Shown here in pieces: positions 1 through 64,000 of a stretch of 64,000 nucleotides of DNA. The position numbers and the translations under genes are program-made. The stretch covers positions 356,534 through 420,533 of the forward strand of contig JAVKFU010000015.1 of the NCBI GenBank assembly GCA_040223695.1, read 5' to 3'. Within the stretch, counting starts at the first letter, position 1. Every line of letters starts with the position of its first letter. The DNA comes from Deltaproteobacteria bacterium (GTDB lineage: Bacteria > Desulfobacterota_D > UBA1144 > Nemesobacterales > UBA2774). The notes beneath the pieces were generated by a model, which searched no databases, was not told the origin of the DNA, and saw only the letters and a program-made list of their open reading frames with translations.

Positions 1-133
1 CGTTGTCATATGAGCCGGCGAACTCACCGGTCCCCGCGCCGAAATCCTGCACCGCCTGGTAGTTTACACAGCCTGAAGCGAGCCCGACTATAAAAGCCGT
101 TACCAATAGACTCAGACATTTGTTTAGTCTCAT
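1..133 (-). CDS. Lipoprotein, C-terminally cut by window edge
   Basis: The minus strand opens with ATG at 133 and stays open to the window edge, giving 44 visible codons. The product starts with a positively charged n-region (MRLNK), a hydrophobic core and a lipobox Leu-Ala-Ser-Gly-Cys at about residues 20-24, so it should be lipidated and exported. A ribosome-binding site of the GGAGG type lies about nine bases before the ATG. The visible mature part is not enough to name a family. Confidence 0.6.
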   Translation of the reverse strand, partial: MRLNKCLSLLVTAFIVGLASGCVNYQAVQDFGAGTGEFAGSYDN

Positions 134-291
134 CACGCCAACCTCCATTAATTACGGGATTTGATTAAAGGTGTTATCCCAAGTTTATTGCTATTTCTGA
201 TTTAAAACAATACTTACTCTGGAAAATGAAGAAAGACAACTGTTCCTTAACAAAACAGAAATATTATGAATTCCACTCAGGTTTTATAAGA
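134..291. other. Intergenic region, AT-rich, no gene
   Basis: This 158-base stretch separates the truncated lipoprotein from the end of the next minus-strand gene. It should contain the promoter of the lipoprotein gene, but I could not pick out a convincing -35/-10 pair. No hairpin with a T tract was seen. Confidence 0.4.
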
Positions 292-828
292 TTATCTCTT
301 CCCTTTAGCGGCATGAAATAAATAATAGATAATCAGCCCTATAGATGCGGCAAGCAGGAGAAATTTCAGGAGCGCTGCGGTCGAGGCCGTGAAAATTACT
401 ATTCCGCTCAGATTCTCCGGGGAAGAGAGCTGGGTCAGTATGAGCGTATTTTCGATTATATCCAGGAATCCGGCGAGAACGGGAAGAGAGAAAATGGCAA
501 TGGCATGCCCGCGCTCTATCCCTCTTACAAGAGAACCCAGCAGATTGGCGAGAAATCCCGTATAGGCGAATATGAATATATAGTCTATCCATATGAGTAT
601 GATGTGCGAGCGGACGCCCGTGGCACCGCATGCGCTGACAATGTTATTGAACGCCGTCTTTGTAAATGAAAGCTCAAGGGGTATTATTCCGGGGCAGCCC
701 GCGGGCCTTACAAGATTATCGGTAGCGATCATGATAAAGCCGCTGAGCGCGAAAAAACTTGCGGAAAAAAGCAGATATTGTTTGACCGCGAGAGCTTCGA
801 ACAGGAAGCTCATTATTTTACGGAACAT
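292..828 (-). CDS. Small integral membrane protein, unknown function
   Basis: The product is 178 residues with about four hydrophobic segments: one near the N-terminus (about residues 17-37), one around 75-100, one around 108-128 and one near the C-terminus (about 140-168). It ends in a basic tail (AAKGKR). The open frame continues upstream to 894, but the ATG at 828 (MFRKIMSF) is preceded by a purine-rich GAGGGGGG ribosome-binding site and is followed at once by a charged, then hydrophobic sequence, so it is the better start. I do not recognise the family and infer no function. Confidence 0.6.
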   Translation of the reverse strand: MFRKIMSFLFEALAVKQYLLFSASFFALSGFIMIATDNLVRPAGCPGIIPLELSFTKTAFNNIVSACGATGVRSHIILIWIDYIFIFAYTGFLANLLGSLVRGIERGHAIAIFSLPVLAGFLDIIENTLILTQLSSPENLSGIVIFTASTAALLKFLLLAASIGLIIYYLFHAAKGKR

Positions 829-1088
829 TTTAATACGCCCCCCTCGGTATGAGCTAATGATTATGCAGTATTGACGGGAACAATCAATACCCAATATATA
901 GTTTGCGCTCTCCGGTAACCTATTAGTACCGCCGGGCTCTCAATCTTATTCTGACGGGGCTATTTAATTTATATATAGGGGATTAAATTCTTTCTATATT
1001 AGATGTATTATTCTAATTAAATTAGCTTTTATTTTCGTGGCTGTGTTAAATTCTGACAGCTATACATAGTAGAAAACGGAGTAATTGC
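829..1088. other. Divergent AT-rich intergenic region
   Basis: This 260-base region lies between the divergent membrane protein and TPR genes, so it must carry both promoters. It is strongly AT-rich from about 960 to 1030. I found no confident -35/-10 pair, no dyad of note and no small gene. Confidence 0.4.
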
Positions 1089-1406
1089 ATGAGTAACTCG
1101 AGGATCGATACATTCAAGGAGATTTTGAAAAAGGACCCGGACAATCCTCTCGGCAGGTACGGACTCGCTCATGAATACTACAAACTCGAAATGTACAATG
1201 AGGCCATAAAAGAGATTGAAGAGTACGTCAAAATAGCGGATGACGAGGGGGCGGTGTACAGGATGCTCGCCGAATGCTACGTGAATACGGGGCAGCCCGA
1301 GAAGGCCAGGGAGTCGTACGTAAAGGGTATTGAGGCCGCCAACAGTCACGGGCACCCCGGCATGGCCGAGGAGTTTGAGGAAGCGCTCGAGTTCCTCGAT
1401 GATTGA
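1089..1406 (+). CDS. Small TPR protein
   Basis: A 105-residue soluble protein made almost entirely of tetratricopeptide-like helices. Alternating small and aromatic positions (LGRYGLAHEYYKLEMYNEA, then AVYRMLAECYVNTGQPEKA) match the TPR consensus at about residues 19-50 and 55-85. A GGAG motif lies about eight bases before the ATG. TPR proteins act as protein-binding scaffolds. The next gene on the same strand encodes a Rieske ferredoxin 89 bases downstream, so the two may be co-transcribed, but no functional link can be shown from sequence. Confidence 0.75.
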   Translation: MSNSRIDTFKEILKKDPDNPLGRYGLAHEYYKLEMYNEAIKEIEEYVKIADDEGAVYRMLAECYVNTGQPEKARESYVKGIEAANSHGHPGMAEEFEEALEFLDD

Positions 1407-1495
1407 ATTGAAATATTTGAGGATCAGGCTTCTCGCGTGATCCATAATCGTCCAAATAAAATACTATTAAATTAACGGAGTTGAGGTGAACAGGT

Positions 1496-1804
1496 ATGGG
1501 AAATCCCGTAGAAGTAGCCAAGGTGGGAGAAATCAAGCCGGGGAGTGCGAAGCTTGTCGAGGTGAACGGTAAGGAGATCGCGGTATTTAACTGTGACGGG
1601 GAGTATTACGCGATAGGTAACGAATGTACCCATATTGGAGGACCGTTATGCGATGGGGACATAGAAGGAGAAACCGTGAGTTGCCCCTGGCACGGAGCGG
1701 AGTTCAATATAAAAACCGGGGAGGTCCTTGGTCCTCCAGCCGAGGAAAATATCGCGAGTTATAAGGTGTCTGTTGAAGGAGAAGCCATAAAAATTGAAAT
1801 TTAA
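1496..1804 (+). CDS. Rieske-type [2Fe-2S] ferredoxin
   Basis: A 102-residue protein consisting of a single Rieske domain. The two cluster-binding boxes are intact: Cys44-Thr-His46 followed by IGGPLCDG, and Cys63-Pro-Trp-His66. It resembles the stand-alone ferredoxin components of non-haem dioxygenase systems and small NirD-like subunits, which pass electrons in the cytoplasm. No oxygenase or reductase subunit lies beside it, so its partner is unknown. The convergent minus-strand neighbour is an FAD oxidoreductase only 16 bases away, which could be coincidental. A GAGGTG motif precedes the ATG. Confidence 0.88.
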   Translation: MGNPVEVAKVGEIKPGSAKLVEVNGKEIAVFNCDGEYYAIGNECTHIGGPLCDGDIEGETVSCPWHGAEFNIKTGEVLGPPAEENIASYKVSVEGEAIKIEI

Positions 1805-1820
1805 AGAAGATTGATTCGGA

Positions 1821-3089
1821 CTATAAATGAAGTCCTTCATATAAAGGGCCCGCCGTCCTTTCCCTTGAAAGGTCCCCGGCGCTTGAGAGCTCTTCCCTGA
1901 ATTCTTTGTCCAGAATCAGATCCGAGAGAGCCGTTGCCGCGCCGCATGATATCATAAGCCCCCTGCCCGTGTGCCCCGCGCATTCATAGACGTTTTCCAG
2001 ACCGGGCGCCCTTCCAAGGAATCCGGACCGGTCCGGGGTCTCGGCGTATATCCCCGCCCATCCCCTTATGAACTTTACTTTCTCGAACCTGCTTATTCTA
2101 TTCCAGAGCGGCTGCCATATGTGTTTCACGAACGGGCTGTCTTCCGACAATCCGCCAAAGCTGAATTCGAGGTTGTATCCGTAAGGCTCGTCCATGTTCG
2201 AATAACCGGCGAGTATGTTTCCTGACTCTTGATGGAAATAGATGTCCGATATGTCTATGACCATGCCGTATTTTGAGAGATCGACTTCAGGGCAGTTGAG
2301 GACTACCATCTGGCGCCTTCGGGGCTTGATTTTGTCGTCGTTAAATCCGTAGAGCTCGGAAACCCTGGGCGCCCAGGCTCCGGCAGTATTAATAAGAACC
2401 CCGGTTTCAAACGAAATTTCCGGATTTTCCACTTCGACATTATCGCCCGTAAGTATGGTTCTGGCGGTTTCATCGAAGTCCCCGGACCCCTTATCCCGCC
2501 CTTTGAGATCGTAGGCGATTATTCTTTCGGCCCTTTTCCCCTCGAGCTTGATTTCAGTGACGTAACACCTGTCGATAAACCTAACTCCTCTCTTTCGCGC
2601 CTCGCCGCGGTAGTATTCCCTCAGCGAGTAATGGTCTATCAGTCCGGCTTCTCTCGATACGGAAAGACCTTTAATGCCTTCCAGATTATCAACGAATGGA
2701 AGTATCCCCGGCACGGCGGCGGGAGGATGAAGCTCGACCGGCAGGCCGTATTCCTTATAAAGCGGATAATTCTCCTGTATTTCGTCCCAGCTTTCGCTGT
2801 CGTGCATCCAGAAGTATCCGAGCTTACGGAACTGTATTATTTCGGAAATGGTTTCGAAGAAATTGATCGAGTATTTACATAGCTCTATATTCGCGCGGTT
2901 TCTCCAGGTAGCCCGGACGCCCCCCGCGTTCTTGAGTGTGGAGGAAAGGCCGCCCTCGAGGTCGAGGTCAATAACGCCCACGCTTGCTGTCTTTCCTTGT
3001 TCATCCAGCTTCTTCGACAGCGCATAGGCGCCCGCCGACCCCATAATACCGGCGCCGATGAAAAGGTAATCGAAACCGTAATCACTCAT
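1821..3089 (-). CDS. FAD-dependent oxidoreductase (DAO family)
   Basis: A 422-residue protein of the glycine/D-amino-acid oxidase (DAO) fold. The N-terminal dinucleotide-binding motif GAGIMG is at about residues 13-18. A second conserved element, EAGLIDHYSLREYYRGEA around 145-162, and the C-terminal FAD-contacting stretch (RGWAGIYAETPDRSGFLG, then CAGHTGRGLMIS) fit sarcosine-oxidase-like enzymes that oxidise the C-N bond of N-methyl or secondary amino acids. The true substrate cannot be told from sequence. It diverges from the polymerase gene across a 73-base spacer. Confidence 0.85.
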   Translation of the reverse strand: MSDYGFDYLFIGAGIMGSAGAYALSKKLDEQGKTASVGVIDLDLEGGLSSTLKNAGGVRATWRNRANIELCKYSINFFETISEIIQFRKLGYFWMHDSESWDEIQENYPLYKEYGLPVELHPPAAVPGILPFVDNLEGIKGLSVSREAGLIDHYSLREYYRGEARKRGVRFIDRCYVTEIKLEGKRAERIIAYDLKGRDKGSGDFDETARTILTGDNVEVENPEISFETGVLINTAGAWAPRVSELYGFNDDKIKPRRRQMVVLNCPEVDLSKYGMVIDISDIYFHQESGNILAGYSNMDEPYGYNLEFSFGGLSEDSPFVKHIWQPLWNRISRFEKVKFIRGWAGIYAETPDRSGFLGRAPGLENVYECAGHTGRGLMISCGAATALSDLILDKEFREELSSAGDLSRERTAGPLYEGLHL

Positions 3090-3162
3090 ATGAATATTCT
3101 AGCACAGGTGACTGAACTTCGTCCGGCTTTTCCGGCGGAAATTATGTTATCATTCTTGAGTT

Positions 3163-4425
3163 ATGAAAGAGTCTCGACTTTCCTGGCTTTTCCTGGATAT
3201 GAACTCCTATTTCGCGTCCGTGGAGCAGGAGCTGAGGCCTGAATTGAGGGGACTCCCGACGGTAGTAGTCCCCGTCCTGGCTGACAGCACCTGCTGTATA
3301 GCCTCAAGCTATGAGGCGAAGAAATACGGAATAAAAACCGGTACGAAGGTTGCCGCAGCGCGGAAACTCTGCCGTAATCTCCGGATAATCGAGTCGAGAC
3401 CCGAAAAATACATAGAGATGCATCATGAAATAGTATCAGCCGTGAAAAGCGTCCTTCCGGTCGACAAGGTACATTCGATAGACGAGATGTCCTGCCGCCT
3501 TACGGGGAGGCAAACGAACCTCGATAATGCCGTCGCGATAGGCCACGAGTTGAAGAGGGTAATCAGAGAGCGGGTCGGTGAGCATGTCAGATGCTCGGTG
3601 GGCATCTCCACCAACCGTTTTCTGGCCAAGGTGGCAAGCGGAATGGAGAAGCCCGACGGTTTTACTGTTATCAAAAAAGAGGACCTTCCGCGGGTACTCT
3701 ATTCCCTTTCGCTCACCGATCTGCCGGGCATCGGCAGAAAAATGCACGCGCGTCTCAAGAAGTACGGAGTCCATACGGTGAAAGAGCTCTGTATTTTGTC
3801 CGAGGAGCGTATTACGGATATATGGCAGAGCGTGATCGGTAAACGCTGGTGGCTTTTGCTGAGAGGTGAGGATATCTCCGAAGCCGAAACCCGCAGGAGC
3901 ACGGTCGGTCATTCCCATGTATTACCCCCGCACCTAAGGTCGGATGACGGAACGTATGCAGTTTTCATAAGGCTGATTCATAAAGCTGCATTCAGGCTCA
4001 GGAGGCTAAAATATATCGCAGGGCGCATGATAATCAGGATTGATTATCTGGGCGGCGAAGACAGCTGGAAGAGTGCCGTGAAAATCGGCAAAAGGAACGA
4101 TACCCAGACGATGATCGAGGCGTTCTCTTCCATATGGGGAGAGAGGCCCCGCCGGAGGAAGCCGCTTCGTGTGTCGGTTACCTTTTCGGAGCTTACGCCG
4201 TCGAGTGAAACTAGTCTGTCATTGTTTCCCGCGGAGCTCAAACGGGACAGGGTTGCCACGGCTCTGGATAAAATAAACGAGCGTTACGGGACGAACAGCA
4301 TATATTACGGCTCCATGCACGGAGCTTCCGAGTCCGCCCCCCTCAGGATTGCTTTTACGTCCATTCCCGACGTTGTGGCGGAGGGTACGAAAATAAAAAC
4401 AGCCGATGAAGACTCCACTAAATAA
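3163..4425 (+). CDS. dinB: DNA polymerase IV-like Y-family polymerase
   Basis: A 420-residue translesion polymerase. The palm motif LDMNSYFASVEQ at the N-terminus supplies the first catalytic Asp and the steric-gate aromatic position. SIDEM around residue 107 supplies the catalytic Asp-Glu pair. The CSVGIS motif and the helix-hairpin-helix thumb element DLPGIGRKMHARLKKYGV follow, then a little-finger domain. After SIDE the usual Ala/Val-Phe-Leu-Asp is Met-Ser-Cys-Arg, a divergence near the active site. The ATG has no clear ribosome-binding site, and a possible TATCAT -10 element sits only nine bases before it. No beta-clamp QL(S/D)LF motif is obvious, although SLSLFPAE near residue 360 is similar. 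Confidence 0.88.
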   Translation: MKESRLSWLFLDMNSYFASVEQELRPELRGLPTVVVPVLADSTCCIASSYEAKKYGIKTGTKVAAARKLCRNLRIIESRPEKYIEMHHEIVSAVKSVLPVDKVHSIDEMSCRLTGRQTNLDNAVAIGHELKRVIRERVGEHVRCSVGISTNRFLAKVASGMEKPDGFTVIKKEDLPRVLYSLSLTDLPGIGRKMHARLKKYGVHTVKELCILSEERITDIWQSVIGKRWWLLLRGEDISEAETRRSTVGHSHVLPPHLRSDDGTYAVFIRLIHKAAFRLRRLKYIAGRMIIRIDYLGGEDSWKSAVKIGKRNDTQTMIEAFSSIWGERPRRRKPLRVSVTFSELTPSSETSLSLFPAELKRDRVATALDKINERYGTNSIYYGSMHGASESAPLRIAFTSIPDVVAEGTKIKTADEDSTK

Positions 4426-4560
4426 GCCGGCGGATTTTTGTCACTCTTTTTATAAAGGACAAGATTCTTATTAGCTGTATCAAGCGCAGATGGAAGTGGA
4501 AGTTGATGAGGTTGATGCGGAAGTATCTCAGGAACAATAATGCGTTACTGCTCGGTAATT
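4426..4560. other. Convergent intergenic region
   Basis: These 135 bases lie between the convergent polymerase and MerR-like genes. A short acidic frame at 4490-4540 encodes 16 residues (MEVEVDEVDAEVSQEQ) with no ribosome-binding site. It may be chance or the relic of a longer C-terminal tail. No classical terminator with a T tract was seen. Confidence 0.35.
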
Positions 4561-5064
4561 CTATTTCTTCTTTTCGAGTTTTCTGACCGCTTTTTTACTT
4601 TCTACCGCCACCTTCCCGATCGGGAAGAAGAAAAGGTACTGTCCGGTATCCTTAAGCACATCGAGTGTTCGTGAGGAGACCTTATCGAAAAACTGTACGG
4701 ATTTTCCGTCCGTGATCAGGGCCCAGTTCTGAGGCTTATCGAGAACCTCAGGCATTTTTTCTTTGAGAAACTGGAGCACTTCACGAAAGCGGCTTACGGG
4801 TAGTCCGTTTTTCTGAAGGGAAATAAGCCAGCGGAGCATTATGAAATCCTCTGTGGAATAGAGCTTGGGGACCCCCCTCCCCTGCGCTTTTCTCACGCTA
4901 GGTACTATCAGCCCCGTGTGCTCGTAGTAGTAAAGATGGTCGAAATCGAGCTTGACGCCCTCCAGGGCCTCGATAAGCTGGATCACGTCTCTGCTCTTTA
5001 ATCCTGCCTGAAGCCTGACGGAATTATCTTTTTTCTCCCTGATTTTTTTCGCCCTGTCTTTCAC
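4561..5064 (-). CDS. MerR-like transcriptional regulator
   Basis: A 167-residue protein whose central part (about residues 40-85) has the winged-helix features of MerR regulators: LYYYEHTGLIVPSVR, then YSTEDFIMLRWL. A helical region follows (KEKMPEVLDKP), then a tail rich in Lys. It has no cysteines placed for metal sensing, and a small-molecule effector domain is not evident. It is divergent from the lyase gene at 5201, and the 136-base spacer holds an inverted repeat and a promoter, so it may control that gene and itself. That role is inferred from position only. Confidence 0.75.
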   Translation of the reverse strand: MKDRAKKIREKKDNSVRLQAGLKSRDVIQLIEALEGVKLDFDHLYYYEHTGLIVPSVRKAQGRGVPKLYSTEDFIMLRWLISLQKNGLPVSRFREVLQFLKEKMPEVLDKPQNWALITDGKSVQFFDKVSSRTLDVLKDTGQYLFFFPIGKVAVESKKAVRKLEKKK

Positions 5065-5105
5065 CCCGCGCTGCTCCTAAAGCTATTTCCTGTCCGAGCG
5101 ATATA

Positions 5106-5188
5106 ATTTCAAAATATCATAAACCCCCGCCGAGCGCAATTCACCTTGACACCCCCGGGAGTCCTATCTATGTTTTAATATTTGAAAT
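5106..5188. promoter_or_regulatory. Widely spaced inverted repeat in divergent spacer
   Basis: The arm ATTTCAAAATAT at 5106-5117 is matched by ATATTTGAAAT at 5178-5188, an almost exact inverted repeat with one extra A in the left arm. The arms flank the promoter of the lyase gene and sit between it and the divergent MerR-like gene. This placement suits a regulator site, but both arms are AT-rich and chance is possible. Confidence 0.35.
5146..5174 (+). promoter_or_regulatory. Sigma-70-type promoter for the PrpB-like lyase gene
   Basis: TTGACA at 5146-5151 is followed, after a 17-base spacer, by TATGTT at 5169-5174. Transcription would begin about 20 bases before the ATG at 5201, leaving room for the GGAGA ribosome-binding site. 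Confidence 0.6.
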
Positions 5189-5200
5189 CGGAGACGAGAT

Positions 5201-6073
5201 ATGACAAAAGGACAAAAATTAAGGGAGATTATATCCGGACCGGGGATACTCCTGCTGCCGGGTGTTTATGACTGTGTGAGCGCAAAGCTTGCAGAGCGCG
5301 CGGGTTTCGAGGTCGCGTTCACTAGTGGTTTCGGCATCTCGGGCGCAACTCTGGGAAGGCCTGATTACGGTTTTCTGACGGCGACCGAAATGCTGTGGAG
5401 CGTCAGTCGCCTCGTAAAATCGGTCGATATTCCCGTCGTGGCCGATATTGATACGGGCTACGGGAATCCGCTGAATGTTATGCGCACCGTCGAGGATGTC
5501 GTTGCCTCGGGTGCGGCGGGGATAATACTTGAGGATCAGGAATGGCCGAAGAAATGCGGACATTTCGAGGGGAAGCGCGTAATACCGATGGGGGAGCATG
5601 TTGAAAAAATCCGCGCCGCTGTGGAGGCGCGGAGGGATAGCGGCCTTGTGATAATCGGGCGTACGGACGCACGCGCTCCTTACGGACTCGGAGAAGCGAT
5701 AAAGAGGGGAAGGGCTTATTATGAGGCGGGTGCCGATGTGGTTTTCATAGAGGCTCCGCAGTCGGTTGAAGAGCTTAAGGAGATCGCCGCCGCTTTCCCG
5801 GACGCCCCGCTCTTCGCGAATATGGTCGAAGGCGGGAAGACTCCTCTCCTGAGAGCGGAGGAGCTTGAGGAATCGGGATATAAAATAGTCGTGTTCCCCC
5901 TTGCCGCGCTATTCGCCGCTACAAAAGCCATCGAAAATTGTTTTCGGTATTTGAAGGCTAACGGCACGACGAAAGGATATGAAGATATGATCATGTTCGG
6001 GGATTTTGAAGAAATCATAGACATCCGAAGCTACAGAGAGCTTGAGACCAGATTCCGTGGAAACAGCGAGTAA
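5201..6073 (+). CDS. Isocitrate lyase/PEP mutase family lyase (PrpB-like)
   Basis: A 290-residue enzyme of the isocitrate lyase/PEP mutase superfamily. It has the substrate-loop motif Lys-Lys-Cys-Gly-His (about residues 113-117), the metal-binding ADIDTGYGNP segment (about 81-90) and the IIGRTDA strand. These enzymes cleave C-C bonds next to a carboxylate, as in 2-methylisocitrate lyase, or act on oxaloacetate or phosphonates. The catalytic Cys supports a lyase rather than a mutase, but PrpC and PrpD are not nearby, so a methylcitrate cycle role is not shown. The start is supported by GGAGA eight bases upstream. Confidence 0.85.
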   Translation: MTKGQKLREIISGPGILLLPGVYDCVSAKLAERAGFEVAFTSGFGISGATLGRPDYGFLTATEMLWSVSRLVKSVDIPVVADIDTGYGNPLNVMRTVEDVVASGAAGIILEDQEWPKKCGHFEGKRVIPMGEHVEKIRAAVEARRDSGLVIIGRTDARAPYGLGEAIKRGRAYYEAGADVVFIEAPQSVEELKEIAAAFPDAPLFANMVEGGKTPLLRAEELEESGYKIVVFPLAALFAATKAIENCFRYLKANGTTKGYEDMIMFGDFEEIIDIRSYRELETRFRGNSE

Positions 6074-6108
6074 TATTGATTCCCTATGTTGGTAATCGTC
6101 TTACGAAT

Positions 6109-7542
6109 TTACTGCTTCATAAAGGAGTCGAGTCCAAGAGGGCTCCCGTTTAGCATGACCTGCCCCATTTCATAACTTGCCCGAAGCTCATAGCTTTCGC
6201 CCTCTATAACTATGAAATTCTTATTCAGAAGTTCTTTAATTTTCTCTTCAGCCGCTTTTTCAGCCATCTCCTCGAGTTCATTTGCTGAAGGCATGGGGTT
6301 CCCCAGATTTTTATAATCGTCTGAAATTTCATCCATTTCATAGTCCGTTAACATTGATTTTAAGAGGGTTTTCGAGATCGAGAGTTCGGCTGACGCCTTA
6401 ATAGAGGTAATTAAAAACAGCGGGTTGGCCGCCAGTTCCGGATTTTCCAGGTTAGACCCGTCTACTGATATTAGAGCATATCCCTGAAGGACGCCCTTGT
6501 CGGTTTCAATGCTGAGTTTCGTAAGCTCTATTTCGGGGGATTTTCTCACCAGGTCAGGAAGAATTAATGTAAGCTCCGTCATAAACTGTTCTTTCGATTG
6601 CTCCGTATCCCGAGTTCTCTCGTTTTCATTGATTAACTTCTGTATTTTTCTCCAGGATGCTATGTCGATGTTTCTTATAGCCAGGTCGTATCCGCCGGGT
6701 CCGTATTTCCTGCCCGCTATCTCTATTTCCTCGAATCCCGCGCTGTGGGCGCTGCTCAGGGTGCCCGTCTCTTCTTCGGTAGAGCCGGAAATCCGGATTC
6801 CGTTTATTCTGACATAATCTTCTTCCCCGGTTTCATCATCCGTGCTCTTTACAAATAATTCTTTGACAGAGACGGAAGCTTCACCCGTCGGGTAATTATG
6901 ACCTTTATCCTTATATATTAAATTCGATTCCCCCTCTATATCCGTAATAGACAGCTCCGTATCCTTTCCGTCTATCTCAAGCCCGGGGGACTTGAGCCTT
7001 GTATCCAGACTTTCTAATTGCGGGCCGAAGTCGATAACGCCTTCAAGACCGTTCCACACCAGTTTCTCTCCCTGTTTCCCGGATTCGGTATTTAGGCCCC
7101 GCATCGTAATCTGTGTTGTTCCGTGGCCGTCTAGTGAAAGGGTTGTAAAAAGTTCAAGGGGAGGAATATTCTTGATTATCTCCGAGTAGTCGGACTCCTT
7201 AACCGGTATTACGCGCACCTCGGAATCTATAACGGCCATAACTGGTCTCAGGACAGCTTGTTCTCCGAATAACAGCTGAAGCGGAATCGGACCGTGGTAA
7301 ATCGTATCGATCTCTTCCAGTTTGAGAATCCCGGAGTCTCCGTTTATGAGCAGGAAGGTAGTTTTTGCCTTCGAATTAAGCCATCCTTTCTGATAGCTTT
7401 GATCCGTAATCTCTAAATGTTCCGACTCGGAATAGTCTTTTGTAATGTTTTTGTAATCTTTCTCGGTCTGAATCCCGAACCAGTAAGGAAGCCCTAACAA
7501 AGCAATCAGTATTACTATTAATATTATCAGTATGACACGCAT
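6109..7542 (-). CDS. DUF945/YdgA-family envelope protein
   Basis: A 477-residue protein with one N-terminal hydrophobic segment (about residues 2-22, acting as signal anchor) followed by a large, mostly beta-rich and polar periplasmic domain. The opening pattern (FGIQTEKDYKN, then the Ser-Lys-Ala-Lys-Thr-Thr-Phe strand) and overall length fit the YdgA/DUF945 family, whose biochemical role is not established. It lies downstream of the mla genes on the same strand with a 167-base gap, so co-transcription is uncertain. Confidence 0.75.
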   Translation of the reverse strand: MRVILIILIVILIALLGLPYWFGIQTEKDYKNITKDYSESEHLEITDQSYQKGWLNSKAKTTFLLINGDSGILKLEEIDTIYHGPIPLQLLFGEQAVLRPVMAVIDSEVRVIPVKESDYSEIIKNIPPLELFTTLSLDGHGTTQITMRGLNTESGKQGEKLVWNGLEGVIDFGPQLESLDTRLKSPGLEIDGKDTELSITDIEGESNLIYKDKGHNYPTGEASVSVKELFVKSTDDETGEEDYVRINGIRISGSTEEETGTLSSAHSAGFEEIEIAGRKYGPGGYDLAIRNIDIASWRKIQKLINENERTRDTEQSKEQFMTELTLILPDLVRKSPEIELTKLSIETDKGVLQGYALISVDGSNLENPELAANPLFLITSIKASAELSISKTLLKSMLTDYEMDEISDDYKNLGNPMPSANELEEMAEKAAEEKIKELLNKNFIVIEGESYELRASYEMGQVMLNGSPLGLDSFMKQ

Positions 7543-7709
7543 ACGGCTCTCCTGTCAGTTATTGACGTCGTATAATTATATTGCCAGTATAGTTGTAAAT
7601 GCAAATTTGCCCGGAGAAAGATATACACTGAATTACGACAGTATCGTTTCAGATTATTACTGCTTTAGCCGGGCGTGTTTAGCAGGACGCTGCCAATTAG
7701 CCAGTATGA

Positions 7710-8357
7710 TTAAATTCCCGGTTTTTGATTTACTTTCCCGCTCAGGTCGGCCAGGAATTCGTTCAGTATTTCCTCAAGGGCTAGGTTCCATCCCCTCATA
7801 AGGTCCTGTGCCGAAGCGGATGCAATAGGTTTTTCAGAGCTATAGGTTTTACCGAAGACGATATTTGATATACCTCCGTCGGTGATATCGGATTCGTATT
7901 TCAGCAGAAAGAGCTGAATCTCCATTACAGCTTTTGGCTGGGTTCTATAATCTCCGTAAAGCCTTACTATATTGCCTTCTATGTAATAATTGGTGTTCCC
8001 ACCCTGGCTGGTAGGGCTCAGGACGTCCATAAAAAGGCCTGAACCGGCCAGGTATCTTGTCGTTACATCTGTTAGAAGCGCGGTCGGAGGTCTGAAGAAT
8101 TGGTTGTAAAAGTCCGATTTATATTCCAAATCGCTTATACGGTAGATAAATTCCTTTCCATCGCTTCCCGGAGCAATATCAAAACGCCAGACTTCGAGTA
8201 TAGCGTCTTTAACCGATACGTATTTCTCCGTATTCGGCGGAACCTCAAACATGTAAAAACTACGCTCGGGGTAACTTTTATTTATGCTTGCACATCCTGT
8301 AATGAAAAAAAGTGTCAGTAATATATAAGAGATGTAAATTGCGTTTCTTGAAATCAT
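7710..8357 (-). CDS. PqiC-like ABC transport auxiliary lipoprotein
   Basis: A 215-residue lipoprotein with a signal peptide and lipobox Phe-Ile-Thr-Gly-Cys at about residues 18-22. The mature part matches the ABC-transport auxiliary (PqiC/YmbA) family, including the YMFEVPP strand and the central region about membership of an Mce transport system. Its start overlaps the end of the upstream MlaD-like gene by four bases (ATGA), so they are translationally coupled. In such systems the lipoprotein probably anchors the Mce complex to the outer membrane. Confidence 0.8.
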   Translation of the reverse strand: MISRNAIYISYILLTLFFITGCASINKSYPERSFYMFEVPPNTEKYVSVKDAILEVWRFDIAPGSDGKEFIYRISDLEYKSDFYNQFFRPPTALLTDVTTRYLAGSGLFMDVLSPTSQGGNTNYYIEGNIVRLYGDYRTQPKAVMEIQLFLLKYESDITDGGISNIVFGKTYSSEKPIASASAQDLMRGWNLALEEILNEFLADLSGKVNQKPGI

Positions 8358-9304
8358 TCTGCTTTTTCCTCCTCTCCGAAGTGTGGAGGCGGATTTCCAA
8401 AAAGCACCCAGGAAGGATATTTTTTAACCGTCTCCATGAATTCCCTTACGTCCTCCGAAATACGTTCCACGTTCTCCATTGTAGTTTTGATATTATGTTC
8501 CCTGCTTGATAACAATCGGTCGGCGCGTCTCAAGGCGAATTTGAGGTCGGTTGAGATCTGCGAGATGTTAGCGACGGTTTCCTTTGTTTCCTTACTTTTC
8601 AAAATGGAGTCGATTTCGTTCGTAGTCTTATCAAGGGTAGTTACAAGCTGTTGCAAATCCTTGCTCAGCTCTCCTATCTCCGCCTGCTCAACCGCCTCGT
8701 TCAGGGAATTTACCAACTTTTCAATATCCTCGGAAATTTCTTGAAAATTAATTTTCTCTATAGCCGTGGTAAGCTTTTCAATAGTCTGCGTGATCATTGT
8801 GATCGTTCCCGGCGCAGAGGGTATATACTGGTATTCGGGCGTCCAGTTTATCTCCAGAGGCGGATAACGCTCAGGCGGGAAATATACCGCGTTCAGGAAC
8901 GCTATACCGGTCACGCCCTGAGAGGCGAGTTGCAGCCTCAGTCCTTTTCGTATCATTTCCCGAATACTGCTTTTCCTGTCGAAATCACCTTGATATACTC
9001 GTTCGTTTCCCTTCCCGTGCACTTTATTCGGGAATATTTCCGCCCTTATAAGAACATACTGATAGTCCGTCTTGTATTCATTAAAAACGAAGCCTATGTG
9101 GCTTACATTGCCTATCTGTACCCCCTGGAATTTAAGCGCGGCTCCGACGTCCAGACCCTGAACCGACTGGTCGAAATACGTTTCAACGGTGTATTTTTCC
9201 TCCAGGAACTTGCCTCCGCCGAAAAGTATTATCGCCCCCGCGAGGAGCAGGAACGCCAGTATGACAAACAAGCCTGTTTTGAAGTAGTTAGCTTTCTGAC
9301 TCAT
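8354..9304 (-). CDS. mlaD: MlaD/Mce-domain substrate-binding protein
   Basis: A 316-residue protein with an N-terminal transmembrane anchor (about residues 8-29), one Mce domain (about 37-120, including VQGLDVGAALKFQGVQIG) and a long alpha-helical C-terminal half (about 160-295) with heptad-like spacing. It ends with the YPSWVLFGNPPP motif common in Mce proteins of this type. Mce proteins form hexameric rings in the periplasm that carry lipids between membranes. It sits between the ATPase and the PqiC-like lipoprotein genes and is probably part of a trans-envelope tunnel or shuttle. Confidence 0.9.
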   Translation of the reverse strand: MSQKANYFKTGLFVILAFLLLAGAIILFGGGKFLEEKYTVETYFDQSVQGLDVGAALKFQGVQIGNVSHIGFVFNEYKTDYQYVLIRAEIFPNKVHGKGNERVYQGDFDRKSSIREMIRKGLRLQLASQGVTGIAFLNAVYFPPERYPPLEINWTPEYQYIPSAPGTITMITQTIEKLTTAIEKINFQEISEDIEKLVNSLNEAVEQAEIGELSKDLQQLVTTLDKTTNEIDSILKSKETKETVANISQISTDLKFALRRADRLLSSREHNIKTTMENVERISEDVREFMETVKKYPSWVLFGNPPPHFGEEEKAE

Positions 9305-9327
9305 ATCTATTTATACCCGCCTCTGTA

Positions 9328-10104
9328 TTATTCGATTCCGAGTTGTTCATCGGTCTGTCTCCTGAAAAATTTCTGCACAACCGAAATGGTTGAATTATCG
9401 CGCAGATACTCGGGCTTGCCGGTTGCGATAATGCCCTTTGTGCTCTTATCAAGCATAATAACTCTGTCGGCTATGTTGTAAATACTGTTAAGCTCGTGCG
9501 TAACGATAACGAATGTAACTCCAAGGGTGTGCGAAAGCTGTATGATAAGCTCATCAAGCTCCGCTGATGTTATGGGGTCCAGCCCGGCGGACGGCTCGTC
9601 GAGAAACAGTATGTCGGGATCGAGCGCCATAGCCCTCGCGAGCGCGGCGCGCTTGATCATCCCCCCGCTAAGCTCGGAAGGCATTTTATTCTCGGACCCC
9701 GTAAGGCCCACCAGATTGAGCTTCATTCTTCCTACCAGTTCCATGGCTTCACTGTCCAGGTCCGTATATTCTTCAAGAGGGAGCATTACATTTTCAAGCA
9801 CCGTCATAGAGCCGAATAGCGCCCCCGACTGGTACGCTACCCCTATTCTTTTCAATATATCGATTCTCTCGCTGCCCTCCGCCTGCGTAATGTCGTCGCC
9901 TTCTATGACGACGCTGCCGTGAGCGGGCCTGATCAAACCTATCATATGTTTGAGCAGAGTGCTCTTACCGCAGCCCGAGCCTCCCAATATTATGAACTTT
10001 TCGCCCTTATAAACATTGAATGAAATGTCATCAATAATTACCGTGTCCCCGTAGGCCGCGGTAAAATCACTGACTTCGATTATTATTTCTTCATGTTCCG
10101 TCAT
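9328..10104 (-). CDS. mlaF: Mla-type ABC transporter ATPase
   Basis: A 258-residue ABC ATPase with Walker A GGSGCGKST (about residues 37-45), signature LSGGM (about 144-148), Walker B ILFLDEPSAGLD and switch His in VTHELNSI. It is most like MlaF, which powers phospholipid transport with MlaE. It lies one base from the upstream permease gene, in the order mlaE-mlaF-mlaD-pqiC, so it is surely in one operon. Confidence 0.93.
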   Translation of the reverse strand: MTEHEEIIIEVSDFTAAYGDTVIIDDISFNVYKGEKFIILGGSGCGKSTLLKHMIGLIRPAHGSVVIEGDDITQAEGSERIDILKRIGVAYQSGALFGSMTVLENVMLPLEEYTDLDSEAMELVGRMKLNLVGLTGSENKMPSELSGGMIKRAALARAMALDPDILFLDEPSAGLDPITSAELDELIIQLSHTLGVTFVIVTHELNSIYNIADRVIMLDKSTKGIIATGKPEYLRDNSTISVVQKFFRRQTDEQLGIE

Positions 10105-10105
10105 T

Positions 10106-11254
10106 TTATATGCCCAGCACGTAATAGAGGACTCCGAAAATTCCGTCCACGATAATCATAAGTATAATGCCTGTTACGACCGCCCTTGTGGCGGCGTCTC
10201 CCACCGCCGAGGGACCCCTCGAAGCCCTCATACCTGCAAGACACCCTACCCCCGCTATGATTACTGCGAAAAAGAGGGTCTTGAAAAGGCCCGCGAGCAG
10301 CATTACGTAAGTGCCCGACGCGGTGATCTGATTTATATATGTCGAGAAGGTATAGCCCAGAGACATAATCACTACAAGCCCCCCTATGAGTCCGAATAGA
10401 TTGCCGAAAACGGTGAGCAGGGGCAGCATAAAAAGAGCCGCGATTACCTTGGGGAGTACCAGAAATTTTACGGGATCGAGCCCCATCGTATTAAGGGCGT
10501 CGAGCTCTTCATTTACCTTCATAGTGCCGAGCTCGGCGGCAAACGCGGAGCCGCTCCTGCCGTTCACCACAAAAGCCGTCATTAACGGGCCCAGCTCCTT
10601 GAAATAGGCTATTACTATCAGATCGGCCACAAAAACGTCGGCGCCGTATGTTTTCATCGGTATGGCGGATTGAAACGCTATTACGAGCCCAACCAGAAAA
10701 TTTACAAGAGCAATAATAAAAAACGAATTGGCGCCGAATTTCTCCGATGTAAGAAGCACTTCGCTCCATCTGACTTTGAAGGGGTTGAGGAGGGCTCCCG
10801 CAAGCGCCGCTGTGATTTGTCCGGTAAATATGATATGTATCTTGATCTCTTCCCATACTTCATATGATTTTTCCCCTATCCTTACTATCGGATTTTTCGT
10901 TGATTCTGCGTCCGGTTGTGCAGTTTCTGAAAAATCCTCGGGCTTAAACAGCTCGTATAATTTGAGCAGGTCCTCCCGCAACCCCTCTATTTTGTAACTC
11001 CCCCCTCTTTGTCTCTGATGAAGGCCCAGCTCCATTAAAAGAGCAATACCGGAGGCATCACAGTACTCTATACCTTCGGCTTCGATTATAAGCTTGTTCG
11101 GTTTGGATTTTTCCACTGCGCTCAGGGCGGCTTTCCAGACCTCTCCCGTCGTATAAACGTCGAGGCGGCCCATAATTTTTAGTCTGAGAGTGTTACTGTC
11201 GTCTGCAACCGCTTCGAGCGTAGGAAGCGAAGAGCCGGAGCCTGAATTGTTCAT
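10106..11254 (-). CDS. mlaE: MlaE permease with fused N-terminal STAS domain
   Basis: A 382-residue protein combining a STAS domain (about residues 10-110, with the YCDASGIALLMELG strand-helix) and an MlaE permease domain (about 135-380, with five to six hydrophobic helices and the conserved GRSGSAFAAELGTMKVNEE loop). In Escherichia coli the STAS function is a separate protein, MlaB, so here the two are fused. The permease is the inner-membrane half of the retrograde/anterograde phospholipid transporter. It is the first gene of the mla operon. Confidence 0.92.
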   Translation of the reverse strand: MNNSGSGSSLPTLEAVADDSNTLRLKIMGRLDVYTTGEVWKAALSAVEKSKPNKLIIEAEGIEYCDASGIALLMELGLHQRQRGGSYKIEGLREDLLKLYELFKPEDFSETAQPDAESTKNPIVRIGEKSYEVWEEIKIHIIFTGQITAALAGALLNPFKVRWSEVLLTSEKFGANSFFIIALVNFLVGLVIAFQSAIPMKTYGADVFVADLIVIAYFKELGPLMTAFVVNGRSGSAFAAELGTMKVNEELDALNTMGLDPVKFLVLPKVIAALFMLPLLTVFGNLFGLIGGLVVIMSLGYTFSTYINQITASGTYVMLLAGLFKTLFFAVIIAGVGCLAGMRASRGPSAVGDAATRAVVTGIILMIIVDGIFGVLYYVLGI

Positions 11255-11353
11255 ATTTTTTGTTTTCGGTTAGTCTTTGAATGCTGAAATTATGCCATCA
11301 AAACGGTGGATTTGTTATCTGAGATTAACATAGATTATTAAGCGGAGTCAATT

Positions 11354-12406
11354 ATGAAAGCCGATGCGCCTTTTGTACGGAATCTGGATGCCGTTTATCA
11401 CGTCGAGATATTTCTCGTTTGCGCGGTAGCGGCGATACTATCAATCCGCCTGTTTCTTCATATGACCGGATACCCCCAAATCGGCAACAGCACTCTCCAC
11501 ATCGCGCATATGCTGTGGGGGGGACTCCTTATGCTGGTCGCCATAGTTATGCTGTTTTCATTTATCGGCGAGCGTATCGAGCTCTGGGCGGCAATACTGG
11601 GGGGAGCGGGCTTCGGGACTTTTATAGACGAGGTCGGGAAGTTCGTAACGAGCGATAATAACTACTTCTTCGAGCCCTCGGTCTCGATTATGTACATAGT
11701 TTTTATTCTGATAGTGCTTTCGATACATATGATCAGGTCAGGATGGACATTCACGGAAAAAGAATTTCTCGTGAACGCGCTCAGGGGACTTGAGGAAATA
11801 GCGCTCAGGGACCTCGACGAGGACGAGAAAAATAAAGTGATGCGCTATCTGGAAAAAAGCGAACCCGGTAATCCTCTGACAAAGGCGCTCACGGATATAG
11901 TAACAAGCTCCGCACTCGTGCCCGCACCCGAGCCCGGCTTATATACAAGGGTCAAGAAGGCTTTTAGAGGTTATTATGAGAGGATTGCGGGTTATCGTTA
12001 TTTCAAAACAGCTATCGTTATTTTCTTCTTGCTCCAATTGATCATAACGTTATCTTACGTGGCCATTTTTACAGTTTTTATAGGTCTCGGCCCGGATAAA
12101 TTTCTGAATATAAAAATCTTCGAAACTGTTGCCGACAGGCTTACCGGCCTTACGTTCATAGGCAAAGCTCAGATTTTCTCTTCCGCGTTATCGGGCTTGT
12201 TCGTATTCCTGGGGGTATATTACATAAGGAAATCCAGGCTCACCGCTTACAGGATGTTCGAGCGCTCGGTGCTCGTTTCGATATTGCTTACCTACGTATT
12301 TATATTCTACAGGGAGCAGTTTGCGGCCCTGGCCGGACTAGCGTTTAATATGTTTATATTGATCGGACTCAGGATAATGATAAAGAGGGAAGAGCAAAGG
12401 TCATAA
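11354..12406 (+). CDS. Polytopic membrane protein, unknown function
   Basis: A 350-residue protein with about eight hydrophobic segments: four in the N-terminal half (about residues 18-37, 50-70, 75-90 and 108-128), a soluble central domain of about 85 residues rich in charged helices (130-212), and four in the C-terminal half (about 217-243, 270-292, 305-320 and 322-343). The pattern LHIAHMLWGGLLMLVAIVM and GGAGFGTFIDEVGKF is conserved-looking. I recognise it only as a hypothetical membrane protein. A GGAG motif precedes the ATG, and it diverges from mlaE. Confidence 0.65.
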   Translation: MKADAPFVRNLDAVYHVEIFLVCAVAAILSIRLFLHMTGYPQIGNSTLHIAHMLWGGLLMLVAIVMLFSFIGERIELWAAILGGAGFGTFIDEVGKFVTSDNNYFFEPSVSIMYIVFILIVLSIHMIRSGWTFTEKEFLVNALRGLEEIALRDLDEDEKNKVMRYLEKSEPGNPLTKALTDIVTSSALVPAPEPGLYTRVKKAFRGYYERIAGYRYFKTAIVIFFLLQLIITLSYVAIFTVFIGLGPDKFLNIKIFETVADRLTGLTFIGKAQIFSSALSGLFVFLGVYYIRKSRLTAYRMFERSVLVSILLTYVFIFYREQFAALAGLAFNMFILIGLRIMIKREEQRS

Positions 12407-12442
12407 AAAACGCAGGATTACGGACTGGATGCTTTTGCCGAA

Positions 12443-13312
12443 TTATCCTAATGAAACGCCCCGGGACATGTAATAAATCAGAATAAAATAATACGATACA
12501 GGGAACACGAAGATAAGGCTGTCGAACCTGTCCAGCACGCCTCCGTGGCCGGGTACGATAGCGCCCGAGTCCTTGATACCCGCCCCCCTCTTGATGGAGG
12601 ACTCTACCAGGTCTCCGAATACAGCCGCAGCCGCGATTATAATGGAAAACAGTATCGTCCAGTCCGAATTTAGCGGCGAGCCGAAACCGTAGTTGACCAC
12701 GAGCCCCGTAAGTATGCACGCTGCCACCCCTCCGATCGTGCCTTCGACGGTTTTGCCGGGACTAATCCTCGGAGAGAGTTTATGTCTGCCTGTATAGAGT
12801 CCCGTAAAATACGCTCCGGTGTCGTTCAAAAAGGTGCACGCGACGGTGAAGAATATGTAGAAGAACCCCGGATCGGAAAGCCCTTCCCGGGTGAGGCTGA
12901 ATAATTTTATCCCCTCCATGTCACTTATGTTCCTGACTAGCACGGCATGGCCGAGAAGCCAGCCGAGATAGATAATACCCAAGAGCGTAGCTCCGGCCCT
13001 CGTAATCGTGCTGCCTTCGCTTGTTTTCCTCAGCCCAAGTATGAGAACCAGGGCAACCGATAGTGTAAAGAAGAGTGAGAAATAGATGAATCCAATATAG
13101 GAAGATACGGCCAGGAGCAGCGACAGCACTATTCCCGAGTATTTGCCGTGCGGTATTTTTCTGGACTCGAGCAGATTACCGTATTCGATCTGACCGACTA
13201 GAACCAGAGCCATGATGAAGACCAGATAAACTATGCCCCCCAGCCTGAAAATCACGTACAGTATGGGTACCGCTACGGCAGCTGTTAGTATTCTCATCCA
13301 TAAGTTGCTCAT
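12443..13312 (-). CDS. cdsA: Phosphatidate cytidylyltransferase
   Basis: A 289-residue integral membrane enzyme that makes CDP-diacylglycerol from phosphatidate and CTP. The CdsA signature is complete near the C-terminus: Ser-Ser-Ile-Lys-Arg, Lys-Asp-Ser-Gly, then Pro-Gly-His-Gly-Gly-Val-Leu-Asp-Arg-Phe-Asp. The SPGKTVEG segment around residue 180 and about eight hydrophobic helices also fit. It is not in the usual uppS-cdsA-dxr cluster. The ATG is not preceded by a clear ribosome-binding site, and it shares a 49-base divergent spacer with the PurN-like gene. Confidence 0.93.
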   Translation of the reverse strand: MSNLWMRILTAAVAVPILYVIFRLGGIVYLVFIMALVLVGQIEYGNLLESRKIPHGKYSGIVLSLLLAVSSYIGFIYFSLFFTLSVALVLILGLRKTSEGSTITRAGATLLGIIYLGWLLGHAVLVRNISDMEGIKLFSLTREGLSDPGFFYIFFTVACTFLNDTGAYFTGLYTGRHKLSPRISPGKTVEGTIGGVAACILTGLVVNYGFGSPLNSDWTILFSIIIAAAAVFGDLVESSIKRGAGIKDSGAIVPGHGGVLDRFDSLIFVFPVSYYFILIYYMSRGVSLG

Positions 13313-13361
13313 AATTTACAAGTAGATATAATTTCCCTGACCTGAATTATATTGCAAATAT

Positions 13362-14141
13362 ATGAATAAACCACAACATAGCACCGAAGATATTGAAGTG
13401 ATTTTTAAGCCTGAGCAGAGGCCGATGAGCGTTGCCGTATTAGTTTCCGGCTCCGGGACCAATTTCACCGCGATTTACGAGGCGGAGAAGAGGCTTGAGG
13501 AGGCGGGTGAGAAGCAGTACGGGAGAATAGAAGCCGTATTCACCAATGTACCTCGTTGTAAAGGCGCCCTCAAGGCACGAGAATACGGCATTCCGGTTAT
13601 AGGCCTGTCCTCGAAAATCTACTTCGACACGCTCGGCAGGAGCGCCGATGACGAGGAGGCGAGAGATTACTATGACTCGGCTGTAATCACCCTTCTAGAG
13701 CAGGTATGCGCTCCCGATATCATTGTGCTTGCCGGTTACAGAAGAAGGCTCGGAAATGTGTTTCTCTCCAGATATAAAAACCGTATCGTGAACCTGTACC
13801 CGGGGGATATCATAAAAGATTATCTTGTGAGAGGGGTGGACGCTCCGGTGCAGGCAATCAGGGCCGGAGAGAGCAGCATTAAATGCACCGTGTATCTCGA
13901 GAAGGCGGGTGAGCGCTTCGGTCCCGCCATAATGCAGTCGCGGCCCATATCGCTTGAAGGCTTCAGGGAGGACGACGCGCATCGGATGAACGAGCGCATA
14001 CGCCGTGAGGGGGAATGGAAAATATTCCCTTACGCTGTGCATGAGATTATCGCCAGGGGCAGGCTCGGCATAGACGGGAATGATAATCTCTACCTCGACG
14101 GTAAAAGGCTCGGAAAAGGCGGTTTTCAGCCGGGCGGTTAA
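13362..14141 (+). CDS. PurN-like formyltransferase homologue lacking catalytic residues
   Basis: A 259-residue protein that aligns through its length with PurN (GAR transformylase): the GSGTNF phosphate loop at about 30-35, the APDIIVLAGYRRRL strand at about 117-130, and a C-terminal DGNDNLYLDGKRL element. A 21-residue extension precedes the domain. Key residues are changed. Using E. coli numbering, Asn106 is kept (here Asn144), but His108 is Tyr146, His137 is Tyr178 and Asp144 is Arg185. It is therefore unlikely to transfer formyl groups and may act as a binding or regulatory protein, or use another chemistry. No purine gene lies nearby. The ATG has no ribosome-binding site. Confidence 0.75.
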   Translation: MNKPQHSTEDIEVIFKPEQRPMSVAVLVSGSGTNFTAIYEAEKRLEEAGEKQYGRIEAVFTNVPRCKGALKAREYGIPVIGLSSKIYFDTLGRSADDEEARDYYDSAVITLLEQVCAPDIIVLAGYRRRLGNVFLSRYKNRIVNLYPGDIIKDYLVRGVDAPVQAIRAGESSIKCTVYLEKAGERFGPAIMQSRPISLEGFREDDAHRMNERIRREGEWKIFPYAVHEIIARGRLGIDGNDNLYLDGKRLGKGGFQPGG

Positions 14142-14177
14142 AATTTGCCGGTAAATATTCCGGCGGCGCTTAATATA

Positions 14178-15869
14178 TTACCCCTGTTTCCCTTTTTCCC
14201 TTGCCCAGGTATCTCTCAGGGTTACGGTTCTGTTGAATACGGGCGACCCCGCTTTCGAATCCACGCAGTCGGGGGTGAAATAGCCGAGCCTCTCGAACTG
14301 ATAATTAACTCCGGGCTTCGCGGCGGCGAGGCCGGGCTCCAGATAACAATCATCGAGCACAATGAACGATTCGGGGTTCAGAAAATCGGTATAATCTCCG
14401 CCGTCTTCTTTGCTCCCGGGCTCGGGGACTGTGAATAGCGGTTCGTAGAGCCTTACTTCGGCTTTGATCGCGTGTTTCGCGGATACCCAGTGGATTGTGG
14501 CTTTGACCTTCCTCCCGTCGGGAGAGTCCCCTCCCCTGGTCTCGGGATCATACGTGCAGTGTACTTCTTTGAGTTCCTCCCTTTCGTCTTTTACGACGTC
14601 CGTGCATGTTACGAAGTAGCCGTACCTCAGCCTCACTTCCCTGCCGGGGGAAAGCCGGTAGAATTTTTTTGGCGGGTCTTCCATAAAATCGTCGCGCTCT
14701 ATGTATAATTCCCTTGAAAATGGAATCTTCCTGTTGCCCATGCTCTCGTCCTCGGGGTTATTCACAGCGTCCATCTCCTCGCTGAGGTCTTCGGGGTAGT
14801 TTGTAATTACTACCTTGAGTGGGTTTAAAACCCCCATCACCCTGAGCGCTCTCTTGTTGAGGTCTTCCCTGACGCTGTGCTCGAGAAGCGATATGTCGAT
14901 TACGCTCTCCTGTTTTGTCACCCCTATCCTGCTGCAGAAATTTCTTATCGCCGCTGATGTGTAACCCCTCCTCCTGAGCCCCGATACGGTAGGCATCCTG
15001 GGATCGTCCCAGCCGGATACGTATCCTTTTTGAACGAGCTCAATGAGTTTTCTTTTGCTTAAAACGGTGTAGGTCAGGTTCAGTCTGGAGAATTCTATCT
15101 GCTGCGGGTGGTATATGCCGAGCTCATCCAGAAACCAGTCGTAGAGGGGGCGGTGATCCTCGAATTCGAGCGTGCAGAGTGAATGGGTTATCCCCTCAAT
15201 CGAGTCGGATATGCAGTGGGCGTAATCGTACATGGGATATATAAACCACTTGTTCCCCGTTCTGTAGTGGGGCTCCGTCAAAATCCTGTACATGACAGGG
15301 TCCCGCATATTGATATTGCCCGAAGCCATATCTATTTTCGCCCTGAGCACGTGAGCGCCTTCCTCATATTCGCCGTTTTTCATACCCTCGAAAAGGTCCA
15401 GATTTTCTTCAACCGGCCTGTTCCTGTAGGGACTCTCTTTTCCAGGCTCGCTGAGTGTCCCCCTGTACTCCCTTATTTCATCGGGCGTGAGGCTGTCCAC
15501 GTACGCCTTCCCATCCTCAATTAGCTCGACGGCGTAATCGTAGAGCTTCTGGAAATAGTCTGAAGCGTAATAGAGTCTGTCGTCCCACCCGTAGCCGAGC
15601 CATTTGACGTCGCTCTTTATGGCTTCCACGAACTCCGTCTCTTCCCTGGTCGGGTTCGTATCGTCGAACCTGAGGTTGCACGTGCCGCCGTACTCCTCCG
15701 CTATGCCGAAGTTAAGGCATATGGATTTCGCGTGTCCTATATGGAGGTATCCGTTAGGCTCCGGGGGGAATCTCGTGGCTACCCTGCCTCCGTACTTGCC
15801 GCTCGCATTGTCCTCTTCGACAATTGTCCTTATGAAATCGAGGCTCTTTTTTTCCGTATTCTGATCCAT
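14178..15869 (-). CDS. glnS: Glutaminyl-tRNA synthetase
   Basis: A 563-residue class I aminoacyl-tRNA synthetase. The HIGH motif (YLHIGHAKS), the adjacent PPEPNG loop and the VLSKRKL version of KMSKS are intact, and the C-terminal anticodon-binding beta-barrels are full length. The length matches GlnRS (about 550 residues) rather than GluRS, and the family-typical [17 protein letters not shown] start supports GlnRS. A GTG at 15884 in frame would add five residues, but the ATG at 15869 with AGG upstream is the better start. It is convergent with the PurN-like gene. Confidence 0.95.
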
Positions 15870-15965
15870 CTTACCTATCCGCACGGGAAATTTTCCGGAA
15901 TTAATATTATACGATTGCCCGAAAACATCAAAAATAAAGTCCCGCGAAAAAATTGAAATATTTTA

Positions 15966-15995
15966 TTGACTTATCCGTTCTTGAACCATTAAAAT
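15966..15995 (+). promoter_or_regulatory. Promoter of hemB, implying a leaderless mRNA
   Basis: TTGACT at 15966-15971 and TAAAAT at 15990-15995 are separated by 18 bases. Transcription would begin within one or two bases of the ATG at 16004, and there is no ribosome-binding site before that ATG. Confidence 0.5.
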
Positions 15996-16003
15996 AATCC
16001 ATA

Positions 16004-16987
16004 ATGTATTTTCCCTCGTACAGACCCAGAAGATTAAGAAAGAACGCCCGACTGAGAGAAATGATAGCCGAGACCCGGATATCCCTCAGTGACCTCATAT
16101 ACCCCATGTTCGTAAGACCCGGGAGAGGCAAAAGGGAAGAAGTCGCGTCCATGCCCGGCATCTACAAGCAGTCGATCGACAATCTGGTAAAGGAAGCGAA
16201 AGAGGTCAGAAAGCTCGGCGTGAGGTCCATACTGCTGTTCGGTATTCCCGACCACAAGGATGAAGCAGGCTCCGAAGGGTACGACGAGAACGGGATTATT
16301 CAAAAAGCGCTCCGGGAACTAAAGAAGAAGGTCAAGGAACTCACTCTCATCACGGATGTCTGTATGTGCGAATATACGAGCCACGGCCACTGCGGGATAA
16401 TAAAGGACGGGGACGTCGATAACGACGAGACAATTGAATATTTGGCCAGGATGTCGCTTTCGCATGTCAGGGCGGGCGCCGATATGGTAGCGCCTTCGGA
16501 TATGATGGACGGAAGGGTCGGTGTAATAAGGGATGTACTCGATGAGAACGGATACGAGAATATTCCGATAATGGCCTATTCCGCGAAATACGCATCCGCA
16601 TTTTACGGACCTTTCAGGGACGCGGCCGAGTCGCCCCCCCAGTTCGGGGACAGGCGCAGTTATCAGATGGACCCTCCCAACGTGAGGGAGGCTCTGAGGG
16701 AAATTGCGCTCGATATAGAGGAAGGGGCTGACATAGTGATGGTAAAGCCCGCGCTCTCCTATCTGGATGTAATCAGGGCGGCCAGGGAAGAGTTCAGTCA
16801 TCCCGTAGCGGCCTATAACGTTAGCGGCGAGTATTCTATGGTAAAGGCCGCCGGCAGGCTCGGATGGATAGACGCAGAGCTTGTCATGATGGAGATACTG
16901 ACCAGCATTAAGAGGGCCGGGGCCGATATGATTCTTACTTATCACGCGAAGGACGCGGCCAGGTTGATTAATAAAGCAAAGAAATAA
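16004..16987 (+). CDS. hemB: Delta-aminolevulinic acid dehydratase (porphobilinogen synthase)
   Basis: A 327-residue enzyme that joins two 5-aminolevulinate molecules into porphobilinogen, the first common pyrrole of haem, sirohaem and cobalamin. The zinc-binding triad Cys120, Cys122 and Cys130 is present in [14 protein letters not shown], so it is the zinc-dependent class. Both active-site lysine segments, [13 protein letters not shown] and [10 protein letters not shown], are intact. The length matches the family. A small DUF4177-like gene follows after three bases. The nearby B12-dependent metH would use the same tetrapyrrole route. Confidence 0.96.
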
Positions 16988-16990
16988 ACT

Positions 16991-17194
16991 ATGGAATACC
17001 CTGCCTACAAAGTCGTCGAAGTGTCTCAGGTAACCGATGAAGAGCTCGAAAGGGTGATTAACAAATGGGTCGGAGAAGGATGGCTCCTCGACGGAATCCA
17101 TTTCGCTATGAGGGAGTCATCAAAAAGGCCGTCCATGGCCTTCGTGGTTTTTACCTGTTTCTCCGGGCCTCGAAATCCGGATAAAGCCACTTAA
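16991..17194 (+). CDS. Small DUF4177-like protein
   Basis: A 67-residue soluble protein (YKVVEVSQVTDEELERVINKW...GWLLDGIHF) with the strand-helix-strand layout and Gly-Trp pattern of DUF4177-type proteins, whose function is unknown. The AUG is three bases beyond the hemB stop, so it should be translated through coupling to hemB. Its last four bases overlap the end of the convergent EamA gene. Confidence 0.6.
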   Translation: MEYPAYKVVEVSQVTDEELERVINKWVGEGWLLDGIHFAMRESSKRPSMAFVVFTCFSGPRNPDKAT

Positions 17195-17628
17195 TCGGGG
17201 ACTATGCTATTCCAGTTTATAAGCACCAGACCCGTGACAACCAGTATTATTCCTGCCAGCCTGAGTGACGTAATCTGCTCTTTCAGCAAAAAATACGCGT
17301 AAATCGTAGTGAATAGCGGGAACGTGGCCACTATAGGGATTATGTGGCTCGTGAGGTGTTCCTTGAGGACGGTGAAGTAGAGAAGGAGGCCCAGAATACC
17401 TCCTATAAAGCCGGCGATGCATATCCAGAGAAGCGAGGCGCCGTCCACATTCTTTATTTCCCCGAACCTGCCCGTGACGAAGGTTATTATTAACAACAGG
17501 CTGGTCGTGAAAATAAACCTGATCGTAAGCGCCGTCAAAGGCGCCGTCTTCACCAGACTCATCTTTTCGAAGATTGGAGCTACGCCCCAGATTGCCGCTA
17601 CCAGTAAGGCCAAAGCTGCTCCTGTCAT
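17191..17628 (-). CDS. EamA-family membrane transporter, single-domain
   Basis: A 145-residue protein with five hydrophobic helices and one EamA (DMT) domain, including the conserved LTIRFIFTTSLLLI and YFLLKEQITSLRLAGIILVVTGL segments. Most DMT carriers have two such domains and ten helices, so this one probably dimerises like small multidrug resistance proteins. The substrate is unknown. A GGAGG ribosome-binding site lies before the ATG. Confidence 0.8.
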   Translation of the reverse strand: MTGAALALLVAAIWGVAPIFEKMSLVKTAPLTALTIRFIFTTSLLLIITFVTGRFGEIKNVDGASLLWICIAGFIGGILGLLLYFTVLKEHLTSHIIPIVATFPLFTTIYAYFLLKEQITSLRLAGIILVVTGLVLINWNSIVPD

Positions 17629-17675
17629 TTTTGCCTCCGGTTATATTATTATCGAGTAAGAAAATTATTCTCTTT

Positions 17676-18380
17676 TTAAAGATGCTTTTCTAGTTCCCTC
17701 AGATTTTCAATTCTGTCCACTCCGCCGTCCGATTTGAATTGCCCTTCCCTGTCCAGAAGAAGCGTCTTTATTCCGAGCGCCCTTGGTCCGTGAAAATCGT
17801 TTTCAAGGTCGTCTCCGATGTGCATGGACTCGCGTGGATCTGAGCCTGTTCTCTCAAGGGCGAGAGAATAAATCCCGTGCGCGGGTTTGGCGTGACCGGC
17901 TTCGCTCGATATGACGAACGTATCGAAGAATTGGTATATCTCGAGCCTTTCCATGACGTCATATACCCTTGAGTCGAAGTTTGAAATTATGCCGAGATTA
18001 TATCCGCGCGACCTGAGCGTCGAAAGCACTTCTATCGTTTCCGGGAAGAGCGCCCATGCGTCGCTCCTGAAGACTTCGAACAGCTCATCGAAATGAGCGT
18101 CGAATTCATCGAACATCCCGACCTCGTTATATACATCCTCGACTACCGTGCGCCACCACTGTTTTTCGAGCCCCTTTCTTTCCTCTTTCGATACATTGCC
18201 GAAGGCCAGAGGCGGGGCCGAGCCGAACGCCCGGGAGAACGCCTTTTTTATACGCTCGGGACCGGCGTCAGAGCCGTATTTTCTCGCTACACCCGCGTAA
18301 GTATGGCCGAGACCCTCCCTGATATAAAAAAGGGTGTCCGCGGCGTCGAAAAATACGGTTTTTATCCTTCCGTTCTTCAT
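17676..18380 (-). CDS. HAD-superfamily hydrolase
   Basis: A 234-residue HAD enzyme. Motif I is FFDAADTLF, motif II GIISNFDS, motif III the Lys of HAKPAHGIY and motif IV IGDDLENDF. The cap is a C1 helical domain (about residues 20-95). In motif I the position two after the nucleophile Asp, usually the general acid/base Asp, is Ala, as in HDHD3-like members of the superfamily. It may act as a phosphatase with altered mechanism. The frame is open to 18557, but the ATG at 18380 with AAAGGA upstream gives a standard length. Confidence 0.85.
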   Translation of the reverse strand: MKNGRIKTVFFDAADTLFYIREGLGHTYAGVARKYGSDAGPERIKKAFSRAFGSAPPLAFGNVSKEERKGLEKQWWRTVVEDVYNEVGMFDEFDAHFDELFEVFRSDAWALFPETIEVLSTLRSRGYNLGIISNFDSRVYDVMERLEIYQFFDTFVISSEAGHAKPAHGIYSLALERTGSDPRESMHIGDDLENDFHGPRALGIKTLLLDREGQFKSDGGVDRIENLRELEKHL

Positions 18381-18444
18381 CTTTTTTCCTTTTTGTGGGA
18401 ATCGAGTGTTTAATATACACTCTATTTCGGAAAGGAGTAAGGTT

Positions 18445-18828
18445 ATGAATAGCCGAGATGATAATGGGTATGCTGTCGCGGTGAGTGGCGATCTGTTTTT
18501 TTCATCAAAAATAAGACAGGCGGCTAAAATAAATAACGTAGTCGTTGATTTTGTCAAAAACCCGGACGGTCTGATAGATAAACTGGCTTCGCGTCCCCCT
18601 TCCCTTCTCGTCGTGGATCTGAACTATAAAAAAATCGAGCCTCTGGAGCTTATAAAGGTGCTTAAAATTACCCCCGGGCTTAAAGATATTCCGGTTATAG
18701 GGTATTTGCCTCATGTGGAAAAGGATTTAAAAAATAAAGCTGTCGAAGCCGGATACGATATCGTCCTGCCCAGGTCGAGATTCTCACGTGAAGTCGGGGA
18801 TATACTGAAACGGTACACAGGAATCTAG
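18445..18828 (+). CDS. Degenerate receiver-domain protein
   Basis: A 127-residue protein with the alternating strand-helix pattern of a response-regulator receiver. The phosphorylatable Asp position is kept in LLVVDLNYKKIEPLELI. The acidic pair near the N-terminus is missing (SGDLFF), the Thr/Ser switch position is replaced in VIGYLPH, and the conserved Lys near the end is Arg in LPRSRFSRE. There is no output domain. It may be a stand-alone or pseudo-receiver that binds a partner. A strong AAAGGAG precedes the ATG at 18445. Confidence 0.65.
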   Translation: MNSRDDNGYAVAVSGDLFFSSKIRQAAKINNVVVDFVKNPDGLIDKLASRPPSLLVVDLNYKKIEPLELIKVLKITPGLKDIPVIGYLPHVEKDLKNKAVEAGYDIVLPRSRFSREVGDILKRYTGI

Positions 18829-18848
18829 AAGCGGCATTGCTGCGGGCT

Positions 18849-21800
18849 TCAGTAACCGAGATTTGGTCTGAGCCACTTCTCTACTTCCGGCAGCGGAATT
18901 TTCTTGCGCCCGGCGTAGTCCTCCGCCTGGTCTTTATCTATTTCGCTCACGGGGAAGTATTTTGATTCCGGATGCGCGAAATATAGCCCGGCCACGGAGC
19001 TTGGCGGGTATATGGCAAAATTCTCCGTAAGCCTGACTCCAATTTTCTCTTCGGCTTCGAGAAGTTTCCAGAGGGTTGCCTTCTCCGTATGATCGGGGCA
19101 CGCAGGATATCCAGCGGCGGGCCTTATGCCCCTGTATTTTTCCTTTATCAGGTCCTCGAAGGACAGGTTCTCGTCTTTTCCGTATCCCCAGTTCTCCCTG
19201 GCTTTTTTGTGCATCATCTCGGCAAGGGCTTCGGCGATGCGGTCGCCGAGGGCCTGTATCATTATCGCGGTGTAATCGTCGTTTTTGGCTTTAAAGGAGT
19301 CGGCGAATTCTTCCACCTCCTCGCCCGCCGTGACTACGAATCCCCCAATATAGTCCTCTCTTCCGGAGTCTGACGGGGCGACAAAATCCGCGAGACAGAA
19401 ATAAGTCTGATTTTCTCCCTTGTCTTTCTGCTGACGGAGGAAATGGAACGTATCAAGTATTTTATCCCGATTGTTATCCGTATATACTTCAACGTCGTCG
19501 CCCTTGCTGTTAGCGGGCCAGAATGACAGAACCGCTCTAGGCCTGAAACGCTTTTCAGCCCCGATCTGTTTAAGCAGTCTCTCGGCGTCATCGTAGAGGC
19601 TCTTTGCCTGTTTCCCCCATTTCTTGTGCTCGAAGATTTTCGGATATATGCCCTTGAGCTCCCATACCCAGAAGAAGGGAGACCAGTCGATGTAGGGAAT
19701 GATATCCTCAATGGGTATATCATCCATTACTTCCGGCCCCAGGTTCTGAGGCGTATCTATTGGGGTGTTCCGCCAGTCGTCCGTAAATCTGCGGTCCCTG
19801 GCCTCTGCAATTGAGAGGTATTCCGTCTTGCTTTTTTTTGAGGAATGCAGTTCTCTCAACTCCTCGTGTTTTTCCTCCAGCTCCCTTGCGTATTTATCGT
19901 ACTTTTCGGGGTTCAGGAGGTCGTTGCACACGTTTACCACAAGTGAGGCGTCCTGAACGTGGCTCACTACACCGCTGTACTGGGGCGCGATTTTTATCGC
20001 CGTATGCGCCCTGCTAGTAGTCGCGCCTCCGATAAGGAGCGGCGTTTTGAACCCCTGCCTTTCCATTTCAGAAGCGTTGTGAACCATTTCGTCAAGCGAA
20101 GGGGTTATAAGCCCGCTCAGGCCGATTATATTGGCGTCCATTTCCCTCGCCGTTTTTAGTATGTTTTCGCACGGCACCATGACTCCGAGATCAATTACCT
20201 CATAGTTGTTGCATCCCAGAACCACAGACACTATGTTCTTTCCTATATCGTGAACATCTCCCTTGACAGTCGCGATAACGAACTTACCTTTCGGTCTGCC
20301 GGCGCCCGATTTGGCTTTCTCGGCTTCCATGAAGGGCTCGAGATACGCCACGGCCTTTTTCATAACGCGCGCGCTCTTTACAACCTGGGGCAGAAACATT
20401 TTCCCTTCCCCGAAGAGTTTCCCGACAACTTTCATCCCCTCCATAAGTGGGCCCTCTATTACTTCAAGCGGCTTTTCGAATTTCCGGCGCGCCTCCTCTG
20501 TATCGTCCTCTATGTAATCCACAATCCCCTTGACAAGCGCGTGCGAAAGACGCTCCTCGACACTCCCCTCTCTCCATTTTTCGGTTTCTTTTTCTCTGAC
20601 CTTTCCGGTGTCTTTAATCTTCTCCGCGTAATCTACGAGTATTTCGGTTGCGTCCAGTCTTCTGTTAAGGAGGACGTCTTCCACCTTTTCCAGGAGCTCT
20701 GGATCTATATTTTCATAGACCTCAAGCATTCCGGCATTGACGATAGCCATATCGAGCCCCGCGTTAATGGCGTGGTAGAGGAAAGCGCTGTGCATCGCCT
20801 CCCTGACTACATTATTGCCTCGGAACGAGAACGATATATTGCTTATGCCGCCGCTTGTTTTGGCTCCGGGACATACTGCTTTTATCTCTTTCACCGCCTC
20901 TATGAAGTCAAGCGCATAGTTGTTGTGCTCTTCTATGCCCGTCGCGACGGTGAGAACGTTGGGGTCGAAGATAATATCGTCAGGGTCCATGCCGACTCTT
21001 TCGGTCAGAAGCTCGTATACCCTCCGGCATATCCTGACTTTATCCTCTTTTGTCGCGGCCTGTCCCTTTTCGTCAAACGCCATTACGACCGCCGCAGCGC
21101 CGTAATGCATCACCTTCCAGGCCTGCTCGAGGAACTTATCCTCTCCTTCTTTCAGGCTTATTGAGTTGACAATCCCCTTGCCCTGAATACATTTAAGCCC
21201 CTCTTCAATTACGGTAAATTTCGAGCTGTCGATCATTATAGGGACGCGTGATATGTCGGGCTCGGACGCTATCAGGTTTAAAAAGCGCGTCATACAGGCC
21301 TCGCCATCCAGGAGCGCTTCATCGAAATTAACGTCTATGATATTCGCTCCGTTTTCCACCTGCTGCTTAGCCACGCTCAAAGCGCTCTCGAAATCGTCCT
21401 CCTTTATGAGCCGGGCGAACCTCGGGGAGCCTGTCACGTTCGTCCGCTCGCCTATCATTATAAAGGGGGCGTTTTCTCCTATATTAAGGGCTTCAAGGCC
21501 GCTCAGCCGGGTAGCAGGGCTGATTTCAGGTATTTTCCGGGGCGGGAATTTCCGTACCTTGTCCGCTATGGCCTTTATATGGTCGGGGGTTGTCCCGCAG
21601 CAGCCGCCTACAATGTTGACGAATCCGCTTTCTGCGAAATCCTCGAGATAGCTCGACGTATCCTCCGGGGTCTGATCATACCCTGTCTCGCTAAGCGGGT
21701 TCGGCAGTCCCGCGTTCGGGTAGCAGCTTATGTAGCAGTCCGCGATTCTGGAGAGCTCCTCTATGTAGGGCCGCATTTCCTGAGCGCCGAGTGCGCAGTT

Positions 21801-22547
21801 TATTCCCACGCTTAAGGGCTCTGCGTGCCTGACCGAGTTCCAGAACGCCTCTACGGTCTGACCGGAAAGCGTCCGGCCCGATGCGTCTGTAATCGTGACC
21901 GAGAGCATGAACGGAAGGCGAACCGCGTGCTCGTCGAAAAACCTGTATACGGCATATATAGCCGCTTTAAGGTTCAGGGTGTCAAAAGTGGTCTCCGCGA
22001 GGATTATATCGGTCCCGCCGTCTACAAGGCCGGTTACCTGTTCATAATACGCGTCCACCAGCTCATCAAAAGTTACGCCTCTCAGTGCCGGGTTGTTAAC
22101 GTCGGGGGAGATTGACGCGGTTTTGGTCGTAGGGCCGAGCGCGCCTGCCACGAAGCATTTACGCTCCGGGTCTTCCTTCATGAATTCCTCGACAGACTCT
22201 TTGGCGAGCTCCGCCGCTTTTTTGTTGAGCTCGTAAACGATGTGCTCAAGTTTGTAATCGGCCTGTGAGATACGGTTTGCGTTAAAGGTGTTCGTCTCAA
22301 TAATATCGGCTCCGGCCTCGAGGTAAAGACGATGTATTTCAGATATGATTTCCGGTCTCGTAAGGCATAGAAGGTCGTTATCTCCTTTGAGATCGTGCGG
22401 GTGCTCTTTAAATATATCTCCCCTGAAATCCTCTTCTTCGAGTTTATAGCGCTGTACCATAGTTCCCATAGCGCCGTCCATGAAGAGGATTCTCTCGTTC
22501 AGAAGCAGGCGTAGCGATTTGTAAGATTCATGTTCCGGTTTATTCAT
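18849..22547 (-). CDS. metH: Cobalamin-dependent methionine synthase
   Basis: A 1232-residue enzyme with all four modules. The homocysteine-binding domain carries [11 protein letters not shown] and the zinc Cys of GINCALG. The methyltetrahydrofolate domain follows ([15 protein letters not shown], about residue 366). The cap and B12-binding domain contain [10 protein letters not shown] with the axial His. The C-terminal activation domain contains [15 protein letters not shown]. The length is close to that of E. coli MetH (1227 residues). It moves a methyl group from methyltetrahydrofolate to homocysteine through methylcobalamin. No cobalamin riboswitch could be recognised in the short upstream region. 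Confidence 0.97.
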
Positions 22548-22613
22548 TTGACAGTATTATACCGAATTATATCAAAAGGCCCTTTTTGAAATGATTTCGA
22601 TACGGGTTCTTTC

Positions 22614-23420
22614 TCAGCTCCAGTCGTCCCGCATTTTTCTCAATTTCTTGAAAACGGACACGGGCGAAGTGTCGAGTTCGGGATTTCTTTTCTTGAGCTC
22701 TTCTATTACTCCGGGCGCGTCATATCTGAGAAAAGGGTTATATTTCTTCTCTTCCCCTATTGTCGTGGGAGCAGGTTCTTCTCCCTGTGAGCGGCTTTCG
22801 AGCACTTGTTCGAGCTTATTTTTTGCCTCTGCGTTGTCAGGCTCTATATCGAGCGCGAATTTGAGGTTCGCCTCGGAATATTCATGGCCGACCAGAATTT
22901 TGTAATCCTCGGGCAGTGTCCTGAGCTTCGTATCAATGCTTTTGAACAGCTGCTCCCCGTCCCCTCTGTGCCGGAGGTTCCCGCAGCCGGCTAAAAAGAG
23001 CGTATCCCCTACGAACGCGTGGTCCCCCACGATAAGAGTCAGGTGCTCGGGACAGTGTCCCGGGGTGTGAAGCACCTCGAGCCCGATATTTCCCACCTCT
23101 ATTACGTCGCCTTCGTCGATTGGCCCGCTTCTGGGGGAAACCAGATCCCGTCCCAGAGGATGGACGAGTATTTTAGACATCGTTACTTTCAGGATGGGGT
23201 CGTTTCCCCTGATATGATCGGGGTGGCAGTGCGTGTTGATAATGTGTCTGACACTGAGGCCGTTATCCCTGATGAAGTTCAGGACCTCGACCGGGTCGTA
23301 AGGGTCTATCACCGCGCATTCGGAAGTGTCGGTGCTCCAGATTATGTAATTATAGTTGCTGTCGCTTTCTTCCGTTCTTATTCTCGCGATCCCGTATCCG
23401 GGGCCGTTGAAAGTGTCCAT
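22614..23420 (-). CDS. MBL-fold hydrolase, glyoxalase II-like
   Basis: A 268-residue metallo-beta-lactamase-fold protein with metal ligands Thr-His-Cys-His-Pro-Asp-His (about residues 63-69), LHTPGHCPEHL, the bridging Asp of VGDTLFLAGCG and the late VGHEY His. It resembles GloB, which hydrolyses S-lactoylglutathione, and its C-terminal half (about 190-268) matches the alpha-helical extension of GloB proteins. The substrate is not proven, as many GloB-like proteins act on other thioesters. It diverges from the lipoprotein at 23580. Confidence 0.85.
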   Translation of the reverse strand: MDTFNGPGYGIARIRTEESDSNYNYIIWSTDTSECAVIDPYDPVEVLNFIRDNGLSVRHIINTHCHPDHIRGNDPILKVTMSKILVHPLGRDLVSPRSGPIDEGDVIEVGNIGLEVLHTPGHCPEHLTLIVGDHAFVGDTLFLAGCGNLRHRGDGEQLFKSIDTKLRTLPEDYKILVGHEYSEANLKFALDIEPDNAEAKNKLEQVLESRSQGEEPAPTTIGEEKKYNPFLRYDAPGVIEELKKRNPELDTSPVSVFKKLRKMRDDWS

Positions 23421-23579
23421 ATCCTTATCTCCGTTAATCCGTTTTGCGGTCCCTCAAATAAACAGGATAGTTATTATGCCATAAAATATTAATATTATTG
23501 ATTGTTTTAGGTAAAATATATACTTAAGAACGAGGAATTTTAAAAGTATTAGCCTCGGTAGTCTCAAAAAGGTGACTAT
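23421..23579. other. Divergent intergenic region
   Basis: These 159 AT-rich bases lie between the hydrolase and lipoprotein genes. They contain the AGGTGA ribosome-binding site of the lipoprotein but no promoter I can defend. Confidence 0.35.
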
Positions 23580-24011
23580 TTGAATATTACAAGATACCAG
23601 ATAATTTTGGCTTTATTGTTTTTCTCTCTGTCTGCCGGATGCAATAAGGAACCGAAATACATACCGGGGATGAGCGTACAGGGATACAGGGCGTCCATTT
23701 CAAAGATACTGTTCTCCCCTATAGCCTTTGACGGCGCAACGGTTGCGGTCGAAGGCATAGTAAAGGATATAAACGAGGATTCCTCTGAGACCGAGAATGG
23801 GGTCATAACCTATTTCAAGCTGGCCGATCTGAATGGGAATTATGTAAATGTAAATATGCCCGGCTCCTGGGATATTGTTGACGACGACTATATGATCGTG
23901 GGCGGTGTGTACAGGAAGAACAGTAATGAAATTGAGGCCAGCCAGTTCGAGAAGATAGTATTAGAGGATAAGAACAAGACCGAGGAAATTGAAAAGCGGG
24001 ACGAATGGTAA
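23580..24011 (+). CDS. Small lipoprotein
   Basis: A 143-residue protein starting at a TTG with AGGTGA five bases upstream. The signal peptide ends in Leu-Ser-Ala-Gly-Cys at about residues 17-21, so it should be lipidated. The mature part has several beta-strand-like stretches (ATVAVEGIVKD, ITYFKLADLNGNYVNVNM, DDYMIVGGVYR), suggesting an OB-like or immunoglobulin-like fold. I do not recognise the family. Its 52-base distance to the next start allows co-transcription with thrC. Confidence 0.65.
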   Translation: MNITRYQIILALLFFSLSAGCNKEPKYIPGMSVQGYRASISKILFSPIAFDGATVAVEGIVKDINEDSSETENGVITYFKLADLNGNYVNVNMPGSWDIVDDDYMIVGGVYRKNSNEIEASQFEKIVLEDKNKTEEIEKRDEW

Positions 24012-24099
24012 GACCTTTAACACGCATTCATTTTCTTTGACAACCCGGTAGTTAAAGGGTAATTTGATAGATTTATCCATCATATCCGCGGGGTATTTT

Positions 24100-25389
24100 A
24101 TGAGTTTTGTGAAGGGACTTAAGTGTAAAGAATGCGGCGAGGAATACCCGAAGGAGCCACTTCATGTTTGTGAAACATGTTTTGGTCCCCTGGAGGCAGT
24201 TTACAACTATGACGAGATAAAGAAGGTGATTTCACGGGAGGTAATTGAAAAACGGGACCGCAATATATGGCGATACAAAGAGTTACTGCCCGTTGATCAG
24301 GAACCGACCGTGGGAGTCAAAGTAGGATATACCCCGCTCGTAAAGGCGGATAATCTGGGCCGCGCTCTGGGCCTGAAAGAAATATATGTAAAGAATGACG
24401 CTGTTTGTTTCCCGACCCTCTCATTTAAGGACAGAGTTGTTTCGGTAGCCCTTTCAAAAGCAAAAGAGTTCGGATTCAAGACGGCGGCCTGCGCCTCTAC
24501 GGGCAATCTGGCAAATGCGGTCGCGGCGCTCACTACAGCCGGGAATCTGGAAAACTTTATTTTTATTCCCCACAATCTGGAAGAGGCAAAGATAATAGGC
24601 ACTACAGTATACGGCTCTAATCTTATAGGAGTTAAAGGCGCTTACGATGATGTAAACAGGTTGTGCAGCGAAGTAGCAGGCAAGTTCGGCTGGGCGTTCG
24701 TGAATATCAACATGCGTCCATACTATGCGGAGGGCTCTAAATCCTTTGCCTTTGAAATGATGGAACAGCTCGGATGGCGCACACCCAAACATATAGTAGT
24801 GCCGATGGCGAGCGGATCGCTGCTGACCAAGGTATGGAAGGCGATAAAAGAGTTTGAAATGATGGGGCTTGTCGAGGAAAACGGCACAAAAATTTACGGC
24901 GCGCAGGCTACCGGATGCTCGCCCATAACAACGGCTCTCAAGAACGAATGGGAGATATTCAAGCCGGTCAAGCCCGATACCATAGCCAAGTCGCTTGCCA
25001 TAGGCACCCCGGCGGACGGATTTTACGCCATGTGTGTAATGAGAGAGAGCGGCGGATGGGGAGAGGATGTGACGGATCGGGAGATAGTAAACGGAATAAA
25101 GCTTCTTGCCGAAACCGAGGGTATATTCACCGAGACGGCGGGCGGTGTTACTATGGCTGTAACTAAAAAGCTGATCGAGCAGGGAGTGATACCGAAAAAC
25201 GAGTCCATAGTAGTATCCATAACGGGAAACGGGCTCAAGACTCAGGATGCCATCGTAAACGATGTCTCTCAGCCGCATATTATAGACGCTAATCTTGAAG
25301 AGTTCGAAGAGTTATATTCAAAATTAAAGGAACAAGAAGAAAAAGGAGGTTTGCAAGATGCCCTCTGTTCGCATTCCAACACCGCTTAG
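24100..25389 (+). CDS. thrC: Threonine synthase
   Basis: A PLP-dependent enzyme of about 429 residues that turns O-phosphohomoserine into threonine. It begins with a zinc ribbon (Cys-Lys-Glu-Cys and Cys-Glu-Thr-Cys within the first 35 residues) typical of the archaeal-type synthases. The PLP Lys lies in [11 protein letters not shown], and the phosphate-binding motif is [11 protein letters not shown] chose the ATG at 24100 over an upstream TTG at 24064 because homologues start just before the ribbon, though the TTG has AAAGGG before it. The 3' end overlaps the sulfur-carrier gene by 32 bases. Confidence 0.92.
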
Positions 25390-25633
25390 GAAGCTCACGT
25401 CCGAAAAGGACGAGGTTTCGATAAGCGCGGCAAATGTCGGAGAATTGATAGAAGAAATGGAAAGTCAGTATCCCGGGATTAAAGACAGGCTCTGTGATGA
25501 ATCCGGAAATGTAAGAAGATTCATAAACCTGTACGTCAACAACGAAGATATAAGATTTTTAAGCGGGAAGGAAACCGCTTTAAAAGAAGATGACGTCGTA
25601 TCCATAATACCTGCAATTGCGGGCGGGATCTGA
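25358..25633 (+). CDS. ThiS/MoaD-like sulfur-carrier protein with Gly-Gly-Ile end
   Basis: A 91-residue ubiquitin-fold protein ([58 protein letters not shown]). It resembles CysO and MoaD-type carriers, which end in a free Gly-Gly that is adenylated and loaded with sulfur. Here one Ile follows the Gly-Gly, so activation would need a peptidase to trim it. An AAAGGAGGT sits seven bases before the ATG inside thrC, so it has its own strong ribosome-binding site. No E1-like or JAMM protease gene is in this window. Confidence 0.85.
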
Positions 25634-25647
25634 ATTCTAACACCTCT

Positions 25648-25666
25648 CCCCGGCACTAATCCGGGG
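25648..25666. terminator. GC-rich hairpin between convergent genes
   Basis: CCCCGG at 25648-25653 pairs with CCGGGG at 25661-25666 across a seven-base loop. It sits between the convergent thrC/sulfur-carrier pair and dnaJ and could end transcription from both sides. No T tract follows, so it is not a typical intrinsic terminator. Confidence 0.4.
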
Positions 25667-25680
25667 ACTCCGGGGCAGGA

Positions 25681-26775
25681 TTACTTGTTGAAGAGTTCCT
25701 GAAGCCTGGACACAAACCGCTTCGTCATGGGAATGTTTTTCCCTTCGCTTGCCCTGGCAAACTCCTCCAGCAGGGCCTGCTGCTTTTTGTTGAGCTTGAC
25801 CGGAACTTCAACTTGCACCTCTATGTAGAGATCCCCTACTCCCCTGCCCCCGAGTCTCGGAACCCCTTTCCCCTTTATTCTGAAAGTCTGACCGGACTGC
25901 GTGCCGGGAGGGATTTTGATAGTGCTTTTTCCCCGTGGGGTCGGTATCTCCACTTCATCCCCCAGAGCCGCCTGGACGAACGCGACAGGGACCCTGCAGT
26001 AGAGATCCTCGCCGTCGCGTCTGAAGAGAGGGTGTTCCTCTACGTGTATTTCTATATAGAGGTCGCCGTTAGGGCCGCCCATATGTCCTGTGTCTCCCTC
26101 GCCCCGGATCCGGAGTCTGGCTCCATTCGAGATTCCGGGAGGCACGTTTACCCTGACACTATGATCTGCCATAACATATCTGTCCCCGCCGCAGTTAACA
26201 CAGGTTCTGGTAATCCTAGTGCCGGTTCCCCCACACGCGGAGCAACTCCTTTTTATAGCGAAAAATCCCTGTGAGTATTGGAACTCTCCTCTTCCCCCGC
26301 AGCTTGAGCATATTGTCTCTCCACCTCTCGCAGCCCCGCTTCCGCCGCACTCCGGGCACACTACGCTTCTGGGTATTGTGAGCTCTCTTTCGGCGCCCCC
26401 TACAGCCTCTTCAAACGAAAGTTCAAGGGAGTATTTGAGGTCTTTTCCCCTTTGGGCCCTCTCACGCGCACCCGCTTTAAAAACCTCTTCGAAAAGATTC
26501 CCGAAAATATCATTGAATCCGGCCTCGAAATCCAGATCGGAGAATATTCCTTCCGCTGATATATGGCCGAAACTATCGTATCGGGCCCTCTTATCGGGGT
26601 CTTTTAGTATCTGATATGCTTCGTTTATCCGCTTGAATCTTTCCTCAGCTTCCCTGTTTCCGGGGTTTCTGTCCGGGTGGTATTCAAAAGCGAGTCTCTT
26701 GTATGATCTTTTTATTTCTTCGGAGCTTGCGTTTCGTTCGATCCGCAAAACTTCGTAGTAATCAAAACTTGTCAT
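25681..26775 (-). CDS. dnaJ: Chaperone co-factor DnaJ
   Basis: A 364-residue type A J-protein. The J-domain (about residues 3-68) carries His-Pro-Asp in AFEYHPDRNPG. The linker is short and poor in Gly, lacking the usual Gly-Phe repeats. The zinc-binding domain has four Cys-x2-Cys-x-Gly repeats (CPECGGSG, CSSCGGRG, CSACGGTG, CVNCGG). The C-terminal substrate-binding domains follow. It stimulates DnaK ATPase activity. It is the last gene of grpE-dnaK-dnaJ. A TTG codon just before the ATG could also be used. Confidence 0.94.
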   Translation of the reverse strand: MTSFDYYEVLRIERNASSEEIKRSYKRLAFEYHPDRNPGNREAEERFKRINEAYQILKDPDKRARYDSFGHISAEGIFSDLDFEAGFNDIFGNLFEEVFKAGARERAQRGKDLKYSLELSFEEAVGGAERELTIPRSVVCPECGGSGAARGGETICSSCGGRGEFQYSQGFFAIKRSCSACGGTGTRITRTCVNCGGDRYVMADHSVRVNVPPGISNGARLRIRGEGDTGHMGGPNGDLYIEIHVEEHPLFRRDGEDLYCRVPVAFVQAALGDEVEIPTPRGKSTIKIPPGTQSGQTFRIKGKGVPRLGGRGVGDLYIEVQVEVPVKLNKKQQALLEEFARASEGKNIPMTKRFVSRLQELFNK

Positions 26776-26798
26776 CAAAAAGCATCCGTAAACTGTAA

Positions 26799-28634
26799 TT
26801 ATTCACTATCGCCGCGGGTCTCGCTATTTTCCTCCTGCCTGGTGTAAATTACCTCGGCAAATTTGTACGATGCTTCCTTAAGATGCTCAAGCACGTCCTT
26901 TACGTAGCTATAGTCCTCACTCTCAAGAGCCTCATTCATGCTCTTCATGGAGTCCTCTATGTTATCCTTCATCTCGGCGTCGATTTTATCCCCGTATGAT
27001 TCGAGCGTTCTTTTGACGGAGTAAATTAGCCCCTCGGCCTCGTTTTTGAGCACCGCGAGGTCCCTTCGTTTCTGGTCGGTCTCCGAGCTGGTTTTGCTCT
27101 CTTCGATTATCTTGTTCATTTCATCTTCCGATAACCCGCCCGAGGTTACTACCTGTATAGCCTGTTTTTTCCCCGTGCCCAGATCTTTTGCCGATACATG
27201 GAGTATGCCGTCTGAATCCACTTCAAACGATACTTCTATCTGCGGCATTCCCCTCGGCGCGGGAGGTATGCCGATAAGGTTGAAGTTCGCAAGCGATATA
27301 TTATCATCCACCATTTCCCTCTCTCCCTGAAGCACGTGTATTCCCACAAATTCCTGATTGTCGAAGGCTGTTGTAAATATTCTGCTCCTCTTCGTGGGAA
27401 TTGTGGTGTTCCTTTCGATAATTTTTGTAAAGAGTCCGCCCCTTGTTTCAACACCCAGGGAAAGAGGCACTACATCTAACAGCAACACTTCCTCTACTTT
27501 ACCCTCGAGTACTCCGCCCTGAATAGAAGCCCCTATAGCGACCACTTCCTCCGGGTTGATCCTGGTCTGAGGCTCTTTCTTGAATATCTCCTTAACCTTT
27601 TCCTCAATTTTCGGCATTCTGGTCATTCCGCCCACAAGAACGACTTCATCTATATCGGAAGGCTCGAGTTTTGCGTCCTGAAGCGCCTGGTTGCAGGGAA
27701 TTTCCAGCCTGTCTATCAAATCCGATACGAGCTCCTCGAACTCCTGACGCGTTATTTTGTAATTAAGATGCTTGGGTCCGGACTGATCCACTGCGATGAA
27801 CGGCAGGTTTATACTGGTATCCATGATTGAAGATAGTTCGTGCTTGGCCTTCTCGGAGGCTTCCCTTATTCTCTGAAGGGCCATCTTGTCTTCCCTGAGA
27901 TCTATTTCATGCTGGCTGCTGAAGTCCTCGAGCGCAAGCTCGATGAGTTTCTGGTCGAAATCGTCCCCACCCAGAAAGGTGTCGCCGCTCGTGGATTTGA
28001 CCTCGAAAACGCCGTTTGCCATTTCCAAAATCGTAATGTCGAAAGTACCCCCGCCCAGATCAAATACCGCTATCCTCTTATTTTCCGCTTTATCGAATCC
28101 ATAGGCGAGAGCCGCCGCCGTAGGCTCGTTTATTATCCTTCTCACGTTCAAGCCCGCTATTTTGCCGGCGTCTTTGGTAGCCTGTCTCTGAAGGTCGTTA
28201 AAATGGGCCGGTACGGTGATCACCGCGTCAGTCACTTCGTAACCCAGATACTCCTCGGCAACCTGCTTCATTTTGGAAAGCACTATGGAAGAGATCTCCT
28301 GGGGGCTGTATGTCTTTGAGTTCGATTCGATCCATGCGTCGCCGGACTCGTTGGTCACAATATTGTAAGGAGCGAATCCAAGCGCTTTTTGCACTTCCGG
28401 CGAGTCAAAGCGTCTCCCTATCAGTCTCTTGACGCCGAATATAGTCGTGGTCGGGTTTACTACCGCCTGCCTTTTCGCCACTGCGCCGGCAAACCTGCTG
28501 TTGTCCTCGGTGAATGCGACTACCGAAGGTGTGACCCTGCTCCCCTCCTCATTCGGGATTACGACAGGGCTTCCGCCTTCAATTAAAGCGACGCATGAAT
28601 TAGTTGTGCCGAGATCTATGCCTACTATAGCCAT
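26799..28634 (-). CDS. dnaK: Molecular chaperone DnaK, paralog 1
   Basis: A 611-residue Hsp70. The nucleotide-binding domain holds [17 protein letters not shown], the phosphate loop [11 protein letters not shown] and [10 protein letters not shown]. The substrate-binding domain begins near residue 390 with [17 protein letters not shown]. The C-terminus stops short of the acidic Asp-Ala-Glu-Phe tail that most bacterial DnaK proteins carry, ending in [10 protein letters not shown]. It lies between grpE and dnaJ with spacers of only about 22 bases, so it should be made with them. A second, tail-bearing DnaK is encoded 5 kb away. Confidence 0.95.
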
Positions 28635-28656
28635 AAGATTTTTCCGTTAATACGTT

Positions 28657-29319
28657 TTAGGATTCCTCATCAGTTAAATTAAAGATATCCGAAGCCTCTT
28701 TTTCCTGACCTTCGGGCTCCTCACCGCCAGTATCGTAACTCCCCGGTTCGCCCGTGCCCTCGGGGCCCTTCGATACGGCCACCAGTGCCGGCCTGAGCAG
28801 CCTGTCTTTCAGCATGTACCCCCTGAGCATTTCGGATATTACCATTCCCGGCGTAATATCCGGGGACACAACGCGTTCGATTGCCTGGTGCAGCCGGGGG
28901 TCGAATTCCGTGCCGCGGGAAGCGTCTATAAACTGTACTCCGAATTTCTCGAGACAACTCAGGAACTGCTTGTGGACAAGCTTCACTCCCTCAAGAAGGG
29001 GTTTGGGGTCTTCCTGTACGTCGGAGTGCTCAAGGGCGCGTTCCAGGTTGTCCAGAACGTTAAGCAGGGCCTTTATCAATTCTTCATTTCCATATGCGAT
29101 TATATCCGATTTTTCTTTCGCAAGCCTTTTTTTGTAATTCTCGAAATCAGCCGCGAGCCTCAAATATTTTTGGTAGAGCTCCTGGTAATCCTTGTCATCT
29201 CCTCTATCAACCTGGGTGTCGTTTTCTCCTTGCGTACTTCCGTTATCTTCGTCGATATTTTCAGTATCTTCGCTCAAATCGATTGGACCGTTTTTTTCAT
29301 CACTATCGTTTGGATTCAT
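28657..29319 (-). CDS. grpE: Nucleotide exchange factor GrpE
   Basis: A 220-residue protein with an acidic, disordered N-terminus (about residues 1-45), a long coiled-coil dimer stalk (LYQKYLRLAADFENYKKRLAKE, spanning about 50-95, quoted here in part) and the beta-rich head around VQFIDASRGTEFDPRLHQAI. GrpE swaps ADP for ATP on DnaK. A C-terminal acidic tail of about 35 residues is longer than in E. coli GrpE. A ribosome-binding site AGGAGG lies six bases before the ATG. It is the first gene of the grpE-dnaK-dnaJ operon. Confidence 0.94.
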   Translation of the reverse strand: MNPNDSDEKNGPIDLSEDTENIDEDNGSTQGENDTQVDRGDDKDYQELYQKYLRLAADFENYKKRLAKEKSDIIAYGNEELIKALLNVLDNLERALEHSDVQEDPKPLLEGVKLVHKQFLSCLEKFGVQFIDASRGTEFDPRLHQAIERVVSPDITPGMVISEMLRGYMLKDRLLRPALVAVSKGPEGTGEPGSYDTGGEEPEGQEKEASDIFNLTDEES

Positions 29320-29426
29320 TCTTGCCTCCTAATTCAATACATTACGCCGCCCTGAAATCTTTACTTTAAATGTAATTATAGCGCATTTCCTTTTGTTTTA
29401 TTTTTACATGATTACAATTTACCGGT

Positions 29427-29455
29427 ATCAGGGGAAAAATATTAAATTCCTTAAG
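29427..29455 (-). promoter_or_regulatory. Possible heat-shock (sigma-32-like) promoter upstream of grpE
   Basis: Read on the minus strand, CTTAAGG (29449-29455) is followed 14 bases later by CCCCTGAT (29427-29434). This partly matches the E. coli RpoH consensus of CTTGAAA and CCCCATNT. It overlaps the leader made from the sigma-70-type promoter. The match is incomplete, so the call is tentative. Confidence 0.3.
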
Positions 29456-29457
29456 AA

Positions 29458-29486
29458 AATATAATAATTGCGGTATGATTTGTCAA
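29458..29486 (-). promoter_or_regulatory. Sigma-70-type promoter of grpE-dnaK-dnaJ
   Basis: On the minus strand a perfect TTGACA (29481-29486) and TATATT (29458-29463) are separated by exactly 17 bases. Transcription would start near 29451, giving a leader of about 130 bases before the grpE ATG. No CIRCE (HrcA) dyad was found in the leader. Confidence 0.65.
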
Positions 29487-29536
29487 CGCCGGGCGTCCGG
29501 GAAATCTGTTTTTTACATATATTCCCAAAGGCCGTC

Positions 29537-30562
29537 TCAATTTATTAAATTGTAGGCCACTCCTTCCAGTAACCCGGCGTCGCTTACAAGCATGCTATCG
29601 CACGAGAAGCGTTCAAGAGTTTCAAGCGTTATCATGATACCTGGGATTATGAGGTCTTCCCTTCCTGCTTCAAGCCCGGGTATTTTTATACGCTCCGGCT
29701 TGGGAAGCTCGGCAAGTGAGTTCAGTATTTCGGTAATCATGTGCCTCGTGAGGTTAAAGTTGTTTACAAGAGCCGGGTCGTAGGGGTCGAGACGCATTTC
29801 TATAGCGGCGAGCGTAGTGGGCGTTCCCGCAGTGCCTATAATAGTCAGATTGCCTGTATTTTCGGCTGGGGAAAGGAAATCGGAGAGCCCCTCTTCAAGC
29901 ACAAGCTTAATACGGTTATCAAGCTGAAGGAGGTCTGATTCGGTGTCGATTTCATTCTTCAGATACTGCTCCGTAAGGCTTACTACCCCGAGATTAATGC
30001 TGTTAACATTCTTAATTGTTCCCTCGCTTACATAAACGTATTCGGTACTCCCGCCGCCTATATCGAATATCAAACAATCGGGTGTGCTGAAGGTTACGGA
30101 GTTCATAACTCCCGCGACCGTGAGTCTCGCTTCTTCCTCTCCCGTTATTATCTCGACGGGCAAACCCGTATCCCTGATTATTCTTTCCACAAACTCGGTC
30201 CCGTTCAGGGATTCCCGTACTGCGCTGGTTGCGACCGCTCTCACCTGATCTACGTTGTGTTTCTCAATTATTTTGGCGAAGTTTGAAAGAACACTCACGG
30301 ACCTGTCAATCGCATTCTTATTTATGATTTTAAACTCATCGGAAAATCCTTCTCCGAGACGGGTGATTTCGCGTCCGATATAGAGCCTCTCATTCCTGTC
30401 GGCCAGTTTTGCCTCGAGTATGAGAAGCCTGAGGGTATTGGTGCCTATATCTATCGATGCTACTCGCAATTTTTTTCGGTTGATTTTATCGGTTTTCCGC
30501 GTCCGTAAAGCCCCATAATCCAGATCAATCGGTATCCTTATTCTACCGGGTTTTAAAAACAT
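29537..30562 (-). CDS. Ppx/GppA-family exopolyphosphatase
   Basis: A roughly 341-residue protein with the ASKHA ATPase-like fold. Motifs ASIDIGTNTLRLLILE, EEARLTVAGV, LIFDIGGGSTEYVYV and ITIIGTAGTPTTL match the phosphate-binding segments of Ppx/GppA. Family members degrade polyphosphate or convert pppGpp to ppGpp. It is of the short (single-module, about 300-residue) type. The start is uncertain: the ATG at 30562 has no ribosome-binding site, and an in-frame GTG at 30619 would add 19 residues. A short N-terminal extension precedes the conserved domain in either case. Confidence 0.85.
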   Translation of the reverse strand: MFLKPGRIRIPIDLDYGALRTRKTDKINRKKLRVASIDIGTNTLRLLILEAKLADRNERLYIGREITRLGEGFSDEFKIINKNAIDRSVSVLSNFAKIIEKHNVDQVRAVATSAVRESLNGTEFVERIIRDTGLPVEIITGEEEARLTVAGVMNSVTFSTPDCLIFDIGGGSTEYVYVSEGTIKNVNSINLGVVSLTEQYLKNEIDTESDLLQLDNRIKLVLEEGLSDFLSPAENTGNLTIIGTAGTPTTLAAIEMRLDPYDPALVNNFNLTRHMITEILNSLAELPKPERIKIPGLEAGREDLIIPGIMITLETLERFSCDSMLVSDAGLLEGVAYNLIN

Positions 30563-30623
30563 TTGTACTCTGTGAAAAGGATGAACGGTATCGAATATCG
30601 GGTGACGGCTTTTATGCACGCAA

Positions 30624-30645
30624 GGCCCGGAATCGTTTTCGGGCC
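30624..30645 (-). terminator. GC hairpin after EF-G-like gene
   Basis: GGCCCG at 30624-30629 pairs with CGGGCC at 30640-30645 across a ten-base loop, about 50 bases downstream of the EF-G-like stop codon on the minus strand. Only two T residues follow at once, so it would be a weak or factor-assisted terminator. Confidence 0.35.
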
Positions 30646-30697
30646 CTGGCGGTTTATATGATATTCGATGGCAGGACCTGATTATCCGCCCCGGTTT

Positions 30698-32779
30698 TTA
30701 ATGTTCCTCATCCGCCTTCGAGACCGAGGCTTCCTCTATAATTTTGGAAGCGAGATGGTCGGGAACCTCTTCATAGTGTGAAAAATCCATGCTGAAGGAA
30801 CCCCGGCCGCTTGTGATCGATCTGAGCTCGGGGGCGTAGTGGAGGACTTCGGACATGGGAATCAGCGCCTTTACCAGATGCGTTCCGGCTATCGAATCGA
30901 CTCCCGACACCTTTCCTCTCCTGGAGTTGACGTCCCCTATGACGTCACCCATGCATTCGTCCGGTATTGTTATTTCCATTTTCATCACCGGCTCTAGCAA
31001 AAGAGGCCTGGCATTTTTCATGGCCTTCCTGAATCCCATCGACCCCGCTATCTGAAAAGCTATGTCCGAGGAGTCCACTGGATGGTATTTGCCGTCGAAA
31101 AGCCTGACCTTTACATCCACTATAGGATACCCCGCTGCGACCCCTTTCTTCATCACTTCGAGCACCCCTTTCTCTACCGATGGTATGAAATTCCTGGGTA
31201 TCGCCCCGCCTACTATATTGTTGACAAATTCGTATCCGGCCCCTCTGGGCAGCGGCTCTATCTCAAGCCACGCGTCTCCGTACTGACCTCTGCCGCCGGT
31301 CTGCTTGATGTATTTGCCCTCCGCTTTGGCCTTACCCCTTATAGTTTCCTTATAAGGAACTCTCGGGGTTTTAAGCTCAACATTGACCCCGTAAATATCC
31401 CTGAGCTTGTTTACTATTACCTCCACGTGGGACTGTCCCGTTCCGGAAAGCAGGAATTCCTTCGTCTCCTCGTCGAGGCGATACTGAAAGGTCGGGTCTT
31501 CTTCCTGGATCCTGGCCAGCGAGGGATTGAGCTTGTCTTCGTCGTTACGCGTTTTAGGCTCGATTGCGTACGACAGAACCGCCGGGGGGAGCGGAGCCGC
31601 TTTAATTACGACCGGATTCGACTCATCAGTAAGCGTATCCCCCGTTTCCGCGTCCTTGAGTTTATTGACAGCGACAATATCACCGCACGCTGCAGTGCCC
31701 AGGGCGGTCTCTTTTTTCCCTACCAGCCGGTGCAGATGCCCTAATTTTTCTTTAACCCCTTTCGTAGAATTATAAATGCCGGAATCTCCGTTGAAGGATC
31801 CCGAATATACTCTGAATATACTTATTTTGCCCGCATAAGGGTCGGAAATGGTTTTAAATATATATGCGGAAAAGGGCTCGTTTTCAGCAGGCTTAATTTC
31901 GACCTTTTCTCCGTCAGTACCGATTCCCTCTACCGGCTTTCTTTCCACGGGTGAAGGGAGGTACTTGGTAATAGCGTCTCCCAGTACTTTAACGCCCACC
32001 ATATTGGTGGCCGATCCCGGGAAGACAGGAAATATTTTTGCGTCGAATATGCCTTCATGAAGCATCCTTATTATAGTATCCTCTTCTATCGTTTCTCCGT
32101 CGAGATACTTCACAAGAAGGTCGTCATCAAGTTCGGCTACGGCTTCTACGATCCTTTCTCTCGCCGCTCCGGCCGCTTCTTCCATCTCGGAGGGAATAGG
32201 CCCCTCTTCCACATTTCCGGAACCGTCGTACGTATACGCCTTCATTTCTATCAGGTGAATTACGCCCTTTAAATCATGATGCTGTCCTATGGGAAGGGCC
32301 AGAGGCAGTACCTTCAGGTTGATTTCCTTTGATATGCTGCTTATTGTGTCTTCGAAGCTTGTATTTTCCCTGTCGAGCTTGTTAATGAAAATAATCTTGG
32401 GTATTTCCCCGGTCATCTCCCAGTATTTTCTTATCTGAACGCCCGTGTCGGCCCCGACCGCGCCTACGACGACAACCGCGCCATCAACTACTTTAATCGC
32501 GTTTTCCGCTTCGTACAGAAAGTTTAAAAAGCCGGGTGTATCGATGAGATTTACTAGATTGTTTTTGGTTTCGTAGAAGGCTACATGGGCATTGATCGAC
32601 ATCTTACGGTGCTTTTCTTCGGACTCGTAATCCAATACTGAGCTGCTGTCGTCAACCTTGCCCAATTTTTCGGTGGCGCCGTGTATATAAAGGATAGCTT
32701 CAGCCAGAGAAGTCTTGCCGGCGCCATGGGGAGCGACGAGAGCAACATTCCTGATACTTTCTCTACTGTACTCCTTCAT
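30698..32779 (-). CDS. EF-G-like translational GTPase (paralog)
   Basis: A 693-residue protein with the five-domain plan of elongation factor G. The P-loop is APHGAGKT (residues 16-23) and NKLD is present. In the G3 motif the catalytic His is replaced: DTPGFLNF has Phe84 where EF-G has His. This and the altered P-loop place it with EF-G2-type paralogs rather than translocating EF-G. Domain IV (about residues 475-600) is complete. I set the start at 32779, where GGAGGTGA lies eight bases upstream, instead of the longer frame to 32812. Its function (recycling, quiescence or stress translation) is unknown. Confidence 0.88.
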   Translation of the reverse strand: MKEYSRESIRNVALVAPHGAGKTSLAEAILYIHGATEKLGKVDDSSSVLDYESEEKHRKMSINAHVAFYETKNNLVNLIDTPGFLNFLYEAENAIKVVDGAVVVVGAVGADTGVQIRKYWEMTGEIPKIIFINKLDRENTSFEDTISSISKEINLKVLPLALPIGQHHDLKGVIHLIEMKAYTYDGSGNVEEGPIPSEMEEAAGAARERIVEAVAELDDDLLVKYLDGETIEEDTIIRMLHEGIFDAKIFPVFPGSATNMVGVKVLGDAITKYLPSPVERKPVEGIGTDGEKVEIKPAENEPFSAYIFKTISDPYAGKISIFRVYSGSFNGDSGIYNSTKGVKEKLGHLHRLVGKKETALGTAACGDIVAVNKLKDAETGDTLTDESNPVVIKAAPLPPAVLSYAIEPKTRNDEDKLNPSLARIQEEDPTFQYRLDEETKEFLLSGTGQSHVEVIVNKLRDIYGVNVELKTPRVPYKETIRGKAKAEGKYIKQTGGRGQYGDAWLEIEPLPRGAGYEFVNNIVGGAIPRNFIPSVEKGVLEVMKKGVAAGYPIVDVKVRLFDGKYHPVDSSDIAFQIAGSMGFRKAMKNARPLLLEPVMKMEITIPDECMGDVIGDVNSRRGKVSGVDSIAGTHLVKALIPMSEVLHYAPELRSITSGRGSFSMDFSHYEEVPDHLASKIIEEASVSKADEEH

Positions 32780-32899
32780 GGAAGGGTCACCTCCGTATTC
32801 TTTTATTGACAAAAATCCTAATCACAGCCTTTCTGCTCTCCTCTTGCATGCAATTAACATTTACAAATTTGTCTTATGTGATTTACGGAGAGTAGAGAT

Positions 32900-33103
32900 T
32901 TAGTTCTTGGAGTATTTTCTCCTGAATCTCTCCACCCTGCCTTTAGCTTCCGCTGCCCTTTCTTTTCCTGTGTAGAAAGGATGACAGTTGGAGCAAACCT
33001 CTACCGTGAAATCTTCAAATCGTGTTGATTTGGTTTTATATTCGGCCCCGCAGGAACAGCTTACGGTGACTTCTTTGTATTCGGGGTGAATTTCCGGTTT
33101 CAT
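32900..33103 (-). CDS. rpmE: Ribosomal protein bL31, zinc-binding form
   Basis: A 67-residue ribosomal protein. It starts at MKPEIHPEY with AGGAGGT seven bases upstream. The frame is open to 33202 but the extra part is not L31-like. The zinc-binding Cys-Ser-Cys and Cys-Ser-Asn-Cys make it the C+ form. It sits at the surface of the 50S subunit near the central protuberance. It is followed on the same strand by the EF-G-like gene after a 120-base gap. Confidence 0.95.
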
Positions 33104-33163
33104 TCTTAATACCTCCTGGTTCGCGGCAAAAATTACCTTCTCGATCTTAAAAAATTCCTGAAT

Positions 33164-33182
33164 TGTTAATACTAAATTAACA
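33164..33182. promoter_or_regulatory. Perfect 7-5-7 dyad upstream of rpmE
   Basis: TGTTAAT at 33164-33170 and ATTAACA at 33176-33182 form an exact inverted repeat with a five-base centre, about 60-80 bases before the bL31 start. The layout resembles sites for Fur/Zur-type dimeric regulators. Since this is the zinc form of L31, Zur control is possible but not shown. Confidence 0.4.
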
Positions 33183-33239
33183 TTTAATTGTTTAGTGAGC
33201 AATAGTTTGGACTCGTATCATGAACTTTGAGAGAAAAAT

Positions 33240-33262
33240 AAAGGCGGCACGCGGCCGCCTTT
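33240..33262 (-). terminator. Rho-independent terminator of rpoH-dnaK
   Basis: AAAGGCGGC at 33240-33248 pairs perfectly with GCCGCCTTT at 33254-33262, leaving a five-base loop. On the minus strand the stem is followed by TATTTTTCTC, a good T tract. It lies about 47 bases after the dnaK stop codon. Confidence 0.85.
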
Positions 33263-33308
33263 ATTGTGTTGATTAAACCTGCCCGTCCTGTATTTACATC
33301 TTACGATT

Positions 33309-35261
33309 TTATTTTTCGGTAAATTCGGCGTCTATAACGTCGTCGCCGTCTTTATCATCGCTGCCTGATTCGGTTTCTTCACCGGAGGCTCCTTGTTCGG
33401 AGCCGTCAGTTTCCGGCTGCGCCTCGGCCTCGCTCTCTCCGGCTGCGCTTTCGGCCTGCTGTTTGTACATAAGCTCCGCAAGCTTGTGAGAGGCCTGTGT
33501 TATCTTTTCTGTTGCGGCCTTTATCGACTCGGGGTCATCGCCTTTAATGGCGTTTCTACCCTCTTCGAGAGCTTCTTCGAGTTCCTTCCTCTCTGTATCG
33601 GACAGTTTGCCCTCAAATTCCTTAAAGCTCTTGTCGGTTCTGTAGACAAGCTCGTCGAGTTTGTTTCTGGTCTCGATAAGCTCGTGCCGCTTTTTGTCTT
33701 CCTCCGATTTTTCTTCCGCATCGGTTACCATTTTTTCAACCTCTTCCTTGCTCAGACCGCTCGAAGCCTCAACCCTGACTTTCTGCTCTTTCTGAGTGGC
33801 AAGGTCCTTGGCCGAGACGTGAAGAATGCCGTCGGCGTCTATGTCGAAAGTTACTTCTACCTGAGGTATGCCCCTTGAGGCAGGAGGGATGCCGTCAAGT
33901 ATAAATCTCGCAAGTGTTCTGTTGTCGGTCGAAATCTGCCGCTCACCCTGGAGAACATGTATCTCTACTGATGTCTGGTTATCCTCCGCCGTTGTGAATA
34001 CCTGGCTTTTCTTGGTGGGAATAGTTGTGTTTCTCTCGATTATCTTTGTCATAACTCCGCCCAGTGTCTCGATTCCGAGTGAGAGCGGGGTGACATCGAG
34101 AAGAAGAACATCTCTTACCTCGCCGCCGAGAACAGCTCCCTGAATCGCGGCTCCCATGGCCACTACCTCGTCGGGATTTATTCCCTTATGCGGCTCTTTG
34201 CCGAAGAAATCTGTTACCACCTTCTGAACCATCGGGATTCGGATCGAGCCACCGACCAAAATAATCTCATTAATATCACTTGCTTTTAAACCGGCGTCTT
34301 TAAGCGCCTGGCGGCACGGCTCGAGTGTGCCCTTTACCTTGTCTTCGATTAGCTGCTCGAATTTCGATCTGGTTATCTTCATAACCAGGTGTTTCGGGCC
34401 TGCGGAGTCCGCTGTTATGAACGGCAGGTTTATTTCGGTTTCAAGGGTGTTCGAGAGCTCGATTTTCGCCTTCTCCGACTCCTGTCTCAATCTCTGAAGC
34501 GCCATCTTGTCGTTTCCGAGATCGATACCCGATTCTTTCTTGAATTCATCTATTATGTATTCCATCACCAGTCTATCGAAGTCGTCACCCCCGAGATGGG
34601 TATCTCCGTTTGTGGATTTAACCTCAATTACGTTGTCTCCGACTTCCAGGATGGAAATATCGAATGTGCCGCCCCCCAGGTCATATACCGCTATAGTGCC
34701 TTCGTTCTTTTTATCAAACCCGTAGGAGAGCGCGGCTGCGGTGGGCTCGTTTATAATCCTTTTTACTTCCAGGCCCGCAATTTTTCCGGCGTCCTTGGTA
34801 GCCTGTCTCTGACTGTCGTTAAAATAGGCCGGAACGGTTATCACCGCCTCTTTGATCTCGTCGCCGATATAGTTTTCCGCGGCTTTCTTGAGTTTCATAA
34901 GCACATGAGAGGAAATCTGGGGGGGTGAATAATCCTTGCCCATTACCTCCACCCACGCGTCATCATTCTTTGATTTCACAATTTTATAGGGGAGTGATTT
35001 AGCCTCGTCTTCTACCTCCTCAAAACGTCTTCCCATTAGTCTCTTTACAGAAAATATGGTGTTTTCGGGGTTTACGACCGCCTGCCTTTTAGCGGGGCCG
35101 CCTACGAGAGTTTCTCCCTCTTTTGTAAAAGCCACGACTGAAGGGGTTACCCGGGCGCCCTCCTCGTTAATGATTACTTTCGGCTCACCGCCTTCGACTA
35201 TCGCAACCACAGAGTTTGTCGTACCCAGGTCAATACCTATAATCTTTCCGCTTTTTGCCAT
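33309..35261 (-). CDS. dnaK: Molecular chaperone DnaK, paralog 2 (canonical)
   Basis: A 650-residue Hsp70 with every expected motif: [34 protein letters not shown], the proline-rich linker [16 protein letters not shown], and a C-terminal low-complexity Gly/Glu/Asp tail ending in VIDAEFTEK. This end resembles the EEVDAEF-like tail of typical DnaK, unlike paralog 1. A ribosome-binding site AGGAGG precedes the ATG. It lies 20 bases behind rpoH, so the sigma factor and the chaperone are made from one transcript. Confidence 0.97.
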
Positions 35262-35281
35262 TTATTTCGCCTCCTGATTTT

Positions 35282-36163
35282 TTATATTCTTGTTTCAGTG
35301 TCCGATGAGTAACCTTCGTCTACGGTTGTCTCCACTTCGCCCCTCAGTTTTTTCAGGGCCCGGACCTCTATCTGTCTCACTCTTTCCTTGGATATTCCCA
35401 GCTCGTCGCCGAGTTCTCTCAATTTACTCTGCGGGTCCGTTAGATACCTGCTCTCTATTATTCTTTTTTCCCGCGGGGAAAGTTTTTTTAATCCGGACCT
35501 GAGCCCTTCACGGGCAAGCTCTCTGTCTTCAATCGATTCGATCAATTCTTCCTGACTTGATCCGTCATCGGAAAGAGCATCGAGATACGTAATGGAATTA
35601 TCCTCCGTAGAAGCCGAGTCGAGCGAAAAATCCCTTGAAGCCACTCTGAGCTCCATGTCAATTACGTCTTTATCTTTCACTCCGAACAATTCGGCTACTT
35701 TCCTGACATCTGTTTCAGTCATTTCCCCGTTGTTTATATCCAGCTGCTTCTTTGCCCTGCCTATTTTGTGGAAGAGCTTTCTCTGGGCCTGCGTTGTTCC
35801 TATCTTAACATGGCTCCAGAATTTCATTATGTGGTTCTGAATTTTAGCCCTTATCCACCAGACAGCATAGGATATAAGCCTGTATCCCTTGTAGGGATTG
35901 AACTTTTTAACAGCTTTCATTAACCCTATTGTTCCTTCCTGTATAAGGTCAGTAAGGGGAAAGCCGTACGAAATGTATTCAGAAGCGATCTTTATCACAA
36001 ACCTGAGGTTGGATACAACAAGCTTGTTCGCAGCTTCCAGATCGTCATTATCCTCATAATACCTTACGGCCAGCTTATATTCCTCTTTTTTGCTTAAAAC
36101 CGGGTATTTTTCGATTTCCTGAAGAAAAATACCGAGCGGTTCCCTTACTGCTAGTGCTTTCAT
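35282..36163 (-). CDS. rpoH: Alternative sigma factor RpoH (sigma-32 family)
   Basis: A 293-residue sigma-70-family protein lacking region 1.1. Region 2 (LVVSNLRFVIKIASEYISYG, DLIQEGTIGLMKAVKKF) and the RpoH box-like segment GTTQAQRKLFHKIGRAKKQL are present, and region 4 carries the helix-turn-helix LGDELGISKERVRQIEVRALKKL. It should direct RNA polymerase to heat-shock promoters. The frame is open to 36199, but the ATG at 36163 with AAGGAGGT upstream is the start. It is directly upstream of dnaK; DnaK normally inhibits RpoH, so the layout could form a feedback unit. Confidence 0.9.
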   Translation of the reverse strand: MKALAVREPLGIFLQEIEKYPVLSKKEEYKLAVRYYEDNDDLEAANKLVVSNLRFVIKIASEYISYGFPLTDLIQEGTIGLMKAVKKFNPYKGYRLISYAVWWIRAKIQNHIMKFWSHVKIGTTQAQRKLFHKIGRAKKQLDINNGEMTETDVRKVAELFGVKDKDVIDMELRVASRDFSLDSASTEDNSITYLDALSDDGSSQEELIESIEDRELAREGLRSGLKKLSPREKRIIESRYLTDPQSKLRELGDELGISKERVRQIEVRALKKLRGEVETTVDEGYSSDTETRI

Positions 36164-36185
36164 AGCTTTAAAACCTCCTTTTTCA

Positions 36186-36213
36186 AAACTAATCATCATT
36201 AGGGAAATGTCAA
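36186..36213 (-). promoter_or_regulatory. Possible promoter of rpoH-dnaK
   Basis: On the minus strand TTGACA (36208-36213) is followed 16 bases later by TAGTTT (36186-36191). The -35 is perfect but the -10 matches at only three positions. No better pair was seen in the 200-base region. Confidence 0.35.
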
Positions 36214-36365
36214 GGGGATAAAAAGCTGAAAACGTAAATAGGTTAATCGTTTATTATCAGGTAGTTAGATATTAATAATTTATGTATTTTGTTCAGTTTC
36301 GGCGACCCCGTTGCTCAAAAGGGTTACCGGTTCAAAGTATTCGGAAAAAGGACCCGGGCGCTATT

Positions 36366-37529
36366 TCAGTCTTTAGAAGCTTCGACTACCCTTGCGGCAG
36401 CCTCTTTCATGTCGGCGCCTGTAATGATATTAAGTCCTGATTCCGACAGCATTTTTCTGCCGAGCTCGACATTTGTCCCCTCGAGTCTTACCACAAGCGG
36501 GACTTCAATCCCTACTTCCTTGGCGGCTGCGATGATACCTTCGGCGATGGTGTCGCACTTCATGATACCGCCGAAAATATTAACGAATATGGCTTTCACA
36601 TTAGAGTCGCTCAGGATCATTTTAAAAGCCTGTGTGACCTGTTCCGTGGTTGCTCCGCCCCCTACATCCAGGAAATTGGCTGGCTCTCCGCCGTGGTGCT
36701 TGATTATATCCATAGTGGACATCGCAAGACCGGCTCCGTTCACGAGACACCCTATATTACCGTCGAGCTTTACGTAGCTTATTCCCCATTCCTTGGCCTC
36801 GAGCTCCGTCGGGTCTTCTTCGTCGGGGTCGTGGAGCTTTTCGATATCGGGATGCCTGAAAATCGCGTTGTCGTCAAAATTCATCTTGGCATCAAGCGCC
36901 ATTATATCACCCGATTTCGTTAAAATAAGAGGATTTATCTCGGCAAGCGAGCAGTCCTTATCCGTAAAAAGCTCGTACAGGCCCGTTATAAACTTAACGG
37001 CTTTATTTACCGCCTTTCCTTCGAGACCCAGGAAATAAGCTATTTTCCTGCACTGAAAGGGTAGAAGCCCCACTCCGGGGTCCACGTATTCCTTGATTAT
37101 TTTTTCAGGGTTTTCCGCGGCGACCTTTTCTATTTCCACCCCGCCCTCGGGACTGGCCATCACCACTATCCCCTCTTGCGCCCTGTCAATTACCATTCCC
37201 AGGTAGAATTCTTTCTCTATGCCGGAGGCCTCTTCAACCATTACCTTTCTTACCAGCTTCCCCTCGGGGCCCGTCTGATGGGTTACCAGATTCATACCCA
37301 ATATTTCAGAGGCGAGCTGAACCACTTCGTCAAGCGTGCTCGCAAGCTTCACACCGCCCCCCTTTCCTCTTCCTCCGGCATGGATCTGTGCCTTTACGAC
37401 AAATCTTTCTACACCAAGATCCTTTGCTATCTGATGGGCTTCCTCTGAATGAAACGCGACTTTTCCAAGCGGAACCGGTACTCCGTACTGGGATAGAAGC
37501 TCCTTTGCCTGATACTCATGAATATTCAA
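36366..37529 (-). CDS. sucC: Succinyl-CoA ligase [ADP/GDP-forming] beta subunit
   Basis: A 387-residue ATP-grasp subunit. It has the [19 protein letters not shown] nucleotide segment (about residues 45-63), the acyl-binding [18 protein letters not shown] motif and the [18 protein letters not shown] stretch. SucC binds nucleotide and, together with SucD, turns succinyl-CoA into succinate with substrate-level phosphorylation. The usual downstream sucD is absent here. It lies behind sdhB with a 36-base gap and ends the sdh operon. Confidence 0.96.
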
Positions 37530-37565
37530 TGTAAATCCTCCTTGAAGAGACGGGAATAATTGCTG

Positions 37566-38300
37566 TCAGTCAGCCGCTTTGAACTTGCTGAAGATCCACA
37601 GCAGGGGATCGAAATAAGTGTCCGCCACCCTTTCCTTAAGCGGAATAATCGCATTATCGGTAATATGTATATGCTCGGGGCAAACCTCGGTACAGCATTT
37701 GGTAATATTGCAGTAACCCACTCCGGCCTGTTCCCTTAGAAATTCTTTTCTGTCCTCCGTGTCAAGCGGATGCATTTCGAGCTCAGCTATTTTTATCAAC
37801 ATACGAGGACCGAAGAATTCATTCTTCTCATCGTGATTTCGGAGAATATGGCACACGTTCTGGCACAAGAAGCATTCGATGCATTTGCGGAATTCCTGGC
37901 TCCTTTCCACGTCCTCCTGATACATTATCCATTCGGTATCTTTTGCGGGCGTGAATGGCGGTATTTTCTTCCTGACCTCATAGTTCCAGGAAACGTCGGT
38001 TACAAGGTCCTTGATTATGGGGAACGTTTTTACCGGATAGACGGTTACCGGCTTATCGAGCGGCAGGCTGTCCATGCGGGTCTTGCACGTAAGCGCGGGC
38101 ATGCCGTTCACTTCGGCGCTGCATGAGCCGCATTTTGCCGCTTTACAATTCCATCTTACCGCAAGGTCGCCGTCGTAGTTGGCCTGAATGAAATGAATGG
38201 CGTCCAAAACCACCATTCCCTCCTCCAGAGGCACCTCATACTCCATTTCCTCTCCGCCGTTCTTGTCACCCCGGTACACTCTCACTTTGGCAACTGACAT
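37566..38300 (-). CDS. sdhB: Succinate dehydrogenase iron-sulfur subunit
   Basis: A 244-residue electron-transfer subunit. Cysteines for three clusters are visible: CKAAKCGSCS and a later Cys (2Fe-2S, about residues 52-72), CIECFLCQNVC (4Fe-4S, about 141-151) and CNITKCCTEVCPEH (3Fe-4S/4Fe-4S, about 200-214). The spacing fits the second iron-sulfur set of SdhB. It passes electrons from the flavin of SdhA to the membrane anchor. Its start codon directly follows the sdhA stop, so the two are tightly coupled. Confidence 0.95.
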   Translation of the reverse strand: MSVAKVRVYRGDKNGGEEMEYEVPLEEGMVVLDAIHFIQANYDGDLAVRWNCKAAKCGSCSAEVNGMPALTCKTRMDSLPLDKPVTVYPVKTFPIIKDLVTDVSWNYEVRKKIPPFTPAKDTEWIMYQEDVERSQEFRKCIECFLCQNVCHILRNHDEKNEFFGPRMLIKIAELEMHPLDTEDRKEFLREQAGVGYCNITKCCTEVCPEHIHITDNAIIPLKERVADTYFDPLLWIFSKFKAAD

Positions 38301-40028
38301 TTATTTGTAACCTCCGTCTACTATCTTCTTAAGCTCCTCCGGCATTTGAGAAAGCGGAGATGTCCCGATTTTCATATCCCCGTTGTCTTTTGAAATTACC
38401 GAGTTTACCTTTCCCCATTTTTCGTTGTCGGCGTCGGGGAAATCGACTCTGCTGTGAGCGCCCCTGCTCTCTTCTCTCTGGTAAGCGCATTTGGCGAGCG
38501 CCTCGGAGACGATAAGCATTGAGTGTAAATCCTTGCAGAGGTGCCAGCCCGGGTTGAACATTCGCGAACCTTCTATTCTTAGCTGTGAAGCCCTCTCCTT
38601 AAGGACTCCGAGCTCCTCGATTCCCTCGTTGATTTTTTCCCTGGTTCTGAAGACACCGACATAAGAACCCATAATTTCCTGAAGCTCCTGATGCACCGTA
38701 TAGGGATTCTCCCCTTCGGCGTTTTCAAAGGGCTGCAGCATCTCCTCGGTGGCCTTTTCAAGATCCACGTCGTCTATTTTTAATGTGTTGTCCCTAATCT
38801 CGTTAGCGTACTGCGCGGCCCCCAGGCCCGCCCTTCTTCCGAACACGAGCAAGTCCGAAAGGGAGTTGCCGCCGAGTCTGTTCGCTCCGTGCATACCTCC
38901 CGCCACTTCACCGGCCGCGAAGAGTCCGGGCACGGTGCTTCCCGTGGTGTCCGCATCAACGCGTACGCCTCCCATCACGTAATGGGTCGTGGGGAATACT
39001 TCCATCGGTTCCTTGGTGATGTCGATTTCGGCGAATTCCATAAACTGATGGTACATACTGGGTAGTTTCTTTTTGACGTACTCGCCCCCTCTGTGCGAGA
39101 TGTCGAGAAACGCCCCGCCGTGGGGTGATCCTCTTCCTTCCTGGACTTCCGTGTAGATAGATCTCGCTACGATGTCCCTCGTGGACAGCTCCATCCGCTC
39201 GGGGTCGTATTTTTCCATAAACCTTTCACCTTCCCGGTTCCGCAGTATGCCTCCCTCGCCCCTTACGGCTTCGGTAACGAGAATCCCCTTTACGCTCGGC
39301 GGCCAGACCATGCCCGTCGGATGGAACTGTACGAATTCCATATCGATAAGCTCCGCCCCCGCCTCGTACGCGAGCGCATGCCCGTCGCCTGTATATTCCC
39401 AGGAGTTCGAGGTTACCTTGTATGCCTTTCCTATGCCTCCCGTGGCCAGGATGACGGCTTTAGCCTTGAAAAGTATGAATCTTCCGCTCTCGCGCCAGTA
39501 ACCGAACGCGCCCGAAATCCTCTCCCCGTCTTTAAGCAAATGAGTAATTGTGCATTCCATATACACGTCCATTCCGGAGTGTATTCCCCTGTCTTGGAGG
39601 GTTCGGATCATTTCAAGCCCTGTTCTGTCTCCGACGTGGGCAAGCCTTTTCCAGGTGTGCCCTCCGAAGGCCCTCTGCATTATCTTTCCGTTTTTTGTCC
39701 TGTCGAAAAGCGCTCCCCAGTGTTCGAGCTCTTTTACACGTTCCGGGGCTTCCTGGGCGTGGAGCTGAGCCATGCGCCAGTTATTAAGCATTTTCCCTCC
39801 GTGCATGGTGTCGTGGAAGTGTGTTTTCCAGTCGTCCTTCTCGTCTACATTCGCAAGAGCAGCCGCTACTCCCCCTTCAGCCATAACTGTATGAGCCTTT
39901 CCCAGAAGCGACTTGCATACAAGCCCTACCGAGGCACCCTGAGCGGAGGCCTCTATTGCGGCCCTGAGCCCGGCCCCTCCCGCGCCGATTACGATCACGT
40001 CATGTGTATGTGTCTCATACTTCTCCAT
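38301..40028 (-). CDS. sdhA: Succinate dehydrogenase flavoprotein subunit
   Basis: A 575-residue flavoprotein with the dinucleotide motif GAGGAGLRAAIEA and the His of the covalent FAD attachment region in KAHTVMAEGGVAAAL (about residues 46-60). The catalytic Arg region (STRDIVARSIYTEV) and HPTGMVWP are present. It oxidises succinate to fumarate. The family-typical AQLHAQEAPERVKELEHWG segment and the length match the actinobacterial Sdh1-like group. It is encoded between the membrane anchor and sdhB. Confidence 0.95.
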   Translation of the reverse strand: MEKYETHTHDVIVIGAGGAGLRAAIEASAQGASVGLVCKSLLGKAHTVMAEGGVAAALANVDEKDDWKTHFHDTMHGGKMLNNWRMAQLHAQEAPERVKELEHWGALFDRTKNGKIMQRAFGGHTWKRLAHVGDRTGLEMIRTLQDRGIHSGMDVYMECTITHLLKDGERISGAFGYWRESGRFILFKAKAVILATGGIGKAYKVTSNSWEYTGDGHALAYEAGAELIDMEFVQFHPTGMVWPPSVKGILVTEAVRGEGGILRNREGERFMEKYDPERMELSTRDIVARSIYTEVQEGRGSPHGGAFLDISHRGGEYVKKKLPSMYHQFMEFAEIDITKEPMEVFPTTHYVMGGVRVDADTTGSTVPGLFAAGEVAGGMHGANRLGGNSLSDLLVFGRRAGLGAAQYANEIRDNTLKIDDVDLEKATEEMLQPFENAEGENPYTVHQELQEIMGSYVGVFRTREKINEGIEELGVLKERASQLRIEGSRMFNPGWHLCKDLHSMLIVSEALAKCAYQREESRGAHSRVDFPDADNEKWGKVNSVISKDNGDMKIGTSPLSQMPEELKKIVDGGYK

Positions 40029-40760
40029 TTATATTAACCTCACGTCTGTTATAACGCCTCTGGCGAGCAGGAAAACGTACAGATCGGCGAGTGCTACGCC
40101 GAAAAGGCTTATCCATGCCCACATCATATGGTGCTCGTTAAAAGCGCTTGCTTTACCCCACAGCTTAAAGCGCGTGGGGCATTTGGAAAATACATTTAAA
40201 TTCCCTCCGATAAGATGGCGGAAGGAATGGCATCCCATTGAATAGAAACTCAGGAGTATGGCGTTCGCCAAAAGAACCAGTGTGCCTACCCCCACCCCGA
40301 AGCCGTCTTCGAATTTAAACGCCTTGAAAGCGTCCACCCAGAGAAAAAAGAGAACTACAGTTGCAGCATAGAAAAAGTAACGGTGCAAGTTCTGAAGTAT
40401 GAAGGGAAATCTCGTTTCCCCCTTGTAAGAGCCTTCTTTGGCCAGGGGGCGTACCGCGCAGCCGGGGGGTGAAAGGAAAAACGACCGGTAGTATGCTTTG
40501 CGGTAATAGTAGCAGGTGGCCCTGAAGCCGAGGGGGGCCCATAGAATCAATAGCGCGGGTGAGAAAGGCCACCACGAAGCGAGTATATAGGGCGAATAAA
40601 AAGGAGAAAGATAAGGTTCTACGAGGAAATCGGCATTTGCGACCGCGCGCCAGGTTGAATAAATACCGAATGCGCCCAGAACGACCGCTGTAATAAGGGG
40701 AGCTACCCACCACGTATCCCGCCTCAAAGTCATTGCACCCTGCGCGCTTCCGTTTGACAT
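40029..40760 (-). CDS. sdhC: Succinate dehydrogenase membrane anchor (single large subunit)
   Basis: A 243-residue protein with five hydrophobic segments (about residues 19-40, 57-75, 128-147, 160-180 and 212-232). Histidines in LHRYFFYAATVVLFF, GCHSFRHLIGG and NEHHMMWAWIS are candidate haem or quinone ligands. It replaces the usual separate SdhC and SdhD pair. Gene order and tight spacing with sdhA support the role; sequence alone would be weaker. It resembles the membrane anchor of actinobacterial Sdh1-type complexes. Confidence 0.8.
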   Translation of the reverse strand: MSNGSAQGAMTLRRDTWWVAPLITAVVLGAFGIYSTWRAVANADFLVEPYLSPFYSPYILASWWPFSPALLILWAPLGFRATCYYYRKAYYRSFFLSPPGCAVRPLAKEGSYKGETRFPFILQNLHRYFFYAATVVLFFLWVDAFKAFKFEDGFGVGVGTLVLLANAILLSFYSMGCHSFRHLIGGNLNVFSKCPTRFKLWGKASAFNEHHMMWAWISLFGVALADLYVFLLARGVITDVRLI

Positions 40761-40842
40761 CTCAGTCCCTCCCTAACTCGTCTCGTTTTTTATTTATTAT
40801 CAAGGGTTTTTTCTCAGCTTGCCGGGAAAATCGGTCTGTAAT

Positions 40843-40869
40843 ATTATATTAATACCCCGGGGGAGTCAA
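40843..40869 (-). promoter_or_regulatory. Promoter of the sdhCAB-sucC operon
   Basis: On the minus strand TTGACT (40864-40869) and a perfect TATAAT (40843-40848) are separated by 15 bases, slightly short. Transcription would start about 75 bases before the sdhC ATG. Confidence 0.45.
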
Positions 40870-40870
40870 G

Positions 40871-40890
40871 CCGAACGGGACCCCGTCCGG
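40871..40890 (-). terminator. Hairpin downstream of mdh
   Basis: About 15 bases after the mdh stop codon, CCGAACGGG and CCCGTCCGG form a nearly perfect dyad (one G-T pair). No T tract follows on the minus strand, so it is at most a weak terminator between mdh and the sdh promoter. Confidence 0.35.
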
Positions 40891-40905
40891 GGATAGATTT
40901 ATTTC

Positions 40906-41847
40906 TTAAATTTCACCTGTCTTTTCGATGTGCTCGCAGAGCTCCTTAACATGACTCGCGGATACATGAAGCTCTTCCCTTTCCTCCTCGGAAAGCTTGA
41001 TTTCAAAAATTTCCTCGACTCCTTTACTTCCGAGCTTAACAGGGAGCCCCACAAAGATGTTGTCTATGCCGTACTCTCCCTTTGCGAGCACGCAGCAAGG
41101 GAGAATCTTCTTTTTGTCCTTGAGTATGGCCTCCACCATTTCGACTGCCGATACCGCCGGCGCATAGAAAGCGCTTCCAGTTTTGAGGAGCTGCACTATC
41201 TCGCCGCCCCCTCCGCGTGTCCTCTTGATTATGGCTTCGAGCCTGTCCTGGGGAATAAGCTCCGTAACGGGCACCCCGGCGACTGTCGTAAACCTCCCGA
41301 GCGGCACCATATCATCCCCGTGACCGCCAAGTACGAAGGCGTTTATATTCTCAACCGAGACCCCGAGCTCCATTCCTATGAATGCTCTGAATCTCGCGGA
41401 GTCGAGCACGCCCGCCATGCCCATCACCCTTTCCCTGGGAAAACCGCTTATCTTGTGCGCAACATAAACCATTGCGTCCAGAGGGTTGGTAACAAGAATC
41501 AGTATTGCGTTAGGCGATTTTTTCGCGACATTTTCGGTAACTTCCTTAACAATGCTGGTATTCTTGGCTATTAGGTCATCCCTGCTCATCCCGGGTTTTC
41601 TGGGGAGCCCCGAGGTAATTACGACGACGTCCGAGTTTTCCGTCTCTTCGTAACTGTTTGTGCCCGTTATGTTTACGTCGTATCCGTACACGGGATTCAT
41701 CTCCATCATGTCCAGAGCCTTGCCCTGAGGCATACCCTCGACGATGTCAACCAGAACCACATCGCCCAGTTCCATCTGGGAAAGCATTAAAGCCGTTGAC
41801 GCGCCTACGTTTCCCGCGCCTATTACTGAAATTTTTGATCTGCTCAT
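40906..41847 (-). CDS. mdh: Malate dehydrogenase
   Basis: A 313-residue NAD-dependent enzyme of the LDH-like malate dehydrogenase group. The dinucleotide loop is GAGNVGAS (about residues 10-17), followed by the Asp in VVLVDIVEG that selects NAD. The substrate-specifying Arg is in [13 protein letters not shown], a second Arg in [10 protein letters not shown] and the catalytic His in GGHGDDMVP. It turns malate into oxaloacetate. It follows icd on the same strand with an 85-base gap. Confidence 0.96.
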
Positions 41848-41932
41848 TTGACTGCTCCTTAATGAATGTCTTTAGCTTAATTTTGAGGAAATAATATTTT
41901 ATTCAGGCTATTATCTGTCGTATGAACGGAGT

Positions 41933-43186
41933 TCAAACCGTAACCCTGTCCATATTGGCCGCGATTGCCTCTCCGAATTCGGAACATTTAAGCAGCTTCG
42001 CGTTATCCAGCTGGCGTTCTAGGTCGTAAGTAACCGTTTTATCCAGAATCGTAATTTCCATGGCCTTGAGAATGAGATCGGAAACTTCGTCCCATCCCAG
42101 ATATTCGAACATCATCACCCCTGAGAGTATTACAGAGCTGGGGTTCACCTTGTCCTGACCGGCGTACTTCGGGGCCGTTCCGTGCGTCGCCTCGAATAGA
42201 GCCAGATAGTCGCCGATATTCCCTCCGGGGGCCATTCCGAGGCCTCCTACCTGCGCGGCGCAGGCGTCCGACAGATAGTCGCCGTTGAGGTTGGATGTCG
42301 CTAATACCTGATACTCCCTGGTCCTCGTCAGAATCTGCTGAAGCATGTTGTCGGCTATCCTGTCGTTAATTACAACCTTCCCGTCGGGTCTTTTGCCTTT
42401 ATAAACATCCCATAGCTCGTCTTCGGTAATCGAGTCGTTCGGGAATTCATCCTTGGCAAGCTCATATCCCCAATCCCTGAAAGCGCCCTCGGTGAACTTC
42501 ATTATGTTCCCTTTGTGAACCAACGTAACGCTGTCTCTCTTTTTATCAGTAGCGTATTTGATAGCTTTTCTGACCAGTCTTTTAGTTCCGAACGGGCTTA
42601 TAGGTTTTATCCCTATTCCGGAGCCTTCGCGTATATTCACGCCGTACTTCTCAACCAGATAGTCTCTGATTTCCTTAGCCTCTTTGGACCCGCTCTGCCA
42701 TTCTATTCCGGAATACACGTCTTCGGTATTTTCCCTGAAGATAATCATGTCCATATCTTCCGGCCTTTTTATGGGGGACGGGGTGCCCTTTATATACTTC
42801 ACCGGACGCACGCAAGCGTAGAGATCGAGTATCTGCCTGAGAGCGACGTTTAAACTCCTTATGCCTCCTCCTATAGGTGTAGTAAGAGGGCCTTTAATAG
42901 AGACTATATATTCTTTCAGGTCATCCAGCGTCTCATCCGGAAGCCATTCTCCGGTAAGCTCGAATGCTTTTTCTCCCGTCATTACCTCGCGCCAGATTAT
43001 TTGCCTCCTGCCGCCGTAAGCCTTTTCAACTGCGGCATCGAATACAATCTGGGATGCCCGCCATATATCGGGCCCCGTACCGTCGCCTTCTATGAATGGA
43101 ATGATAGGATTGTCGGGTACTATCAGACAGTCGTTATCTTTATCGATTTCAATTTTCTGACCCACACTGGGTTTTGCGGATGACAT
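41933..43186 (-). CDS. icd: Isocitrate dehydrogenase, NADP-type
   Basis: A 417-residue enzyme that converts isocitrate to 2-oxoglutarate. The E. coli-type NADP-binding residues are present in [15 protein letters not shown] (Lys and Tyr). The substrate Ser of the phosphorylation loop, in [13 protein letters not shown], and the metal-binding segment [14 protein letters not shown] are intact. I prefer the ATG at 43186 to the one at 43201 because GGGAG lies seven bases before it. Confidence 0.95.
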
Positions 43187-43368
43187 TGTTTGTACTCCCA
43201 TTTAAAAAATTTGGACTGAAATATAAATAATAAAAACCGAAAATTCAAATAAACGCGGCTCCAGGCCTGAATATCGAATTAGTGTGTGAGACTTGGCCCT
43301 GACGCGGCGTTTTGCCGTGTCATGATGAATTCGGATTCTTTATCGGATGTAAGCCCGGGATATCGTCC
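43187..43368. other. Intergenic region between acnA and icd with a hairpin
   Basis: Within these 182 bases, GACGCGGC (43301-43308) and GCCGTGTC (43314-43321) form an eight-base-pair stem with one G-T pair and a five-base loop. It has no T tract on the minus strand. It could be a processing or weak termination site. No gene was found. Confidence 0.4.
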
Positions 43369-46065
43369 TTATTTCATCATTTGTCGTAAAACCGTTTGCA
43401 ATATCCCGCTGTTTTTATAATATTCGACTTCTACAGGACTGTCGAGACGGCATACGGCGTTAAAACTAAAATTATCCCCGTCTTCTCTCGTTACGGTGAC
43501 AGGGATTTCCTTTCCGGGCCTGAGCCCTTCGGATATTCCGCCGATATCGTACTTTTCAAAACCGGTGAGTCCGTATGTTTCCTGGCTCTCCCCGTCTTTG
43601 AACTGAAGCGGCAGCACTCCCATACCTACAAGGTTGCTCCTGTGAATCCTCTCGTAGCTTTCGGCTATAACGGCCTTTACGCCGAGAAGTATCGTGCCTT
43701 TAGCCGCCCAGTCACGGGAGCTTCCTGTGCCGTACTCCTTGCCGCCAATGACGATGAGAGGAGTACCCTCGGACTGGTATTTCATCGATGCGTCGAATAT
43801 CGACATTTCCTCATCAGTAGGAACGTATTTTGTTACCCCGCCCTCGACTCCGGGCACCATTTTATTCCTGATACGTATATTCGCGAAAGTGCCTCTTATC
43901 ATAACCTCGTGGTTTCCTCTCCGGGAGCCGAAGCTGTTAAAGTCCCGCTGCGCGACGCCGCGGGAAATGAGGTACCTGCCCGCGGGGCCGTCTTTGGGAA
44001 TCGAGCCTGCGGGCGAAATGTGATCGGTAGTGATGGAGTCGCCGAGAAGGGCAAGGACGCGCGCGCCTTTGATGTCCGATGTCTCGGGAAAATCGAGAGA
44101 GAAATCCGTAAAGAACGTCGGGTTTTGAATATACGTCGAGTTCTCGTCCCATTTATAGAGGTTCCCCTCAGGCGTTGAGAGCTCTTTCCATCTTTCGTCC
44201 CCGTCGAATACATGAGTGTACTGGGCTCTGAACATTTCGGGATTCAGAACGTTATTTACGGTATCGGTTATTTCCTTCTGGGCGGGCCATATATCTTTGA
44301 GATACACCTGCTCGCCGTCCGACCCGGTGCCTATGGGTTCATTGTATATATCGATATCCACTGTTCCCGCCAGAGCGAACGCTACCACGAGCGGGGGCGA
44401 AGCGAGATAGGAGAATTTAACATAGGGGTGAATGCGCCCCTCGAAATTCCTGTTTCCGCTCAATACTGCCGCGCATGTAAGATCGTTTTCTCTTATCGCT
44501 TTTTCGACCGGCTCCGGCAGAGGACCGCTGTTGCCTATACACGTGGTGCAGCCGTAACCCACAAGATCGAAGCCCAGCTTATCCAGGTAGGTCGTGAGCC
44601 CCGAGGCGTCGAGGTAATCGGTCACTACTTTTGAGCCGGGCGCGAGGCTGGTTTTCACAGTGGGCTTTACGGTCAGGCCCTTTTCAACCGCCTTTTTGGC
44701 CACAAGACCCGAACCCACCATGACGGAGGGATTTGAAGTGTTGGTGCAGCTCGTGATGGCTGCTATCACAACCGAGCCGTTTCCCAGCTGCTCCGAGTCT
44801 CCATTGAATTTTACATCCGTTTTTTTCTTTAAATTTTCCTCGCTTTCGTCGCCGGTTTTATGCTTGAGGTCTTTCTCGAAGGTCTGCTTCAGGTTTTTTA
44901 AAGACACCCTGTCCTGGGGACGACTGGGCCCGGCCATGGAGGGCTCAACGGTGGAAATATCGAGCTCCAGAGTATCGTTATATACCGGGTCCGGGGTTTC
45001 GTCCGTTCTGAACAACCCCTGCTCCTTCGTATAGGTTTCGACGAGTTCCACGAGTTTTCGGTCCCTTCCTGTAATTTTCAGGTAGCGCAGGTTTTCTTCG
45101 TCAACTGGGAAAAACCCCATGGTTGCGCCGTACTCCGGCGACATATTCGCTATTGTTGCCTTATCTGAAAGAGCAAGCTGGCTCAGGCCCGGGCCGTAAA
45201 ATTCTACGAACTTGCCCACCACTCCCTTTTTCCTCAGCATTTCCGTTACGGTGAGCACAAGATCGGTGGCAGTTACCCCTTCGGCAAGCTGGCCGGACAG
45301 TTTGAACCCTATTACGTCCGGGACCAGCATATAGAGCGGCTGTCCCAGCATGCAGGCCTCGGCCTCGATCCCTCCGACTCCCCATCCAAGCACGCTCAGG
45401 GCGTTTATCATTGTCGTGTGTGAGTCGGTTCCTACCAGTGTGTCCGGGTACGCGACCGTTTCTCCGTCCACCTCGCGTGAGGCGACGACGCTCGCAAGGC
45501 ATTCAAGATTAACCTGATGCACTATTCCCGTTCCCGGCGGGACTACTCTGAAATTATCGAAAGCCTTCTGCGCCCACCTTAAGAATGCGTATCTCTCTCC
45601 ATTACGCTCGTACTCCCTTTCGACATTCAACTGGAAGGCTTTATCATTGGCGAAATAATCGACCTGGACGGAGTGATCTATAACAAGATCCACAGGCACT
45701 ATCGGATTTATTTTCTCAGGGTCTCCTCCGAGACGGTTTACAACCGACCTCATCGCCGCAAGGTCGACCACGCAGGGGACGCCCGTGAAATCCTGAAGTA
45801 TTACGCGGGCCGGGCAATAGGGAATTTCTTTAGCCTCTTTGTTTTCCGGATCCCATCCGGCAAGAGCCTTTACGTGCTCATCGTTGATCGTACTCCCGTC
45901 ATAGTTTCTTATAACATTTTCCAGAAGGATCCTGATAGATACGGGGAGTCGGGAGATGTCCTTTCCGAGTGTGTCCCCTAGGGCCTTGAGCGAATAATAT
46001 TTCACTTCACCCGAGCTTGTTTTAAGCGTAGAAATGGGATTGAGGCCGTTTTTTTGTTCACTCAT
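43369..46065 (-). CDS. acnA: Aconitate hydratase A
   Basis: An 898-residue enzyme that isomerises citrate to isocitrate. The three Cys that hold the [4Fe-4S] cluster are in [13 protein letters not shown] and [13 protein letters not shown]. The swivel domain at the C-terminus has the substrate-binding Arg and Ser ([10 protein letters not shown]). The length matches AcnA/IRP1. A TAAGGAGA ribosome-binding site precedes the ATG. It is the first of the minus-strand acnA-icd-mdh run. Confidence 0.97.
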
Positions 46066-46109
46066 TGTATTCTCCTTAGCTGGTAATTAATAGGAAAGTT
46101 ACCATAAGC

Positions 46110-46137
46110 ATTGTACAATTTTATGATAACAAATCAA
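46110..46137 (-). promoter_or_regulatory. Promoter of acnA
   Basis: On the minus strand TTGATT (46132-46137) is followed after 16 bases by TACAAT (46110-46115). The leader would be about 40 bases long. Confidence 0.5.
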
Positions 46138-46244
46138 GCCGGGGCAAGGATTTAATTATGTCTTCGCGGCTCTATCGTGAAAATACGGGCTATGGCGATA
46201 TTTTCTGGCCCCTCGGGTCTGTTCAGGCGAGTTTATCTTTCAAA

Positions 46245-47477
46245 TCAATCTAATTTTCTGAATATCAGGGAGGCGTTTGTCCCGCCGAAGCCGAAAGAGT
46301 TACTGAGCGCGGTTTTGATCGATTCCTTTCTGGCCTCGTTGGGGACATAGTCTAGGTCGCATTCGGGATCGGGATTGTCATAGTTTATCGTGGGCGGGAG
46401 AACCCCTTCGTCAAGGGCTTTGACCGTGAATGCAGCCTCGACTCCCCCCGCGGCGCCGAGGAGGTGTCCCGTCATTGATTTTGTCGAGCTTACGGGGATT
46501 TTATAAGCCCTGTCCTTGAAAACTTCCTTTATGGCATTAGTCTCGTTTGCGTCGTTAAGTGGAGTCGATGTCCCGTGAGCGTTAATGTAATCTATCTCGT
46601 CGGGATTTATGCCGCCCGCATTGAGCGCGGCCTTCATGCATCTCTCGGGGCCGTCAAGTGAGGGCGCCGTAATGTGGCTTGCGTCGCCGCTCATCCCGTA
46701 ACCCGCTAATTCCGCATATATTCTCGCGCCCCGCTTTTTCGCGAACTCCATCTCCTCGAGTATGAGCATACCGGAGCCTTCTCCGATAATGAACCCGTCC
46801 CTTTCCCTGTCGAACGGGCGGGATGCCCTTTCCGGTTCGTCGTTTCTGGTAGACAGCGCCCTCATTGCGTTGAATCCCGCGAATGTCAGGGGTATGACAG
46901 GCGCCTCGGAGCCGCCCGCGAACATGATAAGCGCGTCTCCCTTTTGAATTGCCTGCGCTGCGTAACCTACGGCGTGCGCGCTCGCGGCGCAAGCGGTGGT
47001 GGTGCAGCAATTGGGGCCTTTTGCGTTGAAGAATATCGAAATATAACCAGCAGCCATGTTATTGATGATATTAGTGATGAAAAATGGCGATAGACGGCCG
47101 GGTCCCTTTTCCTCCATAGTGAGGACCGTATTTACATAGGTTTCCATTCCTCCGATGCCCGAGCCTACTATAGCGCCGGTCAGAGGGGAAAGCTCGTCTG
47201 TAATTTCGAGTCCCGCGTCTTGAAGGGCGAGCTTTGCGGAAGCTACGGCGTACTGAATAAAGGTGTCGGTCTTCCTCGCTTCTTTGGGATTCATAAAAAG
47301 CTCGGGATTAAAATCGTTAATTTCAGCCGCGAACTGCGTCTTGTGCTCCGAGGGGTCGAACTTTGTTGTCCTGTGCACTCCTCCGCGCCCTTCGCATATT
47401 GCGTCCCAGGTCTCTTTATTGCCTATCCCCAGAGGGGTTACAAGACCTATACCTGTAACCGCTACCCTTTTATTCAT
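46245..47477 (-). CDS. fabF: Beta-ketoacyl-ACP synthase II
   Basis: A 410-residue condensing enzyme. The catalytic triad is visible: Cys in TTACAASAHAVGYA, His in NAHGTSTPLND and His in KSMTGHLLGAAGG. It extends acyl-ACP with malonyl-ACP in each round of fatty-acid synthesis. Its ATG overlaps the acpP stop by one base (TAATG), so translation is coupled. It is the last gene of the fab cluster. Confidence 0.97.
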   Translation of the reverse strand: MNKRVAVTGIGLVTPLGIGNKETWDAICEGRGGVHRTTKFDPSEHKTQFAAEINDFNPELFMNPKEARKTDTFIQYAVASAKLALQDAGLEITDELSPLTGAIVGSGIGGMETYVNTVLTMEEKGPGRLSPFFITNIINNMAAGYISIFFNAKGPNCCTTTACAASAHAVGYAAQAIQKGDALIMFAGGSEAPVIPLTFAGFNAMRALSTRNDEPERASRPFDRERDGFIIGEGSGMLILEEMEFAKKRGARIYAELAGYGMSGDASHITAPSLDGPERCMKAALNAGGINPDEIDYINAHGTSTPLNDANETNAIKEVFKDRAYKIPVSSTKSMTGHLLGAAGGVEAAFTVKALDEGVLPPTINYDNPDPECDLDYVPNEARKESIKTALSNSFGFGGTNASLIFRKLD

Positions 47478-47722
47478 TACTTTTTACGCTCCATGATAAA
47501 GTTAACGGCGTCCTGTACCGTAATGATCGATTCAGCGTCTTCATCGGAAATCTCAAGTCCGAACTCGTCTTCCATAGACATAATTAACTCTACCAGATCG
47601 AGTGAATCCGCACCCAGGTCTTCTATAAAAGAAGATTCGGGTGTAATCTCATCCTCCGACTTGCCCAACTGACTCGCGACCATATCTTTTACTTTGCCTA
47701 GAATTTCCTTTTCCTGAGCCAT
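47477..47722 (-). CDS. acpP: Acyl carrier protein
   Basis: An 81-residue acidic four-helix protein with the phosphopantetheine Ser in Asp-Ser-Leu-Asp ([13 protein letters not shown], about residues 34-46). It carries growing acyl chains. It is placed between fabG and fabF, as in most bacteria. Confidence 0.98.
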
Positions 47723-47742
47723 TTTTACTACCTCCTTACGGT

Positions 47743-48489
47743 TTAAGTATATATTCCGCCGTTCACCCTGACCACCTCACCCGTTATATATGATGCTTCC
47801 TCGGAGGTCAGAAAAGCAACGACCCCTGCCACGTCCTCGGGTGAACCGAACCTGCCCAGCGGTATTTTTTCAATATATTGATTTCTTATTTCTTCCGGCA
47901 GATTGTTCGTAATATCAGTCTCTATAAAGCCGGGGCTTACCGCGTTTACCGTGATAGACCTGGGAGCCATTTCCCTCGCGGCTGCCTTGGTGAACCCGAT
48001 AATACCCGCCTTCGAGGCCGCATAGTTCGTCTGTCCCGAATTGCCCATCTCTCCCACTACCGAGGTGATATTGACAATCCTGCCGTACCTCTGTTTGATC
48101 ATAATGCGAGTTACTGCCTTGGTGCAGTTAAATACACCGTTGAGATTGGTGGTGATTACATTTTCCCAATCCTCGAATTTCATCCTCAAGAGTAGCGTGT
48201 CCTGCGTAATGCCCGCATTGTTGACAAGTATATGAAGTCCACCCTGCTCAGTGACAATTTTTTCCACCTCTTCCTGTACCGACTCAAAGTCGGAAACACT
48301 GAAACAGGCTATTTTGCCCTTTCCCCCGGCCTTTTCAATCTCCGACAGCACTTTTTTTGCCGCATCCTGGTTTTTCTGGTAATTAATAACCACAAAAGCG
48401 CCGTCTCCGGCAAGCCTGAGCGCGATTGATTTTCCTATTCCTCTCGAACCCCCCGTGATAAGCGCTACCTTTTGCTCAATTTCTCCCAT
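47743..48489 (-). CDS. fabG: 3-oxoacyl-ACP reductase
   Basis: A 248-residue short-chain dehydrogenase. The NADPH loop is TGGSRGIG (about residues 13-20), NNAG is at about 90-93, and the catalytic Ser, Tyr and Lys lie in the ITSVVGEMG and YAASKAG segments. It reduces 3-oxoacyl-ACP. Its 5' end overlaps fabD by 14 bases. Confidence 0.97.
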
Positions 48490-49408
48490 TTTTCAATGAC
48501 TCCAATTGTGCCGTATTTTCAAAATTGCCGACTGATACATCCGATAGCGTTCTTCTAATCAAACCCGTAAGGACATTCCTGGGGCCTATCTCTATAAACC
48601 TGCTTACCCCTTCCCTTCGGAGGCTCTCTACCGACTCGTACCATCTAACCGGGCTTGTTACCTGTTTAATAAGAAGGTCCGCCGTTCTAGAAGAGTCGTT
48701 GTTAATCGTCGCGTCACAATTAGTTACTATAGGCACGCTCATTTCACTAAACTCCACACCGTTCAGAACACCGGCCAGTTTATCGGCGGCGGGTTTCATG
48801 AGTGCGCAATGAAAGGGCGCACTCACGTCAAGCGGCACTACCCTCTTGGCACCTCTCGTTTTGGCCATTTCCGACGCCTCAATGACAGCTTCTTTATTGC
48901 CTGAGATAACGGTCTGTCCCGGCGCATTAAGATTGGCCGGGCTTGCCACGAGCGAGTTTCTTGATACATCGCTGCATATTTGCTCTATAATTTCTATTTC
49001 CAGTCCCAGTACCGCGGTCATTGCCCCTGCTCCGACCGGGACCGCTTCCTGCATGAACTCCCCTCTTTTTCTTACCGTATGCACGGCGTCTTTAAAAGTC
49101 ATGGATCCGTTCGCGACAAGGGCGGAATATTCCCCCAGGCTGTGTCCCGCCACAAAATCGGGCGTTATGTCCAACTGGGAATTTAGCACCCTGAGAGAAA
49201 CTGTGCTGACCGTTAGTATCGCAGGTTGCGCATTTGCCGTAAGAGAAAGCTCACCGGGACCGCCTTCAAAACAAAGCTTCGCCATGTTGACTCCGAGAAC
49301 CTCGCTCGCCTCGTCGAAAGTATCTCTTGCGACACCGAACTCATCATAAAGCTCCTTGCCCATTCCCACATACTGGGAACCCTGACCGGGAAATACGAAT
49401 GCAATCAT
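48476..49408 (-). CDS. fabD: Malonyl-CoA:ACP transacylase
   Basis: A 310-residue enzyme with GQGSQYVGMG at the N-terminus and the catalytic Ser in GHSLGEYSA (about residues 91-99). The conserved His is in SAPFHCALM. It loads malonyl groups onto ACP for FabF. It lies 32 bases behind rpmF, where plsX and fabH would usually be found. Confidence 0.97.
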   Translation of the reverse strand: MIAFVFPGQGSQYVGMGKELYDEFGVARDTFDEASEVLGVNMAKLCFEGGPGELSLTANAQPAILTVSTVSLRVLNSQLDITPDFVAGHSLGEYSALVANGSMTFKDAVHTVRKRGEFMQEAVPVGAGAMTAVLGLEIEIIEQICSDVSRNSLVASPANLNAPGQTVISGNKEAVIEASEMAKTRGAKRVVPLDVSAPFHCALMKPAADKLAGVLNGVEFSEMSVPIVTNCDATINNDSSRTADLLIKQVTSPVRWYESVESLRREGVSRFIEIGPRNVLTGLIRRTLSDVSVGNFENTAQLESLKNGRN

Positions 49409-49440
49409 TGAACTTTAATCCTTGAAAACTTGAGAATACC

Positions 49441-49632
49441 TTATGAAAGTTCTTCTTGCTGTTCCTTAATGAATGTTCTTCCCTTGTAAAACCCGCAGCC
49501 CGGGCATGCCCTGTGAGGCGGCTTATGCTCTCCGCAATTCTGGCAGACCGACAAACCGGGGGCACTCATCTTATAGTGGGTTCTTCTTTTTCTGGATCTG
49601 GATTTAGAGTGTTTTCTTTTTGGAAGTGCCAT
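49441..49632 (-). CDS. rpmF: Ribosomal protein bL32
   Basis: A 63-residue zinc-ribbon ribosomal protein. It has the basic start MALPKRKHSKSRSRKRR and the Cys-Gln-Asn-Cys and Cys-Pro-Gly-Cys zinc ligands. It follows yceD by 22 bases, the common partner order. Confidence 0.97.
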   Translation of the reverse strand: MALPKRKHSKSRSRKRRTHYKMSAPGLSVCQNCGEHKPPHRACPGCGFYKGRTFIKEQQEELS

Positions 49633-49654
49633 TTTTCATTCTCCCTCTAATTTT

Positions 49655-50167
49655 TCATATTTTCAATTTCTTAAGCGCTGCGAATCTCGGGTCTATCCAT
49701 TCCTTGTCACAGCCGCACAGTTCTTGGTTAAGATTGATTCCGCAATTCGTGCATAGCCCCTTGCAATCATCACTGCATATTACCTTAACCGGAAGTGTAA
49801 TGGCAATCTGCTCTCTCAAATAATTGCCGAGATCGACTTCATCGCCGCTGTAAGTCTCGTGATCCAAATCTTCCTCATCGCGAATTTTATCAGAAGGCGA
49901 GATGAGAAGCTTTATTTCCGGCATAAAATCCAGCCTGACCGCTTCAAGGCATCTGGAGCACGGGGCCTCGATGGAGAAACTGATCTTCCCGAGCACCGAA
50001 ACTTCCCTGAGGACTCTCGTAACCTCTAAATCAATGTCAAAGTCCGATATGAGACGGGTATTTTCCGTTCCCGAGCAAAGCTCCGGTATATTATCGAGCC
50101 ACCGGGGATCCATATGCGTTTCGATACGTAATCCCTCGTCCTTTATATCCGATACCCTTATTCTCAT
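49655..50167 (-). CDS. yceD: YceD/DUF177 family protein
   Basis: A 170-residue protein of the DUF177 family, which is linked to 23S rRNA accumulation and is nearly always encoded before rpmF. The conserved cysteine pairs (CSRCLEAV at about 90-97, and CTNCGINLNQELCGCD near the end) are visible. It is probably the first gene of the yceD-rpmF-fab operon. Confidence 0.9.
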   Translation of the reverse strand: MRIRVSDIKDEGLRIETHMDPRWLDNIPELCSGTENTRLISDFDIDLEVTRVLREVSVLGKISFSIEAPCSRCLEAVRLDFMPEIKLLISPSDKIRDEEDLDHETYSGDEVDLGNYLREQIAITLPVKVICSDDCKGLCTNCGINLNQELCGCDKEWIDPRFAALKKLKI

Positions 50168-50214
50168 CGCCCCGGACTCTTGTCAAATAGCCGTCACAAA
50201 AATAACGGATTTTA

Positions 50215-50242
50215 ATAATAATACAATATAAACCATTTTCAA
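50215..50242 (-). promoter_or_regulatory. Promoter of yceD-rpmF-fab operon
   Basis: On the minus strand TTGAAA (50237-50242) and TATTAT (50215-50220) are separated by 16 bases. Transcription would start about 40 bases before yceD. It sits just past the oppF stop, so the fab operon need not depend on opp transcription. Confidence 0.55.
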
Positions 50243-50260
50243 GTATTTGGAATCGGGTCT

Positions 50261-51223
50261 TCACGCAAGGTGGCAGGAAACGAAATGCCCGCCTCCGACG
50301 TCCCGCAATTCCGGCTCTACCGACGAGCACTTCTCAACCGCTATGGGGCAGCGGGGGTGGAAGCTGCACCCCGGAGGTGGATTAATCGGGCTCGGGACGT
50401 CCCCCTTGAGCACGGTCATCTTCCTCTTTTTCTCGGGATCAGCGATAGGGACTGAGGAGATTAGTATTCGCGTGTAGGGGTGCAGGGGGTTCTTGTAGAG
50501 CTCCCTGCTCGCTGCGAACTCCACTATCTTCCCGAGATACATCACCGCAACCCTGTCGCTTATGTGCCTGACAACGCGCAGATCGTGAGATATAAAAAGG
50601 TAGGTAAGACTGAATTTCTCCTGTAGCTCTATAAAGAGGTTTATGATCTGGGCCTGAACCGATACATCGAGAGCGGAGATAGGCTCGTCGCACACGATAA
50701 AATCGGGATTCAGCGCGAGGGCTCTCGCGATCGCTATTCTTTGACGCTGTCCTCCGCTGAATTCATGCGGGTATCGGGAGAGCGCGTCCTCCCTGAGCCC
50801 TACCGTTCTCAGAAGCTCCCTGACCAGGGTCTTTCTCTCGTTTGCGGAGGATATGTTGTGGATTATAAGTCCCTCCGATACTATGCTTTCCACTTTCATC
50901 CTGGGGTTGAGGGAGCCGTATGGGTCCTGGAACACTATCTGCATCTTTTTTCTAAACGCCCTCATCCGAGAGGAGCTAAGGCGGGTTATGTTTTTTTCCT
51001 CGAAGAATATATCGCCTCCCGTAGGTTCAAGGAGCTTGATTATAGTCTTTCCGAGAGTCGTCTTGCCGCATCCGCTCTCGCCCACCAGCCCGACCGTCTC
51101 GCCTTTGGACACGGTCATGTCCACTCCGTCTACCGCCTTCACGAAATTCGAAACCCGCGACAGCACTCCCGACTTGACCGGAAAATATTTTTTTAGTCCT
51201 TTTATTTTTAGTAGTTCCTTCAT
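50261..51223 (-). CDS. oppF: Oligopeptide ABC transporter ATPase (OppF/DppF)
   Basis: A 320-residue ATPase with Walker A GESGCGKTT (about residues 48-56), signature LSGGQ within HEFSGGQRQRIAIARAL, and Walker B FIVCDEPISALD. The C-terminal peptide-transporter region ends in GCSFHPRCP, typical of OppD/OppF. It is the last gene of an oppABCDF cluster on the minus strand, with nine bases between it and oppD. Confidence 0.95.
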   Translation of the reverse strand: MKELLKIKGLKKYFPVKSGVLSRVSNFVKAVDGVDMTVSKGETVGLVGESGCGKTTLGKTIIKLLEPTGGDIFFEEKNITRLSSSRMRAFRKKMQIVFQDPYGSLNPRMKVESIVSEGLIIHNISSANERKTLVRELLRTVGLREDALSRYPHEFSGGQRQRIAIARALALNPDFIVCDEPISALDVSVQAQIINLFIELQEKFSLTYLFISHDLRVVRHISDRVAVMYLGKIVEFAASRELYKNPLHPYTRILISSVPIADPEKKRKMTVLKGDVPSPINPPPGCSFHPRCPIAVEKCSSVEPELRDVGGGHFVSCHLA

Positions 51224-51231
51224 AGACGTTA

Positions 51232-52221
51232 TCAGATTCCTTTAGTGACTTCGTGCGCCCTCCAGCATGCCGAGTAATGACCCGGCGCGTGCTCATCGAG
51301 CGGGGGCTCCTCGGTTCTGCATTTTTCTATTACAAGCGGGCAACGGTCCTGAAATCTGCATCCCGGCGGATAATCTCCCGGACTCGGCACTACTCCGGGA
51401 ATCGCGTTCAGCTTCTCCTTACTCTCGCGAAGATCGGGAATAGAGTTAAGAAGCCCGACCGTGTAGGGGTGCTTGGGCTCCCTGAACAGGTTCTCTGTTA
51501 CGGCATGCTCAGCTATCTTGCCCGCGTACATTACATATACCTCGTCCGCGACCTCGGCTATTATTCCCAGGTCGTGGGTAATCAGCAGCACCGCCATTCC
51601 CATTTTTTCCCTGATGTCGTTTATCAATTCGAGTATGCCCGCCTGGATTGTTACATCGAGCGCAGTCGTGGGCTCGTCCGCGATCAGCACTTCGGGGCTA
51701 CAGGCAAGCGCCATGGCTATCATCACTCTCTGCGACATTCCCCCGCTCATCTCGTGAGGATAGTTATTCATTCTCCTTTCGGGCGCGGGTATTCCGACGA
51801 GCTTTAGAAGCTCGATAACCCTCCCCTTTTCTTCTTTCCTCGATATGTTGAGATGTGTTCTGAGCGCCTCCCCTATCTGGTCTCCGACGGTGAAGACCGG
51901 GTTAAGAGAGCTTATAGGCTCCTGAAAAATCATGGATATCCTGTTCCCCCTGACAGAGCGCATATCCCTGTCGCCGAGACTGAGCAAATCGGCTCCGTCG
52001 AAAATTATCCTCCCGGTGTCTATACTGCCGGGAGGCTCCGGAATCAGGCGCATGACCGAAAGCGCGGTCACGGTCTTGCCGCATCCGCTCTCGCCCACGA
52101 CGCCCACGATCTTGCCCGTGGGAACGGAGATGGACACGCCGCTTACCACCTCTACCCTTTTACCTTCCGAGGAAAAAGAAACTCTCAAATCATTTATTTC
52201 CAGCGCGTTATTCATATTCAA
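51232..52221 (-). CDS. oppD: Oligopeptide ABC transporter ATPase (OppD/DppD)
   Basis: A 329-residue ATPase paired with OppF. Walker A is GESGCGKTV (about residues 40-48), the signature region is MSGGMSQRVMIAMAL and Walker B is VLIADEPTTALD. The C-terminus has the FQDRCP cysteine motif. It sits 48 bases from oppC. Confidence 0.95.
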   Translation of the reverse strand: MNMNNALEINDLRVSFSSEGKRVEVVSGVSISVPTGKIVGVVGESGCGKTVTALSVMRLIPEPPGSIDTGRIIFDGADLLSLGDRDMRSVRGNRISMIFQEPISSLNPVFTVGDQIGEALRTHLNISRKEEKGRVIELLKLVGIPAPERRMNNYPHEMSGGMSQRVMIAMALACSPEVLIADEPTTALDVTIQAGILELINDIREKMGMAVLLITHDLGIIAEVADEVYVMYAGKIAEHAVTENLFREPKHPYTVGLLNSIPDLRESKEKLNAIPGVVPSPGDYPPGCRFQDRCPLVIEKCRTEEPPLDEHAPGHYSACWRAHEVTKGI

Positions 52222-52269
52222 TCACACTTTGACGACCGCGTATTCAGCTTAACACCTCGTTTATCCGCT

Positions 52270-53274
52270 TCACGTGCCCCCCCTGAACTTGGGGTCGATA
52301 GCGTTTCTGAACCCCTCTCCGACGAGGTTAAACGAAGTTACCGTTACAAATATAGCCGCGCCGGGGAATAGGACAAGCCACCAGGCGAAATCCACATATC
52401 TCTGGGACTGCGAGAGCACGTCTCCCCAGCTAGGGTCGGGGGGCGGCACGCCGAATCCCAGGAAACTCAGGGCGGATTCGACCAGAATGGCCCCCGCGAT
52501 TCCGAATGTCGCGTCCACGAGGACCGGGGCGAGGGCGTTCGGGAGCATGTGTTTCATCATCACCCTGAAGTCGTTTCCGCCGAGCGCGACCGCGGCCTCG
52601 ACATATTCGTATTTTCTCAGTTTCAGAAATTCCCCCCTTATGAGGCGCGCGATTCCCGTCCATCCGGTGGCGCCTATCACAATCATTATGTTGTAGATGC
52701 TGGGGTCTCTGAACGCGAGTATTGTCAGAATCAGGAAGAATACCGGGAAAGTCATCATAACCTCGAAAAGCCTAGAGACGATAAAATCCGTTTTCCCCCC
52801 GTAGTAGCCCGCGATGCCGCCGAGTAAAATGCCGATTACGGCTGAGATGCCCACGGCCACAAATCCGATCGAGAGCGATATTCTGGCCCCGTAGATCATA
52901 CGGCTGAGAACGTCCCTCCCCCTGTCGTCCGTTCCGAATAGGTGTTTCGATGACGGGGGCTCGAGTATGGACAGGAGGTCGTTTTCGGTGGGGCTGTAAG
53001 GCACGGGCGGGAATACGGCGAAGTCGCCATTTTTCAGATTCTTGTCGAGCTGCTTGAAATCGGTGCCGAAAAATTCATTGTACCTTATAAGCACGGGGAA
53101 ATAGTATTCTCCTTCGTACTTAAGAATTATCGGTTTGTTTCCAGCGAGAAAATTTTGACACAGTGCTACTCCGAAAAGAAGCAGTATCACTACAAAGGCT
53201 CCCATGGCGAGCCTGTCCCTCTTGAACTTTTTCCATACGCTCCCCCAGAATCCCGTACTCCTGGTTTCCGTCAC
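52270..53274 (-). CDS. oppC: Oligopeptide ABC transporter permease (OppC/DppC)
   Basis: A 334-residue permease with six hydrophobic helices and the EAAVALGGNDFRVMMKHMLPN coupling loop (positions about 225-245). About 60 residues of soluble sequence lie between the first helix and the GTDDRGRDVLSRM motif, longer than in E. coli DppC. The GTG start overlaps the oppB stop by four bases (GTGA). Confidence 0.93.
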   Translation of the reverse strand: MTETRSTGFWGSVWKKFKRDRLAMGAFVVILLLFGVALCQNFLAGNKPIILKYEGEYYFPVLIRYNEFFGTDFKQLDKNLKNGDFAVFPPVPYSPTENDLLSILEPPSSKHLFGTDDRGRDVLSRMIYGARISLSIGFVAVGISAVIGILLGGIAGYYGGKTDFIVSRLFEVMMTFPVFFLILTILAFRDPSIYNIMIVIGATGWTGIARLIRGEFLKLRKYEYVEAAVALGGNDFRVMMKHMLPNALAPVLVDATFGIAGAILVESALSFLGFGVPPPDPSWGDVLSQSQRYVDFAWWLVLFPGAAIFVTVTSFNLVGEGFRNAIDPKFRGGT

Positions 53275-54272
53275 CTTTTACCCTCGAAGCTTATTCGGGG
53301 ATCGACGAGCACATAGATGAGGTCTGATATAAGTATTCCTATCAGTGTCAGGAAAGCGGATATAGTCGCAATCGCCATTATCATCGGATAGTCCCGTGCG
53401 AGAACGGACTCGAACCCCAGCTGGCCGATCCCGGGAATGGAAAATATGGTTTCGATTATAACGCTGCCCCCGATCATGGCGGGAAGTATTCCGGCTATTA
53501 TGGTAATTATAGGTATGAGCGCGTTTCTGAGCGCGTGCTTGAGGAGGACCTTTGATTTCGGGAGACCCTTTGCGGTTGCGGTTCTGACAAAGTCTTCCCT
53601 AAGCACCTCGAGCAGACTCCCCTTCTGGAACCTGGAAAGGTAGGCCAGGCTCCCGTACGTAAGGCAGAACACGGGAAGCACTATATGCCATAGAAAATCA
53701 AGCGCCTTTTTGAAAAAGGGGTAGTTCTCCGCCCCCGGAGAGAGTATCCCGTAAACGGGGAATATATCCCAGTACTCCCCTCCCCCGAGGAGGAATATCA
53801 GAATCATCGCCATCCAGAAGCTCGGGATTGAATAAAGTATGAACAGAAAGAAGGTATTGGTCCTCTCGAAGAAGCTGCCGTCTCTGACCGCTGAGTAGAT
53901 TCCGACAGGTATCGAGATAATATAAATCAGTATTATGGAAATTATATTCAGAGTGAGCGTGATGGGAATCCGCTCCGCTATCTTGTCGATTACCGGGCGG
54001 TGGTCCTTGTATGAGCGGCCGAAATCGAGCGTCCCTATCTGCTTTACCCATATCCAGTAGCGCTCGTAGATGGGTTTATCCAGGCCGTATAGCTTCTTCG
54101 TTTCCTCTACTATCTGCTGTGTTATCGCTTCTGATTTGATTCCCTCGTCCAGCTGAAGCTTCCTTTCCACAGGGTTTCCGGGCGCGAGCTGGATTATGAA
54201 GAACGTGATTACGGTTATCCCGAAGAGCGTGGGTATCAGGAGAAGCAGCCGTTTTATTATGTAGTCTCTCAT
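53271..54272 (-). CDS. oppB: Oligopeptide ABC transporter permease (OppB/DppB)
   Basis: A 333-residue permease with the N-terminal helix typical of OppB (IKRLLLLIPTLFGITVITFF), six helices in all and the coupling loop RTATAKGLPKSKVLLKHALRN. It pairs with OppC to form the inner-membrane channel. Confidence 0.94.
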   Translation of the reverse strand: MRDYIIKRLLLLIPTLFGITVITFFIIQLAPGNPVERKLQLDEGIKSEAITQQIVEETKKLYGLDKPIYERYWIWVKQIGTLDFGRSYKDHRPVIDKIAERIPITLTLNIISIILIYIISIPVGIYSAVRDGSFFERTNTFFLFILYSIPSFWMAMILIFLLGGGEYWDIFPVYGILSPGAENYPFFKKALDFLWHIVLPVFCLTYGSLAYLSRFQKGSLLEVLREDFVRTATAKGLPKSKVLLKHALRNALIPIITIIAGILPAMIGGSVIIETIFSIPGIGQLGFESVLARDYPMIMAIATISAFLTLIGILISDLIYVLVDPRISFEGKR

Positions 54273-54369
54273 GTACGGTGTGAGAAATTATCTTTATATA
54301 TTGAGAAAAGATTAAGGGGTATCCGGGATAAAAATATTTCCGGTTCTTTACCTCAATCCTTAAATTATA

Positions 54370-54393
54370 CGGAATATAACATAAATAATTCCG
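54370..54393 (-). other. Small hairpin in the oppA-oppB spacer
   Basis: CGGAAT (54370-54375) and ATTCCG (54388-54393) form a six-base-pair stem with a 12-base AT loop within the 153-base oppA-oppB gap. Similar spacers often lower expression of the permease genes relative to the binding protein. No T tract indicates that it would not fully stop transcription. Confidence 0.35.
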
Positions 54394-54425
54394 GGATTAC
54401 GGATTTTTTTTCAGCGGAATCGGGT

Positions 54426-56102
54426 CTACTCGCTGTATTTCTGCAGCGGAAGAGGCACGTACCATTCCGTAGGCTCAAGCCCGAGCGGGTGAACGACGAC
54501 GTTCTCAAACCTCTTGTTCACCGCTACGGTCGCCTTACGGCAGAAAAGGAACGTATAAGGCTGCTCCTCATGAACAATCTCGGAGAACTTCCTGTACATC
54601 TCTATCCTCTTTTCCCTATCGAATTCCTTTCTGGCGGCTTCGATCAGCCTGTCGGCCTCGGCGTTTTTAAAACCTATGAAGTTTGACCCGCTCTCGGCCT
54701 GTGTGGAGCTCCATATCTGATAGGGGTCGGACTCAACACCCATCGACCACGCAAGCGTCACAGCGTCAAAATTCCTCTCGTTGAGCCTCGTCGTGAATAC
54801 GGCCCACTCGGTCTTGCGTATGTCCATTGCGATTCCCATATTGTCGAGCTCCTCTTTAAGAATTGTGGCGATTTTCTCCCCTGTCTCGGACCCGCCGGGT
54901 ATCAGGAACTCAAAAGCGAATTTGACCCCGTTCTTGTCTCTGATTCCGTCCCCGTCATGGTCTATCCAGTCCGCCTCTTCCAGAAGCTCTACGGCCTTCT
55001 TCGGGTCATACGGGTATGGCTCTATGGACTTATCGTACTCCGGGCTGTTTATATAAAACGGGTTTGTAACGACTGCGCCCAGGTCGAACATTATCTTGTC
55101 TAGAATGAGCTCTCTGTTTACAAGGTGCGTCATGGCGGTTCTGACACGTTTATCGGAAAAGAACGGCCTTCTCGAATTCCACCCTATGTAGCTGTAGTTT
55201 GGCGTGAAGTAGCTGAACTTGTCGAAGTTGCTTTCGAAATCCTTCGAGTTTGTCTGCCGGGACCACTGTATGGGAGTGAGACTCGATACGTCGAGCTCTT
55301 CGCGCTTGAGCACCTGAAGCGTTACCGAGGTGTCGGTTATGATTCTGAAAACGATCCTGTTGAGATGAGGCTTCTCTCCCCAGTAGTCGGGATTTTTCTC
55401 GAGAACAATTTCCCTCCCCGTAGTCCACTTCTCAAATTTATATGGGCCGGTGCCTACGGGTTTTCTGCCGGCGGGGTTGGTATTGAAATCCCCCTCTCCG
55501 AAAATGTGCCTGGGGACAATAGGCATTCCGCCGCAGAACTCGAGCGCGAGGAAGTAAGGCCTCGCGTACGTAAACTTTACAGTGTGCTCGTCAATAGCCC
55601 GGACGTCCCTTATTTCCTGATAGTAGCTTCTCAACTGCGGGGCGTCCACCTTGGGGTTCATAATGGTCTCGTACGAGAATACGACGTCTTCCGAGGTAAA
55701 TGGCACTCCGTCCTGCCATTTTATGCCTTCCCTGATTTTAAAAGTAAAAGTGAGCTTGTCGTCTGAAATCTCCCACGATTCGGCCAAAAGAGGTTTTAAC
55801 TCGAGCGTTTCAGTATCCCTTTCTATGAGCGTCTCGTAGACGTTTCCGTTGTTGATTATGCTCTCGTATGCGTCCGTAGCCGTGACAGGGTTCAGCGTGC
55901 CGGGCTCGGCGCTCAGGTGATAGATAAGCCAGTCACCCTCTACGGGACCTGAACCGGCTGTGTCTTTGTCTGTCCGGGGAGCGGGTTCCGAGGATTTACT
56001 CTCCGTGCCCTTCTCCGAATTCCGGTCGGAGGAGGAACCGCATGAAACCAGAGCGGATAGTAAAGCTATGTTGAGGATCGTGAGCAGGAACAGTCTTTTC
56101 AA
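54426..56102 (-). CDS. oppA: Oligopeptide-binding lipoprotein (OppA/DppA, SBP_bac_5)
   Basis: A 558-residue solute-binding protein with a lipoprotein signal peptide ending in Leu-Val-Ser-Cys (about residues 18-21) and a Ser/Lys/Glu-rich linker. The family signature lies in ESWEISDDKLTFTFKIREGIKWQDG. The start is a TTG with GGAGAG before it. It is 13 bases after the slipin stop, so it could be co-transcribed with nfeD and slipin. It is probably anchored in the membrane to feed OppBC. Confidence 0.94.
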   Translation of the reverse strand: MKRLFLLTILNIALLSALVSCGSSSDRNSEKGTESKSSEPAPRTDKDTAGSGPVEGDWLIYHLSAEPGTLNPVTATDAYESIINNGNVYETLIERDTETLELKPLLAESWEISDDKLTFTFKIREGIKWQDGVPFTSEDVVFSYETIMNPKVDAPQLRSYYQEIRDVRAIDEHTVKFTYARPYFLALEFCGGMPIVPRHIFGEGDFNTNPAGRKPVGTGPYKFEKWTTGREIVLEKNPDYWGEKPHLNRIVFRIITDTSVTLQVLKREELDVSSLTPIQWSRQTNSKDFESNFDKFSYFTPNYSYIGWNSRRPFFSDKRVRTAMTHLVNRELILDKIMFDLGAVVTNPFYINSPEYDKSIEPYPYDPKKAVELLEEADWIDHDGDGIRDKNGVKFAFEFLIPGGSETGEKIATILKEELDNMGIAMDIRKTEWAVFTTRLNERNFDAVTLAWSMGVESDPYQIWSSTQAESGSNFIGFKNAEADRLIEAARKEFDREKRIEMYRKFSEIVHEEQPYTFLFCRKATVAVNKRFENVVVHPLGLEPTEWYVPLPLQKYSE

Positions 56103-56115
56103 ATTTCTCTCCTTC

Positions 56116-56877
56116 TTATTCGTTTTCTGTATTACCGAGCTTCTTGAGAAGAGGCGTAATCAGATCGATCGGGAGCGGAAAAACTATAGTCGAGCTTTTC
56201 TCGGACGCCATCTCGGCGAGCGTCTGCAGGTATCTGAGCTGTAGAGACATAGGATTTGTCGAAAGAATGTCCGACGCCTCAGCGAGCCTTGTCGCGGCCT
56301 GATACTCACCCTCGGCGGCTATGACCTTGGCCCTTCTCTCCCTCTCGGCCTCTGCCTGGCGGGCTATCACGCGCTGCATCTCCTGAGGGAGATCCACGTA
56401 CTTTACCTCGACCAGAGTTACCTTGATGCCCCAGGGGTCGGTCTGTTTATCCAGCACTTCCTGGAGCTTAAGGTTGAGTTTGTCCCTTTCGGCCAGAAGC
56501 TCGTCGAGCTCTACCTGGCCCAGAATGCTTCTAAGGGTGGTCTGGGCAAGCTGCGAGGTGGCGTAGAGATAATTTTCAACCTGTATTACGGCCTTTATGG
56601 GGTCGATGACGCGGAAATATAATACGGCGTTCACCTTAACCGATACGTTGTCTCTTGTGATTATGTCCTGAGGGGGCACGTCCATCGTGATAATCCTCAG
56701 GCTTATCTTTATCATTTTATCCACTACCGGGATAATCCATTTAAATCCCGGCCCCTTCGGATCCACTATCCTCCCGAGCCTGAACACGACTCCTCTTTCG
56801 TACTCGTTAAGAATTCTGACCCCGGAGAGAATCAGAATTAATATAATCGCTATAAATATTACAAGTGGTGAAAACAT
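56116..56877 (-). CDS. Slipin/stomatin-like SPFH protein
   Basis: A 253-residue membrane protein with one N-terminal hydrophobic segment (about residues 3-20) and an SPFH domain ([22 protein letters not shown], about 28-49, quoted in part; [31 protein letters not shown]). The C-terminal helix (about 165-230) would form oligomers. Slipins organise membrane microdomains and are often cleaved by a partner NfeD protease, which is the next gene upstream. Confidence 0.92.
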
Positions 56878-56894
56878 GATTTGCCTCCTCTTTA

Positions 56895-58394
56895 CTAATT
56901 ATCCAGTTTTTTTACCTTGAGCTTAAATCCCTTTAGAAATTCTACCACTATTACCCTGTCGCCTTTAGCTATCGGCTCGTCGCTTTCAGCGTCCCAGTAC
57001 TCACCCTGAACGAACGCTTTTCCCGTATCCGCTATATCGGATATAGCGTCCCCTTCCTCCCCTATCAGCCCTTCATAACCGAGCTTGGGCTGAAGCTTCT
57101 GCGCCTTGATAAGATAAAACACCACGTAGCCGAAGAAAAGCGCGAAAGCAAGGGTCGACGCTATGACCACGTCGAACCCGACTCTCAGGTCCGATTCCGG
57201 CGTGTCGAAAAGGAGCAGGGCGCCCAGGCCGAAGCTTATAATCCCCCCCAGGCTGAGGAGCCCGTAACTCGTGATGTAAACCTCCGTTACGAAAAGTCCG
57301 ATCCCGAGCAGTAGAAGCACGATGCCCGCGTAGTTAAACGGAAGTATCTGAAACGAAACAAACCCCATGAGCAGACACACGACGCCCGCCACGCCCGGGA
57401 ATATCAGGCCCGGGTTGTAAAATTCGAGCAGCAGGCCGAGCGAACCCAGAGAGAGCAGAAGAAACGCTATATCGGGGGTGCTCAATACGTCTATCAATTT
57501 TTGCTTGGCGCTCATCTCGATTCTGGAAATCGACGCCCCTCTTGTATTTAAGGTTCTTTCCCCCTTAGGGAGCTTTACTTCCCACCCGTCGATATCGTCT
57601 ATAAGCTCGGTCAGATTGGGCGCGATCAGGTCTATCACCTTTATTTCAAGAGCCTCTGTCGAGGTGATGGACGAGCTCTTTCTTACGGCTTCGATCGCCC
57701 ATTCCACATTTCTTCCCCTCTCCTCGGCAATGCTTTCTATGAACGAGGAAGCGTAGTTCTCGATTTTTTCGTTCATCACGTCCTGATTCGACTTTCCCGT
57801 GCCTTCGGGTTCTTCCGCCCCGTCTTTCCCCTCCCCCTCTTTGCTATCCTTCGCCAGGTCTTGGTTCGAGTCTTTTTCTATATCCTTATCTTTCTCCTCG
57901 GGCTTTTTACCGCCTGGGGTGAGCGAGACGGGATGGGCCGCTCCTATGCTTGTTCCGGGGGCCATTGCGGCGATGTTGGCGGAAAGAGTAATAAATACCC
58001 CGGCCGATGTTGCCGAAGCGCCTTTGGGTGAGACGTATACGACGACCGGCGTCGGGGAATTTAGTATGAGCTTTACTATTTCCTTGGTAGAGGTCAGCAG
58101 TCCTCCCGGTGTATCGAGGAGGATAATCAGCGCTTCCGCGGATTTTGCCTCCGCTTCCTCAAGACTTACACGGATATAATCGAAGGTCGCCGGGTTTATG
58201 GTGCCGTTTATCTCTATTACGACAATCTCTCCCGGAGCCCCGTTTGTAGAGTTCTCGGCCGGTTTATTTTCCTGTCTCCCCTCGCTTTCGGAGCTTGCGT
58301 CCGTGTTTTGTGATTTACTCTCGGTTTCGCCGTAGCTCAGAATGAAGCTGGAGAGCGAAAGGATTATCAATAGTGCGGAAATTGTTCTAATCAT
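56895..58394 (-). CDS. NfeD-type membrane serine protease
   Basis: A 499-residue protein with a signal peptide (about residues 1-20), a ClpP-class protease domain (about 55-260), four C-terminal membrane segments (about 310-420) and a soluble NfeD OB-fold (about 435-497). The likely catalytic Ser is Ser130 (GASATSAG), and the Lys may be Lys210 ([11 protein letters not shown]). A charged insert of about 45 residues (160-203), rich in Lys, Glu and Asp, splits the protease domain and is absent in many homologues. It is 17 bases before the slipin gene, which is its probable substrate or partner. Confidence 0.88.
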
Positions 58395-58496
58395 AGAGTT
58401 TAACCTGAAATTAGTTTAGCTCTCCCTCCGTCAAACCGCAAGACGGATGTCCCGTTTAAGCCCCGAAGCGGTTATATTTGGGCGGCTATGACTGTC

Positions 58497-58524
58497 TTGT
58501 AATTCTAACGCCTCCGATTATAAT
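58497..58524 (+). promoter_or_regulatory. Promoter at the TPR-protein start (leaderless)
   Basis: TTGTAA (58497-58502) and a perfect TATAAT (58519-58524) are separated by 16 bases, and TATAAT lies only seven bases before the ATG at 58532. Transcription would begin at or within one base of the start codon. No ribosome-binding site is present. Confidence 0.55.
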
Positions 58525-58531
58525 TCTCCCC

Positions 58532-59212
58532 ATGGCAAAGAAAATTAAATATACTCAGAAAGAGCTCAAGGGGCCCGATAAGTTTACGACCGCGGTTATA
58601 AGCGGGTTCGAGTATTTCCAGGATCACACTACTAAAATCCTGATTATCGTAGTTAGCGTAATAGTAGTACTGGTCGGGGCCTACGCGATAAACGTTTATA
58701 CGGCAAAGAAACACGAGGAGGCAAGCGTAATGTTCGATCAGGCCGTTCAGAAGTACGATTCGGGCAGCTATGCGGAAGCCCTTGACGAGTTTAAGACGGT
58801 TCAGAGGGAATTCCCCGATAAGAATATCTCCGGTATCGCGCTCTACTACACCGGTCTTATCAATTACAAACAGGGAAATTATGAGGAATCGATAAGAACC
58901 CTGGACGACTTTATCAACTCCGGAATAGACGAGAATATGCTCATCCAGTCGGCGATATTGACTCAGGGGCTAGCCAGTTTTGAGGAAGCCAAATGGCAGC
59001 AGGCGATCGATTATCTGACGAAACTGGAGAGCGAGCCTCTCGGAGCTTACAGCGACAGGGCGAAATTATATATGGCGCTTTCTTATGAGAAGCTCGGACA
59101 ACCGGAAAAAGCCGAGACATTATACAGGGAGCTCGACAGGCCGGAGACGGGTTTCAGTTCCGGCATGTCGCCTGTATCCGTTAACCCTTCCGCGCAAAGT
59201 GAAGTAAATTGA
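58532..59212 (+). CDS. TPR-containing inner-membrane protein
   Basis: A 226-residue protein with a cytoplasmic N-terminus (about residues 1-32), one membrane segment (about 34-55, ILIIVVSVIVVLVGAYAI) and periplasmic TPR repeats (about 63-200). The layout is that of YfgM-like proteins that bind the SecYEG translocon and chaperones, though the match is by architecture. I set the start at the ATG at 58532, ignoring an upstream in-frame extension. It diverges from nfeD. Confidence 0.8.
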   Translation: MAKKIKYTQKELKGPDKFTTAVISGFEYFQDHTTKILIIVVSVIVVLVGAYAINVYTAKKHEEASVMFDQAVQKYDSGSYAEALDEFKTVQREFPDKNISGIALYYTGLINYKQGNYEESIRTLDDFINSGIDENMLIQSAILTQGLASFEEAKWQQAIDYLTKLESEPLGAYSDRAKLYMALSYEKLGQPEKAETLYRELDRPETGFSSGMSPVSVNPSAQSEVN

Positions 59213-59592
59213 CCTGAGATATGCTGGAAAACGGTTCCTGGCGGGGAGAAGAACCGGACGACGTCGTTTAAAAACAGATAAGCCCGGTAACTTCGAGCAA
59301 ACCAAAATAAAATAACCTAAATAAACTCCACGATCCCTTATACAACCGCGCCGGGACGATCTTCAGTTTCGATGATTTCAAGCTAAATTGTTTTCTCCCT
59401 TTTGGAAAAAGGAGGGAACTGATGCGAGCGAGTGGGCATTAGGACTATCTTTCTTAAAGCCTAATCAAGTTCGTGAACTTGAGAGAGCTGAGCTCCTGAA
59501 ACTAAAACAAGGGGGATTTAATATCTCAAGAAAGAAAAAGCATTTTCCCGCTTAGAAAAGTGGGAAGAGTAAAAGACAGGGTTTAACGATAC
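59213..59592. other. Intergenic region of 380 bases with three dyads
   Basis: This stretch lies between the convergent TPR and SH3b genes. It holds the imperfect stem near 59396-59416 (CTCCCTTTT with AAAAGGAG), the exact palindrome TCAAGTTC-GT-GAACTTGA at 59465-59482, and the hairpin TTCCCGCTT-agaa-AAGTGGGAA around 59549-59570 (one G-T pair), which could end transcription. A 16-residue frame at 59221-59271 has no support. It looks like a decayed or regulatory spacer and no gene is evident. Confidence 0.45.
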
Positions 59593-60900
59593 TTACTTTA
59601 CTTCCCTGATTATCTTCCCGGATATCCAGCCCTCTTTTCCGTCAGGCGCGATAATTTTATACCACCTACCCTGTCGCTTTCCCGTTCCCTTGAACTCCTG
59701 ACCGCGCTTTACTACGGTAACTATACTGTGATTCATACCCGGGCCGCTTCTAACATTGGCTCCTGCGCCTTGAACGGTATATGATTTATAGTCGGGTGCC
59801 GGTGGCTCTGTCGCCGTTTCTTCATCCGCCTCGGAACTCTGAACTACCTTTTCAGCTTCATTATCAATAGCATCGCTCTCCGCGCCTCCCGGAATTTTGC
59901 CGGACTCTGCCCACTCCTCAAGTAAAGCGCTGGCATCGGGTGTATCTATACCGTCCGGCTGCACCGTGTCGGGCGCTTCTTCAGCGAGCCGGTCCGTCGT
60001 GCCGTCCGTTTCCGGGACCGGGGCACCACCATTCGCAGTAATCTCTCCGGAACCCAGGACGTCGATCATCTCTTGCTCCGTGTATTCCAGGACGCCCCAT
60101 CTCCTCATTAGCAAATCATAAAACAGCACTCCGATAATAACGCCGAAGATCAAAAGACCGGCCCCTATCACATAGGTGCTTTTTAGTGCAGAATTCTTGT
60201 CCTCATCTTCGGTTGGCTTACTATCGGAACTTGAGAAAGAGGGTTTGGTCTTTGCGCTTGCCGTGTCAGGAGTGACCGCCTTTTTGGCGGTCTCCGGCTT
60301 TGTGCCGGGAGGCGCGATTATATCCTTTTTATTCTCGTCAATTTCTTTAGAATCCGTCTTTTCAGCGGTCCTTCCGTTTTGCTCTTTTTTTTGCTCCGCT
60401 CCGTAAATCCCGGAGGCGGCCAGACGCGTTAACTCGTTCTGAAGTCCGAGCAGTTTCGCGTCGAGGTCTGTCTGCGAGGCGCCCAATTCAAGGTTATATA
60501 CGGAATAAACCGAGTCCAGCTTGTCCAGATGCTCCTTCTTTAATTTCTCGATTTCCGTGCCTATATCGTCGAGGTATCCTCTCAGTTCATCTATTATGCC
60601 TGTAAACGATTGGACTTGAGAGAGGGGTTCTCCGGGAGGCGAATAGGGGTCTCCCAAGCTTGGCGAAGAAGGTGAGGAGGACTTCCTCTCGGCGTCCAGG
60701 AGCTTGACTGTAAAGACGTTAAGTCCGGATTTATACTTTTCGGTCAGAGTCTCTATCCGATCGATTTGATTTTTATACAGCTCTCTTGACTGGGAGATCA
60801 GATTAAGCGTCTTTATGAGACGCAGTAGATCCAGTTCGAAGTTTGTAGAAATTCTTCTCAGATTCTCTCTGGCGAGATCTTTGTCTATATCCCCTTTCAT
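59593..60900 (-). CDS. Single-pass membrane protein with coiled coil and SH3b domain
   Basis: A 435-residue protein. The N-terminal half (about residues 5-170) is helical with heptad-like spacing and no signal peptide. A low-complexity Lys/Ser/Thr linker (about 170-240) leads to one membrane segment (about 241-264). A second acidic linker (about 270-365) rich in Glu, Asp and Pro follows, and the C-terminus is a bacterial SH3 domain (GANVRSGPGMNHS, GWISGKIIREVK; about 370-433). This points to an N-in, C-out protein with its SH3b domain in the periplasm, where such domains bind peptidoglycan. The family is unrecognised. I prefer the ATG at 60900 to an upstream TTG. Confidence 0.7.
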   Translation of the reverse strand: MKGDIDKDLARENLRRISTNFELDLLRLIKTLNLISQSRELYKNQIDRIETLTEKYKSGLNVFTVKLLDAERKSSSPSSPSLGDPYSPPGEPLSQVQSFTGIIDELRGYLDDIGTEIEKLKKEHLDKLDSVYSVYNLELGASQTDLDAKLLGLQNELTRLAASGIYGAEQKKEQNGRTAEKTDSKEIDENKKDIIAPPGTKPETAKKAVTPDTASAKTKPSFSSSDSKPTEDEDKNSALKSTYVIGAGLLIFGVIIGVLFYDLLMRRWGVLEYTEQEMIDVLGSGEITANGGAPVPETDGTTDRLAEEAPDTVQPDGIDTPDASALLEEWAESGKIPGGAESDAIDNEAEKVVQSSEADEETATEPPAPDYKSYTVQGAGANVRSGPGMNHSIVTVVKRGQEFKGTGKRQGRWYKIIAPDGKEGWISGKIIREVK

Positions 60901-60920
60901 CTGGCCCAACCTTAGAAGTT

Positions 60921-60949
60921 ATTATAGTATAACCAATATAATATGTAAA
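60921..60949 (-). promoter_or_regulatory. Promoter of the SH3b protein gene
   Basis: On the minus strand TTTACA (60944-60949) and a perfect TATAAT (60921-60926) are separated by 17 bases. The leader would be about 14 bases and includes AAGG. This is the strongest -10/-35 pair in the right half of the window. Confidence 0.65.
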
Positions 60950-61062
60950 AAATGGGGGGAAATAATTTAATTTAAAAGCGATAGTCAAATATCAAAGAGG
61001 TTGAATACAGAACATTTAAAGTGCTTTCGGCATACGTCCGGTGGATTGATGCCTTAATTTTT

Positions 61063-61323
61063 TCAGTTGGGTTTTATCTTGGAATTAAGAAGGATTTTGA
61101 GCCTGCTTCTTATCTCCGGAGTGACGAACGACCTTTCCCTGAGCTTGCCAGCGAGTTCGAGCATTCTTTTGTAGGTGTCCACGAAAGCCTTGCATTCGGG
61201 ACACATTCCGGTGTGTTTCTCGAGCTCCTCGAGTGTTCGCAGGTCAAGTTCCTGATCGATATAGCCCATAATATTCTCTACGACGTCCTTGCACATGAAC
61301 ATGTTATCACCTTCTCCATTCAT
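61063..61323 (-). CDS. Zinc-binding anti-sigma factor (ZAS type)
   Basis: An 86-residue soluble protein with the His-x3-Cys-x2-Cys of the zinc anti-sigma motif (His-Thr-Gly-Met-Cys-Pro-Glu-Cys, about residues 37-44) and an earlier Cys near residue 11. The helical region after it would clamp the sigma factor. There is no membrane segment, so the signal must be cytoplasmic. Its start overlaps the sigma gene by 17 bases, so both are made together. Confidence 0.85.
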   Translation of the reverse strand: MNGEGDNMFMCKDVVENIMGYIDQELDLRTLEELEKHTGMCPECKAFVDTYKRMLELAGKLRERSFVTPEIRSRLKILLNSKIKPN

Positions 61324-61978
61324 TGAAATATTCCGACAGTCTGTCTCTCAGAAACAGCCTTGCCCTGTGGAGTCTCGACTTTACGGCCGGAACGCTAATA
61401 TCGAGAACTTCCGAAACTTCCTCATTCGTCATTCCCTCTATATCCCTTAGATGAAATACAGTACGGTAAGACTCAGGAAGCTCGTCAACGGCATTTTCTA
61501 TTATATCCAGAGCTTCCTTTCTGAAAATAGCTATGTCGGGTCTATCGCTGAAATCCTTGTTCTTGATCTTCCCCATCAAGGTTCCGTTTTCATCATACGG
61601 GGCATAGTTTTCGAGGCTCAGGTTTTTTTCAAACTTCTTTCGCGCCCTCAAATGCATATAACTGGTGTTCAAACTCACCCTGTAGAGCCAGCTCGAGAAT
61701 TTGGATTCCCCCCTGAACGTATCGATCTTTTTCGTCAGGGTTAAAAACACTTCCTGGAAAACTTCCTCGGCGCTGCCCGTATCTCGCGTGATCCTGAGCG
61801 CAAATCCGTAAATTTTGTCCGCATATCTACCCACAATGGCCTCAAAAGCCGCTTCGTCCCCTGTTTCAATGTACATTCTTACAAGGTCCTCATCAGATAC
61901 TTTCGAGAACTTTCCGCCCGCTCCTCCATGCCTGCCCGTTATAGCGTTTATCAGTTGTTTTAGAAAACCGGTTCCCAT
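61307..61978 (-). CDS. ECF-type RNA polymerase sigma factor
   Basis: A 223-residue sigma factor of the RpoE-like (ECF) group with region 2 (VFQEVFLTLTKKIDTFRGES, SSWLYRVSLNTSYMHLR) and region 4 (LPESYRTVFHLRDIEGMTNEEVSEVLDISVPAVKSRLHRARLFLR, in part). It should be held inactive by the adjacent zinc anti-sigma. The target regulon is unknown. No clear autoregulated ECF promoter was identified before it. Confidence 0.9.
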   Translation of the reverse strand: MGTGFLKQLINAITGRHGGAGGKFSKVSDEDLVRMYIETGDEAAFEAIVGRYADKIYGFALRITRDTGSAEEVFQEVFLTLTKKIDTFRGESKFSSWLYRVSLNTSYMHLRARKKFEKNLSLENYAPYDENGTLMGKIKNKDFSDRPDIAIFRKEALDIIENAVDELPESYRTVFHLRDIEGMTNEEVSEVLDISVPAVKSRLHRARLFLRDRLSEYFNEWRR

Positions 61979-62331
61979 CTTTATATCTCATCAAACCTAT
62001 TAAGTATAATTATAACAATACCGGATTACATCCGTTTCTCGCGACAAAGCACCTTCGCCTTATGTCCATGGTCTGGACTTTCCGAATCCCGGTTCCCGCG
62101 GCCCCGCTCATCTTATTAGTATGATAAAACTGCAAAAAGGCTTCAAATTGATGTTAATAACCTTTATAATCTTCAGTGTGAAACGATTGGCGAAATCCGC
62201 TTCGTAAATCCTGCCTTCACGCGAAACGATTATACTTAAGTATTGAGTTTGTTGATAAATCCTGCGGCAGCAGTCGGCCAATCGACTGAATGAATTTCAC
62301 AATTCCCGAATTCTCTGGAGGAATCCTCGGT
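61979..62331. other. Divergent intergenic region with a direct repeat
   Basis: These 353 bases lie between the ECF sigma and AAA+ genes. An 11-base direct repeat, GTGAAACGATT (62178-62188) and GCGAAACGATT (62221-62231), occurs with 43 bases between starts, about four helical turns. An AT-rich tract follows the second copy. GGAGGA at 62317-62322 is the ribosome-binding site of the AAA+ gene. No gene was seen. Confidence 0.4.
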
Positions 62332-63729
62332 ATGCATGAAAAACCCGGAACGATTGGAGAATTAAAAGCGAGCGAGTACAGAGTGCTTTCGGTGAAAGAC
62401 GAGATGAGAAAAAACCTGATAGCCAAGCTCCGGAACGGCGAGGAGATATTCCCGGGGATTGTCGGATACGAGGATACCGTAGTGCCTCAGGTAGAGACCG
62501 CGATACTAGCGGGGCACGACCTTATATTTATCGGAGAGAGGGGGCAGGCCAAGTCCCGTCTGATAAGGTCGCTCATAAACCTTCTCGACGAGGAAGTACC
62601 CGTTATCAAGGGCAGCGAGCTGAATGAGAGCCCCTACAACCCGGTGACGAAAAGCTCTCGTGAACTGGTCTATAAGTACGGGGATGATACCGGGATAGAC
62701 TGGATCGGACGCGAAGAGAGGTACAGTGAAAAACTTGCCACTCCGGATGTATCCGTCGCGGACCTGATCGGCGAAGTCGATCCGATAAAGGTAGCCGAGG
62801 GCAGGTATCTTTCGGACGAGCTTACTATTCACTTCGGCCTGATTCCGAGGACGAATAGAGGAATATTCGCTATCAACGAGCTGCCGGATCTCGTAGAAAA
62901 GGTTCAGGTCGGACTGTTTAACGTAATGGAAGAAAAGGACATCCAAATCAAGGGCTATAAAATCAGGCTGCCGCTCGACATCTGCGTAGTCGCCACCGCC
63001 AACCCGGAGGACTACACAAACAGGGGGAGGATAATCACACCGCTGAAGGACCGTTTTCAGTCCCAGATCAGCACGCATTATCCGCGATCGAAGGATGTGG
63101 AGATACGAATAATGGAGCAGGAAGCGTATGTGCCTGAGATTAACGGATGTGCGATCAAAATTCCTCATTTCATAAAGGAGATCATAGCGGAGATTTCAAT
63201 TCAGGCGAGAAACTCGGCTGACGTTAATCAGCGCTCCGGAGTGAGCGTAAGGACGACCATCGCCAACTACGAAAGCATTATCGCCGCCGCCGAGAAAAGG
63301 GGTATCAGGCTCGGAGAAAGGGAAGTCGCTCCGAGGATTACTGATTTCCCCGCATTGGTGCCTTCAACCACAGGTAAGATTGAGCTCGAGTACCTGGGAG
63401 AGGACACATCCGAGTCGGGAGTGGTGGAGAAGCTTATAAAACGCTCGATCAAGTCGGTTTTCGATTCTTATTTTCCTACGCTCGACATCATGAACGAGCT
63501 GATAGAGAGCTTTGAGCACGGCTACGTGGAGGTAGCCGATGTAATGCCTTCCGAGGAATACTTGCACGGGGTGAAGGAGATTAAGGGACTCAAAAAGTGT
63601 ATAGACGCGCTCGGAATAGGGGATTCCGCCGCTCAGATAGCCTCCGCCGTCGAGTTCACCCTCGAAGGTCTTCACCTGAACAATAAATTGAACAAAGAGA
63701 CCGTCAGGGGAAAAACAACTTACAGATGA
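62332..63729 (+). CDS. ChlI-like AAA+ ATPase
   Basis: A 465-residue AAA+ protein resembling the ChlI (magnesium chelatase I) and MoxR groups. The P-loop is GERGQAKS (about residues 68-75), and the Walker B position reads GIFAINELPDL, so Asp is replaced by Asn. Sensor-like ATANPEDYTNRG and the arginine element TPLKDRFQSQ follow. Two ATGs are possible, 62290 and 62332; the second has GGAGGA nine bases before it. Its stop overlaps the next start by four bases (ATGA). Such ATPases usually act with a VWA-domain partner to remodel proteins. Confidence 0.85.
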   Translation: MHEKPGTIGELKASEYRVLSVKDEMRKNLIAKLRNGEEIFPGIVGYEDTVVPQVETAILAGHDLIFIGERGQAKSRLIRSLINLLDEEVPVIKGSELNESPYNPVTKSSRELVYKYGDDTGIDWIGREERYSEKLATPDVSVADLIGEVDPIKVAEGRYLSDELTIHFGLIPRTNRGIFAINELPDLVEKVQVGLFNVMEEKDIQIKGYKIRLPLDICVVATANPEDYTNRGRIITPLKDRFQSQISTHYPRSKDVEIRIMEQEAYVPEINGCAIKIPHFIKEIIAEISIQARNSADVNQRSGVSVRTTIANYESIIAAAEKRGIRLGEREVAPRITDFPALVPSTTGKIELEYLGEDTSESGVVEKLIKRSIKSVFDSYFPTLDIMNELIESFEHGYVEVADVMPSEEYLHGVKEIKGLKKCIDALGIGDSAAQIASAVEFTLEGLHLNNKLNKETVRGKTTYR

Positions 63730-64000
63730 CCAAGAGATATAAATATTCGAAGTGGGACGGAACTCAATCGGAATGGGACGTGAACGCCCGGGAATTCTTC
63801 AGTGAGCTATCCGATTACCTCATGGAGGGCTGGACGCCGGAAGAAGCCTACGAGTGGATACTGAAGCAGGGATTGCGCGGCGCGGAAACGAGAGTAATAG
63901 GGATTGATGACCTGCGTTCCGAGCTCAGCGGATACAGACACAATGCTTACGATTCATATAACGTCAAGGACTCGCTTTCTGAGCTAAAGAGCAGGCTCCG
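63726..64000 (+). CDS. Partner of the AAA+ ATPase, cut by window edge
   Basis: The frame starts at the ATG at 63726 inside the ATPase stop and runs to the window edge (91 codons). The visible part is soluble, charged and helical (RYKYSKWDGTQSEWDVNA, then ELSDYLMEGWTPEEAYEWIL). This N-terminal pattern is found in proteins that carry a C-terminal VWA domain and are paired with MoxR/ChlI ATPases, but the VWA part lies outside this window, so the call is inferred from context. Confidence 0.6.
   Translation, partial: MTKRYKYSKWDGTQSEWDVNAREFFSELSDYLMEGWTPEEAYEWILKQGLRGAETRVIGIDDLRSELSGYRHNAYDSYNVKDSLSELKSRL

Follow-up and report, generated by a model that had tools for sequence, protein, structure and literature searches.

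The closest described relatives of the protein studied here are GAR transformylase (PurN; model TIGR00639, structures 1cde and 2gar), the formyltetrahydrofolate deformylase PurU and, more remotely, Fmt, ArnA and other formyltransferases. PurU has an ACT-like domain at its N terminus, and Fmt, ArnA and the other formyltransferases carry extra domains. Met89 and Ile91 of E. coli PurN, the numbering of which is used below for all PurN positions, are taken here to line the folate pocket, and residues 170 and 173 presumably contact the ribonucleotide. His108 and Asp144 are named as catalytic residues of GAR transformylase in the available text of one study (PMC3261824), Asn106, His108 and Asp144 are given as the catalytic triad in that of another (PMC4786211), and Ile91 stands among the active-site residues tabulated in a third (PMC4887040).

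The window, that is, the whole 64,000-nucleotide stretch of DNA that was analyzed, encodes a relative of these enzymes, referred to as the window protein:

13362..14141, + strand: PurN-like gene, 259 amino acids, predicted GAR transformylase fold (ORF, PF00551, TIGR00639, model and structure match)
13362..13424, + strand: N-terminal extension, residues 1-21 (common to the sister family described below)

The reading frame opens with an ATG at 13362 and its stop codon ends at 14141, giving 259 residues. The product scored 66.1 bits against Pfam PF00551 (Formyl_trans_N), which is above the Pfam cut-off, and 103.1 bits against the NCBIfam PurN model TIGR00639, which is below the cut-off of 150.1. 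The family score was not reached with the PurU model TIGR00655 either (21.2 bits, cut-off 285.95), and no match to the NCBIfam Fmt or ArnA models was found at E values up to 1. The best sequence match in the PDB was E. coli GAR transformylase 2gar (phmmer, E 3.3e-18, residues 22-255). An AlphaFold2 model built from 29 relatives had a mean pLDDT of 92.8, with the N-terminal extension ordered from about residue 8-11, and its comparison with E. coli PurN 1cde using Foldseek and VIA-align aligned all 209 residues at 1.7 Å with a Z score of 26.8. A second GAR transformylase, 3tqr, gave a Z score of 27.2, while the homologous domain of PurU reached up to 21.3 and Fmt, ArnA and other formyltransferases, which have the same superfamily fold and are 13-19% identical to the window protein, gave values of 17-18. 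On the strength of this model the window protein is assigned the GAR transformylase (PurN) fold. An alignment artefact was ruled out, since phmmer, MAFFT and the full-length structural match all concurred, and the full-length alignment with GAR transformylase reported in the first-pass annotation was thereby borne out, as was its statement that the fold, the substrate loop and the C-terminal element had been retained.

Relatives of the window protein were present, at E <= 1e-30, in 34 of the 57 genomes of the phylum that were searched, and no internal stop was listed in any of the 34 carriers. No match was found in the other 23, which comprise families f5, f7 and f8 together with some single genomes; the f8 genomes are about 1 Mb in size. 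The median dN/dS was 0.143 over 45 of the 406 possible pairs, namely those with dS between 0.1 and 1.5. The window family is under purifying selection, and the gene represents one conserved family across the lineage rather than a single odd gene. A normal PurN scoring above the curated cut-off was also found in 31 of the 34 carriers (12/14 plus 19/20), so that the window family is not standing in for an absent PurN. The exceptions were G003, G012 and G016, which are 77-88% complete and in which the window family was present and no normal PurN was found; these could rely on the window-family protein. The PurN of G017 was barely above the cut-off (151.1 bits) and sits on a long branch. In the genome of the window itself, where the first-pass annotation had advised looking for a normal purN, one lies at C17:3584-4138 (235.6 bits); the same genome has a PurU-like gene (C9:29076-29618) and another Formyl_trans_N gene (C18:104395-104934). 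One genome that lacks the window family, G021, was observed to have two adjacent PurN genes above the cut-off (C13:46827-47306 and 47545-48105).

When the search was widened past the phylum, to 290 genomes, four longer relatives were recovered outside it (in G141, G281, G236 and G254), and searches with an alignment of those four added G327, G096, G241 and G292, a fragment in G379 and pieces in G293. The loci of this sister family include the following:

L094:2174-2986, + strand: sister family gene
L095:8576-9361, + strand: sister family gene
L096:7532-8380, + strand: sister family gene
L097:545-1321, - strand: sister family gene
L136, L145, L146 and L147: further sister family loci

Both the sister and the window family have the N-terminal extension, one additional residue ahead of position 173 and a common C-terminal motif, and comparison of their profiles gave E 3e-38 over 243 columns. 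The five sister proteins that were scanned scored 72-112 bits on the PurN model and reached no curated equivalog cut-off; the family possibly corresponds, we assume, to the CDD entry 'FMT_core_like_3'. None of the 10 sister carriers had a normal PurN above the cut-off, compared with 10 of 11 phylum-mates that lack the sister gene (Fisher test, p 3.4e-5, a value that ignores relatedness). PurM was found in all 10 carriers, above the cut-off in nine and in pieces in G293, and PurT was found above the cut-off in none of the four sister genomes tested. In G236, the sister gene is directly followed by a split purH in the form of two overlapping ORFs (L096:8398-9078 and 8927-10333). Because all 10 carriers are without a normal PurN while purM was found in each, it is simplest to suppose that the GAR transformylase of these genomes is the sister protein, and the sister family looks like an unrecognised and probably under-annotated GAR transformylase.

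The residues of the window protein that correspond to the active site of PurN were located as follows:

13446..13463, + strand: SGSGTN loop, residues 29-34, equivalent to phosphate loop 8-13 of E. coli PurN, kept (phmmer, alignment)
13740..13748, + strand: Arg127-Arg128-Arg129, equivalent to Met89-Arg90-Ile91, with 89 and 91 now Arg (alignment)
13791..13793, + strand: Asn144, equivalent to Asn106, kept (alignment)
13797..13799, + strand: Tyr146, equivalent to His108, in an NLYPGD motif (alignment, phmmer)
13893..13895, + strand: Tyr178, equivalent to His137 (alignment, phmmer)
13914..13916, + strand: Arg185, equivalent to Asp144, in an RFG motif (alignment, phmmer)
14001..14003, + strand: Arg214, equivalent to Gln170, invariant in the window family (alignment)
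14013..14015, + strand: Glu218, equivalent to Glu173, kept (alignment)

Conservation at these positions was followed in an alignment of 29 window-family members from the 34 carriers (L024 and L026, cut by contig ends, were among those omitted), eight sister sequences from the 10 sister genomes (leaving aside the G379 fragment and the G293 pieces) and 46 PurNs, 45 of them from the searched genomes and one from E. coli; side-chain geometry was inferred from this alignment rather than read from the model coordinates. Like PurN, the window protein has the phosphate loop, Asn106, Glu173 and the C-terminal region, whereas His108, His137, Asp144, Met89 and Ile91 are replaced. Asn106 was kept in all 83 aligned sequences, in keeping with what had been noted for the window protein alone. 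At position 108, the window family had tyrosine in 29/29 members, while histidine was present in 8/8 sisters and 46/46 PurNs, and at position 144 arginine was likewise found in 29/29, compared with aspartate in 8/8 and 46/46. Position 137 was tyrosine in 20 and phenylalanine in nine members and histidine in all sisters and PurNs. The Tyr/Tyr/Arg pattern initially described therefore holds for the window protein, and its first and last residues for every aligned homologue of the family, but not as a fixed triplet. On the folate side, position 89 was arginine in 29/29 (methionine in 8/8 sisters and 42/46 PurNs), and position 91 was arginine in 27 and lysine in two (isoleucine or leucine in 8/8 sisters; I 36, L 5, M 3 and K 2 among the PurNs). 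On the ribonucleotide side, S8, G9, G11 and N13 of the phosphate loop were kept, N13 in 28/29, position 170 was arginine in 29/29 and lysine in 8/8 sisters, and position 173 was glutamate in 29/29 and aspartate in 8/8 sisters. D149 of the window protein was present in 28/29 members. Altogether, 13 positions were fixed (at least 28/29) in the window family and rare in the sister and PurN groups, and seven of these (R127, Y146, G148, Y154, R185, F186 and R214) fall in active-site segments, as assigned by us from the E. coli numbering.

The replacement pattern lies far beyond chance, because positions 108 and 144 were invariant even though the proteins compared share just 49-69% identity with the window protein. 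To judge from the alignment, the catalytic and folate-side residues were exchanged together and the ribonucleotide side was left as it was, because 108, 144, 89 and 91 are replaced while the phosphate loop, the cation at 170 and Glu173 are retained. The sister family differs from the window family in having the full N/H/H/D set (8/8 aligned), Met89, Ile or Leu at 91 and Asp at 173, and in the lack of a normal PurN in its genomes. Because the sister shares the extension yet keeps N/H/H/D, the N-terminal extension appears to be ancestral and the catalytic loss specific to the window lineage; the 21 residues had previously been described as added, but on this comparison they were not gained along with that loss.

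In a first tree, PurN (100/97), the window family (100/99) and the sister family (100/100) formed three monophyletic groups. A second tree, with PurU and Fmt rows added, was prepared from 16 of the 29 window-family rows, 24 of the 46 PurN rows and all eight sisters, leaving out the long row L202, and here the window and sister families together formed one side of a branch (98/92). The outgroup and the PurNs did not each fall on one side of a branch in this second tree, in which long branches meet, and the root is therefore uncertain. The grouping of the window and sister families is independently supported because of their common insertions and ends. Our reading is that an extended, catalytic PurN would have lost its catalytic set once, in the window lineage, and that the altered form was then kept. 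A viral origin was considered and set aside, as 12/12 PurN-like genes of viral contigs (L061-L072) keep N/H/H/D and resemble ordinary PurN. Plasmid matches were likewise discounted: the best 20 of 61 records were 28-32% identical, and wherever a record named the feature under the match, that name was purN. A literature search, which reached few subscription journals, found nothing on the window family. Against the literature searched the family is new, a rebuilt branch of the GAR transformylase fold that is spread across the taxon.

The gene is flanked on its upstream side by the following features:

12443..13312, - strand: cdsA-like gene (CTP_transf_1, PF01148), divergent neighbour (Pfam)
13313..13361, no strand: short region between the two divergent genes; part of its sequence recurs in relatives and is probably the cdsA promoter (by eye)

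In 30 of the 34 carriers, the immediate upstream neighbour was a divergently oriented cdsA gene. Three of the remaining four were cut by contig ends, and in G041 the 1.5 kb available upstream held no cdsA. The downstream flank varied by family, with Rieske, TIM-barrel and other genes outside the window's own family, in which this flank is presumably a glutaminyl-tRNA synthetase, named from its sequence. No Rfam match was found at 12300-16100. The recurring intergenic stretch looks like a cdsA promoter. It was not accepted as proof that cdsA and the PurN-like gene are co-regulated, because it lies on the cdsA side and extra sequence precedes the PurN-like gene in L075, L076 and L014. The intergenic region is some 250-260 bases long in L075 and L014, and the insert in L075 resembles, by eye, a repeat element.

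The window protein was probably rebuilt for another task, which agrees with the original proposal that it is kept for a different job, a proposal now strengthened by the breadth of the family, its low dN/dS and the coexisting normal PurN. On balance, we favour a conserved protein of the GAR transformylase fold in which the ribonucleotide side was kept and the catalytic and folate side rebuilt, and which would hold a phosphoribosyl compound together with an anionic ligand. The retained phosphate loop, together with Arg214 and Glu218, would bind GAR or a similar phosphoribosyl compound, while the former folate pocket, with Arg127, Arg129 and Arg185, would accommodate the second ligand, which may be a phosphate, a carboxylate or a nucleotide, and Tyr146 and Asn144 could join in holding it. 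Such a protein might regulate by binding a metabolite, or it might catalyse a different reaction that does not involve folate; it would not be the cell's GAR transformylase. A sharper form of this explanation, to which we attach a minor but appreciable chance, is that the protein still transfers a group to a phosphoribosyl amine but takes it from an anionic donor, for instance formyl phosphate or some other acyl phosphate, with the arginines binding the donor and Tyr146 serving as acid/base; our confidence in the two readings overlaps because one is contained in the other. The retained ribonucleotide side and the constancy of the polar pocket residues (R127, Y146 and R185 in 29/29, D149 in 28/29) at about 50-69% identity are consistent with it, and a formate-based formylation of GAR, by PurT, is described in the available text of PMC3261824. 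However, a normal PurN is already there in 31/34 carriers, and no metabolic gene besides cdsA clusters with the window-family gene.

Loss of the catalytic residues could instead point to a pure pseudoenzyme that acts by protein contacts, for example as a partner of PurN or, through CdsA, of lipid synthesis. The lasting divergent pairing with cdsA in 30/34 genomes, while the other flank varies between families, would fit, although such a pairing can be neutral or serve the cdsA promoter only; moreover, the replacements are located in the ligand pocket, and a protein serving purely as a scaffold would not have to keep that pocket constant. We regard this explanation as unlikely. It is distinctly improbable that, as a folate-free relative binding a purine intermediate and an anionic ligand, the protein couples purine to membrane lipid synthesis via cdsA, whether by sensing or by catalysis with a new donor. 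Formyl-folate chemistry is unlikely to have been preserved, and formyl-folate, earlier suggested as a ligand, is disfavoured by the arginine or lysine that replaces Met89 and Ile91 in 29/29 members. A nucleotide, the other ligand suggested at the outset, or a phosphoribosyl compound may be bound, for which the retained phosphate loop, the cation at position 170 and Glu173 speak. Some GAR transformylase mutants retain part of their activity, and the window protein may show residual catalysis. Nevertheless, it seems highly improbable that the protein has remained a GAR transformylase dependent on folate, its active site being no more than unusual: Asn106, the fold and the GAR-side residues are retained, and three incomplete genomes lack a detected PurN, but His108 and Asp144 are gone, the folate-side residues are now arginine, the PurN score is 103.1 against 150.1, and a normal PurN accompanies the family in 31/34 carriers. 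Decay of the gene, which lost catalytic residues and the absence of matches in 23/57 genomes might suggest, is scarcely credible and was rejected, as it had been at the outset, given reading frames intact as listed in all 34 carriers, purifying selection and replacement residues that are themselves invariant.

On the favoured reading, a ligand-binding protein with a rebuilt folate side, the window family would offer a clean natural case in which the fold of an essential-pathway enzyme had its catalytic and cofactor side swapped as a unit and its substrate side left in place, and both a catalytic sister family and normal PurN are available for comparison. Window-family proteins pass the PF00551 cut-off and could readily be given the name PurN in annotation, an error by which metabolic reconstruction would be misled.

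The NLYP sequence of the window protein bears a passing likeness to the NLYP motif of PurH. By eye, no purH was found among ORFs of at least 150 amino acids in the 20 kb around purM and the 14 kb around purN of the window genome. Elsewhere in the window, positions 11354-12406 (+ strand) encode a probable membrane protein of 350 amino acids without a Pfam match, and its relatives occupy the corresponding position in several genomes of the family to which the window belongs.
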